Below are positions 1 to 46,634 of a DNA stretch of 46,634 bases, piece by piece. The stretch is taken from NCBI GenBank assembly GCA_005877775.1, contig VBOJ01000013.1:1-46634 (forward strand). Direction: 5' to 3'. The stretch is from Nitrospirota bacterium (GTDB lineage: Bacteria > Nitrospirota > Nitrospiria > Nitrospirales > Nitrospiraceae). Numbering within the stretch: the stretch's first letter is position 1; every line of letters starts with the position of its first letter. The notes beneath the pieces are model-generated. The model ran no database searches, was not told the origin of the DNA, and was given only the letters and a program-made list of their open reading frames with translations. Position numbers and translations under genes: made by a program.

Positions 1-255
1 AGAGACAAGATGGGGTTCGTCACCCCCGAGGATCAGTGGCTCAGGACCTCTCTGCGGGAGTTGGTGCACGACACACTCTCGGATGCGCGGACCCGCATGC
101 GCGGCTATCTCAATATAAAGGCGGCTCAGCGAGCCTTCGAGAGCCACGTGGCTGGACGTACCAATATTGGGACTACGATCTGGCGGTGGCTGAACGTCGA
201 ACTCTGGTGCCGCCGTTTTGTGGACCAGGACCCATGCGCCGCATTTGTGTTTTGA
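1..255 (+). CDS. asparagine synthase (glutamine-hydrolysing), C-terminal fragment truncated by the window edge
   Basis: Tail 'WLRTSLRELVHDTLSDARTRMRGYLNIKAAQRAFESHVAGRTNIGTTIWRWLNVELWCRRFVD' resembles the AsnB C-terminus; open to the window start. Confidence 0.75.
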   Translation, partial: RDKMGFVTPEDQWLRTSLRELVHDTLSDARTRMRGYLNIKAAQRAFESHVAGRTNIGTTIWRWLNVELWCRRFVDQDPCAAFVF

Positions 256-1379
256 TTAACAACACAGGCCTGGGTGGCGCAGAACGGCGTCTGGGCCGGC
301 TCTTTGCCCACATGGCCGACGGGAAGACGGACACGTTGTTGGTGATCAATGCCAGCCTCTGGAAGAAGTTGCAGGCAGTGGGGGTTGTAACGGGTCGTGA
401 GCAACGGGTTTGGCAACTGGCCGAGCCCTGGGGGCGACTGGCGGAATGGACCGGGTTGCGGCAGGCGGCACTAGGGTTCTGGCTGCGAAAGCTGGACTAT
501 TTCCTCTTCGCGTGTCTTTTGCTGGTCCGTTACGCGCTGGCTCCACGTTGCCTGTTTCATGTGGTGTTAGGCGGAACCTACGTTGTCCTTCCGTTGATGC
601 TGCTGCGCCCGGACCATCGGATCATCATTTCCGTGACGAATCGGAACCTGGCCGGGCTTGTCGGCGTCCCTTGGGCCCTGCCGATCTATCGGTTTGCTCT
701 GGCCCGGTGTGCTCTGATCGATGCGTTGACCGAAGGCGTACGGGCGGATCTGGTCGGGCGCGGGCTTTCCGACCCGAAGATTATTGCCTCCCCCGGGAGT
801 GTGGTTGACCTGGACCATTATCAGCCGGAGTCGAAGAAAGAACCCTGGGTGGTGTTTGCAGGCCGCCTGATTGAAGAGAAGAATCCTCTTCTCTTCCTTG
901 AAGCCGTGCCGACCATCCTCCAGGGGGTTCCCGGCGTCCGGTGCTTCTTGTTGGGAGAGGGGCCACTTCGTCCACTGGTTGAGCAGGCCTTGGACCGTTT
1001 GCACCTACGTGGTGTGGTCGAGACTGGCTTTCGCGCAGACCTTGCGCCGGTGCTCAGCAGGGCGCGCGTGTTCGTGTCCTTGCAGAGGCTAGACAATTAT
1101 CCTTCCCAGAGCCTCCTGGAAGCGATGGCCTGCGGCGCGACCACGGTGGCGACCGATGTTGGCTTGACCTGGCAACTGGTGGATGAGACGACTGGCATTC
1201 GAATCAAACCAGACCCTGAGCAGATGGCCCAAGCCGTCATCAGTCTTCTGAAAGATCCGGAGCGGTGTGACCGTCTGGGACGGGCTGCGCGTCGTCGTGT
1301 CGCGGAACGGCATTCAGAAGATAGCTATCGTGCGTATCTGGACGGGCTCTATAGGCGGCTGGATGGGAGCAAGAGCTAG
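234..1379 (+). CDS. GT4-type glycosyltransferase
   Basis: 'NNTGLGGAERRLGRLF' N-terminus and 'VVFAGRLIEEKNPLLFLEAV...SLQRLDNYPSQSLLEAMACGATTVATDVGLTWQLV'; ATG at 234 preferred over the longer ORF start at 36. Confidence 0.88.
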   Translation: MRRICVLINNTGLGGAERRLGRLFAHMADGKTDTLLVINASLWKKLQAVGVVTGREQRVWQLAEPWGRLAEWTGLRQAALGFWLRKLDYFLFACLLLVRYALAPRCLFHVVLGGTYVVLPLMLLRPDHRIIISVTNRNLAGLVGVPWALPIYRFALARCALIDALTEGVRADLVGRGLSDPKIIASPGSVVDLDHYQPESKKEPWVVFAGRLIEEKNPLLFLEAVPTILQGVPGVRCFLLGEGPLRPLVEQALDRLHLRGVVETGFRADLAPVLSRARVFVSLQRLDNYPSQSLLEAMACGATTVATDVGLTWQLVDETTGIRIKPDPEQMAQAVISLLKDPERCDRLGRAARRRVAERHSEDSYRAYLDGLYRRLDGSKS

Positions 1380-1381
1380 CG

Positions 1382-2434
1382 GTGTTACTCTACACACTCA
1401 CTTTTGTCCTCGCGCTGCTCTTGGCCCTGTATGGGGTGCCGCTGGCGCGCCGCGCCGCGCTCCAGTTCAACATCGTGGATCGCCCTGACGGACGGCTCAA
1501 GCTTCAGGCTGAGCCGGTGCCTTACTTCGGAGGCCTTGCTGTGTACCTGGCATTTCTCATCAGTTTGGCACTCACCTTCGAGTTTAGAGAGGAGGCCTTG
1601 GGGGTAATCCTCGGCGGAACCCTCGTGGTCATGTTGGGCTTGATCGACGACTTCGGAGTCCTCAAGCCATGGCCCAAACTGATCGGCCAGCTCATCGCGG
1701 TGTTTGTGCTGATCCGAAGCGGAGTCCGTATCGAAATCGCGGCGCTGCCGGACTGGTTAGACCTCCTGCTCACGGTCTTGTGGATGGTTGGCATCATCAA
1801 TGCCATCAATATCATTGATGTCATGGACGGGTTGGCTGGTGGAGTCGGCTTGATCGCCTGCATCTGGCTGTTCGTGGTCGCAATCCTCAACCAGGATTCG
1901 CTGGTGGCGGTGATGGTCGCGGCACTTGCGGGGAGTCTCCTGGGATTCCTCCGGTACAACCTTTACCCGGCGAAGATCTATCTGGGAGATGCTGGGTCTT
2001 TGTTCCTGGGGCTCATGCTAGGAGCCCTGTCAATGATCGGCAAGTATCAGGCAGCACATCCGATCGCTGTGCTGGCGCCGGTCCTCATTCTGGGCGTTCC
2101 GGTGTTCGACACATTGTTTGTCATGTATATCCGCTGGCTCCGGGGGATTCCGGTCTTCCTTGGAAGTTCGGATCATTTTGCCCTTCGGCTACGGCACTGG
2201 CGTCTCTCAGTACCTCAGGTCGTGACGGTCAGCTACGTTGCGGCAGTGATTCTGGGCGGTGTAGGTGTCGCCATGATGTTCGTGGCCATGCAGACGGCGA
2301 TGTTGATCCTGTGCACGACGACGACGGTGGCGATCCTGGTGACGGTTTGGCTCAAGCGCATCGATATGTCCCGGCCGTCACGGACAATGCTTCACCGGGA
2401 ACCCTCCCCGGAGCCGGCTCGGAGGGTTCCATGA
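1382..2434 (+). CDS. WecA/MraY-family undecaprenyl-phosphate sugar-1-phosphate transferase
   Basis: Multi-TM; 'DDFGVLKPWPKLIGQ', 'NAINIIDVMDGLAGG', 'YLGDAGSLFLG' motifs; GTG start. Confidence 0.9.
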   Translation: MLLYTLTFVLALLLALYGVPLARRAALQFNIVDRPDGRLKLQAEPVPYFGGLAVYLAFLISLALTFEFREEALGVILGGTLVVMLGLIDDFGVLKPWPKLIGQLIAVFVLIRSGVRIEIAALPDWLDLLLTVLWMVGIINAINIIDVMDGLAGGVGLIACIWLFVVAILNQDSLVAVMVAALAGSLLGFLRYNLYPAKIYLGDAGSLFLGLMLGALSMIGKYQAAHPIAVLAPVLILGVPVFDTLFVMYIRWLRGIPVFLGSSDHFALRLRHWRLSVPQVVTVSYVAAVILGGVGVAMMFVAMQTAMLILCTTTTVAILVTVWLKRIDMSRPSRTMLHREPSPEPARRVP

Positions 2435-3726
2435 TCGTTATCATCGGTGGCGGTCTTGCCGGCCTGAGCACGGCCTATCACCTGACCGGCGTGCCGTATC
2501 GGCTGTTCGAGAAAGAAAAGGAGGCGGGAGGTCTCTGTCGGTCCTATCAGATGGACGGGTTTACCTTTGATATGACCGGGCACCTCCTGCACTTCCGTCA
2601 GGCCGAGATCAGGACCTTGGTTGAGAGCCTCCTGGCTGGTCGCTTGGAAAAGCATATCCGTCGGTCGTTTATCTACTCCCACCGGACTTACACCGAATAT
2701 CCGTTCCAGGTGAATACCTACGGATTGCCTCCCGAGGTGGTCCGCGAATGTCTGCTGGGCTTTGTCGCCACGCTGACTCGCCCGTCTCCCCCTTCCAACC
2801 AGCCGGAGGACCGTTCCTTCAAAGCCTGGATTCTGGAAAACCTCGGTGAGGGGATGGCAAAACATTTTATGGTGCCATTCAACGAAAAACTCTGGCAGGT
2901 GTCTTTGGATGAGCTGACGTCGGACTGGGTGTCCTGGCTGGTTCCCAAGCCTGAGCTCAAGGATGTGGTGAACGGCGCATTGGGGATCAAGGACAAGGCC
3001 TTCGGCTATAACCCCTCTTTTCTGTATCCTGTTCAAGGAGGAATAGGGGCCCTACCCGAAGCCTTCCTGCCCGCTGTGGGAGAGATCACCTACAGCTGCG
3101 AGCTCGTCGAGGTTAACACAGGGCACCGGCAGGCGACGTTTCAGGACGGGCATAGAGAAGACTATGAGACACTCATCTCCACGATCCCGATCCCGGAACT
3201 GGTTCGCTGCTGCACGGACCTTCCCCGAGCCATCCGGGAGGCTGCCGCCGGGTTGCGCTGTGTTTCAGTCTATAACGTCAATCTTGGCGTAGCGCGGGAA
3301 CGCGTTTCCGATAAGCATTGGATTTATTATCCGGAGCCGGAGTACCCCTTTTATCGGGTGGGGTTTCCCATGAACTTTTCGCCTTCACTGGGACGGCCTG
3401 GTTGCAGCTCTCTCTATGTCGAGGTCTCGCACCAACCAACAAAGGCGACCGCGCCTGCCGTCTTGCTCAAGCAAATCCGTGAGGGACTGGAGCGGGCCGG
3501 CATCTTCAGGACGGAGGACGACATCATCGTGGCCGACGTGCGTGACATTCAATATGCGTATGTCCTGTACGACAAGCACCGGGCCCGTGTCCTGCCAGCG
3601 ATTCTCGAAGAACTCGAGCGTCGCGGCATTTATTCCATCGGCCGCTACGGCCGCTGGGAACACAGTTCGATGGAAGATGCCATCGCGCAGGGCAAGCGCC
3701 TCGCAGAGAAGCTGCGCGCCACATGA
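2431..3726 (+). CDS. FAD-dependent protoporphyrinogen oxidase / UDP-galactopyranose mutase-like protein
   Basis: 'MIVIIGGGLAGLSTAYHL' Rossmann motif, 'GGLCRSYQMDGFTFDMTGHLLHF'; ATG overlaps the upstream stop. Confidence 0.85.
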   Translation: MIVIIGGGLAGLSTAYHLTGVPYRLFEKEKEAGGLCRSYQMDGFTFDMTGHLLHFRQAEIRTLVESLLAGRLEKHIRRSFIYSHRTYTEYPFQVNTYGLPPEVVRECLLGFVATLTRPSPPSNQPEDRSFKAWILENLGEGMAKHFMVPFNEKLWQVSLDELTSDWVSWLVPKPELKDVVNGALGIKDKAFGYNPSFLYPVQGGIGALPEAFLPAVGEITYSCELVEVNTGHRQATFQDGHREDYETLISTIPIPELVRCCTDLPRAIREAAAGLRCVSVYNVNLGVARERVSDKHWIYYPEPEYPFYRVGFPMNFSPSLGRPGCSSLYVEVSHQPTKATAPAVLLKQIREGLERAGIFRTEDDIIVADVRDIQYAYVLYDKHRARVLPAILEELERRGIYSIGRYGRWEHSSMEDAIAQGKRLAEKLRAT

Positions 3727-4925
3727 AGCACACGATTTGCCATATCGTCACCAAACTGGAGCTCGGCGGCGCCCAGTTCACCACGCTATTCACCGTCGCA
3801 CATCTGGACCGGGTGCGCTTCCGCCCCATTCTGATCACAGGAGAGCCGGGGCTGCTGGATGACGAGGCCAGGAAAATTGAAGGCGTCGAGTTCTACCAGG
3901 TGCCGAGCCTCGTGCGGCTGATCCGGCCCTGGCGGGACCTGCGCGCGTTCGTCGAGCTGACGAGACTCCTGAAAAGTCTCAGGCCTGCGATCGTGCACAC
4001 GCACAGCTCCAAGGCCGGCATCCTCGGCCGATGGGCCGCTTGGCTGGCTGGCGTACCCATCATCATCCACACCATTCATGGCTACGGCATTACTCCTGCC
4101 CAGCCGCGGTGGCTGCAATTCCTGCTGATCGGTCTCGAGCGGCTGACTGGCTTGATCACGACACGCTGGATTCTCGTGTCCGAGGCTGATGCCGTGAAAG
4201 GGCTTCGGTGGAAGCTCTTTCGACAAGGTGCGTTCATGGTGATTCGACCCGGTGCCGATACCAGGGTGTTTCAGGGATCACCGCTTCCGATTTCCGATAG
4301 CGGAAAGTTCCGCGCTGAGTGTGGGGTTGGTTCGGGACATCTGCTGGTGGGCACGGTGGCGCCTCTCAAACCCCAAAAGGCTCCTCAGGACTTCGTGGCC
4401 GTGGCGGCCCGCGTGTGCGCACGGGTACCTGCGGCCCGTTTCGTCTGGGTGGGGGACGGCGAGCTGCGTCCAGGCGTTGAAGCTGCGATCCGGCGGGCCG
4501 GCCTTGAAGGCCGCATCCGGCTGGCTGGCTGGCGCCGGGACATCCCCGACGTCATGCGAGCCATGGACGTGTTCCTTCTGACCTCCCATTGGGAGGGGCT
4601 GCCGCAAGTTCTGCTGCAGGCACGAGCGAATTGCGTGCCGATCGTGGCCACGCGTGCCGGCGGCTCGGCCGAGGCCTTCGTCGAGGGCAAGCATGGGTGG
4701 CTCTGCGACCCAGGTGATATCGAGGCGCTGGCTGCGCAGGTCATTCGCTTGTTGATGGACAGCGCCGAGCGTGAGCGGATGCGCCGCAACGGTGGCCATA
4801 TCCCGAATGAGTTCAATATGTGGGCGGCGTTAAGGAAACGCGAACAGCTTTATGCTATGTTGCTAGCGGCTCAGCGGCACAGAGTTCCGAATGAAGTTGA
4901 GCTTCGAGAACGCACGACGGATTAA
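3723..4925 (+). CDS. GT4-type glycosyltransferase
   Basis: 'ITKLELGGAQ'-type N-terminus (VTKLELGGAQFTTL), 'VHTHSSKAGILGRWAA', 'TSHWEGLPQVLLQARANCVPIVATRAGG'. Confidence 0.9.
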   Translation: MKHTICHIVTKLELGGAQFTTLFTVAHLDRVRFRPILITGEPGLLDDEARKIEGVEFYQVPSLVRLIRPWRDLRAFVELTRLLKSLRPAIVHTHSSKAGILGRWAAWLAGVPIIIHTIHGYGITPAQPRWLQFLLIGLERLTGLITTRWILVSEADAVKGLRWKLFRQGAFMVIRPGADTRVFQGSPLPISDSGKFRAECGVGSGHLLVGTVAPLKPQKAPQDFVAVAARVCARVPAARFVWVGDGELRPGVEAAIRRAGLEGRIRLAGWRRDIPDVMRAMDVFLLTSHWEGLPQVLLQARANCVPIVATRAGGSAEAFVEGKHGWLCDPGDIEALAAQVIRLLMDSAERERMRRNGGHIPNEFNMWAALRKREQLYAMLLAAQRHRVPNEVELRERTTD

Positions 4926-4937
4926 CGGGAGGAGCGG

Positions 4938-6056
4938 GTGAAGGTTCCGTTGCTAGACTTGCGGGCGCAGTACCAACCCATCCGAGCGGAAGTCATGGCG
5001 GCCATCGAGGCCGTGTGCGACGAGCAGGGGTTTATCTTGGGACCACGGGTGGTTGAGCTGGAACAGGCGCTGGCCCGATATATTGGGGCGTCGCACGCCG
5101 TCGGCGTGGCATCCGGGAGCGATGCACTCTTATTATCATTGATGGCGCTGGGCGTGGGGCCGGGCGATGAAGTGATCACGGTGCCCTTCACGTTTTTTGC
5201 GACAGTCGGATCCATCTCCCGGCTGGGCGCCAAGCCGGTCTTCGTGGACATCCGCCCAGAGACCTTCAACATGGATCCGAGCCAGATCGAGGGGAAGGTG
5301 ACTGCTCGCACCAAAGCGATCCTGCCCGTCCATCTCTACGGGCAATGCGCCGAGATGGAGGCGATTCGTGAAATTGCCAAGCGTCGTGGAATCCGGGTGA
5401 TCGAAGATGCCTGCCAGGCGATCGGGGCCTCCAGAAATGGAGTGCAGGCGGGAGCGCTCGGGGATCTCGGCTGTTTCAGTTTCTTTCCGTCCAAGAACCT
5501 CGGTGGGTTCGGCGATGGCGGCCTGGTCACGACGAATGAGAGTCGTTTGAGCGATACGGTAGCCGTCCTCCGTGTCCATGGCAGCCGAGTCCGCTATGTG
5601 CATGAACTGGTGGGAATGAATAGCCGGCTGGATGCGCTGCAGGCGGCGATCCTGCGAGTCAAGCTGAACCATCTGGATCAGTGGAGCGAGGGGCGCAGAC
5701 GGAATGCGGTCCGGTACGAACAGTTGTTCAGAGAGACGAAGCTGTTGGAGCGAGTCACCTTGCCCAGGACCGACGGGGGAAATCGCCACGTCTTTAATCA
5801 GTTCACGATCCGCGCGCAAAAGCGGGATGAACTGCGAGCGTATCTGAAAGACAAGGGCGTCGGCACGGAAGTGTATTACCCCGTGCCGCTACATCTGCAG
5901 AGCTGCTATCAAGAGCTGGGATATCGGAAAGGCGCTTTCCCCGCCTCCGAACGCGCGGCAGAAGAGGCGCTCTCGCTGCCTATTTACGCAGAGCTTACCG
6001 ACGACCACCTTTCCTACGTCGTGAAGACGACCGCCTCCTTCTACAGCCGGCACTGA
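4938..6056 (+). CDS. DegT/DnrJ/EryC1/StrS family aminotransferase
   Basis: '[15 protein letters not shown]', '[36 protein letters not shown]', '[11 protein letters not shown]', '[17 protein letters not shown]' PLP-lysine motif. Confidence 0.93.
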
Positions 6057-6090
6057 TCACGATCTGTGTTTCGCCTCATGACAGGGGCGC

Positions 6091-7590
6091 TCATTGAGCG
6101 AGACGAAGCGGTTGGCCGGTCGCGACTTCGTAAGCTTCAGCGAGGGTGTTTACCCTAGCCAGCTTGATCCCAACCCCTATCTTCTGCACAGCCAGCTCAG
6201 AGACATTCTGTTCTGCTGGAAGGATCAACTCCAAGGGAGCTGGCTGATGACAAGCATTGAGCTTTTCCTCCAGCTCCTCAACAGGCCCAAGTTCAAAATT
6301 CTGATCAATTTTGCCCACCATGGTGACATCGGCACGAACCGGATCGCCAAGGATCGCCGAAGCAACGGTGACCGCAAAAATCGCCCCTGCCTCAGAAGCA
6401 TCAAGCGACATGTTGTACGGAAATAATGGCCGAAAGCCATGAGGCAATCTGATGGAAAGCCGAACCCCAAGGAAGCGCGGATCGTACCCAACCGCTTTCG
6501 CAGCCGCTTTGATAGCTGTTCGGATCGCTGCATCCGTGGAACTGTTCAGAGCAGGGTCCAGCGAAATCTGTGGCCCGGTTCCGTCCGCAACGTGCCAGAG
6601 AGAAAGACCATAAATTGCGAAATCACAGCGAAGGAGCACCATGCCTGATGCATGGAGTCTCGATGGAATGTCAGGAACCGCGAGGCCGGATACTGCGAGG
6701 GTTGTGGGCGTAAATGGCTGCGAGGATAATTTCGCTTGAGTCTGAGGGGCTGGGAGTGTGGATGCGGTAGACGCTGAAGGTGGGAAGTTGCTTTGGTTAT
6801 AGACCACGTTCGACTGTGTCTGGGGGGCTCGCTCTAAGTCTCTAAGTCGGCCTGTTAAATCCATATTCAGGTTCGGTTCACCGGCGATTCGCTTTGCATT
6901 GGACTCGTGGTCTTGCGGAGTAGCTAGTCTCCATCCAGTCAGAAAATTGTCCTGATCCAGGGAGAGGGTAAGCCCGGAAGTGGGATACTCCCATTTGATT
7001 TCCCCGCCACTACTTATGATCGAGATCGACCATGGCCGCCCAAAGCGCGCGAGGATGTCGTGCTGCGACATGCCTATATGCGGGGTGAGCTCGCGTGGCG
7101 AGATTGGCGGATGTGATACATCGGGGCGAAACCTATACCGAGCCGTCTTCGTCAGCTTGGCTACCTTCTCCGCGTCCACACGCAACAATCGCCAGACCGT
7201 GACGGTACCGGACGGACAACCCGACGGGCTGGATTCTTCGAACACCATCTGCGTCGCGATTTCGACACCGGCAGGGCTGGACGCCTGGGCATAATTGAGC
7301 AGTTCCTGCACACCCTGAGCAAAGGCTTTCTGCCGGCCTTCTTCCGTACTCTTGGCGCAGGACGCCTGACCCACAAAGAACAAATCCTCCCCGAAGCGAA
7401 ACATCGCTTGTTCGGCCCAGAACGGGCGGTTGAGAGGCTCTGCCTGTGCAGGGATTCCAGCCGGCAATAGGATCGTCAGGAGGGTCCAGAGACACAGAGA
7501 AGGCCATCGGTCTCTGTGTCGGTGGCAAGGCCTCACTCGTTCTCCTAGAACGAGAACCGGCCCCCGGGCTATCAGAACAGCCGACTTCAT
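6091..7590 (-). CDS. exported multidomain protein: LPP20-like N-region, SmpA/OmlA-like middle, degenerate Lon-protease-like C-terminus
   Basis: Signal-like 'LCLWTLLTILLPAGIPAQAE'; 'GMSQHDILARFGRPWSISIISSGGEIKWEYPTSGLTLSLD'; C-terminal 'DASEAGAIFAVTVASAILGDPVRADVTMVGKIDQNFELGPVEELEEKLNACHQPAPLELILPAEQN' aligns by eye with Lon proteolytic domains. Confidence 0.75.
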   Translation of the reverse strand: MKSAVLIARGPVLVLGERVRPCHRHRDRWPSLCLWTLLTILLPAGIPAQAEPLNRPFWAEQAMFRFGEDLFFVGQASCAKSTEEGRQKAFAQGVQELLNYAQASSPAGVEIATQMVFEESSPSGCPSGTVTVWRLLRVDAEKVAKLTKTARYRFRPDVSHPPISPRELTPHIGMSQHDILARFGRPWSISIISSGGEIKWEYPTSGLTLSLDQDNFLTGWRLATPQDHESNAKRIAGEPNLNMDLTGRLRDLERAPQTQSNVVYNQSNFPPSASTASTLPAPQTQAKLSSQPFTPTTLAVSGLAVPDIPSRLHASGMVLLRCDFAIYGLSLWHVADGTGPQISLDPALNSSTDAAIRTAIKAAAKAVGYDPRFLGVRLSIRLPHGFRPLFPYNMSLDASEAGAIFAVTVASAILGDPVRADVTMVGKIDQNFELGPVEELEEKLNACHQPAPLELILPAEQNVSELAVQKIGVGIKLARVNTLAEAYEVATGQPLRLAQ

Positions 7591-7835
7591 GGGCGGGGAT
7601 GCCAGGAGCTCGATTGCGTGCGAGCCGATGTCTTTTCATCCTACTCTTCACGGCCTTCGCAATGCAATCCCTCGAAACAGACCGTTCCCCGATTCCTCCC
7701 TTCACAGATTCCCAGTCGCTTGGGCTGTTTCATTCGATCCGCCTTCGTTCTCTACCTCTTGCTCTTGTCGGAAAAGGTCTAAGCGGTTGGTTTGACAGAG
7801 ATATTTGCCATCAAAGAGAAATTGTGCCACCCCGC

Positions 7836-7868
7836 TTGATATTGTTCTAACTAGAATTATATGATCAA
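7836..7868 (+). promoter_or_regulatory. candidate sigma70 promoter (TTGATA, 18 nt, TATGAT) with an internal inverted repeat TTCTA-AC-TAGAA
   Basis: Hexamers at 7836-7841 and 7860-7865; palindrome 7845-7856 in the spacer; upstream of the protease at 7902. Confidence 0.5.
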
Positions 7869-7901
7869 GGTCAATTCGGTTCCCACACTTGCGGGATTGC
7901 C

Positions 7902-8957
7902 ATGCAACAAGTTTTCAGACTGATGGCAGGAGACAGTGGGCCCACTCAAGAAATCCGCCTGCTTGAGACGGCCCCTACCGATGAGCAGCTTCTCGATGCC
8001 TATTCGCAAGCGGTGATTACCGCATCGGAGAAGGTCAGCCCTTCGGTCGTCAATATCGAAGTTCACCACCAGCCGAGACATCGTCGGCCGACTGATCCGG
8101 GCCGCCCTCGTGAGATGCGCGGCAATGGGTCCGGTTTTGTCTTCACGCCGGATGGCTTTATCCTGACAAACAGTCATGTCGTGCATGAGGCCACCAAAAT
8201 CGAGGTGGCCCTCTCGGATGGCCGGCGGTTTCAGGCGGATCTGATCGGTAATGATCCGGATACCGACCTGGCGGTAGTCAGGATCGATGCGCCCAACCTC
8301 GTCTCTGCTTCATTGGGCGATTCCCAGGCGATTCGAACAGGACAATTGGTCATCGCGATCGGAAACCCCTATGGGTTCCAGTTCACGGTCACTGCTGGAG
8401 TCGTAAGCGCGCTTGGCCGCTCGCTCCGATCTACGTCCGGTCGGCTGATCGATGACGTGATTCAGACCGATGCCGCGCTGAACCCCGGTAATTCTGGGGG
8501 ACCGCTGGTGACGACGCGCGGAGAGGTGATCGGCGTCAACACCGCGGTCATACTGCCGGCGCAAGGCATCTGCTTTGCCATCGGCATCAACACGGCAAAA
8601 TTTGTCGCGGGCCGGCTCATCAAGGACGGGAAGATCAGGCGCGGCTATATCGGGGTAGGCGGGCAAACGGTACCGCTCCCACGACGCTTGATCCGATACC
8701 ATCAATTGCCGGTCGAGACCGGCATTCTGGTGGTGACGGTTGAGCCGAACAGCCCGGCGCAGCACGCGGGCTTAGTGGAAGGCGACGTGATTGTCGGGTT
8801 TGCCGGTCGTCCGGTGGCAGGTATCGATGACCTGCATAGGTTGCTCGCAGAGGAACAGCTGGGTGTACAATCGACGCTCACGGTGCTTCGGCGCGCGGAC
8901 AGGATAGAGCTAGAAATCGTAGCCGAGGAGTCAAAGGCGAAAACAGAGGAGGGATGA
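7902..8957 (+). CDS. HtrA/DegP-like trypsin-family serine protease with PDZ domain
   Basis: Triad regions 'LTNSHVVHE', 'DTDLAVVRI', 'NPGNSGGPLV' and C-terminal PDZ 'SPAQHAGLVEGDVIVGFAGRPVAGIDDL'. Confidence 0.93.
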   Translation: MQQVFRLMAGDSGPTQEIRLLETAPTDEQLLDAYSQAVITASEKVSPSVVNIEVHHQPRHRRPTDPGRPREMRGNGSGFVFTPDGFILTNSHVVHEATKIEVALSDGRRFQADLIGNDPDTDLAVVRIDAPNLVSASLGDSQAIRTGQLVIAIGNPYGFQFTVTAGVVSALGRSLRSTSGRLIDDVIQTDAALNPGNSGGPLVTTRGEVIGVNTAVILPAQGICFAIGINTAKFVAGRLIKDGKIRRGYIGVGGQTVPLPRRLIRYHQLPVETGILVVTVEPNSPAQHAGLVEGDVIVGFAGRPVAGIDDLHRLLAEEQLGVQSTLTVLRRADRIELEIVAEESKAKTEEG

Positions 8958-8958
8958 C

Positions 8959-9408
8959 ATGAAGACGCTGTTTGCGACGGATGATGGCTGGGCGGGATTG
9001 ATCTTGAGGCTTACGCTGGGGATTGTCATGTTTCCTCACGGAGCGCAGAAGCTGCTGGGATGGTACGGAGGATTTGGGTTTACCGGCACGCTAGGATTCT
9101 TCACGGGGACGATGCATCTCCCCTGGCTCATTGCCTTTCTGGTCATCATCGGGGAGTTCTTCGGCAGCCTGGGGCTGCTCGTGGGCTTCCTGACGCGGTT
9201 CAGCGCCGCGAGCATGGGTGTCATCATGCTGGGTGCGATCAGCCTGGTCCATTGGCCGCACGGCTTTTTCATGAACTGGGGCGGCAAGCAGGGGGGCGAA
9301 GGCTATGAGTATCACCTGCTTGTGCTAGGGATCAGCCTCGCGCTGGTGATGATCGGGGCAGGTCGCTGGTCGGCGGACGGCCTGATCGCAAAGCAGTTGA
9401 AAAACTGA
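8959..9408 (+). CDS. DoxX family membrane protein
   Basis: 'LILRLTLGIVMFPHGAQKLLGWYGGFG', four TM segments. Confidence 0.9.
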   Translation: MKTLFATDDGWAGLILRLTLGIVMFPHGAQKLLGWYGGFGFTGTLGFFTGTMHLPWLIAFLVIIGEFFGSLGLLVGFLTRFSAASMGVIMLGAISLVHWPHGFFMNWGGKQGGEGYEYHLLVLGISLALVMIGAGRWSADGLIAKQLKN

Positions 9409-9431
9409 GCAGTCAAAGGAAGGTACCTGGC

Positions 9432-10169
9432 ATGAATAGGTCTGCCAACACGATAAAGGAAACCGGCATTGTCGTTCGACGCGGCAGCGAGCGGTTCCAT
9501 ACCAAAATGGACTGGCTTGACTCGTACCACAGCTTTAGCTTCGCGAACCATTATGATCCGAAGAACACCCATCACGGGCTGCTGTTGGTGAGCAACGACG
9601 ATGTCATCAAAGCCGGCACCGGATTCCGAACCCATCCGCATCAGGATATGGAAATCGTCACCTGGGTGCTGAGCGGCGAAGTGGAGCATAAGGATTCGGA
9701 AGGCAACATGGGTATCATCTATCCAGGATTGGCCCAGCGCATGAGCGCGGGCACCGGCATTTGGCACTCTGAAATGAATCCGCGGAACGATCGGGACCTG
9801 CACCTCGTTCAGATGTGGGTGCTGCCGGACACGGAGCGGATCAATCCGGGCTACGAGCAACTCGACATCAATGCCCAGCTTGATCGCGGTGGGTTGGTGC
9901 CGATCGCGTCGGGTCGCGGTCACGACGCGGCGATCTCGATTCGCCAACGCGGAGCTGTGCTCTGGGGTGGACGACTGAAGCCCGGGGAGACGGTCAGCGT
10001 GCCGGATGCCAAGGTTGCCCATCTGTACGTCGCGAAGGGAGACGCAGAGCTTGAAGGCGCAGGGTCGCTGTCGGCCGGTGATGCGGTCCGCCTGACGACA
10101 GCCGGCTCGCGTCGTTTGATTGCTGACGAGACGAAGGGAGCAGAGGTTCTGATCTGGGAGATGAATTGA
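9432..10169 (+). CDS. pirin family protein
   Basis: 'WLDSYHSFSFANHYDPKNTHHGLLLVSNDDVIKAGTGFRTHPHQDMEIVTWVLSGEVEHKDS'. Confidence 0.93.
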   Translation: MNRSANTIKETGIVVRRGSERFHTKMDWLDSYHSFSFANHYDPKNTHHGLLLVSNDDVIKAGTGFRTHPHQDMEIVTWVLSGEVEHKDSEGNMGIIYPGLAQRMSAGTGIWHSEMNPRNDRDLHLVQMWVLPDTERINPGYEQLDINAQLDRGGLVPIASGRGHDAAISIRQRGAVLWGGRLKPGETVSVPDAKVAHLYVAKGDAELEGAGSLSAGDAVRLTTAGSRRLIADETKGAEVLIWEMN

Positions 10170-10193
10170 AGAGGACGAGAGGGAGCCATACAC

Positions 10194-11081
10194 ATGGCTG
10201 ATCAGAGGAAAAAGCTGGCGACGAACGTAGTAGGCGATTTCTTCGTGGACTCGACCTGCATCAACTGCGACACCTGCCGGCAGTTGGCTCCAGCCACGTT
10301 CCGCGAGATGGGAGAATATTCGGCCGTCTATCGCCAGCCTGAGACTGAACCGGAGCTGCAGGATTCGTGGCGTGCCCTGATCGCCTGTCCGGTTGGCTCG
10401 ATTGGGACGGTGAAGAAGGACAAGACCAGCCTGCAAGAGGCCATGGCCAGCTTCCCGCTCCATCTCGAAGCGGGCGTGTACTACAACGGCTTCAATTCGG
10501 AGAAGTCGTTCGGCGCCAACAGTTATATCATTTGTCATCAGGAAGGCAACTGGTTGATCGACTCGCCTCGATACGTCTCGCATCTGGTCGAGGCCTTCGA
10601 GCGCATGGGCGGCATCCGGTACATCTTCTTGAGCCACGAGGATGATGTCGCGGACGCCGCGCGATATGCCAGGCACTTCAAGGCGACGCGGATCATTCAC
10701 GAAGAGGATGCAGAGGCGATGCCGGAGTCGGAATGGCTGGTTCGAGGCAACGAGCCGGTCGTCGCCACCCCCCAGGTGCAGTTCATCCCGGTGCCAGGGC
10801 ACACAGCCGGCAGTCTGGCGCTGCTCTATGACCAGCGGTTCCTGTTTTCCGGCGATCACCTGTGGTGGGACCGGGACGAACATGGCCTGGATGTGCCGTC
10901 CGTCTTGGTCTGGAACGAAGAGCAGCTCCGAAACTCGACGACGCGGCTGCTCGACTATTCGTTTGCCTGGGTGTTGCCAGGACATGGAGAACGGATTCAC
11001 CTCTCGCCGGCCCGCATGAAAGAAGAAATGCAGCAGTTGCTGCGCCGCCGCTTCAAGGTCAACCAACAGTCAGTCCTCTGA
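10194..11081 (+). CDS. ferredoxin-like domain fused to a metallo-beta-lactamase-fold hydrolase
   Basis: N-terminal 'STCINCDTCRQLAPATF...ACPVGSIG'; MBL 'VPGHTAGSLALLYDQRFLFSGDHLWWD' and 'LPGHGERI'. Confidence 0.88.
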   Translation: MADQRKKLATNVVGDFFVDSTCINCDTCRQLAPATFREMGEYSAVYRQPETEPELQDSWRALIACPVGSIGTVKKDKTSLQEAMASFPLHLEAGVYYNGFNSEKSFGANSYIICHQEGNWLIDSPRYVSHLVEAFERMGGIRYIFLSHEDDVADAARYARHFKATRIIHEEDAEAMPESEWLVRGNEPVVATPQVQFIPVPGHTAGSLALLYDQRFLFSGDHLWWDRDEHGLDVPSVLVWNEEQLRNSTTRLLDYSFAWVLPGHGERIHLSPARMKEEMQQLLRRRFKVNQQSVL

Positions 11082-11090
11082 GAAAACACG

Positions 11091-11537
11091 ATGAAAGCTC
11101 ACTATCTTGGCCATGTGGTGTTTTATGTGAAAGAGCTTGAGCGGTCGCTGGCTTTTTATCGGGACATGCTCGGCTTCAAAGAGGTCGGGCGGATCTTCGG
11201 TGGTGCGGCGGCCGCGCTGACGTCAGGCCGGACTCATCACGAGCTGCTTTTGATCGAAGTCGGCGAGGCGCCGGCCCCACCGCGCGGGCGGCGGCTGGGG
11301 CTCTATCACATCGGGATCAAGATCGGAGATAGGTTGGAGGAGCTGCGGGCGGCCAAGAGAGAGTTAGAGCAGGCCGGAGTACCCATCAGCGGCATGAGCG
11401 ATCACACCGTGAGCCAGAGCCTCTATCTCCACGATCCCGACGGCAATGAAGTGGAACTCTACGTGGATGCCGAGGAGGCGATCTGGAAGAGGAACCCTGC
11501 AGCGGTCCTGTCGCCGATCAAGCCGCTGGTCCTATAA
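11091..11537 (+). CDS. VOC (glyoxalase/dioxygenase) superfamily protein
   Basis: 'LGHVVFYVKELERSLAFYRDMLGFKEVG' and 'LYLHDPDGNEVELYVD'. Confidence 0.9.
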   Translation: MKAHYLGHVVFYVKELERSLAFYRDMLGFKEVGRIFGGAAAALTSGRTHHELLLIEVGEAPAPPRGRRLGLYHIGIKIGDRLEELRAAKRELEQAGVPISGMSDHTVSQSLYLHDPDGNEVELYVDAEEAIWKRNPAAVLSPIKPLVL

Positions 11538-11606
11538 CCATGAAGGGCCGCCCCGTGCTTCAATCGTGTCAAGCGGATTGATCTCCCCACAAAGAAGAGT
11601 CGCTCT

Positions 11607-12110
11607 ATGTCACGCGACCACCACAGCCATGAGCAGGGGATGCCTCATTCCTATCAGGCCATGTCTGGGACGGCCGACTCGCTCAACCAGTTAGCCTTTT
11701 CGGCCACGATCCACTGTCTCACCGGTTGTGCCATCGGTGAGGTATTGGGGCTTGTCATCGGGACTGCCTTGGGGTGGGTCAATGCCCCCTCGATCCTCTT
11801 GGCGGTCGTCCTCGCCTTTCTCTTTGGCTATTCGCTGACTCTCTGGCCGCTTCTTGCTGGCGGGATGGCGTTCAGGACCGCGATGGGTTTGGCCCTAGCT
11901 TCAGACACGCTCTCGATCACGGTCATGGAGATCGTGGACAACGTGGTGGTGCTGGTGATTCCCGGCGCGATGGACGCGGGGCTCTCCAGCCTGCTGTTCT
12001 GGGGAAGCCTGGTGCTGTCGCTGGTCTTGGCCTTTGTGGCCGCGTTGCCGGTGAATCGCTGGCTCATTCGCCAGGGGCGCGGGCATGCGCTCGTGCACGG
12101 GCACCACTGA
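11607..12110 (+). CDS. DUF4396-type membrane protein
   Basis: 'ATIHCLTGCAIGEVLGLVIGTALGW' and 'IVDNVVVLVIPGAMDAGL'; family from memory. Confidence 0.75.
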   Translation: MSRDHHSHEQGMPHSYQAMSGTADSLNQLAFSATIHCLTGCAIGEVLGLVIGTALGWVNAPSILLAVVLAFLFGYSLTLWPLLAGGMAFRTAMGLALASDTLSITVMEIVDNVVVLVIPGAMDAGLSSLLFWGSLVLSLVLAFVAALPVNRWLIRQGRGHALVHGHH

Positions 12111-12166
12111 AGGTTTCTCGAGTACTCAGCGAATCAGAGTGATCACTTCTACAAAGGAGCTCAACC

Positions 12167-12553
12167 ATGGCCACCAACTTTAAGATCCCCAGCGCGGCGA
12201 AAGCCAAGAAGTATTTTCAGGACAAGCTGGACTTCACCACCGGCCCGGTTGAGCTGGAGCGATGGGTGAAGCAGGGGCAGCCCGTCAACATCGTGGACGT
12301 GCGTGCGGCCGATGACTATGCCGAGGGCCACATTCCCGGGGCGATCAATCTACCCAAGGATCAGTGGCACGATGTGAAGATGCTGAAGGCGCGGCTACGG
12401 AAAGACAAGATCAACGTGCTGTACTGCTATTCGCATGTTTGTCACTTGGCCGCGACGGCCGCCGTGGAATTCGCCGGCAAGGGTTACCCCGTGATGGAGC
12501 TCGAAGGTGGCTGGCGCTGGTGGAAGAATGACGGGTTCGACATAGAGAAGTGA
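12167..12553 (+). CDS. rhodanese-like domain protein
   Basis: 'VNIVDVRAADDYAEGHIPGAINLPKDQW', active-site loop 'CYSHVCHLAATAAVEFA'. Confidence 0.9.
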   Translation: MATNFKIPSAAKAKKYFQDKLDFTTGPVELERWVKQGQPVNIVDVRAADDYAEGHIPGAINLPKDQWHDVKMLKARLRKDKINVLYCYSHVCHLAATAAVEFAGKGYPVMELEGGWRWWKNDGFDIEK

Positions 12554-12613
12554 GCCGAACCATCTGACGCAGCAAGAGCCGAAGGAGGTTCGTCGTCAAA
12601 GCGGAGGAACAGG

Positions 12614-13579
12614 GTGATCGAAGTCAGCGCGTTCATGGCGGAATATGGTGAAATCGTGCTCGTGGCCGTGGTGTTTGCCGAGCAGATCGGCCTTCCTCTT
12701 CCCGCGATCCCAGTCCTGCTTGCAGCTGGCGCGTTGGCTGGCGTCGGGAAGATGAACCTGGCGGTGGCGGTGAGCTTGTCCGTCATCGCCTGCTTCACGG
12801 GCGACCTGGTCTGGTACGAACTGGGCCGCCATCGCGGCAGGCAAGCCCTGAACCTCCTCTGTCGGATCTCGCTGGAGCCGGATTCCTGCGTGAGGCGGAC
12901 GGAAAACTTCTTTTCTCGGCATGGCCTGCGAGCTCTGGTCATGGCCAAGTTCATTCCGGGCCTGAGCACGATCACGCCGGCGCTGGCCGGGCTATTCGGT
13001 GTCACCGGCAAGCGGTTCCTGCTCTATAATGGCCTGGGCGCCTTGTTATGGACGGTGGCGTTTGTCGGGCCGGGCTATCTGTTCAGCAACCAGCTTGAAG
13101 CGATCGCCGCCCAGGCGGCCAGCTTGGGCTCGTCGTTGGTGGTGCTCGTGGGAGCAGGCCTCGCTGCTTACATCCTGTACAAGTTCGTGCATCGCCAGCG
13201 GCAGTTGCGCGAGTTGCGGATCGCCCGCATCTCCGCTGGGGAACTCAAGCGCCTGATGGATGATGGACAGGAAGTGCTGGTCGTGGACTTGCGTGGCGCC
13301 CTTGATCACGAGGCCGACCCCTATACCATTCCAGGAGCCCTGCGCATGACAGCCGAGGAACTGGAACACCGCCATCATGAAATTCCGCGTCATCAGGAGG
13401 TGATCCTCTTCTGTGCCTGCCCGAACGAGGCGACCGCCGCCAAGATGGCGCTCTTGCTGCGTCAAAAAGGCATTACAAAAGTCCGGCCTCTTGCCGGAGG
13501 AATTGACGCCTGGCGGGCGAGCGAGTTCCCGCTGGAAGCGCGACATTCTGTGACGGAGCCAGCCGCCGTCACAGGCTGA
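12614..13579 (+). CDS. DedA-family membrane protein with a C-terminal rhodanese domain
   Basis: DedA 'EQIGLPLPAIPVLLAAGALAG' and 'RFIPGLST'-type motif (KFIPGLSTITPALAG), then 'VLVVDLRGALDHEADPYTIPGALRM...FCACPNEATAAKMALLLRQKGI'. Confidence 0.9.
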   Translation: MIEVSAFMAEYGEIVLVAVVFAEQIGLPLPAIPVLLAAGALAGVGKMNLAVAVSLSVIACFTGDLVWYELGRHRGRQALNLLCRISLEPDSCVRRTENFFSRHGLRALVMAKFIPGLSTITPALAGLFGVTGKRFLLYNGLGALLWTVAFVGPGYLFSNQLEAIAAQAASLGSSLVVLVGAGLAAYILYKFVHRQRQLRELRIARISAGELKRLMDDGQEVLVVDLRGALDHEADPYTIPGALRMTAEELEHRHHEIPRHQEVILFCACPNEATAAKMALLLRQKGITKVRPLAGGIDAWRASEFPLEARHSVTEPAAVTG

Positions 13580-13769
13580 GCTTAGCTAAGTGTCTTTTAA
13601 GCGCTAGGAAGAAGGCTCTCGACCTTTTGGACTCCATCCGGAAAATCGTGTCTCCACGCGTAATACTGGAACAACTGCTTCGCGAGGGGGCGATGGAAGG
13701 TGCTCGAACGTTGTTCGCATTTGAGTCAGAGGGGCGTCGTGTGCAGCAGAAGGCTATCTTGGAGGTCTT

Positions 13770-14705
13770 ATGGCTGCGGAGCGAACATTGACTCTTCCTA
13801 CGCACACAGATGTGTGGCCTAGTCTGCCCCTGGCGGCGTGGCGAGACACCTACGCCACTCTTCATATGTGGATGCAGGTCATCGGTAAAATCCGGCTTGC
13901 ACTGTCGCCAATGATGTGCCACTGGTGGCAAGTGACTCTGTACATTACACCCCGCGGGCTGACAACCTCCCCGATCCCGTACGGCACGCGCATCTTTCAG
14001 ATCGATTTCGACTTCCTCGACCACAAGCTCCTGATTCAGACGGCGGACGGAGAAACCCGGTCCCTGGCGCTGGTGCCACGCTCCGTCGCCGATTTTTACC
14101 GGGAAACGATGGCGGCCCTACGATCGCTCGGCATCGAGGTGCGCATCTGGACCACACCGGTTGAAGTGGAGGACCGAACTCCCTTCGAACAGGATGACAA
14201 ACATGCGGCCTATGATCCTGAATATGCACAGCGGTGCTGGCGGGTGCTAGCGCAAGCGACCCGCGTGCTCACGGACTTTCGCTCACGGTTCATCGGCAAG
14301 GTGAGCCCGGTGCACTTCTTCTGGGGGGCGTTTGACCTGGCGGTCACTCGATTCTCCGGCCGGCCGGCCCCCAAGCACCCAGGCGCGCCCTACCTGGCCA
14401 AATTTGTGGCGCGCGAAGCGTACTCGCACGAGGTAAGCAGTTGTGGGTTCTGGCCGGGCGGCGGCGCTGTGAACACGCCTGTCTTCTACGCCTATGCCTA
14501 TCCGGAGCCAGAGGGTTTCAAACGTTATCCCATCCAGCCAAAAGAGGCCTTCTACAGTGAGGAGATGAGAGAATTCCTGCTGCCGTACGATGCAGTCCGA
14601 ACTGCGGAGTCGCCGGATCAAGTCCTGCTTGGATTTCTGCAGAGCACGTACGAAGCCGCGGGGAACCTCGGTAAGTGGGACCGGGCTGCGATCGAGCGCG
14701 CATGA
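13770..14705 (+). CDS. DUF5996 family protein
   Basis: 'WPSLPLAAWRDTYATLHMWMQVIGKIRLALSPMMCHWWQVTLYITPRGL' and 'EVSSCGFWPGG'. Confidence 0.82.
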   Translation: MAAERTLTLPTHTDVWPSLPLAAWRDTYATLHMWMQVIGKIRLALSPMMCHWWQVTLYITPRGLTTSPIPYGTRIFQIDFDFLDHKLLIQTADGETRSLALVPRSVADFYRETMAALRSLGIEVRIWTTPVEVEDRTPFEQDDKHAAYDPEYAQRCWRVLAQATRVLTDFRSRFIGKVSPVHFFWGAFDLAVTRFSGRPAPKHPGAPYLAKFVAREAYSHEVSSCGFWPGGGAVNTPVFYAYAYPEPEGFKRYPIQPKEAFYSEEMREFLLPYDAVRTAESPDQVLLGFLQSTYEAAGNLGKWDRAAIERA

Positions 14706-14772
14706 ATGAAGTAAGACCTCAGCCCTTGATGGTCATTCCTGCTTTGTCTCATTGTGTAGAAAGGGGACAGTC

Positions 14773-15036
14773 ATGGCTCAACAATGCACCCACCTGGATC
14801 AGATTCGAACTGTGACGCCGCACGCCCGAGGTTGCGAGGACTGTCTGAAGACCGGTGATACGTGGGTACACCTGCGATTGTGCCTCAGTTGCGGGCATGT
14901 TGGCTGCTGCGATTCCTCGAAGAACAGGCATGCGACGAAGCATTACCATGCCACCCGCCATCCCCTCATACAGTCCTTTGAGCCGGGAGAAAGTTGGCGC
15001 TGGTGTTTTCCGGATCAGTTGTTCATGGAATCATAA
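14773..15036 (+). CDS. UBP-type zinc finger protein
   Basis: 'GCEDCLKTGDTWVHLRLCLSCGHVGCCDSSKNRHATKHYHATRHPLIQSFEPGE'. Confidence 0.9.
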   Translation: MAQQCTHLDQIRTVTPHARGCEDCLKTGDTWVHLRLCLSCGHVGCCDSSKNRHATKHYHATRHPLIQSFEPGESWRWCFPDQLFMES

Positions 15037-15716
15037 TGGCAGACAATAGCCTCGCCTTCTTGTTTGATCTGGATGGAACTCTGGTGGATAGCGTCTACCA
15101 GCATGTGCTGGCCTGGCGCGAAGCTTTCCAGGCCGAAGGGATCGACCTTGCAGTCTGGCGCATTCATCGGCAGATCGGAATGAGTGGTGGCTTGATGTTG
15201 CAGGCTCTTCTTCGTGAGGTCGGTCATTCGGTGACGCAGGACCAGGTCGACCGCATCCAGCGCCTGCATGGGGAAGCGTATGGGCGGCAAGCCGCATCTC
15301 TTTGCCTCCTTCCCGGCGCACAAGACCTCCTCGACCACTTGTCGGCCCACCAGGTTCCCTACGCCATCGCGACGAGCGGTCGACTGGAGAGCGCGCGATA
15401 CACGCTCAAGCTCTTGAAACTGAGCCCAAGCCTGCCGATCATCACCCGTGACCTCGTCCGCCATGCTAAGCCGGACCCCGACCTCTTTGTCACTGCAGCT
15501 CAGCGTCTCAACGTACCAATCAACCACTGCGTTGTCGTCGGTGACAGCGTCTGGGATATGCTGGCCGCCCGACGGGCCTGGGCACTGGGAGTCGGCCTTC
15601 TTTCGGGAGGCTACGGACAGCAAGAGCTTGAGCGAGCCGGTGCCTATCGCGTCTACCAGGACCCCGCTGACCTCTTGCGCCACCTTGATGAAGTCGGACT
15701 ACGGCTCGCTCAATAG
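15036..15716 (+). CDS. HAD superfamily hydrolase (phosphoglycolate phosphatase-like)
   Basis: 'LFDLDGTLVDSVYQH', 'ATSGRLESARYTLKLL', 'KPDPDLFVTAAQRL', 'VVGDSVWDMLAARRA'; ATG overlaps the preceding TAA. Confidence 0.92.
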   Translation: MADNSLAFLFDLDGTLVDSVYQHVLAWREAFQAEGIDLAVWRIHRQIGMSGGLMLQALLREVGHSVTQDQVDRIQRLHGEAYGRQAASLCLLPGAQDLLDHLSAHQVPYAIATSGRLESARYTLKLLKLSPSLPIITRDLVRHAKPDPDLFVTAAQRLNVPINHCVVVGDSVWDMLAARRAWALGVGLLSGGYGQQELERAGAYRVYQDPADLLRHLDEVGLRLAQ

Positions 15717-15851
15717 GCAAGGCACAGCGGGGGAGCTACAACCCTCCTCTCCCCATGGGTTTTCCCACTCAAGCTTTCCGGCCTTTGCTTCTGTTAGAAT
15801 ATTGCCGAGAGTCAACGTCCGGGCAGGTCGGGAGTTATGAAGGAGGGGCCG

Positions 15852-16361
15852 ATGACACAGCCCCGCGTTCAGGCGTTCGGGCAAATCGGTTTGCTCTTTC
15901 TCGTTGGTGTGGTTGTTCTGGGTCTCGCCGCGTTGGGTCCTGCTGCGCTGGCGCAGGGTGTCTGGCTGATCGCCCCGGAAGAAGCCGCCATGCCTACCGC
16001 TCCGCTTGAGCAATCTCGTCTGCAAGGAGGGATGCCCTTTGACATCGGCCGCGAGGTGCCAGATACAGGACCGATGATCGAGCTCCTCAAACCGAATGAC
16101 GGAACGTCCACGCCGGTTCCTGTTGAGGTCTCGATTCGGTTTGAGCCTCGCGCGGCGCCGGTGGATCTCTCCACCCTCAAAGTCGTGGTGGTGAAACTGA
16201 TCTCGATTGATATCACCGAACGCGTGCGACCCTATGCGTCACCACAAGGGATCCAGATTCCTGATGCCCGGTTGCCTTCCGGGACCCATATTGTGCGAAT
16301 CAGCCTAGCTGATGCGGCCGGCGGCTTCAGCCGCAAGCAGGTCACATTCAGCATCCCATGA
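15852..16361 (+). CDS. exported hypothetical protein
   Basis: Hydrophobic leader 'IGLLFLVGVVVLGLAALGPAALAQG'; GGAGG upstream of ATG 15852. Confidence 0.65.
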   Translation: MTQPRVQAFGQIGLLFLVGVVVLGLAALGPAALAQGVWLIAPEEAAMPTAPLEQSRLQGGMPFDIGREVPDTGPMIELLKPNDGTSTPVPVEVSIRFEPRAAPVDLSTLKVVVVKLISIDITERVRPYASPQGIQIPDARLPSGTHIVRISLADAAGGFSRKQVTFSIP

Positions 16362-16394
16362 CGTGACAAGCTCAGACCAGGCAGGGAGGGAGCG

Positions 16395-17417
16395 ATGGCA
16401 ATCATTCAGCGACTATTCTGCATCCTAGCCGTCGTGATTCTGTGGAGTGCGGCCGTGCAGGCGGCGGACCTGACCCCTCAACAGATCTATGCTGGTGCCT
16501 CGCCGGGGGTTGTCATGGTTATGGGGCACTCGAGTGGGGGGGAGAGAGGGAGCGCCGGTACTGGCTCAATCATCCGGGGGGATGGGCTCGTCCTGACCAA
16601 TGCCCATGTGGTGGTGGAGGAAAGAACGAGCAAGCCCTATCCAAGGCTCTTTGTGTATTTGAAGCCGAATCGGGTGACTGGCGATCCGACAACCGACTTG
16701 TCCCGAGGAGTGAAGGCGACGGTCCTGGCGTTCTCACAACCGCTGGACCTTGCCCTCTTGAAGCTCGAAGGAGGCCTCGCCCCGCTGCCCGTCGTGGAGC
16801 TGGGTGATTCAGGTAAGGTCCAGATTGGAGACCGCGTGGTCGCGATTGGACATCCGGAACAGGGGGGACTCTGGACCTTGACCACGGGGGTGATCAGCGC
16901 CGAGTTCGAGAATTTCAACAAGGTCAAGGGCAAGCATGTGTTCCAGACGGAAACCGGTCTGAACCGAGGTAATTCCGGCGGCCCGCTCCTGGACAGCCAA
17001 GGGCAGATGATCGGGGTCAATACGGCGATTGCCCGCTTGGCCTCGGACGGGATGCCGATTACCAGTATCAGCTTTTCGCTCGAATCGGGGGTGGCCAGGA
17101 CATGGCTGCGCGAGCAGGGGGTCACGTTCGCGCAGGCAGGAGGCCCAACTGAATCGCCGGTGTCCAGCACGCAGCCAGTTCCGGTGAAGCCAAGTGCGGC
17201 ACCCAGTTCGCCAAGCCGGACGACTACGGCGTCCGGGTCGTCCGGACCGACAGCCTCTGCTCAGGCTCCTTCCGTGCCCCAGATCCAGCCGCCGCCTCAG
17301 GCTCGCCCCTATAACCTTGACCGGCTGGTGAGTGAACGGGCCCGAGCCGAGGCCGACATGGAAGACATGATCAAGGAAAGTCGCGAGGCAATCCGAGAAA
17401 GGGCGCGCCGGCGCTGA
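16395..17417 (+). CDS. secreted S1C trypsin-like serine protease with Pro/Ser-rich C-terminal tail
   Basis: Signal peptide; 'TNAHVVVEE', 'LDLALLKLEG', 'NRGNSGGPLLD'; low-complexity tail and Arg/Glu-rich end. Confidence 0.88.
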   Translation: MAIIQRLFCILAVVILWSAAVQAADLTPQQIYAGASPGVVMVMGHSSGGERGSAGTGSIIRGDGLVLTNAHVVVEERTSKPYPRLFVYLKPNRVTGDPTTDLSRGVKATVLAFSQPLDLALLKLEGGLAPLPVVELGDSGKVQIGDRVVAIGHPEQGGLWTLTTGVISAEFENFNKVKGKHVFQTETGLNRGNSGGPLLDSQGQMIGVNTAIARLASDGMPITSISFSLESGVARTWLREQGVTFAQAGGPTESPVSSTQPVPVKPSAAPSSPSRTTTASGSSGPTASAQAPSVPQIQPPPQARPYNLDRLVSERARAEADMEDMIKESREAIRERARRR

Positions 17418-17483
17418 GCTTGCACCTCTTGCCCATCTTCCACAGTCCGCGTATCATCGGGACACTCGGCAAGGGAGGGGATT

Positions 17484-18263
17484 ATGCAGAAACGGACGAC
17501 GACCCGACCGCCACGCAGCTTGTCCCTTGACCGGAACATCGAACGGCTGCGGCAGCAGCTTGCTCGCTTGACGCCGTTTCTTTCCAAGGGCAAGGGAATC
17601 GCTGCTTCGACCATCGATGAGTTTGACGTCGAGACGGAACGGTTGCTCAGAGAGATCCTTGGAGAGACCTCCGAGCTGGTCGAGGCCTACGAATATGCCC
17701 AACTCGGCGAAGCGGCCGGATTGGTCAATTTCCCTGACGAGGCACCAGAAAGCGGAGCGCACGATGTCGATCGCGAAAGCCTCAATCAGCGCAAACGGGT
17801 GCTGGAGAGCTGTATCTCAGAGCTCGAAGCGCGCCGGGCGGCGGCGGCCAAGAAGAAACGCGTGGGCTCTCGGGCAGTGATTGGTCCCCAGGTCGCCGAC
17901 CACATGACGCCTGACATCCGCAGCGTGCATGCTGACGCCACACTGCAGGAGGCGGGCCGTCTCATGCAGCAATGGAAGATCGGCTCACTGTTAGTGGCAG
18001 ACGATCGCTATTATGTGGGGTTCATCACGGATACAGACTTGGCCAGGGATGTCGTCGCGCGGAAGGTTGATCCCGCCACCACGCCCGTCAAGGCCTGCAT
18101 GAGGAAACCGCCCGTCACGATCGAGGGGAAACAGCCGATCATTGAGGCGGTGCGGTTGATGAAGGAAAAGGCGACCCGCCATCTCGCGGTGACCCAGGAC
18201 GGGACGATTGTCGGCGTCCTCTCGGTGTCGAATATCCTGCGGTACTATTCAGGCGTGGCGTAG
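17484..18263 (+). CDS. CBS-domain-pair protein
   Basis: 'VADHMTPDIRSVHADATLQEAGRLMQQWKIGSLLV' and 'CMRKPPVTIEGKQPIIEAVRLMKEKATRHLAVTQDGTIVGVLS'. Confidence 0.9.
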   Translation: MQKRTTTRPPRSLSLDRNIERLRQQLARLTPFLSKGKGIAASTIDEFDVETERLLREILGETSELVEAYEYAQLGEAAGLVNFPDEAPESGAHDVDRESLNQRKRVLESCISELEARRAAAAKKKRVGSRAVIGPQVADHMTPDIRSVHADATLQEAGRLMQQWKIGSLLVADDRYYVGFITDTDLARDVVARKVDPATTPVKACMRKPPVTIEGKQPIIEAVRLMKEKATRHLAVTQDGTIVGVLSVSNILRYYSGVA

Positions 18264-18338
18264 CGCTCGCTACGGGTGCACCACTATTCACAGGAGCGGG
18301 TGCCCCGCTCCATTTCCTGGTTGTAACAGAGCCACCGC

Positions 18339-19004
18339 ATGGCAAAGGAACTGGAAATCAATGTCCGGCCGATCTTCTCCACGCCGCTGTTAGTATTCAC
18401 GATTCCTGACTACGAGCGCATCAACCAAGCGCTTCGCCGCGCGATCCTCGAACGAGAGGCCTCCACACCCGCCTATGCTGACTACGAGGTGGTGGGATGG
18501 TCCTCTCCACATGACTTATCCATATTGGAGTGGGCCGGCCCGGCATTGAAGGGATTGTTTGACCCCGTCATCCAGGTTGCCACGCAAGTGACAGAATTCT
18601 CTGAACGGGCTCCGGACCGTAGCGGAAGTCGTCCGGACTGGCAGCTTGTGGAAGCCTGGGCCAACGTGCAGCGCAAAGGGGGAAGCAACGCCGCCCACCC
18701 TCACCCCGGCACCTTCTGGTCGGGAGTCTATTACGTGGATGTCGGGGACATCTCCTCAGACGGCAAGTGTGGAGGGGACCTGCTGCTCTTCGACCCGCGG
18801 GGGTGTCTGCCTCGGATGCTCGCTCCGTATCTGCGCTATTCCATGCCCGAACTGCACGATGCTGGCAGGAATATTTCCTTCATGCCTGCGGCCGGTGAGT
18901 GCGTCATGTTCCCAGGTTGGTTATTCCATGCCGTCGGGACCTACGCCGGCAAGGCTCCGCGCATCAGCGTGGCCTTCAATCTGGACCCCGTTATCCGGAA
19001 GTAG
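18339..19004 (+). CDS. putative 2OG-Fe(II) oxygenase (TIGR02466-like)
   Basis: 'HPHPGTFWSGVYYVD' and 'GECVMFPGWLFHAVGTYAGKAPRISVAFNLD'. Confidence 0.8.
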   Translation: MAKELEINVRPIFSTPLLVFTIPDYERINQALRRAILEREASTPAYADYEVVGWSSPHDLSILEWAGPALKGLFDPVIQVATQVTEFSERAPDRSGSRPDWQLVEAWANVQRKGGSNAAHPHPGTFWSGVYYVDVGDISSDGKCGGDLLLFDPRGCLPRMLAPYLRYSMPELHDAGRNISFMPAAGECVMFPGWLFHAVGTYAGKAPRISVAFNLDPVIRK

Positions 19005-19041
19005 CAGCGCCAATGCCAGCACCCACTCCGGCCCCTCAGGT

Positions 19042-19659
19042 CTAGTCCCGGTCGCCCAACTGATTGAATTGCTGGAGCCTCTCTTGTTTTTGTCCCTCGA
19101 TGTGTTTGCTTTTCTCTTGGAATTGGTGGATGAGACTCCCGCCGCTTTTGGTGGCAGACCGCGCCGCCACTCTGTCGCCGAGATCGGATACGAACATGAA
19201 GTACAGGGTGGCAAGTCCCAGGAATCCAACAGCCCACGGCATGAGGAGCCGAAAAAACGCACTGCCGGTCAATTTGCCGGCGCCATAGAACAGCATGATC
19301 GCGAGAAAGCCGCCGATCAGCATGACGGACTGGTAGGTACTCAACCCAGGAATCACAGTGGGAGGCAGATGGCCAATCAGCCAAAAGAGCAGACCTTCTC
19401 CACGCATACTCGACATGAGAGATGATGCTCCGTTTTGGCTCGGCGGTTTCTCAGTTTCCACGCTCTCCGTCACCTTCACCCTGGCACGATAGCGTTCAGG
19501 GATATTCTCCAATCGATCGGTCGCCACTATATTCCCTCGTTCATCGACATAGGAATAAATGGCCTTGCCGGCCTGAGCATCGATCAGCCCCGCCAGGATG
19601 ATGACTGCAGCACAAACCATGATCGAAGCCCTTATGACTCCAACGCGATGGTCCGTCAT
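19042..19659 (-). CDS. DUF4124-type membrane protein
   Basis: 'GKAIYSYVDERGNIVATDRLENIPERYRARVKV' after a signal segment, then TM helices; start at internal ATG with GGAGG-type SD. Confidence 0.75.
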   Translation of the reverse strand: MTDHRVGVIRASIMVCAAVIILAGLIDAQAGKAIYSYVDERGNIVATDRLENIPERYRARVKVTESVETEKPPSQNGASSLMSSMRGEGLLFWLIGHLPPTVIPGLSTYQSVMLIGGFLAIMLFYGAGKLTGSAFFRLLMPWAVGFLGLATLYFMFVSDLGDRVAARSATKSGGSLIHQFQEKSKHIEGQKQERLQQFNQLGDRD

Positions 19660-19921
19660 ACTGGTTCCTCCCCCTGCCGAGCCAGAACATGGTTCGTCTG
19701 CTAGTAAGCATAGCACTATCTGGGAAAAGCGGTGGTCAGCATCTTTGACCGGGGCACGATCGAAGGACTGCACCACGGCTTTCCTGGACATATCCGGCTC
19801 AGAAGGTCAAGATAGATTTTTCATAGGGATTTGCGTATTCTTTCGTGTGGGTCAGAAAGCGATGGCTATGAATATTGAACAGGGGAGGCAGGGAATTGTC
19901 TTCAGCAAAGAAGGAGCCTGA

Positions 19922-20320
19922 ATGCGAAAGACATTAATAATACTTGTCCTTCTCGGCGGCGCCAGCTGGTGGTATTGGGGGAGGACTCTGGAACCAGTCC
20001 GAGTCATCCGTGCGCAGCTCGCAGCGATCGACAAGGAGAACTACGCCCAAGCGTACGACTACCTTACTCCCGGAGCCAAAGAGCAGCTGACGGTGAACGC
20101 TTTTGAGGCTCTTGTCCGGGCAAACAGTGCGGTCGAAAAAAATTTTGGAAGCACCTTCCTCTCGCGGAGAGTTGAAGGCAATGTCGCGACGATCAGCGGC
20201 ACCTTGGAGGGCTTCAATGGGCAAGTCAGCGAGGTCCACTATATCTTAGTCAAGGAAGGTGATCGTTGGATGATTCAAAGCTTCACATGGTCGACCCCGA
20301 GGACCACGGGTGAGAGATAG
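19922..20320 (+). CDS. small exported/anchored protein with NTF2/DUF4864-like region
   Basis: N-terminal TM 'KTLIILVLLGGASWWYWG', then 'VRAQLAAIDKENYAQAYDYLTPGAKEQL'-type sequence. Confidence 0.6.
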   Translation: MRKTLIILVLLGGASWWYWGRTLEPVRVIRAQLAAIDKENYAQAYDYLTPGAKEQLTVNAFEALVRANSAVEKNFGSTFLSRRVEGNVATISGTLEGFNGQVSEVHYILVKEGDRWMIQSFTWSTPRTTGER

Positions 20321-20544
20321 CCAAAGAATCACTAGTCGTTCAATACGATTCCCTGCCGAGCAAAGGGAGTGATCCTTTCCCTCTCTCCTTTCTCTTCTGA
20401 GCGTGCGCACTCTTCGAACACGGGGAGTTGACCGGGCCGCCCTCTCGGCCCTTCGTCAGCCGAGGCCAGCGTGGCGCTCCGGCCCGCCGTTGATCCGGAG
20501 TCTCGCGAGCTGCGGAAGCGGCGAGCTCCGCCACAGCGAGCATC

Positions 20545-22218
20545 CTAACTTGTTACTGCCCCTTCCGACGCCGACGACACGTGCCGGGCGTATTTGGCCA
20601 TGACCCCGGTGGTGTAGCTCGGAACGGGCGGCTTCACCTTCTTGAGACGGGACGCGATGTCTTTCCGAGTCAATTCAACGGTGAGGGTACGTGCTTTGAT
20701 ATCGAACACAATCATGTCGCCGTTCCTGAGCGCGGCGATGGGGCCACCCTTCGCCGCCTCAGGGGCGACGTGGCCGGCCATCAGCCCGTGGGTGGCACCG
20801 GAGAAGCGACCGTCGGTCAGGAGCGCGATCGAGTCCCCGAGGCCCGCTCCGACAATGGCGGCGGTCACGCCCAGCATCTCCCGCATGCCTGGCCCGCCGG
20901 CTGGTCCTTCGTAACGGATCACCACCACGTCCCCAGCTTTGATCTGCCCGGCCTTGACGGCGGCGAAGGCATCTTCCTCCCGGTCAAACAGCTTCGCCGG
21001 CCCTCGGAACTTCGTCATGGAATGCCCGGCCACCTTGACCACGCAACCTTCCGGCGCCAGGTTTCCCTTGAGGATGACCAACCCACCAGTAGGCTTTATG
21101 GGATTGGACAACGGCCGAAGCACTCGTTGTCCCGGCGTCTCCGATGCGTGCGCGGCTTCGTCCCCGATCGACCGTCCCGTGACGGTTGGTTGGTCGGGGT
21201 GCAGCAGTCCCGCATCCAGCAGCCGTTTGGCCACGAGCGTGGTGCCGCCGGCTGCATAGAGGTCGGCTGCCATGAAACGGCCGCCCGGCTTGAGGTCGGC
21301 CAGCAGCGGGACTCTTCGGTTGATTTTGTCGAAGTCGTCAATGGTGAGCTTCACGTCCGCTTCTCGCGCGACGGCCAGCAGGTGCAGGACCGCGTTGGTG
21401 GAGCCGCCCGTCGTGGCCACGGCAGCGACGGCGTTCTCTAATGACTTCCGGGTGATGATCTGGCGTGGGCAAAGATTCTTTTTCAGCAAGTCCATGACCA
21501 TCTGACCGCATGTGAACGCGACGTCGTCCTTGCGTGGGTCCATCGCTGGCACGCCATTGAAGCCCATTGGAGAGATGCCCAGGAACTCGAAAGCGATGGC
21601 CATCGTGTTGGCGGTGAACTGGCCGCCGCAGGCGCCGGAGCCAGGGCAGGCATGGTTTTCCAAGTCGCGCAGCTCCGCGTCCGTCATCTTGCCTGCCGCG
21701 TGCGCCCCGACCGCCTCAAAGACATCCTGGATCGTCACGTCGTGGCCCTGGAACTGCCCCGGCATGATCGACCCGCCGTAGAGCATGAGCGAGGGTACAT
21801 TCAAACGAGCCAACGCCATGACGGTGCCGGGGATCGTCTTGTCGCATCCCGAGAGAGCCACGACCGCGTCAAACAGATGCCCGCGCGCGACCAGTTCGAC
21901 CGAGTCGGCGATGACTTCGCGGCTGATCAGCGAGGCCTTCATCCCCTCCGTGCCCATCGCGATCCCGTCGGAGACAGCGATCGTGTTGTACTCGATGGGG
22001 GTCCCCCCAGCGGCCCGGATGCCCGCTTTGACCTTCTCGGACAGCCGCCGGAGGTGAAAGTTGCAGGGCATGACCTCGATCCAGGTATTCGCGACCCCCA
22101 CCAGCGGCCGCGCGAGGTCGTCGTCGGTGAACCCCACCGCTTTCAGCATGGCGCGCGCCGGTGCCCGGCCTGGACCATCAGTCAGGTCGTGGCTCTTGTG
22201 CTTCGGTCTCGGCGTCAT
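20545..22218 (-). CDS. ilvD: dihydroxy-acid dehydratase
   Basis: '[27 protein letters not shown]', '[19 protein letters not shown]', '[22 protein letters not shown]'. Confidence 0.97.
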
Positions 22219-22233
22219 GGTCCTCCCTTTTCC

Positions 22234-22611
22234 TTACATTCTCCCTTTGCCTTCTTTTTTCTTCTCGTGCTTCTTCTCCTTGCTCTTCTTCTCTTCGGTG
22301 TCGATGACCGCGCCTGAGGCGGCGTCTACGTGCACTTCCGTCACCTTGCCATTGGCCCCCACGATCTCGACTTCCCACACGGTCTTGCCATGTTTGCGCT
22401 CCAGTTCTGCTTCAATCACTGTCCCAGCCATTTTTTCCGAGGCGGTCTTAATCGCATCCTGGATCGTAACCTTCGCGGTCTTAGCCAGATCCGCGACCTT
22501 GGATTCGTCTTCCTCATGGCCTTTTTCATCGCTCCAGGCCGGCACGTTCAGGACGAGCGCTGAACCGATCAGTGCAACCAACAAAACGATCCTTCTTCCA
22601 GCGACCTTCAT
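22234..22611 (-). CDS. PepSY-domain exported protein
   Basis: 'VTIQDAIKTASEKMAGTVIEAELERKHGKTVWEVEIVGANGKVTEVHVDAASGAVI'. Confidence 0.85.
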   Translation of the reverse strand: MKVAGRRIVLLVALIGSALVLNVPAWSDEKGHEEDESKVADLAKTAKVTIQDAIKTASEKMAGTVIEAELERKHGKTVWEVEIVGANGKVTEVHVDAASGAVIDTEEKKSKEKKHEKKKEGKGRM

Positions 22612-22665
22612 GGGAGAACCTCCTTATAGCTGATGGCAACAGACGATGAGTGAAAGGCGATCGCC

Positions 22666-23271
22666 TCATGGCTTCGACTCTTTTGTCTCCGCATCCTTCT
22701 TCGGTTCCGTCTTGGATGAGCCGCCGTGGCCTCGCTCTCTCGTCCTGCCGCGGCCCATGCTTGCGTCCTTTTCATCCCTGTCCGGCATCATCTTCAATCG
22801 CTCGTGCACCGCCTTGACTCGTTGGCTCTGTTCCGGGGTCAGCGCCGCCATAACGTCGCGCCTGGCTTTGATCGCGGCCATGCGCAGGCCGACCTCCAGC
22901 ATCTCGCTCTGCTTCAACTTTCCCTCAATCGCGGCCAACTCGGCCTTATCATCCTCGACCAACGCCTCAAGTTCGCGCTCAGCGACCATGATGTCGGCCT
23001 CGGTCTTGATGCGAGTCCGGTCCAGGTCCAGCTGGATCGCCTTGAGTCTTGAGACCTGCTCCTCCGTCAATCCAAATTCCTTTTGGCTTCCCAACAGACC
23101 ACGAAGGAGATGGCCTGTGCTGGCATGATGCCTTGTCATGCCATCCCCCCTCCCATACCCGCTCCCGTGTCCCTTTGAGTAACCGGGTTCTGGTTCTGCC
23201 CATGCGGGAGCCACTGTGAATCCCAGCATAACGGTCATGGCCACAACCCCGGTCAGTACTCTGCCATTCAT
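22666..23271 (-). CDS. Spy/CpxP-like periplasmic protein
   Basis: Signal peptide 'VVAMTVMLGFTVAPAWAE', 'LTEEQVSRLKAIQLDLDRTRIKTEADIMVAERELEAL'. Confidence 0.78.
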   Translation of the reverse strand: MNGRVLTGVVAMTVMLGFTVAPAWAEPEPGYSKGHGSGYGRGDGMTRHHASTGHLLRGLLGSQKEFGLTEEQVSRLKAIQLDLDRTRIKTEADIMVAERELEALVEDDKAELAAIEGKLKQSEMLEVGLRMAAIKARRDVMAALTPEQSQRVKAVHERLKMMPDRDEKDASMGRGRTRERGHGGSSKTEPKKDAETKESKP

Positions 23272-23300
23272 GATTTCCTCCTTGATTGAGACGATCCGAC

Positions 23301-23519
23301 TTATCCCTGTGCCGCTGTCTTTGCCGGACAGGTGTTGATCCCAAACAGTTTCCAGGCCGGACAGAATCCCCACGCGCCGGTGACCAGGGCCACGGCTCCC
23401 ACCACGTAGGCCGCCACGGCTCCCCAGCTTGGAAGCTCCGTGAAATACCCGATGCCGATCACAGTGATCCCCAGCACGACCCGAATCATCCGGTCAACAT
23501 TTCCCACGTTGCAGGTCAT
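23301..23519 (-). CDS. DUF2892 / YgaP-like inner membrane protein
   Basis: 'CNVGNVDRMIRVVLGITVIGIG...GAVALVTGAWGFCPAWKLFGINTC'. Confidence 0.85.
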   Translation of the reverse strand: MTCNVGNVDRMIRVVLGITVIGIGYFTELPSWGAVAAYVVGAVALVTGAWGFCPAWKLFGINTCPAKTAAQG

Positions 23520-23609
23520 GGCTGCACCTCCTTATGCAGGGGCCTCGCACAGTTCCTCCAGTCGTTCCCACCGTTTGGCTTCCTCAGATGAGGTGGCACA
23601 CTCACCGGT

Positions 23610-24650
23610 TCATGAGTGTCCAGCTTGCAGCAATAGATCAGCGCGAGGATCAGGATGGCGAGCTCGCCCGAGTTGCTCATACAGCTTGCGGTCTTCATCG
23701 GTGAGGGAAGTCGGCATGACGATTTGCAAGGTGTAAAACAAGTCGCCGCGTCCGCCCGCCGCAGTCGGGAGTCCCTTGCCCTTGAGCCGGAGCTTGCTGT
23801 CCGCGCGACTGCCCGGCGGAACCTTCACGCGCACAGGGTCCGCCAAGGTCGGCGCCAGGACCTCGGCACCAAGGGCGGCTTCCCACGACCATACAGGCAG
23901 CGTGACGTGAAGATCGGCGCCTTCGCGACGGAACACCCGGTCCGGCTTGATGTGGACGCGCAGGTACAGATCGCCGCGCTTGCCTCCGTTGCGGCCGGTG
24001 GCACCCTTGCCGGCGACACGCACGCGCGTGCCGTCTTGGACCCCTGCCGGAATTTTCACCTCAATCGTGCGATGTTCAGTCTGGCCGCCGGTGCCGCCGC
24101 ACGTGGTGCATGGGCGGCCACGCTGATCTCCGGTTCCCCCACAGGCCTGGCAGGGGACCTTTTCAGCGAGCCGGATGCGGCGGCTGACCCCGGTCAATAC
24201 CTCGCGGAGGGTCAACTCGACTCCGGTTTCGAGATCCTCGCCCGGTGTGGTGAATCCCCTGAAGGCCGAACCGCTTCCGGTGCGCGATCCTCTCCCGAAG
24301 ATCGTCTCAAAAATATCGCCAAAGTCTTGCTCCCCGCCGAAGGCAAATTCCGGCCCCATGTCTGCGCCAGCGCCAGATCCAGCCTGTTGCCGGGCTCGCT
24401 CATAGGCCTCGCCCTCCTGCCAGCGATGACCGTACCGGTCGTATTTCTTTCGTGTCTCAGGATCACCCAGGACCTCGTGCGCCTCGTTCAGCTCCTTGAA
24501 CTTTTGCTCCATCTGCGCTTTCTTGGGTCCGCTGTGCAGATCAGGATGGTATTGGCGGGCCAGCCGGCGGTAGGCCTTCTTGATCTCATCGCCTGTGGCA
24601 GTACGAGGCACCGCAAGGATGTCATAGTAATCGCGTTGGGCGGATGCCAT
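23610..24650 (-). CDS. DnaJ-like co-chaperone with shortened zinc finger
   Basis: J domain with HPD ('RQYHPDLHSG'); two CxxCxGxG motifs 'CQACGGTGDQRGRPCTTCGGTG'; C-terminal substrate-binding domain. Confidence 0.9.
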   Translation of the reverse strand: MASAQRDYYDILAVPRTATGDEIKKAYRRLARQYHPDLHSGPKKAQMEQKFKELNEAHEVLGDPETRKKYDRYGHRWQEGEAYERARQQAGSGAGADMGPEFAFGGEQDFGDIFETIFGRGSRTGSGSAFRGFTTPGEDLETGVELTLREVLTGVSRRIRLAEKVPCQACGGTGDQRGRPCTTCGGTGGQTEHRTIEVKIPAGVQDGTRVRVAGKGATGRNGGKRGDLYLRVHIKPDRVFRREGADLHVTLPVWSWEAALGAEVLAPTLADPVRVKVPPGSRADSKLRLKGKGLPTAAGGRGDLFYTLQIVMPTSLTDEDRKLYEQLGRARHPDPRADLLLQAGHS

Positions 24651-24729
24651 TGTGTGACGCTCAAGGCTCGGGTGAAAGCTTGATCGAGTGCAGCTTACGG
24701 TGTCCGCGCAATCTTTTCAAGGAGGGAGC

Positions 24730-24822
24730 TGATGGCCGATAGCTTATGACCAATGGCCGATCGCATACGCCGGGCCGCGGGTTTCTTAGCTATCAGCTCT
24801 TAGCCATCAGCCATGAGCTCCT
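24730..24822. repeat. intergenic hairpin element, 'GATGGCCGAT/ATCAGCCAT' word family
   Basis: Arm 'GATGGCCGATAGCTTATGACCAATGGCCGAT' against inverted 'AGCTATCAGCTCTTAGCCATCAGCCATGAGCTC'. Confidence 0.7.
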
Positions 24823-24828
24823 TGGGTG

Positions 24829-25767
24829 CTAGCGCGGGATCCCGGCCTTTGCGCGCGCCATCATCTTGCAATAGGAGCAAGTCTCTGCCGTTGTGGGCTG
24901 ACCGCAGGTGGCGCAGGGGCGCAAGGTGGCTTGATCCTTTTCGGCCATCGACGTTGGGACCGGCCGGGCTTTGGCCTGCTTCTCAAGAAAGCCCCAGTAG
25001 AAGCGTTGCTTGGTGCCGGGCGATTCCGTTTCCAGTCGGTTCAGCACCTCTTTGTAGAGCAGCAGCTTCGAGCCCTTGGCCATGGGGCATTCTTCGACGA
25101 TATAGTCGATCCGGTTCAGCACGGCGTAGGCGGCGAGCTCTCGCTCAGTGAGCCGGTACAGTGGCTTGACCTTCTTGGCGAAGCCCTCGACCGAGGCCGG
25201 GAGACTGGGGCTTTGCTTGTCTAAATAGTCGTCCTGCCAGTGCAGCACATTGCCCAGCAGACGAGCCGCCTCGTCGTCCAGATTGTGACCGGTGGCCATG
25301 ACGTCGTAGTCCTGCTCTACCGCGGCGCGGTTGAACTGATAGCGTTTGATCGTGCCGCAGGCCGAGCAGGTGGGCCGGTTGATCAGATCGGCCAGTTCCC
25401 TGATGCCCGCGCCTTCTTCCTCCTGGACGGTATGAATCAGCAATGTGGCGTGACAGGGTTTCGCGACCCTGTCGGCGTACCGCTCTACCTCCTCGCGGGA
25501 TTTCGCCGAGTAGCCGGGGATGCCGAGGTCCACATAGAGCGCATCGGCGTGGTAGCCCAGCTTGAGAAGAACATCCCATAGCGCCAGGCTGTCTTTCCCG
25601 CCGGAGACTGCGACGAGGATGCGGTCCGCTCGGCCGAACATCCGCTCAGCCTTGATCGCGCGCGAGACCTGGTCGTGCACGAACTCATTGAAGCAGGGCT
25701 TGCAGAAGGCCGCGTTGTGGCGTGGCAGCCCGATCACTGCCTTCGTCTTGCATTTTACGCAGTTCAT
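24829..25767 (-). CDS. TtuA/NcsA/Ctu1-type tRNA thiolation ATP-pyrophosphatase (TIGR00269-like)
   Basis: 'CVKCKTKAVIGLPRHNAAFCKPCF', PP-loop 'LVAVSGGKDSLALWDVLLKLGY', 'PTCSACGTIKRYQFN', 'GHNLDDEAARLLGN', C-terminal zinc ribbon. Confidence 0.9.
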   Translation of the reverse strand: MNCVKCKTKAVIGLPRHNAAFCKPCFNEFVHDQVSRAIKAERMFGRADRILVAVSGGKDSLALWDVLLKLGYHADALYVDLGIPGYSAKSREEVERYADRVAKPCHATLLIHTVQEEEGAGIRELADLINRPTCSACGTIKRYQFNRAAVEQDYDVMATGHNLDDEAARLLGNVLHWQDDYLDKQSPSLPASVEGFAKKVKPLYRLTERELAAYAVLNRIDYIVEECPMAKGSKLLLYKEVLNRLETESPGTKQRFYWGFLEKQAKARPVPTSMAEKDQATLRPCATCGQPTTAETCSYCKMMARAKAGIPR

Positions 25768-25777
25768 ACTTGCCTTC

Positions 25778-25900
25778 GTTAGGCGTGAGGCGTCAGCTTG
25801 CGTCATTGCGTCGAGCGTCTTTTGCGTCTGTCGCGACTGACGCTACGGACGCCGCACGCGTGGACGCTTTCTCACGCCTCACCCCTTACGCCTTACGACC
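25778..25900 (+). repeat. intergenic repeat element, GTGAGGCG arms with a GCGTC/GACGC core (copy 1)
   Basis: 89 bp (25784-25872) identical to the reverse complement of 26169-26257. Confidence 0.92.
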
Positions 25901-26094
25901 GAACCACCTGAGATGACCGGCCTCACTTCCACTTCATCGGTGTCTTTCAGCATCTCATCCTCAGTGACGAGATCATCTCCCCGAATGACGAGGTGAGCTT
26001 CCGCGACCAGGTTCAGGTCGCGAAGCAGTTCACGCACGCGTTTCGGACCCTTGATTTCCACCTGCCGCTCAGGATGGCTGAGTTGAATTTTCAT
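25879..26094 (-). CDS. MoaD/ThiS/TtuB-like ubiquitin-fold sulfur carrier with a C-terminal extension
   Basis: 'MKIQLSHPERQVEIKGPKRVRELLRDLNLVAEAHLVIRGDDLVTEDEMLKDTDEVEVRPVISGG' followed by 'SVVRRKG'; adjacent to a TtuA-like gene. Confidence 0.85.
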   Translation of the reverse strand: MKIQLSHPERQVEIKGPKRVRELLRDLNLVAEAHLVIRGDDLVTEDEMLKDTDEVEVRPVISGGSVVRRKG

Positions 26095-26142
26095 GGCCAG
26101 ATCATATGCCTCCTCGGGGGGTAGGGGCAAGCGGTGGTTCTT

Positions 26143-26274
26143 TCGTGAGGCGTCAGGCGTGAGGCGTAAGAAAGCGTCCACGCGTGCGGCGTCCGTAGCG
26201 TCAGTCGCGACAGACGCAAAAGACGCTCGACGCAATGACGCAAGCTGACGCCTCACGTTTCACGCCTTACGGCA
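26143..26274 (-). repeat. intergenic repeat element (copy 2), inverted relative to copy 1
   Basis: 26169-26257 is the exact reverse complement of 25784-25872. Confidence 0.92.
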
Positions 26275-27288
26275 TTAAATCGAGGCTTCGCGCAGGGACT
26301 TGGCCGAGTCCTCGGGCGTGACGGGGTTGATGTAGAAGCCAGTTCCCCATTCGAAACCCGCCACCTGGGTCAGTTTGGGGATCACCTCGATATGCCAGTG
26401 GTAAAACTCGTTGGTCTTCTCGTGGAGCGGCGAAGTGTGCAGGATGAAGTTGAAGGCCGGCCTCGACAGGACGCGGTCCATCCGTCGCAGGGATTCCGAG
26501 AGAATGGGGGCCAGCAACTCGAAGTGCGTTTTCTGACTATCCTCGAAATATGCCGAGTGCCGCTTCGGGAGGATCCACATCTCGAAGGGAAACCGCGGGG
26601 CGAATGGGGTAATGGACACGAACTCCGGGTTCTCAGCAACCAGACGGTCGCCATCTCCGAGTTCTTGCCGGAGAATGTCGCAATAGATGCACCGTTCCCT
26701 CTGCTGGAAATGCGCGCGGCACCCTTCGATCTCGGCCGTGACGCTGCCGGGGATGACGGGTAGCGCGATCAGTTGCGAATGGGTATGTTCCAGGGTGGCG
26801 CCAGCGGCTACCCCATGGTTCTTGAAGACCAGGATATACCGAAAGCGGAGATCCTTCTTGAGGTCGACCATCCGGTCGCGGTAGGCCCAGAGGACATCCT
26901 CAATCCGTTTGGACGGCATCTCGGCGAGAGTGTCCTTATGCTCGGGAGTCTCAATAATCACCTCGTGCGCGCCGATGCCGTTCATGCGGTCATACAGGCC
27001 GATCCCTTCCCGCCCCAGGTCGCCCTCCACCTGGAGTGCGGGGAACTTGTTGGGCACCACACGGACGGTCCAGCCCGGCGAATTCGGCTCGCCGCCCTGT
27101 GGACGGTAGGCCAGGATTTCTTTGGGGGTGAGCCGTTCCTGGCCGGGGCAAAACGGACAGAGGGCGGTGGGGGCCTGTCGAGCCGCCGCGCTGTGACCAC
27201 TCTGAAAGAAGTCTCGTGGACGGCCGGCCCGGTCGGTCGAAATAATCACCCACCGTCCCATGACCGGATCTCGACGTAACTCAGGCAT
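26275..27288 (-). CDS. galT: galactose-1-phosphate uridylyltransferase
   Basis: 'MPELRRDPVMGRWVIISTDRAGRP', 'CPFCPGQE', 'VFKNHGVAAGATLEHTHSQLIALP', 'YHWHIEVIPKL'. Confidence 0.93.
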   Translation of the reverse strand: MPELRRDPVMGRWVIISTDRAGRPRDFFQSGHSAAARQAPTALCPFCPGQERLTPKEILAYRPQGGEPNSPGWTVRVVPNKFPALQVEGDLGREGIGLYDRMNGIGAHEVIIETPEHKDTLAEMPSKRIEDVLWAYRDRMVDLKKDLRFRYILVFKNHGVAAGATLEHTHSQLIALPVIPGSVTAEIEGCRAHFQQRERCIYCDILRQELGDGDRLVAENPEFVSITPFAPRFPFEMWILPKRHSAYFEDSQKTHFELLAPILSESLRRMDRVLSRPAFNFILHTSPLHEKTNEFYHWHIEVIPKLTQVAGFEWGTGFYINPVTPEDSAKSLREASI

Positions 27289-27300
27289 AGTTCCTCACGT

Positions 27301-27385
27301 ATGATTTGGTGATTTGGCGATTTGGTGATTGAAGGATTTTCACTGACTAAACCATGAAATCACTAAATCACCAAATCGTCAATTC
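27301..27385. repeat. intergenic hairpin element, 'GATTTGGTGATTTGG' word family
   Basis: 'ATGATTTGGTGATTTGGCGATTTGGTGATTGAAGGATTTTCA' against inverted 'TGAAATCACTAAATCACCAAATCGTCAATTC'. Confidence 0.85.
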
Positions 27386-27388
27386 TTC

Positions 27389-29581
27389 TCAGACCCTCCA
27401 CATGATCGCCTCGTAATCCTGATCCGGCACCCTCAGAACTACCGCCTGACGCCGCGGATATCGCTCCGTCTCGAGGCCGTGTTGCATCACGACGAGGGTC
27501 ATCCTGAACTCTTCCCCTGCCTGTAGCGTGAGATCCTTGAACGGCACGGCCAGCTCAAGAATCTTGCGCCGGCAGATGGTGTGGTAGCGACCGACCTCGG
27601 AGAAGGAGTGATCGGGAGAGGCGGAACAGAGGGTGAAACTGTCCGGCCCGGGCGCGACGAGTGAAAAGACCAGCCTGTAGGACAGGGAGGCCGTGAGCAC
27701 ATGCAGCTCAACGGCCAACCCGGCCTGATCGGCCAGCGCGTCGTCGTCGGGATCGAGTCGGAGGAAGAGCGCATCGACACTGCATCCGAATTCGATTGCG
27801 GTGAAGAAGCCGTGCGACTTCCACATGGACCCACGGGGAGGATCAGGTTCAATGGCACCGGCCCCCCGCCATTCGAAGAAGTCCGAGATAAGCCCGTCAA
27901 TGGTGGGAGAGAGCAGACTGACCGGCAGGCGAACCGGATCGGATTCGTGCAGCCCGTCGAGACTTATGACCGGCTCGTTGAGGATCTCCGGAGCCGGCGC
28001 ACCAGCTCTTGTAAAGACGTTCCGCAGGTGCGTCCGGAACAGGCGGTCGAATTCCGATTTGTAGTCCGTCTCAAACTCGTCGCCGTACCACCAAAACCAG
28101 TCGCTGCCTTCGGCCGCGTACAGTTCCTCCCACGCTTCGCGGGCCTGGTCCGGTGACAGATCGCGGCTCAGCTCCACCAGCCGGGCGCGCGTGTGCCGGA
28201 GCAAATCCCAGGCCCGGTTGTCCTCCTCATGTCCCAGCCAGATCTTGAAGTCCTGGTTGATCCAGGACCCGCTGTGGAGGTGCTCGAGCCGGGCTGCGGG
28301 GGGCACAATCTCCAAGGAACGACTGATGGTCTCGGCCGAGAATCGAACACCTTCCGGCGAGTGAGGCGAGTCTTTGGCCAGCTCAGCATAGAGCCGGGAT
28401 AAAACGCGTTCTCCTCCGTCATGGTAATGTTCCCATGGATTTTCCCCGTCCAGGATGATCGGGATCAATACATGATCACCAGGCGCGCGCTGCACGATGT
28501 GGGTGAGCCGGCGCAGCACGTCCTCCACGGCTGACTCCGGCATCGTCCTGGCATAGACGAACCCAAAGGCATCGGAGAGCTCGCGGTCGCGGAACAGGAT
28601 TGTGACGTCCTCTCCTGGTTGCCCGACCGTGTACGGATGATAGAGATCCTGGTGGCGATTCCAACTGCCAAGCGAACGGGCCAGCACGCCTTCATCCGTG
28701 GCCATCCAGCGAAGCCCCGCTCGTCGCAGTATCGGGGCCATCTCGGGACACACCGAGCCTTCGGACGGCCACAATCCGGCGGGAGGCATGCCAAACAGCT
28801 CTTCATGGAGGGCCACGGCTTTTTGAATTTGCGCCTCCGCGTCGGCCGGTGCTTGAAAGCGCTGGGGTAGGGCCGTCTCCGGCCGAGACCTCTTGGCGAA
28901 GTCTGTATCAATCAGCAAAGGCAGGATGGGATGGTAGAAGGGACTGGTGGTCAGTTCGATCCGGCCAGACTCGGCCAGTTTCCGGTAGAGAGGGATGATC
29001 TGCGAGACGGCATCTTGCTGGAGGGCCAGAACCTCTCGCTTGTCGTCCTCAGTAAACCCCCGACCTTTGACGCGAAGGACGGCTAACCGTGGGTGTCGAG
29101 CTACCGTGCCGTAGCCGAACCAGGCCAGGTTGTGCCATACCTGCAGGTCCAGGAAATCCTGTGACGTGAACCGACGCGCCAGCCGATCCAGGTCTTGTCC
29201 CGTCACGTCCGTGCCACGCTTAACCAACAGCTCGTGGTAGCGAGAATAGGGCCGTACCATGGTTCCCCAGTTCGCGGCAAAAAAATGACGGACGATGAAG
29301 GCCCGCTCAGGCGGCGAGAGTTCCGCCGCTGGGCGCTGCGCGTGTTCGAGGAAGAGGTCGCGTACGGATCCCGACGTCAACTCCTTGAGTTGGACCAACA
29401 AGGAGGGGGTAAAGTTGACGGTGGCCCGCACCGTGGGGAACCGTTCCAGCAAGGAGGCCATGTCGAAATACGCTTTCGTGGCATGCAGCCGGACCCAGGG
29501 CATGCTCGCGGACCCCGACACCGGGTCGGTATAGTAGGGCTGGTGCATATGCCAGAGAAAGCAGATGTGGGCGGTTTTCAT
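27389..29581 (-). CDS. glycoside hydrolase family 57 protein
   Basis: 'ICFLWHMHQPYYTDP', 'GLWPSEGSVCPEMAPILRRAGLRWMATDEGVLARSLG', 'ILDGENPWEHYHDGGERVLSRLY'. Confidence 0.92.
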   Translation of the reverse strand: MKTAHICFLWHMHQPYYTDPVSGSASMPWVRLHATKAYFDMASLLERFPTVRATVNFTPSLLVQLKELTSGSVRDLFLEHAQRPAAELSPPERAFIVRHFFAANWGTMVRPYSRYHELLVKRGTDVTGQDLDRLARRFTSQDFLDLQVWHNLAWFGYGTVARHPRLAVLRVKGRGFTEDDKREVLALQQDAVSQIIPLYRKLAESGRIELTTSPFYHPILPLLIDTDFAKRSRPETALPQRFQAPADAEAQIQKAVALHEELFGMPPAGLWPSEGSVCPEMAPILRRAGLRWMATDEGVLARSLGSWNRHQDLYHPYTVGQPGEDVTILFRDRELSDAFGFVYARTMPESAVEDVLRRLTHIVQRAPGDHVLIPIILDGENPWEHYHDGGERVLSRLYAELAKDSPHSPEGVRFSAETISRSLEIVPPAARLEHLHSGSWINQDFKIWLGHEEDNRAWDLLRHTRARLVELSRDLSPDQAREAWEELYAAEGSDWFWWYGDEFETDYKSEFDRLFRTHLRNVFTRAGAPAPEILNEPVISLDGLHESDPVRLPVSLLSPTIDGLISDFFEWRGAGAIEPDPPRGSMWKSHGFFTAIEFGCSVDALFLRLDPDDDALADQAGLAVELHVLTASLSYRLVFSLVAPGPDSFTLCSASPDHSFSEVGRYHTICRRKILELAVPFKDLTLQAGEEFRMTLVVMQHGLETERYPRRQAVVLRVPDQDYEAIMWRV

Positions 29582-29670
29582 GATTGGCTGATCTGCAGCG
29601 ATGACTGCAGTATCTCATAGGGCAGGCAGGGTTTCAATAAAGCGCCGTTGATCGTTTCTGCGACAAGCGG

Positions 29671-30132
29671 ATGAAAATCAGGTATAAATGGAGGAGAAGC
29701 GGGAGCCGGGAACGTGTCATGCAAAACGGTCAAGCACTCTCGTGCCGGGCAACACACGTAGCCGGCAGTATCTGGCGGTATTGGTTGCCGGTCGCGGCCT
29801 ATGCCGGCCTCATCTTCTATCTGTCTTCGCTCTCGCATCCTGAAGAATATGTTCCGTCACTGCTTGCGGAGCTTGGAGACGAGGTCCTCCACGCCGTGGA
29901 GTACGGATTGTTGAGCGTCCTCTGTTACCGAGCCTTCCGCCATGGGGCAGGCGCATGGGCGGCCCGGTACGCATTGCAACTCGCCATTGTCGCCGCTGCA
30001 ACCTATGGTGTGACCGATGAAGTCCATCAAGCGTTCGTGCCTTTGCGCGTAGCGGAGGCCGGTGATGTTCTCATGGATATGATCGGTGCAGCTATCGCAG
30101 CCACAGGGTGGAGCTGGACCGTCGAGCCCTAG
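29671..30132 (+). CDS. VanZ family protein
   Basis: 'YWLPVAAYAGLIFYLSSLS...DEVLHAVEYGLLSVLCYRAFR...YGVTDEVHQAFVPLRVAEAGDVLMDMIGA'; start may be 29719. Confidence 0.85.
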   Translation: MKIRYKWRRSGSRERVMQNGQALSCRATHVAGSIWRYWLPVAAYAGLIFYLSSLSHPEEYVPSLLAELGDEVLHAVEYGLLSVLCYRAFRHGAGAWAARYALQLAIVAAATYGVTDEVHQAFVPLRVAEAGDVLMDMIGAAIAATGWSWTVEP

Positions 30133-30147
30133 CTCACTGTCCTGTCT

Positions 30148-31119
30148 TTACCAGGCGTAGGCCTCCGGCGCGGGCCCGCCAGGTCCGGGAAAAATCTCGT
30201 CGAGGCGCTTCATGGTCTTGGAGGTCAGCGTGATCTCCAGCGCCCGGAAAGATTGGTCCAACTGCTCAACCGTACGCGGCCCGATGATGGGCGCGGTGAC
30301 GGCCTTTTGGTGCAGGAGCCACGCGAGGGCCACATCCGCTGGCCGTTCATTGATCTCGCGGCAGAACGTCTCGTAGGTTTCGAGTTTCGTTCGATGCTTT
30401 TTGAGGTCACGTTGCAGGTCTTCCTTGGCCCGGCGCCCCTCTTTAGCTTTTTGGAGCACGCCGCCTAGCAGCCCACCGGCCAGTGGACTCCAGGGGATCA
30501 GGCCCACTCCATAGGCCTCGCAGGCTGGAACCACTTCCAGCTCCACCGCCCGCTCGGTCAGATTGTACAGACTTTGCTCGGACACCAGGCCCAGGAAGTG
30601 CCGGCTTCTGGCGGTCTCCTGCGCCTGCGCAATGTGCCAGCCGGCGAAGTTGCTGCTCCCTACGTACAGGACTTTGCCTTGGTCGCAGAGCTGCTCCATC
30701 GCCTGCCAGATCTCCTCCCAGGGTGCTGCTCGATAAATGTGGTGCATCTGATACAGATCAATGTGGTCAGTCTTCAGCCGGCGGAGACTCTCCTCGCAAG
30801 CCCGTCTGATGTGAAGCGCGGAAAGCCGCGCTTGGTTGGGCCAATCTCCCATCCGACCGTAGACCTTGGTGGCTAGCACCACTTTCTCCCGCCGACTGCT
30901 TCCTTGCGCAAACCACCGGCCGATGATCTGTTCGGTGACACCCTCACCGGTCCGACCGCCATACACATTAGCCGTGTCGAAAAAGTTGGTCCCCAGTTCC
31001 AACGCCCGATCCATGATCTTGAAACTGTCTGCCTCATTTGTGTATGGCCCGAAATTCATCGTGCCAAGACACAGGCGACTGACTTTCAGGCCGGATCTGC
31101 CCAAGTGAACGTATTCCAT
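30148..31119 (-). CDS. aldo/keto reductase
   Basis: 'MEYVHLGRSGLKVSRLCLGTMNFG', 'FFDTANVYGGRTGEGVTEQIIG', 'DHIDLYQMHH'. Confidence 0.94.
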   Translation of the reverse strand: MEYVHLGRSGLKVSRLCLGTMNFGPYTNEADSFKIMDRALELGTNFFDTANVYGGRTGEGVTEQIIGRWFAQGSSRREKVVLATKVYGRMGDWPNQARLSALHIRRACEESLRRLKTDHIDLYQMHHIYRAAPWEEIWQAMEQLCDQGKVLYVGSSNFAGWHIAQAQETARSRHFLGLVSEQSLYNLTERAVELEVVPACEAYGVGLIPWSPLAGGLLGGVLQKAKEGRRAKEDLQRDLKKHRTKLETYETFCREINERPADVALAWLLHQKAVTAPIIGPRTVEQLDQSFRALEITLTSKTMKRLDEIFPGPGGPAPEAYAW

Positions 31120-31220
31120 CAGGTGACTCCTCCGCAAGTCATGGTTGTTTCATGCGAGCAGGATACCGGTTTTCTCTATTCCGTGACAAGCTGTGAAGCC
31201 CCGGCTATAATTCGGTCTGT

Positions 31221-32324
31221 ATGCCGACTGCTGATCCTCCTCTGCCCAAGCATGCAATGGCTCCGCCGGATCGCGCGCTCGTCGCTGAGACCGTGCGGGC
31301 GAAGCTCCCATTTGTGGCTGAACTCCTCACGCTGGCCCCCCTTGCAGGAGACGCCTCCAACCGCCGCTACTTCCGGGCGCAATTGGTCGGCGGTCCGCCT
31401 CGGTCCCTCGTGCTCATGCAGCTCGCGGAGCCCGAGGCCTTCAAACAGTCGGAGGAGGCGGTCAGCGGTGCATCGGTCTCGATCACCGAACTCCCCTTCA
31501 TCAATATTCTTAACCATCTCGTCAAGGCCGACGTAGCGGTCCCGGCTCTGTACTATTACGATCAAGCAGCCGGGCTTCTGTACCTGGAGGACTTTGGGGA
31601 TGTGCTGCTGACCCAGGCTTGCCAGAGTGCTTCGCGATCCGACATCGCACGGCTCTATCGCCATGTGATTGATATGCTGGTGCGGATTCATCAGAAGGCG
31701 ACTTCTCCGGCGAATCAGGCCTGTCTGGCTTTCCATCGCCGCTTCGATGTCCCGCTGCTGATGTGGGAGTTCGACCATTTTCTGGAGTATGGGGTGGTGG
31801 CCCGGCAGGAGAAGCCGATGTGCGCCGATGACGAGCAGCCGGTGAGGGAGGAGTTTCAGAAGATCGCCGAGCTGCTGGCCGCGCAGCCACGTGTCTTCAC
31901 CCATCGCGATTACCATTCTCGCAATCTGATGGTTGATGGTCACCGATTAGGAGTGCTGGATTTTCAAGACGCCCTGATGGGCCCGGCCACCTACGATCTT
32001 GCCTCTCTGCTCCGAGACGCCTACGTCGCGTTGGAGGAATCGTTGATTGACGAGCTGATCCAGTACTACCTGGACCGGATGGCCGAGCAGGGGACTGTGT
32101 GGGCTGACCGGGCGGCGTTTCGACGCCTGTTCGATTTCACCAGTATCCAGCGGAACCTCAAAGCGGCGGGTCGCTTCGTCTATATAGATCGGGTCAAGAA
32201 GAACCCAAAGTTCCTAGCAGACATTCCACGCGTGCTTGGGTACGTGCACCGCAACCTGGCGAAGCATCCGGAATTGCAGACGCTCCGTAAACATCTCACG
32301 CCGTATGTACCTGAACTCCAATAA
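31221..32324 (+). CDS. aminoglycoside-phosphotransferase-fold kinase, AmgK-like sugar kinase
   Basis: 'LAGDASNRRYFR', 'VFTHRDYHSRNLMVDGHRLGVLDFQDALMGPATYDLASLLRDAYV'; next to a MurU-like gene. Confidence 0.82.
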   Translation: MPTADPPLPKHAMAPPDRALVAETVRAKLPFVAELLTLAPLAGDASNRRYFRAQLVGGPPRSLVLMQLAEPEAFKQSEEAVSGASVSITELPFINILNHLVKADVAVPALYYYDQAAGLLYLEDFGDVLLTQACQSASRSDIARLYRHVIDMLVRIHQKATSPANQACLAFHRRFDVPLLMWEFDHFLEYGVVARQEKPMCADDEQPVREEFQKIAELLAAQPRVFTHRDYHSRNLMVDGHRLGVLDFQDALMGPATYDLASLLRDAYVALEESLIDELIQYYLDRMAEQGTVWADRAAFRRLFDFTSIQRNLKAAGRFVYIDRVKKNPKFLADIPRVLGYVHRNLAKHPELQTLRKHLTPYVPELQ

Positions 32325-32327
32325 ACT

Positions 32328-32424
32328 CGTAAGGCGTGAGGCGTTAGGCGTGAGGCGTGAACTCTCTGTCTACGGCGGGGCTCTTTCCGCTACCCCTTAC
32401 CCCTTACCCCTTACCCCTCACGAG
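32328..32424. repeat. intergenic hairpin element, GTAAGGCGTGAGG family
   Basis: 'CGTAAGGCGTGAGGCGTTAGGCGTGAGGCGTGA' against inverted 'TACCCCTTACCCCTTACCCCTTACCCCTCACGAG'. Confidence 0.85.
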
Positions 32425-32429
32425 GTCTC

Positions 32430-33167
32430 ATGCGCGCGATGATTCTGGCGGCGGGCCTCGGCACACGCCTGCGCCCGCTCACCGACACCCTTCCCAAACC
32501 ACTCCTGCTGATCGGGGGCACGCCTCTGATCCTGTGGAATCTGTTGTTGCTCCGGCGACACGGGATCACAGAGGTCATCATCAACCTCCACTACCTCGGC
32601 CATCTCATCGAAAAGGAGCTTGGCGACGGCTCGCGGTTCGGCCTGCGCATTTCCTACTCACGTGAACCGGTTATTCTAGGCACGGGCGGAGGCATCAAGC
32701 AGGCGGAGCCGTTTTTCAACGGCGAGCCGTTCGTGGTGCTGAACGGGGACACGCTTCTGGAATTAGATCTGGGCACAGTTGTCCAATTTCACGAGCAGCG
32801 GAATGCGCTTGCGACGATGGTGCTCCGGGAGGATCCTGACGCGGATCGATGGGGTGCGGTGGAGACCAATCCGCAACAGCGCGTGGTCCGCATCGTCGGT
32901 CGCGGGCTGGCTAAGGGCGATCAGACTGCCAAGCGCATGTTTGCGGGCGTGCACGTGATGCACCCGCAGTTGCTGAAGGATGTGCCGACGGGGCAGGCCT
33001 CCTCGATCATCGACGCCTATGTGGACGCGATTCAACGCGGAGCAGTCATCATGGGCTACGGGACGGACGGCTACTGGTCGGATGTCGGCACGCCTGAGCG
33101 TTATGCCCAGGCGCAGCAGGATGCGGAGAAGGGGCTGATCGCCTTGACGGCGCGCCAGCGGTCTTGA
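32430..33167 (+). CDS. MurU-like sugar-1-phosphate nucleotidyltransferase
   Basis: 'MRAMILAAGLGTRLRPLTDTLPKPLLLIGGTPLILWNL', 'VLNGDTLLELDL', 'DGYWSDVGTPERYAQAQ'. Confidence 0.88.
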   Translation: MRAMILAAGLGTRLRPLTDTLPKPLLLIGGTPLILWNLLLLRRHGITEVIINLHYLGHLIEKELGDGSRFGLRISYSREPVILGTGGGIKQAEPFFNGEPFVVLNGDTLLELDLGTVVQFHEQRNALATMVLREDPDADRWGAVETNPQQRVVRIVGRGLAKGDQTAKRMFAGVHVMHPQLLKDVPTGQASSIIDAYVDAIQRGAVIMGYGTDGYWSDVGTPERYAQAQQDAEKGLIALTARQRS

Positions 33168-33212
33168 GCGAGAGAACGGAGTGACGAGCGTGGCCTCGAA
33201 CGGGCCTCATGT

Positions 33213-33977
33213 TCAAGCGATGCGTTGCGCTGCGGGCTTCTTCTGGGCCGTCATCAGGCGGGTCTTACGCAGCGACATGAGGGTGCGCTGTTGATCGGTC
33301 GGCGCGTGAGGCGCTGACGTCTTCTCCCCGTAGGTCTTCAAAAATCGGTCCACGACTTGGAGCGCCTCGCCCTGGTGCCCTGCTCGTTCCAGCAGATCAG
33401 CTAGCCGGAGATAGGCCGGCAAGACGAACGCGAGGTCGCGATCCGACTTCGCGTTGTCCGTGACAAAGCGATACCTCTGGAGAGCAATTTCCTGATTACT
33501 GCCTTCATTGCGCATGGCTTCCAGCATGTGCACCGAGATACGATCCATGGTTCCGCTGACACCTTGTGCCCACTGTCCTCCAAGCAACTCGTCTAGTTCC
33601 TTCTCCGATAACTGGATCCCTTTCGCAGTGGAATTCGCTTTGAGTTGCTGCAACAAGCGCCGCGCCTCCGGCCAACCGCCGTAAAGTCCTATCAAAAGGC
33701 ACCGGCAACCGGATGGATTGGTGCATGCTCCGTGCAGCGGCGTGAATTTCTTCTTCGCCGCGACGATCGGGAGAAAGGCCTTGCCGTTGGCTTCCAGACA
33801 CACTGGGCAGATGTGACCGTCCTTGGGAGTGATATGGATGAACATGCGGATGCCGGACCGGTCCCAGAAATCAACGGCGTGGATACGGCCTGCTCGCACC
33901 TGCATTTCATGAAATACCCAGAGAGCCAGCAAGCCCAGAATGGCGAGGAAATACGGAACGAGATCGTCGAAGATCAT
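33213..33977 (-). CDS. membrane-anchored hypothetical protein with a Cys cluster and TPR-like C-terminus
   Basis: N-terminal TM; 'HICPVCLEANGKAFLP...HGACTNPSGCRC'; helical repeat-like C-terminus. Confidence 0.65.
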   Translation of the reverse strand: MIFDDLVPYFLAILGLLALWVFHEMQVRAGRIHAVDFWDRSGIRMFIHITPKDGHICPVCLEANGKAFLPIVAAKKKFTPLHGACTNPSGCRCLLIGLYGGWPEARRLLQQLKANSTAKGIQLSEKELDELLGGQWAQGVSGTMDRISVHMLEAMRNEGSNQEIALQRYRFVTDNAKSDRDLAFVLPAYLRLADLLERAGHQGEALQVVDRFLKTYGEKTSAPHAPTDQQRTLMSLRKTRLMTAQKKPAAQRIA

Positions 33978-34161
33978 GGTGGTCTGCCTCGCGTGAGTCC
34001 CCTCACCTAGTCAATGTTTCTTGTACCACGGCTTTCTCAATGCAAGAAGACAAAAGTGTTTTCCTGCACGGGGCAGAAGGAAGACCTCCCCAGTCGTCGG
34101 TATCTGGTGTTCTACGCAGGGAGAGCAGGGAAGAGAGCGCGGAGGGTACGTCGCCGGTGCG

Positions 34162-36876
34162 CTACGCGATGCCCGCCGGTCTGAACCGGCGCAGGCGCAG
34201 CGCGTTCCCCACGACGCTCACGGACGAGAGGCCCATGGCGGCAGCGGCCCAAATAGGATTGAGCATGCCAAGCGCTGCGGCTGGGATCAGGAGGATATTG
34301 TACATGAAGGCGGCGAACAGATTCTGTTTGATGTTCCTGGTGATCGCGCGTGATAGGGCAATGGCGGTGACCACGCCCCGCAGGTCCCCGCTCATGAGCG
34401 TGATGTTCGCGGCCTCCATTGCGACGTCGGTGCCGGTTCCGATCGCGATTCCGACATCGGCCTGAGCCAGCGCCGGCGCATCGTTGATCCCGTCCCCCAC
34501 CATTGCCACGACCTTACCTTGTTCCTGAAGCCGTTTGATTTCGCGGGCCTTTTGCTCGGGCAATACCTCCGCCAGCACGCGATCAATCTTGACTTGCTCG
34601 GCGATGGCCTTCGCGGTTCGTGGATTGTCGCCGGTCAACATGACCACTTCCACCCCAAGCTGATGCAAGGCGTTCACCGCCTCGCGGGCGTGGTCCTTGA
34701 GCTGATCGGCGACCGCGAGCAGGCCAATGATCTGAGGGGGCTGAGCTGTGCCGGGCTTGGCGAGATTCTGGACAGCCAAGTACATCGGGGTCAGGCCGTC
34801 GGACGCGAGTTGCTCGGCGGCCTTGTTCGCCTCTGCGCTGACCAGGATGCCCTGCGCTTCCATCAGTCGGAGATTGCCCAGGTACAGGCAGAGGATCTGT
34901 GATCCCTCGCCGACCGTGGCGCGCATGCCGTGGCCTGGGATGGCGGTGAAGTCCCTGGCATCTTCGAACATCAGGCCTCGTTGATGGGCGTGGCACAGGA
35001 TAGCCTCTGCAACTGGATGCTCTGAACCCTGTTCGGCCGATGCCGCGATCGCTACCAGGCGGTCCTGGGTCCAGCCATCGGCGAGTGGCACCACTGCGCG
35101 AACGGCCGGTTCGCCACGCGTCAGCGTCCCGGTCTTATCTAGCACGACCGTCGTGAGTTGGTGCGCTCGTTCCAGGGCATTGCCGCCTCGGATCAACACA
35201 CCGTGCTCGGCGCCCTTCCCGATGCCAACCATAATGGAGGTCGGCGTCGCAAGCCCGAGCGCGCAGGGGCAGGCGATGATCAACACCGCCACGAAATTGA
35301 CGAGCGCATGGGTGAGCGCCGGAGGCGGTCCGAACATGAGCCAAAGCGCGAAGGTGACCGCGGCGATTCCGATCACGGCCGGCACGAAATAGGCCGCGAT
35401 CCGATCCGCGAGCCTGGCGAGCGGCGGTTTCGCCGCCTGCGCTTCTTCCACAAGGCGGATGATCCGAGCCAAGGCCATCTCGCGCCCAACCTTGGTCGCC
35501 TCGACCCTCAGGCTTCCGGTCCGATTGAGGGTGGCACCGACCACCAGATCGCCTGGCTGCTTGTCCACCGGAAGGCTTTCGCCTGTGAGCATGGATTCAT
35601 CCACCGTTGAGGTCCCGTGGCGCACGATCCCGTCCACCGGCACTTTTTCACCAGGCCGCACGATGACGACATCACCGATGCGGACCTCCTGAATCGGGAT
35701 GTCCTGCTCGCGGCCATCGCGGATAATCCGCGCGTCTTTCGGCTGCAGGCCGATCAGTGTCCTGATCGCCTCGGAGGCGCGCCCTTTCGCCCGCATCTCC
35801 ATCAGGCGTCCGAACAGAATCAGTGTGATGATCGCGGCCGAGGTGTCGAAGTACACGGCAGGAGCCAAGCCGCCGGCCGTAAAGAGCTGAGGAGCCAGAG
35901 TGGCGAGCAGGCTGTACAGGTACGCTGCCGAAGTTCCGACTGCGATGAGGGTGTTCATGTCGGAGGAGCCATGACGGGCGACCGCGTAGGCTCCCTTGTA
36001 GAACTGCCAGCCGGCCCAGAATTGAACGGGCGTGGTCAGGAGAAGCTGTAACCAGAAAGACGCCGATCTGGTCAGGGACACCCCAAGGTGCTCCGCCATG
36101 CCCAGGACCATCACGGGTAGGGTCAAGGCGGCGGCGACTCCAAACCGTAGCCGGAGGTCTCGATCGGCAGCCTTCGCACGTTCCTCCTTCGCTGCCGGCG
36201 TCTCTGTCTCGCCTGCAGTCAGCTCGGGGGAAGCGACCGGTGTGTAACCGAGGCTTTGGATCGTCTGGTGAATCGCAGGCAGGCCTGTGACTCCTGGCAG
36301 GTACTCGACCGTGGCCTGCTCGGAAGCCAAATTGACCGAGGCACTGACGACACCCTGCATCGTCCCTAATCCCTGCTCAATCCTTGAAACGCAGGAGGCG
36401 CAGGACATGCCTTCGATGGGAATCGTCACCGTGACGGGCGAGTATTGAGTGCTGAGTGCCGAGGACTGCATCTCTTGCGTTGATCGCGGGGCACCCATTG
36501 CTCCAGGATGCAATGGGTCCCGGTCCGTCGCGACGGCTCGACCCCTCGATTCGCACTCGGGGTCGACCCTGAGCCTGTCGAAGGGTCGACTGAGCTCGCC
36601 GAAGTCAGACGCCGGACGCGAAAGACGCTCCGCGCCTGCAGACCTCAGTCCTCGTTGCTCAGCCCTTATCGCTGGTCCGAGCGTGATGATCTGCGGATCT
36701 GGCGCCCGGTGCCCTCCCATTCCCTTGGGCCCGTCACGAAGAATTCGCTCGGGGTCAGCCTCAAAGGTCCGCTTGCAGCCCGGCGCGCAGAAATAGTAAG
36801 TGGTCCCCTGATAGGCCGCGGTAGCCGGGGCCTTCCGTTCATCCACGGTCATGCCGCAGACTGGATCAATCGCCAT
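34162..36876 (-). CDS. P1B-type copper-translocating ATPase with N-terminal YHS and HMA domains
   Basis: '[39 protein letters not shown]', '[14 protein letters not shown]', '[10 protein letters not shown]', '[11 protein letters not shown]', '[26 protein letters not shown]'. Confidence 0.94.
36440..36663. repeat. palindrome mosaic inside the CopA-type ORF (YHS-HMA linker)
   Basis: Outer arms GAGGACTG (36461-36468)/CAGTCCTC (36646-36653); ACCCATTG/CAATGGGT; CGACCCC/GGGGTCG; TCGACCC/GGGTCGA. Confidence 0.85.
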
Positions 36877-36892
36877 CGCGTACACACAGAAA

Positions 36893-37070
36893 CCGTGAGG
36901 GGTAAGGGGGTTGACAGACCGTTAGGCGTGAGGGAGCGTCCACGCGTGCGGCGTCCGTAGCGTCAGTCGCAACAGACGCAAAAGACCCTCGACGCAATGA
37001 CGCAAGCTGTTGCCTAACGCCTGACACTTCACACCTAACTTCCCCTCGCGCCCAACGCCTCACGAAAGCT
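36893..37070 (-). repeat. intergenic repeat element (copy 3), GCGTC/GACGC core
   Basis: 36935-37009 matches copy 2 with two visible substitutions; GTTAGGCGTGAGG-type flanks. Confidence 0.9.
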
Positions 37071-37110
37071 TCCAGCGGCTTTCATAGTACCAGTTTTGCG
37101 GGAATACTGT

Positions 37111-38496
37111 TCAACTGCTGTAGGGGTCGGAAGGGACGCCTTTCTGCTTGATGAGGCGGGCCAGATAGGTCCTTTGGAGTTGAAGCCGCTCGGCCGCTTT
37201 GGTCTGGTTCCCCTTCTCGTGCTGGAGCGCCCGCAGGATGAGAGTACGGCTGTGTTGCTCCATGGATTTATGATAAGGGAGGTCCAGATAGCCCGGCTGG
37301 TGCTCAACCGAGCCCGTGGCGGTTTCCTGGAGTGACAGGGCGAGCAGCTCAGGTTGGATGACCTCATGCGGGCACAGCACCACGGCGCGGGCGATTGCGT
37401 TCTCCAGTTCTCGGATGTTCCCGGGCCAAGCGTAGTGTCTCATCGCGGTGATCGCCTCGTCGCTCAGCTTCATCACCGGTCGCTTAGCCTCTCGTGTCTG
37501 TCGGCTCAGAAAGAATTCCGCCAGAGCCGGGATGTCCTCCGGCCGCTCCCGGAGCGGTGGAAGGGTCAGGCTGACGACATTCAGACGAAAGAACAGGTCC
37601 TCCCGAAACTGTCCGGCCTTGATGGCCTGTTTCAAGTCCGTATTCGTGGCAGCGATCACCCTGATGTTGACCTTGACCAAGCGGGTGCCCCCGACCCTGG
37701 TGAACTCGTGGTCTTGCAGGACGCGTAACAACTTGGCTTGCAAGCCCGACGGCATGTCGCCGATCTCATCCAGGAAGACCGTGCCTCCGTCGGCCATCTC
37801 GACTTTGCCTTTCTGCAGACGGTCGGCTCCGGTGAAGGCGCCCTTCTCGTGCCCGAACAGCTCATTTTCGAGCAATGTGTCGGTCAGTGCCACACAGTTG
37901 ATGACGACGAACGGCATGGCCCGGCGCGGACTCCACTGGTGGATCGAGCGCGCAAACAGTTCCTTCCCGGTTCCGCTCTCGCCCAGTAGGAGCAGGCTGG
38001 CATCGGAGTTGGCCGCGCGCTCGGCCGCCGCCATGACCGCTCTCATTTTCTGGCTCGTACCGACGATGGTCGCATACCTGGTCTCGACCTCTGATCGAAG
38101 ACAGGCGACGTGGCGCGAGAGCGACTCCCGCTCCACAACCTTTCGGATGACGATCGAAAGATGGTCCACGTCGAAGGGCTTGGTCAGAAAATCGTAGGCG
38201 CCTTCCTTCATGGCTTCCACGGCCGCCACGATCGAGCCGTGCGCAGTCATCACGATCACCGGCAGGTCCTGTCCGTTCTGCCTGTGCCGGGAGAGCTGTT
38301 TCAGCACGCCCAACCCCGACAACTTGGGCATTTCGAGGTCCAGGAGAACCAGGTTGGGAGTGTCCTGTTCGATTAGCTCAAGCGCGCGAAGCCCATCGCC
38401 CGCTGTGATGGTGTCATAGCCCAGGGACTCCAGCCGGTCGCAGAGGGTGGTGGCAATGTCAGGATCGTCATCCACGATCAGGATCTTGATCTTCAT
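37111..38496 (-). CDS. sigma54-dependent NtrC-type response regulator
   Basis: Receiver 'ILIVDDDPDIATTLCDRL...LVLLDLEMPKLSG', Walker A 'LGESGTGKELFARSIH', 'GHEKGAFTGA', Fis-type HTH. Confidence 0.96.
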   Translation of the reverse strand: MKIKILIVDDDPDIATTLCDRLESLGYDTITAGDGLRALELIEQDTPNLVLLDLEMPKLSGLGVLKQLSRHRQNGQDLPVIVMTAHGSIVAAVEAMKEGAYDFLTKPFDVDHLSIVIRKVVERESLSRHVACLRSEVETRYATIVGTSQKMRAVMAAAERAANSDASLLLLGESGTGKELFARSIHQWSPRRAMPFVVINCVALTDTLLENELFGHEKGAFTGADRLQKGKVEMADGGTVFLDEIGDMPSGLQAKLLRVLQDHEFTRVGGTRLVKVNIRVIAATNTDLKQAIKAGQFREDLFFRLNVVSLTLPPLRERPEDIPALAEFFLSRQTREAKRPVMKLSDEAITAMRHYAWPGNIRELENAIARAVVLCPHEVIQPELLALSLQETATGSVEHQPGYLDLPYHKSMEQHSRTLILRALQHEKGNQTKAAERLQLQRTYLARLIKQKGVPSDPYSS

Positions 38497-38504
38497 GGCA
38501 AACC

Positions 38505-38607
38505 CGTTAGGCGTGAAGCGTTAGGCGTGAGGCGATCAGCGCAAAGCCTAACGCCGTCCGGGAAGTCAAGTCTTGTCGCCTCACACCTCACCCCTTACGC
38601 CTCACGT
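38505..38607. repeat. intergenic hairpin element, GTTAGGCGTGAGG family
   Basis: 'CGTTAGGCGTGAAGCGTTAGGCGTGAGGCG' against inverted 'CGCCTCACACCTCACCCCTTACGCCTCACG'. Confidence 0.85.
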
Positions 38608-39936
38608 TCATTCCTCGAATACATTCATCACCAGGCCGGTGAGAGGTTTCGGGAAAAAATAGGTGGACTTGTGCGGCATCCGATCGCCAGCTGCAGCGAC
38701 GGCCTGGACCTCGTTTACCTTCGTGGGATTGAGCAGCAGCGCCGCTTCGGCCATTCCTTGGCAAACCCAATCCAGGGCCTCGTCATCGTCCTTCGTATAG
38801 AGGATGGAATCTTCGCCGGGATCGGATGCAAGCAAAGGGCTCAGAATGTGCGAATGGAGGATCGAGACGTCCAGCCGATCTCGCGCAGAGGCGACGGTGT
38901 GGGAGCGAAGCTCTGATTTGAGGCTTAACAGCAAATAGGTCTGCGCCCCTCGCAGCGCGAGGCCAAAAACCTGTCCAGCCAGTCCTCGCTCCCGAAGGGT
39001 CCGAAGAAAGCGCCGGCGCGTCTCAGGCTCTGTGTCGCTGGTGAACGAAACTGCTTCGATCTCGAATCGGCCGCGCAGACGCTCCCTGATCTGAGTGACC
39101 GCGGGAACCGGCGTTTTCAGCACGCGATGGGTCGGGAGAATGGTAAGACCCGGGTCTTCAAGGCTTGAGAACAACATGAGCACTCCGTCATACGGCTGCA
39201 CACCGTCAGATGTCTGCCGGCCGGTCTGCTGGCGCCTGAGGCGCCGGTAGGTGAGGGCCGTCTCGTACCGATGGTGGCCGTCGGCGATGAAGAGGGGTTT
39301 GGGCTGCATCGCTTCAGTGAGCTCACGAAGAATGTCCCGATGTGTCATGGCCCAGAGTTGGTGGCGAAACCCGGAATCATCCTGAACATCGACGCGCGGT
39401 CTGTCCACATTGACTGACTTCTCGATGAGCTGGTTGACTGTTTCCCCAGGGTCGGAGAAGAGCGAGAAGATCGGGCTGAACTGAGCGCGGCAGGTCTCGA
39501 GCAGCTTCAACCGGTCCGTCTTGGCCGCGGACCTCGTGTTCTCGTGCGGGAAGATGCGGCCGGTCCCGAACTCTTCCAACTCCACGAGCGACAGAAAACC
39601 CTTGAGGATCCGCCGGTCAGCGCCGGGCTCGCCAGATGGAACCCTGTACTCGATCCTATAAGGATAGATCGCTGGCTCAGGGTCGCGTCGTAGGGCCCCG
39701 CGTGCCAGCCAGTCGTGCAGGAAGCTCGCGGCGCGAGTATAACGGTTCTGGGAAGGTCCGTCGTCCGGGTAATCCGACCCCAGTTCAAGCCGGATCACGT
39801 TGTTCGGGTGGCGGGCGTGCAGGGCTTTCTGGGCCTCTGTGCCAATCACGTCGTAGGGCGGCGCCACCACGTTCCGACTATCGCCCACAACTTCCTGGTT
39901 ATACAGCGTCCCGCGAAACGGCAGAATGTTGGCCAC
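38608..39936 (-). CDS. DUF1015 family protein
   Basis: 'MANILPFRGTLYN', 'VVAPPYDVIG', 'PLFIADGHHRYETALTYRR', 'TYFFPKPLTGLVM'; GTG start with AAGGAG. Confidence 0.92.
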   Translation of the reverse strand: MANILPFRGTLYNQEVVGDSRNVVAPPYDVIGTEAQKALHARHPNNVIRLELGSDYPDDGPSQNRYTRAASFLHDWLARGALRRDPEPAIYPYRIEYRVPSGEPGADRRILKGFLSLVELEEFGTGRIFPHENTRSAAKTDRLKLLETCRAQFSPIFSLFSDPGETVNQLIEKSVNVDRPRVDVQDDSGFRHQLWAMTHRDILRELTEAMQPKPLFIADGHHRYETALTYRRLRRQQTGRQTSDGVQPYDGVLMLFSSLEDPGLTILPTHRVLKTPVPAVTQIRERLRGRFEIEAVSFTSDTEPETRRRFLRTLRERGLAGQVFGLALRGAQTYLLLSLKSELRSHTVASARDRLDVSILHSHILSPLLASDPGEDSILYTKDDDEALDWVCQGMAEAALLLNPTKVNEVQAVAAAGDRMPHKSTYFFPKPLTGLVMNVFEE

Positions 39937-39954
39937 TCTTTAGAACTCCTTTCA

Positions 39955-40048
39955 GGAATGGCGAATGGTTCATGGCTAATGGCTGATGAACTCTTGAAAA
40001 TGAGCCGTCCTCTTGTTCTTCATCGACCATTGGCCATCAGCCATCGGC
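39955..40048. repeat. intergenic hairpin element, 'ATGGCTGATGG' word family
   Basis: 'GGAATGGCGAATGGTTCATGGCTAATGGCTGATGAA' against inverted 'CATCGACCATTGGCCATCAGCCATCGGCTC'. Confidence 0.8.
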
Positions 40049-40050
40049 TC

Positions 40051-40614
40051 TCACTTGTACCGCTTCACTTCAAACCGTCGTATCTCCACAGAATCGTTCA
40101 TGCCCAGGCCCGCTTTCTTCCGGGCTACTTCCACCTGCTCAGCGACCGAGTTGATTCCCTCAATGTCCGGTAGCAAGACACTGTGCCTGGTGCCCGAGCG
40201 CAGGATGATGCCGTACCGCCGATGATCGAGCCCGGAGAGGTCGAGCACCGGCTCAGCCGGCCCAAGTACGTCAACGGAAATCTCCAACTCGTGCAACTCA
40301 GACCACTCGATTGGGGGAAACCGCGGATCGCGTGTGGCCGAGCCGATCGCGTTCTCAATGACTTCCTCAGCCAGCGTGACGTGGGCCGGTTCAGTCGTTC
40401 CCACACAGCCACGCAATTCACCCTGTCGCTTCAGACAGACGAACACCCCTGCGGGCACCCGTGCGTCCGGCATCCCAACGAACAGGATGTCCGGTGGTTC
40501 GATGACGCGCTGCTCTGACAGAAATGTTGCGATCGCCTCCGCTGCCAACCTGACCAGCGGGTGCGCTGTATCGAAGAACATCGTCAGCCGCTCTAGAACA
40601 CTGTCAGCGATCAA
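40051..40614 (-). CDS. amrA: AMMECR1 / AmmeMemoRadiSam system protein A
   Basis: 'VFVCLKRQGELRGCVGTTEPAHVTLAEEVIENAIGSATRDPRFPPI', 'SVDVLGPAEPV'; start could be the ATG at 40581. Confidence 0.88.
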   Translation of the reverse strand: MIADSVLERLTMFFDTAHPLVRLAAEAIATFLSEQRVIEPPDILFVGMPDARVPAGVFVCLKRQGELRGCVGTTEPAHVTLAEEVIENAIGSATRDPRFPPIEWSELHELEISVDVLGPAEPVLDLSGLDHRRYGIILRSGTRHSVLLPDIEGINSVAEQVEVARKKAGLGMNDSVEIRRFEVKRYK

Positions 40615-40671
40615 CAGTCAACCTGGGCCAGGAACGCTGGTCGCTGAGGGCTGAATGAATGCCGTGGGATG

Positions 40672-41676
40672 CTACCGATCGCGGGTGACCATATAATCCG
40701 CGACGACCGACAATGCGCGCTTCGGCAAGGAATCCTCGAACCCGCCCAAATCCCGATTGGCGGCAGCCACAAAGGTACGTGCTCGCTCCATTGCGTATGA
40801 AATGGAGCCGAATTCCTGCATGAGAGAGATGATGCGGAGGAGGTCAGCCTCGGCCAGAGTCCTGGTCTCCATGCGGTCTTTGATCATCTGCCTGTCCTGG
40901 TCCGAGCAATGGTGCAGGAGGTGCAGGAGAGGAAGCGTGACTTTGCCCTGTCGGAGATCTTGCCCCAGGGACTTGCCGAGCCGGTCACCATTGGCGGCGT
41001 AATCGAGCGTGTCGTCGGCGACTTGAAACGCAATCCCGAGATGCTGGCCAAAACGAAACAGAACCGCTTCCTTATCAGCCGGTGCGCCGCCGATGATGCC
41101 GCCGATTCGGCAGGCTGCCGCAATCAGCCCTGCTGTCTTATGTTCCACGATGCGTAGATATTCTGTTTCCGTAATGAGAGGGTTGCCGTTGTAGTAGAGT
41201 TGCAGCACCTCGCCCTCCGCCATTTTCCGGCAGGCTTCAGACAGGGCTTCATTGATCGCCTGGTTTCGAAACCCCACGATCTGGCAAATGGCTTTGGAAT
41301 ACAGGTAATCACCAACCAGAATGCTGATCTGGTTGCCCCATAACTTGCGGGCGGTCTGGCGGCCTCGACGCAAATCGGCATCGTCCACCACGTCGTCGTG
41401 CAGCAGCGTCGCCGTGTGGATATATTCAACCAGGCTTCCAAGAACCAAGTGCTCTTTAGCGGAGTAGCCACAGACTCGCGCGCAGAGGAGAAGGAGCAGG
41501 GGACGGAGACGCTTGCCCCCGCTGCTCAGGATGTGGGAGGCCACCGTATTGACGAGGGCCACATTGGAATCGAGGTTTTTTCGGAGCTGGTCCTCGACCC
41601 CCTCGAGTTCCTCACGGTAGGCGTCCCAGACGTCCGCCATCGTGTGGATCGTTGAGGTCGCAGGTCCATTTTTCAT
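40672..41676 (-). CDS. polyprenyl diphosphate synthase (octaprenyl/heptaprenyl-type)
   Basis: 'SSGGKRLRPLLLLLCARVCGY', 'LLHDDVVDDADLRRGRQTARKLWGNQISILVGDYLYSKA', 'FQVADDTLDYAAN'. Confidence 0.94.
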   Translation of the reverse strand: MKNGPATSTIHTMADVWDAYREELEGVEDQLRKNLDSNVALVNTVASHILSSGGKRLRPLLLLLCARVCGYSAKEHLVLGSLVEYIHTATLLHDDVVDDADLRRGRQTARKLWGNQISILVGDYLYSKAICQIVGFRNQAINEALSEACRKMAEGEVLQLYYNGNPLITETEYLRIVEHKTAGLIAAACRIGGIIGGAPADKEAVLFRFGQHLGIAFQVADDTLDYAANGDRLGKSLGQDLRQGKVTLPLLHLLHHCSDQDRQMIKDRMETRTLAEADLLRIISLMQEFGSISYAMERARTFVAAANRDLGGFEDSLPKRALSVVADYMVTRDR

Positions 41677-41788
41677 GCGGGGATACTAGGGCAGGGCCTG
41701 TGGTTTGTCAAGACTCTTTGCGCGCGAACGTCACCGAGTTCCGCGCGTTTGGAGCGCGGACAGAGTGGACAAACCGTTCGTCGTTTGC

Positions 41789-41818
41789 TTGACAGAACGA
41801 CGCGCTATCCAGTATGGT
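41789..41818 (+). promoter_or_regulatory. candidate sigma70 promoter for gltB (TTGACA, 18 nt, TATGGT)
   Basis: Consensus -35 at 41789-41794 and TATGGT at 41813-41818, about 140 nt upstream of the gltB ATG. Confidence 0.5.
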
Positions 41819-41956
41819 TGCATTTCAATTTTCCCGTGTGTTTTTCATGCCATGACCGAGGTCAGGGCCCCCGGTCGGTGGTCCTTTCCCGCACGCGTCC
41901 AGACCCGACGGTCACGCACCTAGCAGCGCGAAAACTGGGCAGGAACTAGGACAAAG

Positions 41957-46504
<4,548 letters not shown>

Positions 46505-46634
46505 AGACGCGTGAAGCGCGAGGGGCCAGGCGCGTCGATCGCGTCTCTTGCGTCGTTGCGTGCAGCGTCTCTTGCGCAAAAGACGCTACGGCTCGACTGA
46601 GCTCGCCGAAGTCAGACGCTATTGACGCTCTACG
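46505..46634. repeat. repeat element (copy 4, truncated by the window edge), GCGTC/GACGC words plus a 27-bp module shared with the copA linker
   Basis: Repeated GCGTC...GACGC; TCGACTGAGCTCGCCGAAGTCAGACGC at 46593-46619 and 36586-36612. Confidence 0.85.

Follow-up and report, generated by a model that had tools for sequence, protein, structure and literature searches.

The copA gene in the stretch analyzed here (the window: 46,634 nucleotides of a Nitrospirota bacterium, contig VBOJ01000013.1) probably contains repeat DNA of intergenic type that has become part of the reading frame of an intact CopA, within the unconstrained linker that joins its YHS and HMA domains, a reading to which we assign a probability of roughly 0.8 from sequence comparisons. 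The gene (34162–36885, minus strand) encodes a YHS-linker-HMA CopA P-type ATPase of 907 amino acids, with a GTG start at its edge and a MAIDPVCGM start three codons in. The CGM, GMSCASC, TGES, CPCALG, DKTGTLT, and GDGIND motifs are present, and all catalytic motifs are in place. As the original prediction had claimed, the frame runs uninterrupted across a series of palindromes, and the linker peptide matches the one quoted there. A programmed frameshift occurs in E. coli copA; no suitable in-frame slippery heptamer was seen in the copA of the window. The body of the protein was compared between the window's own genome (G000; a 3.06-Mb metagenome-assembled genome [MAG] of 309 contigs, 92% complete) and a genome of the same genus (G001; CR_Sed_300A_bin.33, an 85% complete MAG) and is under purifying selection (dN 0.045, dS 0.39 over 345 codons), with a dN/dS of about 0.12 that also spans time before the insertion. 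An AlphaFold model of the window CopA was too poor for use (mean pLDDT 53); the linker (54–147) had no predicted secondary structure and a pLDDT below 30 over most of its length, consistent with disorder.

Several repeat families, mostly intergenic ones, are combined in the insert, a mosaic of three materials: GAGTGCT-type heptamer arms at both ends, a family-A hairpin with its own flanks, and overlapping CTCGCCGAAGTC / TTCGACAGGCTCAG repeats. An older hairpin, built of heptamers, has one of its arms at 36440–36469 (GAGTATT GAGTGCT GAGTGCC GAGGACT; CAGTCCTCGGCACTCAGCACTCAATACTC in copA sense); homologous arms occur in the copA genes of G001 and a further genome (G014), and a copy of this arm lies elsewhere in G000 (contig C144). 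The opposite arm (36641–36663; GCTGAGCAACGAGGACTGAGGTC in copA sense) is identical over 22 bp in G001 copA. A 171-nt module occupies the hairpin tip between them (36470–36640). Its first component is a family-A composite of the type GCGTCTCTTGCG..GGGGC-hairpin-CCCGGTCTGTCGCGAC (36473–36534), 90–96% identical to copies on contigs C92, C74, and C51; the hairpin itself, ACCCATTGC-TCCAGGAT-GCAATGGGT (36493–36518), is the predicted palindrome with a 10-nt spacer. Overlapping TCGACCC/GGGTCGA palindromes (36537–36590) surround a widespread core, CCTGAGCCTGTCGAAGG (36568–36584), and both the CGACCCC/GGGGTCG and the TCGACCC/GGGTCGA arms named earlier were found within them, just as the outer arms GAGGACTG and CAGTCCTC were located at 36461–36468 and 36646–36653. 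Repeat B, GGGTCGACTGAGCTCGCCGAAGTCAGACGC, completes the set (36583–36612). The description of some 220 bp packed with stem-loops was correct as to the palindromes; about 170 bp of palindromic DNA lie at 36470–36640. As single-stranded DNA the palindrome-bearing region folds with z = −5.1 relative to dinucleotide shuffles and thus exceeds chance.

The 27-bp recurrence claimed for the window is exact (36586–36612 and 46593–46619) and is part of a 30-bp, 97% match. This second copy of repeat B (46590–46619) is one of 10 or more additional genomic copies, 11 copies being found in the 515 kb described below; it is embedded in TTGCGTC-type heptamers downstream of a large ORF (41957–46501). Other segments of dispersed repeats were seen in the window at 25778–25896, 26145–26270, 32331–32422, 36920–37032, 38512–38600, and 46531–46629; these six are mostly intergenic, and several carry TTGCGTC or CTCACGC heptamers. 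An Rfam search of the window matched no family.

The full 224 bp is single-copy in G000, and pieces of it match 29 other places (E ≤ 0.001), with 36473–36534, 36583–36612, and 36543–36598 recurring separately. The idea of a single module was therefore right about repetitive pieces but not about their unity, as the 224 bp comprises several repeats and occurs as a whole once in its own genome. Family A (ACCCRTTGC-loop-GCAAYGGGT) has 50 perfect-armed copies in G000, where a reversed control pattern has none; six relatives tested contain 16 to 103 copies, again with none for the reversed control. Its arms exchange A-T for G-C on both sides with pairing kept. Assembly bias can affect counts of family A, as repeats are often missing from MAGs. 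Among 44 copies in G000, 42 are intergenic, one lies at an ORF start, and the only one deep inside a gene is that in copA. The intergenic copies are mostly downstream of genes (13 between two forward genes, 19 between two reverse genes, 6 between convergent genes, and 1 between divergent genes). Our own codon model called 505 genes (86% coding) in a 515-kb sample of stretches, over half of it picked for carrying repeat copies, and repeat densities are to be read against that sample. Within it, 36 of 56 repeat segments are wholly intergenic, and only the two in copA lie deep within a long gene. Several family-A hairpins are paired 54–56 bp apart (C110:4555/4611, C190:13116/13171, C239:5325/5381, C280:14500/14554, and C309:6434/6490); in such pairs one member has A-T and the other G-C at the variable stem position, in the manner of BIMEs, near a TTTTTCAGCATCCTGCT-type repeat. 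At least 120 stretches of a viral collection (IMG/VR contigs L248–L367) contain exact matches to the core CCCTTCGACAGGCTCAGGG. This core is a very widespread repeat, and the TTCGACAGGCTCAG-type repeats in the copA insert are likewise very widespread.

The same-genus ortholog reveals the site without the module. Between GAGGTC and GCAGTCCT, copA has 171 nt in G000 vs. 13 nt in G001. The main difference of 158 nt is no multiple of three on its own; a further difference of about one heptamer (7 nt) and 6 bp restores the frame, for a net gain of 171 bp, or 57 codons. Any order given to these steps is an inference. The heptamer arms are kept as a hairpin in the copA genes of both G001 (fold z = −1.35, weak) and G014 (z = −5.5, strong), which means that the G000 module occupies the tip of a hairpin older than itself.

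An order-wide search found this form of CopA in 23 of 236 genomes. Linkers range from 32 to 96 amino acids; most have a VTLxPxR-like motif in common and differ in the variable part, and the window's linker is not shared by the other orthologs. The CopA encoded on a contig filed under Klebsiella pneumoniae (L111, a MAG) shares only 49% identity with the query, and the contig is possibly misnamed. Repeats dispersed in the respective genome were found in 11 of the 23 linkers (G000, G001, G014, G018, G005, G024, G012, G035, G049, G053, and G046), the match in G001 being weak (E = 8e-4); the linkers of G016 and G037, as clean controls, match only themselves. The repeats are of different kinds: CTCAG, ACGTCTC, CGCCTCA, and CATCAGC heptamers, GGGGACAGGCAC/GGAGCCAGTCCCC and CCCCTCACCC..CCCTCTCCC palindromes, and family A. 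The heptamer arrays in the G012, G024, and G035 linkers are oriented such that all frames are stop-free; the other strand would hold TGA. On the CopA tree, the carrier state needs at least six changes, forced by well-supported branches, in a count that also took the truncated G009 as a carrier; the differing kinds of repeat imply more than six. Family A lies in the G046 linker in the orientation opposite to that in the window, so the family reached this linker twice, independently. The CopA linker is a recurrent landing zone for differing repeats.

Alignments of orthologous DNA revealed empty, base-palindrome, and filled forms of such sites in other genes. In murF, the site is empty in G037 and G049, carries the base palindrome GTGGGTGCGGGAGGGGCG-TCTGCG-GGGCCCCATCCCGC in G043 and G051, and in G046 has a 36-nt family-A hairpin in place of the tip TCTGCG. 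CoaBC, TruB, and a CCG-domain protein follow the same pattern of states in different genomes, and in CoaBC of G037 another hairpin occupies the tip. The copA linker of G049 and G053 holds CCCTCTCCC-TCC-AGGGGAGAGGG, and in G046 family A sits in that tip. The step from base to tip-filled form would be a filling of the tip, on a comparison that covers MAGs, several from one study, and is compatible with either filling or loss. Base palindromes with no family-A hairpin were also seen at orthologous MurF, CoaBC, and TruB sites on L457, L463, L464, L470, and L477. No target-site duplication was visible in the alignments of the empty and filled MurF, CoaBC, and TruB sites.

Family A is more often genic in some relatives. 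In G046, 15 of 47 copies lie in genes, including those for PutA, MurF, CoaBC, ProS, a MidA-like methyltransferase, and CopA; the corresponding figure in G016 is 2 of 25. G016 also has an in-frame family-A hairpin (L416:6025) at residue 491 of a 1100-aa ORF (APVAFPEQRVPG) resembling the large subunit of carbamoyl-phosphate synthase. A composite of 72 or 75 bp, GTGGGTGCGGGAGGGGCG(CNT)CGGGT-hairpin-GATGGGCCCCCTCCCGC, is built on the family-A hairpin, and a covariance model placed it at 37 positions in 9 of 236 genomes, G001 among them and G000 not. It is genic at 25 of 33 loci examined (e.g., L371, L377, L393, and L403 in G046; L428 and L454 in G051; L426 and L443 in G053; L431 in G001). Counting orthologous sites once by our own grouping, 16 of 20 independent sites share one frame and the peptide VGAGGARVPVAPSNATGDGPPP (binomial p = 1.4e-8 if the five frames that we read as open in the consensus, out of six, are taken as equally likely). 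In the CoaBC, ProS, and MurF proteins of relatives, the predicted in-frame peptide is VPVAPSNATGDGPPP, and solved structures do not have the segment (28 vs. 3 residues in ProS, 32 vs. 5 in CoaBC, and 28 vs. 5 in MurF). Pfam identified further hosts as Mfd, Lhr, TruB, a GlcD-like oxidase, isocitrate/isopropylmalate dehydrogenase, TonB, and an S41 protease; in Lhr of G051 the element is a tandem double copy.

We suggest that the window insert arose stepwise. An older heptamer-built hairpin, common to G001 and G014, was already present in the copA linker, and its tip would then have been occupied by the REP-like family-A hairpin and by the CTCGCCGAAGTC/TTCGACAGGCTCAG repeat. Hairpin tips may be the preferred landing place, and the insert is probably tolerated with no selected function, only in-frame, stop-free, protein-compatible products surviving. 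The DNA might be moved by cleavage and repair, or by template switching, at extruded single-stranded hairpin tips, with or without a transposase in trans, a mechanism to which we give even odds. The original prediction of a mobile or repetitive element rather than ordinary linker stands in its second half, since pieces recur, the G001 ortholog is free of them, and other orthologs differ; mobility is supported only indirectly, by dispersed near-identical copies and by empty and filled sites.

True transposition, with family A as a REP- or MITE-like element moved in trans by a hairpin-loop-targeting enzyme of HuH (Y1/RAYT-like) type, is the strongest competitor and is in our view somewhat unlikely. 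Near-identical subtypes in high copy number, intergenic positions mostly downstream of genes, the 54–56-bp pairs, and the presence of Y1_Tnp genes in 7 of the 12 genomes searched would all fit; however, Y1_Tnp presence is unrelated to the number of family-A copies, no terminal tag is common to all of them, and PF01797 (Y1 transposase/RAYT) matched nothing in G000, with its 50 copies, or in G001, both incomplete MAGs. RAYT/Y1 was accordingly rejected as the obvious mover, being absent from the own-genome search and uncorrelated in relatives. A selected role, be it an RNA hairpin slowing translation between domains, a terminator or frameshift signal within the gene, or a beneficial lengthening of the linker, could explain the strong fold (z = −5.1) and the repeat DNA in this linker of half the orthologs, but the other half are repeat-free, sequence, length (32–96 aa), and repeat type vary freely, and the same kind of element occurs in unrelated proteins; we consider such a role improbable. 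Fusion of a YHS gene with a copA gene, the old intergenic spacer and its repeats becoming translated, would account for the intergenic type of the repeats and for the CopA without YHS in family f4. It is very improbable and was rejected on the linker comparison, because ordinary Ala/Pro linkers free of repeats, with the common VTLxPxR motif, occur in many orthologs and the repeats differ between sister species and so are later than the fusion. That the palindromes merely reflect chance in a GC-rich linker or an assembly artefact is scarcely credible, for although the comparison covers a single metagenome assembly of this species, the pieces recur at 90–100% identity in many other contigs and similar events are seen in other studies' assemblies.

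Rickettsia provides the best-known cases of in-frame palindromic insertion. The predicted analogy to Rickettsia palindromic elements (RPEs) holds, by behavior, for palindromic repeats in frame in protein genes (copA here, and the composite at the 25 genic loci), and the sister-genome composite resembles RPEs further in its housekeeping hosts, its constant peptide in one preferred frame, and its lengths in multiples of three. It does not extend to a single RPE-type unit in copA: that insert is a multi-family mosaic, so its likeness to RPEs is one of behavior only, and the setting is free-living Nitrospirota with nested units of 42 and 72/75 bp. Heptanucleotide STRRs are known in cyanobacteria, and the window arms resemble such period-7 arrays, which are over-represented between genes, but they are imperfect, inverted as hairpin arms, and part of a coding linker; other copA orthologs have arrays of ACGTCTC, CGCCTCA, and CATCAGC. 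Arrays of GGGAATC in Xanthomonas (PMC4692102) and TAACTGA in Beggiatoaceae (PMC4679880) are mainly intergenic. TruB is a host of RPEs (PMC3733652) as it is of the composite, and intragenic REPs and RPEs have been described before (PMC3733652, PMC10969869), including REPs at about one site of recB in two Xanthomonas species. Like REPs (GTAG/CGTC), family A is a short palindrome of 20–40 nt with a high copy number; most copies lie outside genes, downstream of them and between unidirectional or convergent neighbors, and some are genic. It differs in apparently having no GTAG/CGTC tag common to all copies, in being nested in tips, and in the lack of a RAYT gene among the own-genome matches; CGTCATC flanks some copies (e.g., L217, L219, and L416) and is absent from the copA copy and most subtypes. 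MITEs, Caulobacter CIR, and ERIC are small nonautonomous repeats able to make in-frame fusions (reviewed in PMC10969869), a likeness limited here by the lack of recognized terminal inverted repeats of known IS and of direct target repeats.

No description of these repeats was found in the open-access papers searched, including by a search with the repeat letters. As far as we can tell, the tip-nested arrangement, the in-frame steps in housekeeping genes of free-living Nitrospirota, and the repeatedly colonized CopA linker are new. The copA insert may be one product of a class of protein-coding palindromic elements in Nitrospirota, in which hairpins enter the tips of earlier ones in multiples of three, including in essential enzymes; we put this forward tentatively, at a little less than even odds. 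If true, free-living bacteria would be gaining new protein segments continually from this source, by a mobility directed at hairpin tips that is so far undescribed. The comparable empty, base, and tip-filled states in murF, coaBC, and truB make two questions testable: the way such elements move, with hairpin tips as their targets, and whether new protein sequence regularly arises by repeat insertion. The CopA linker, where many arrangements of repeats are found at a single site, offers a natural experiment.
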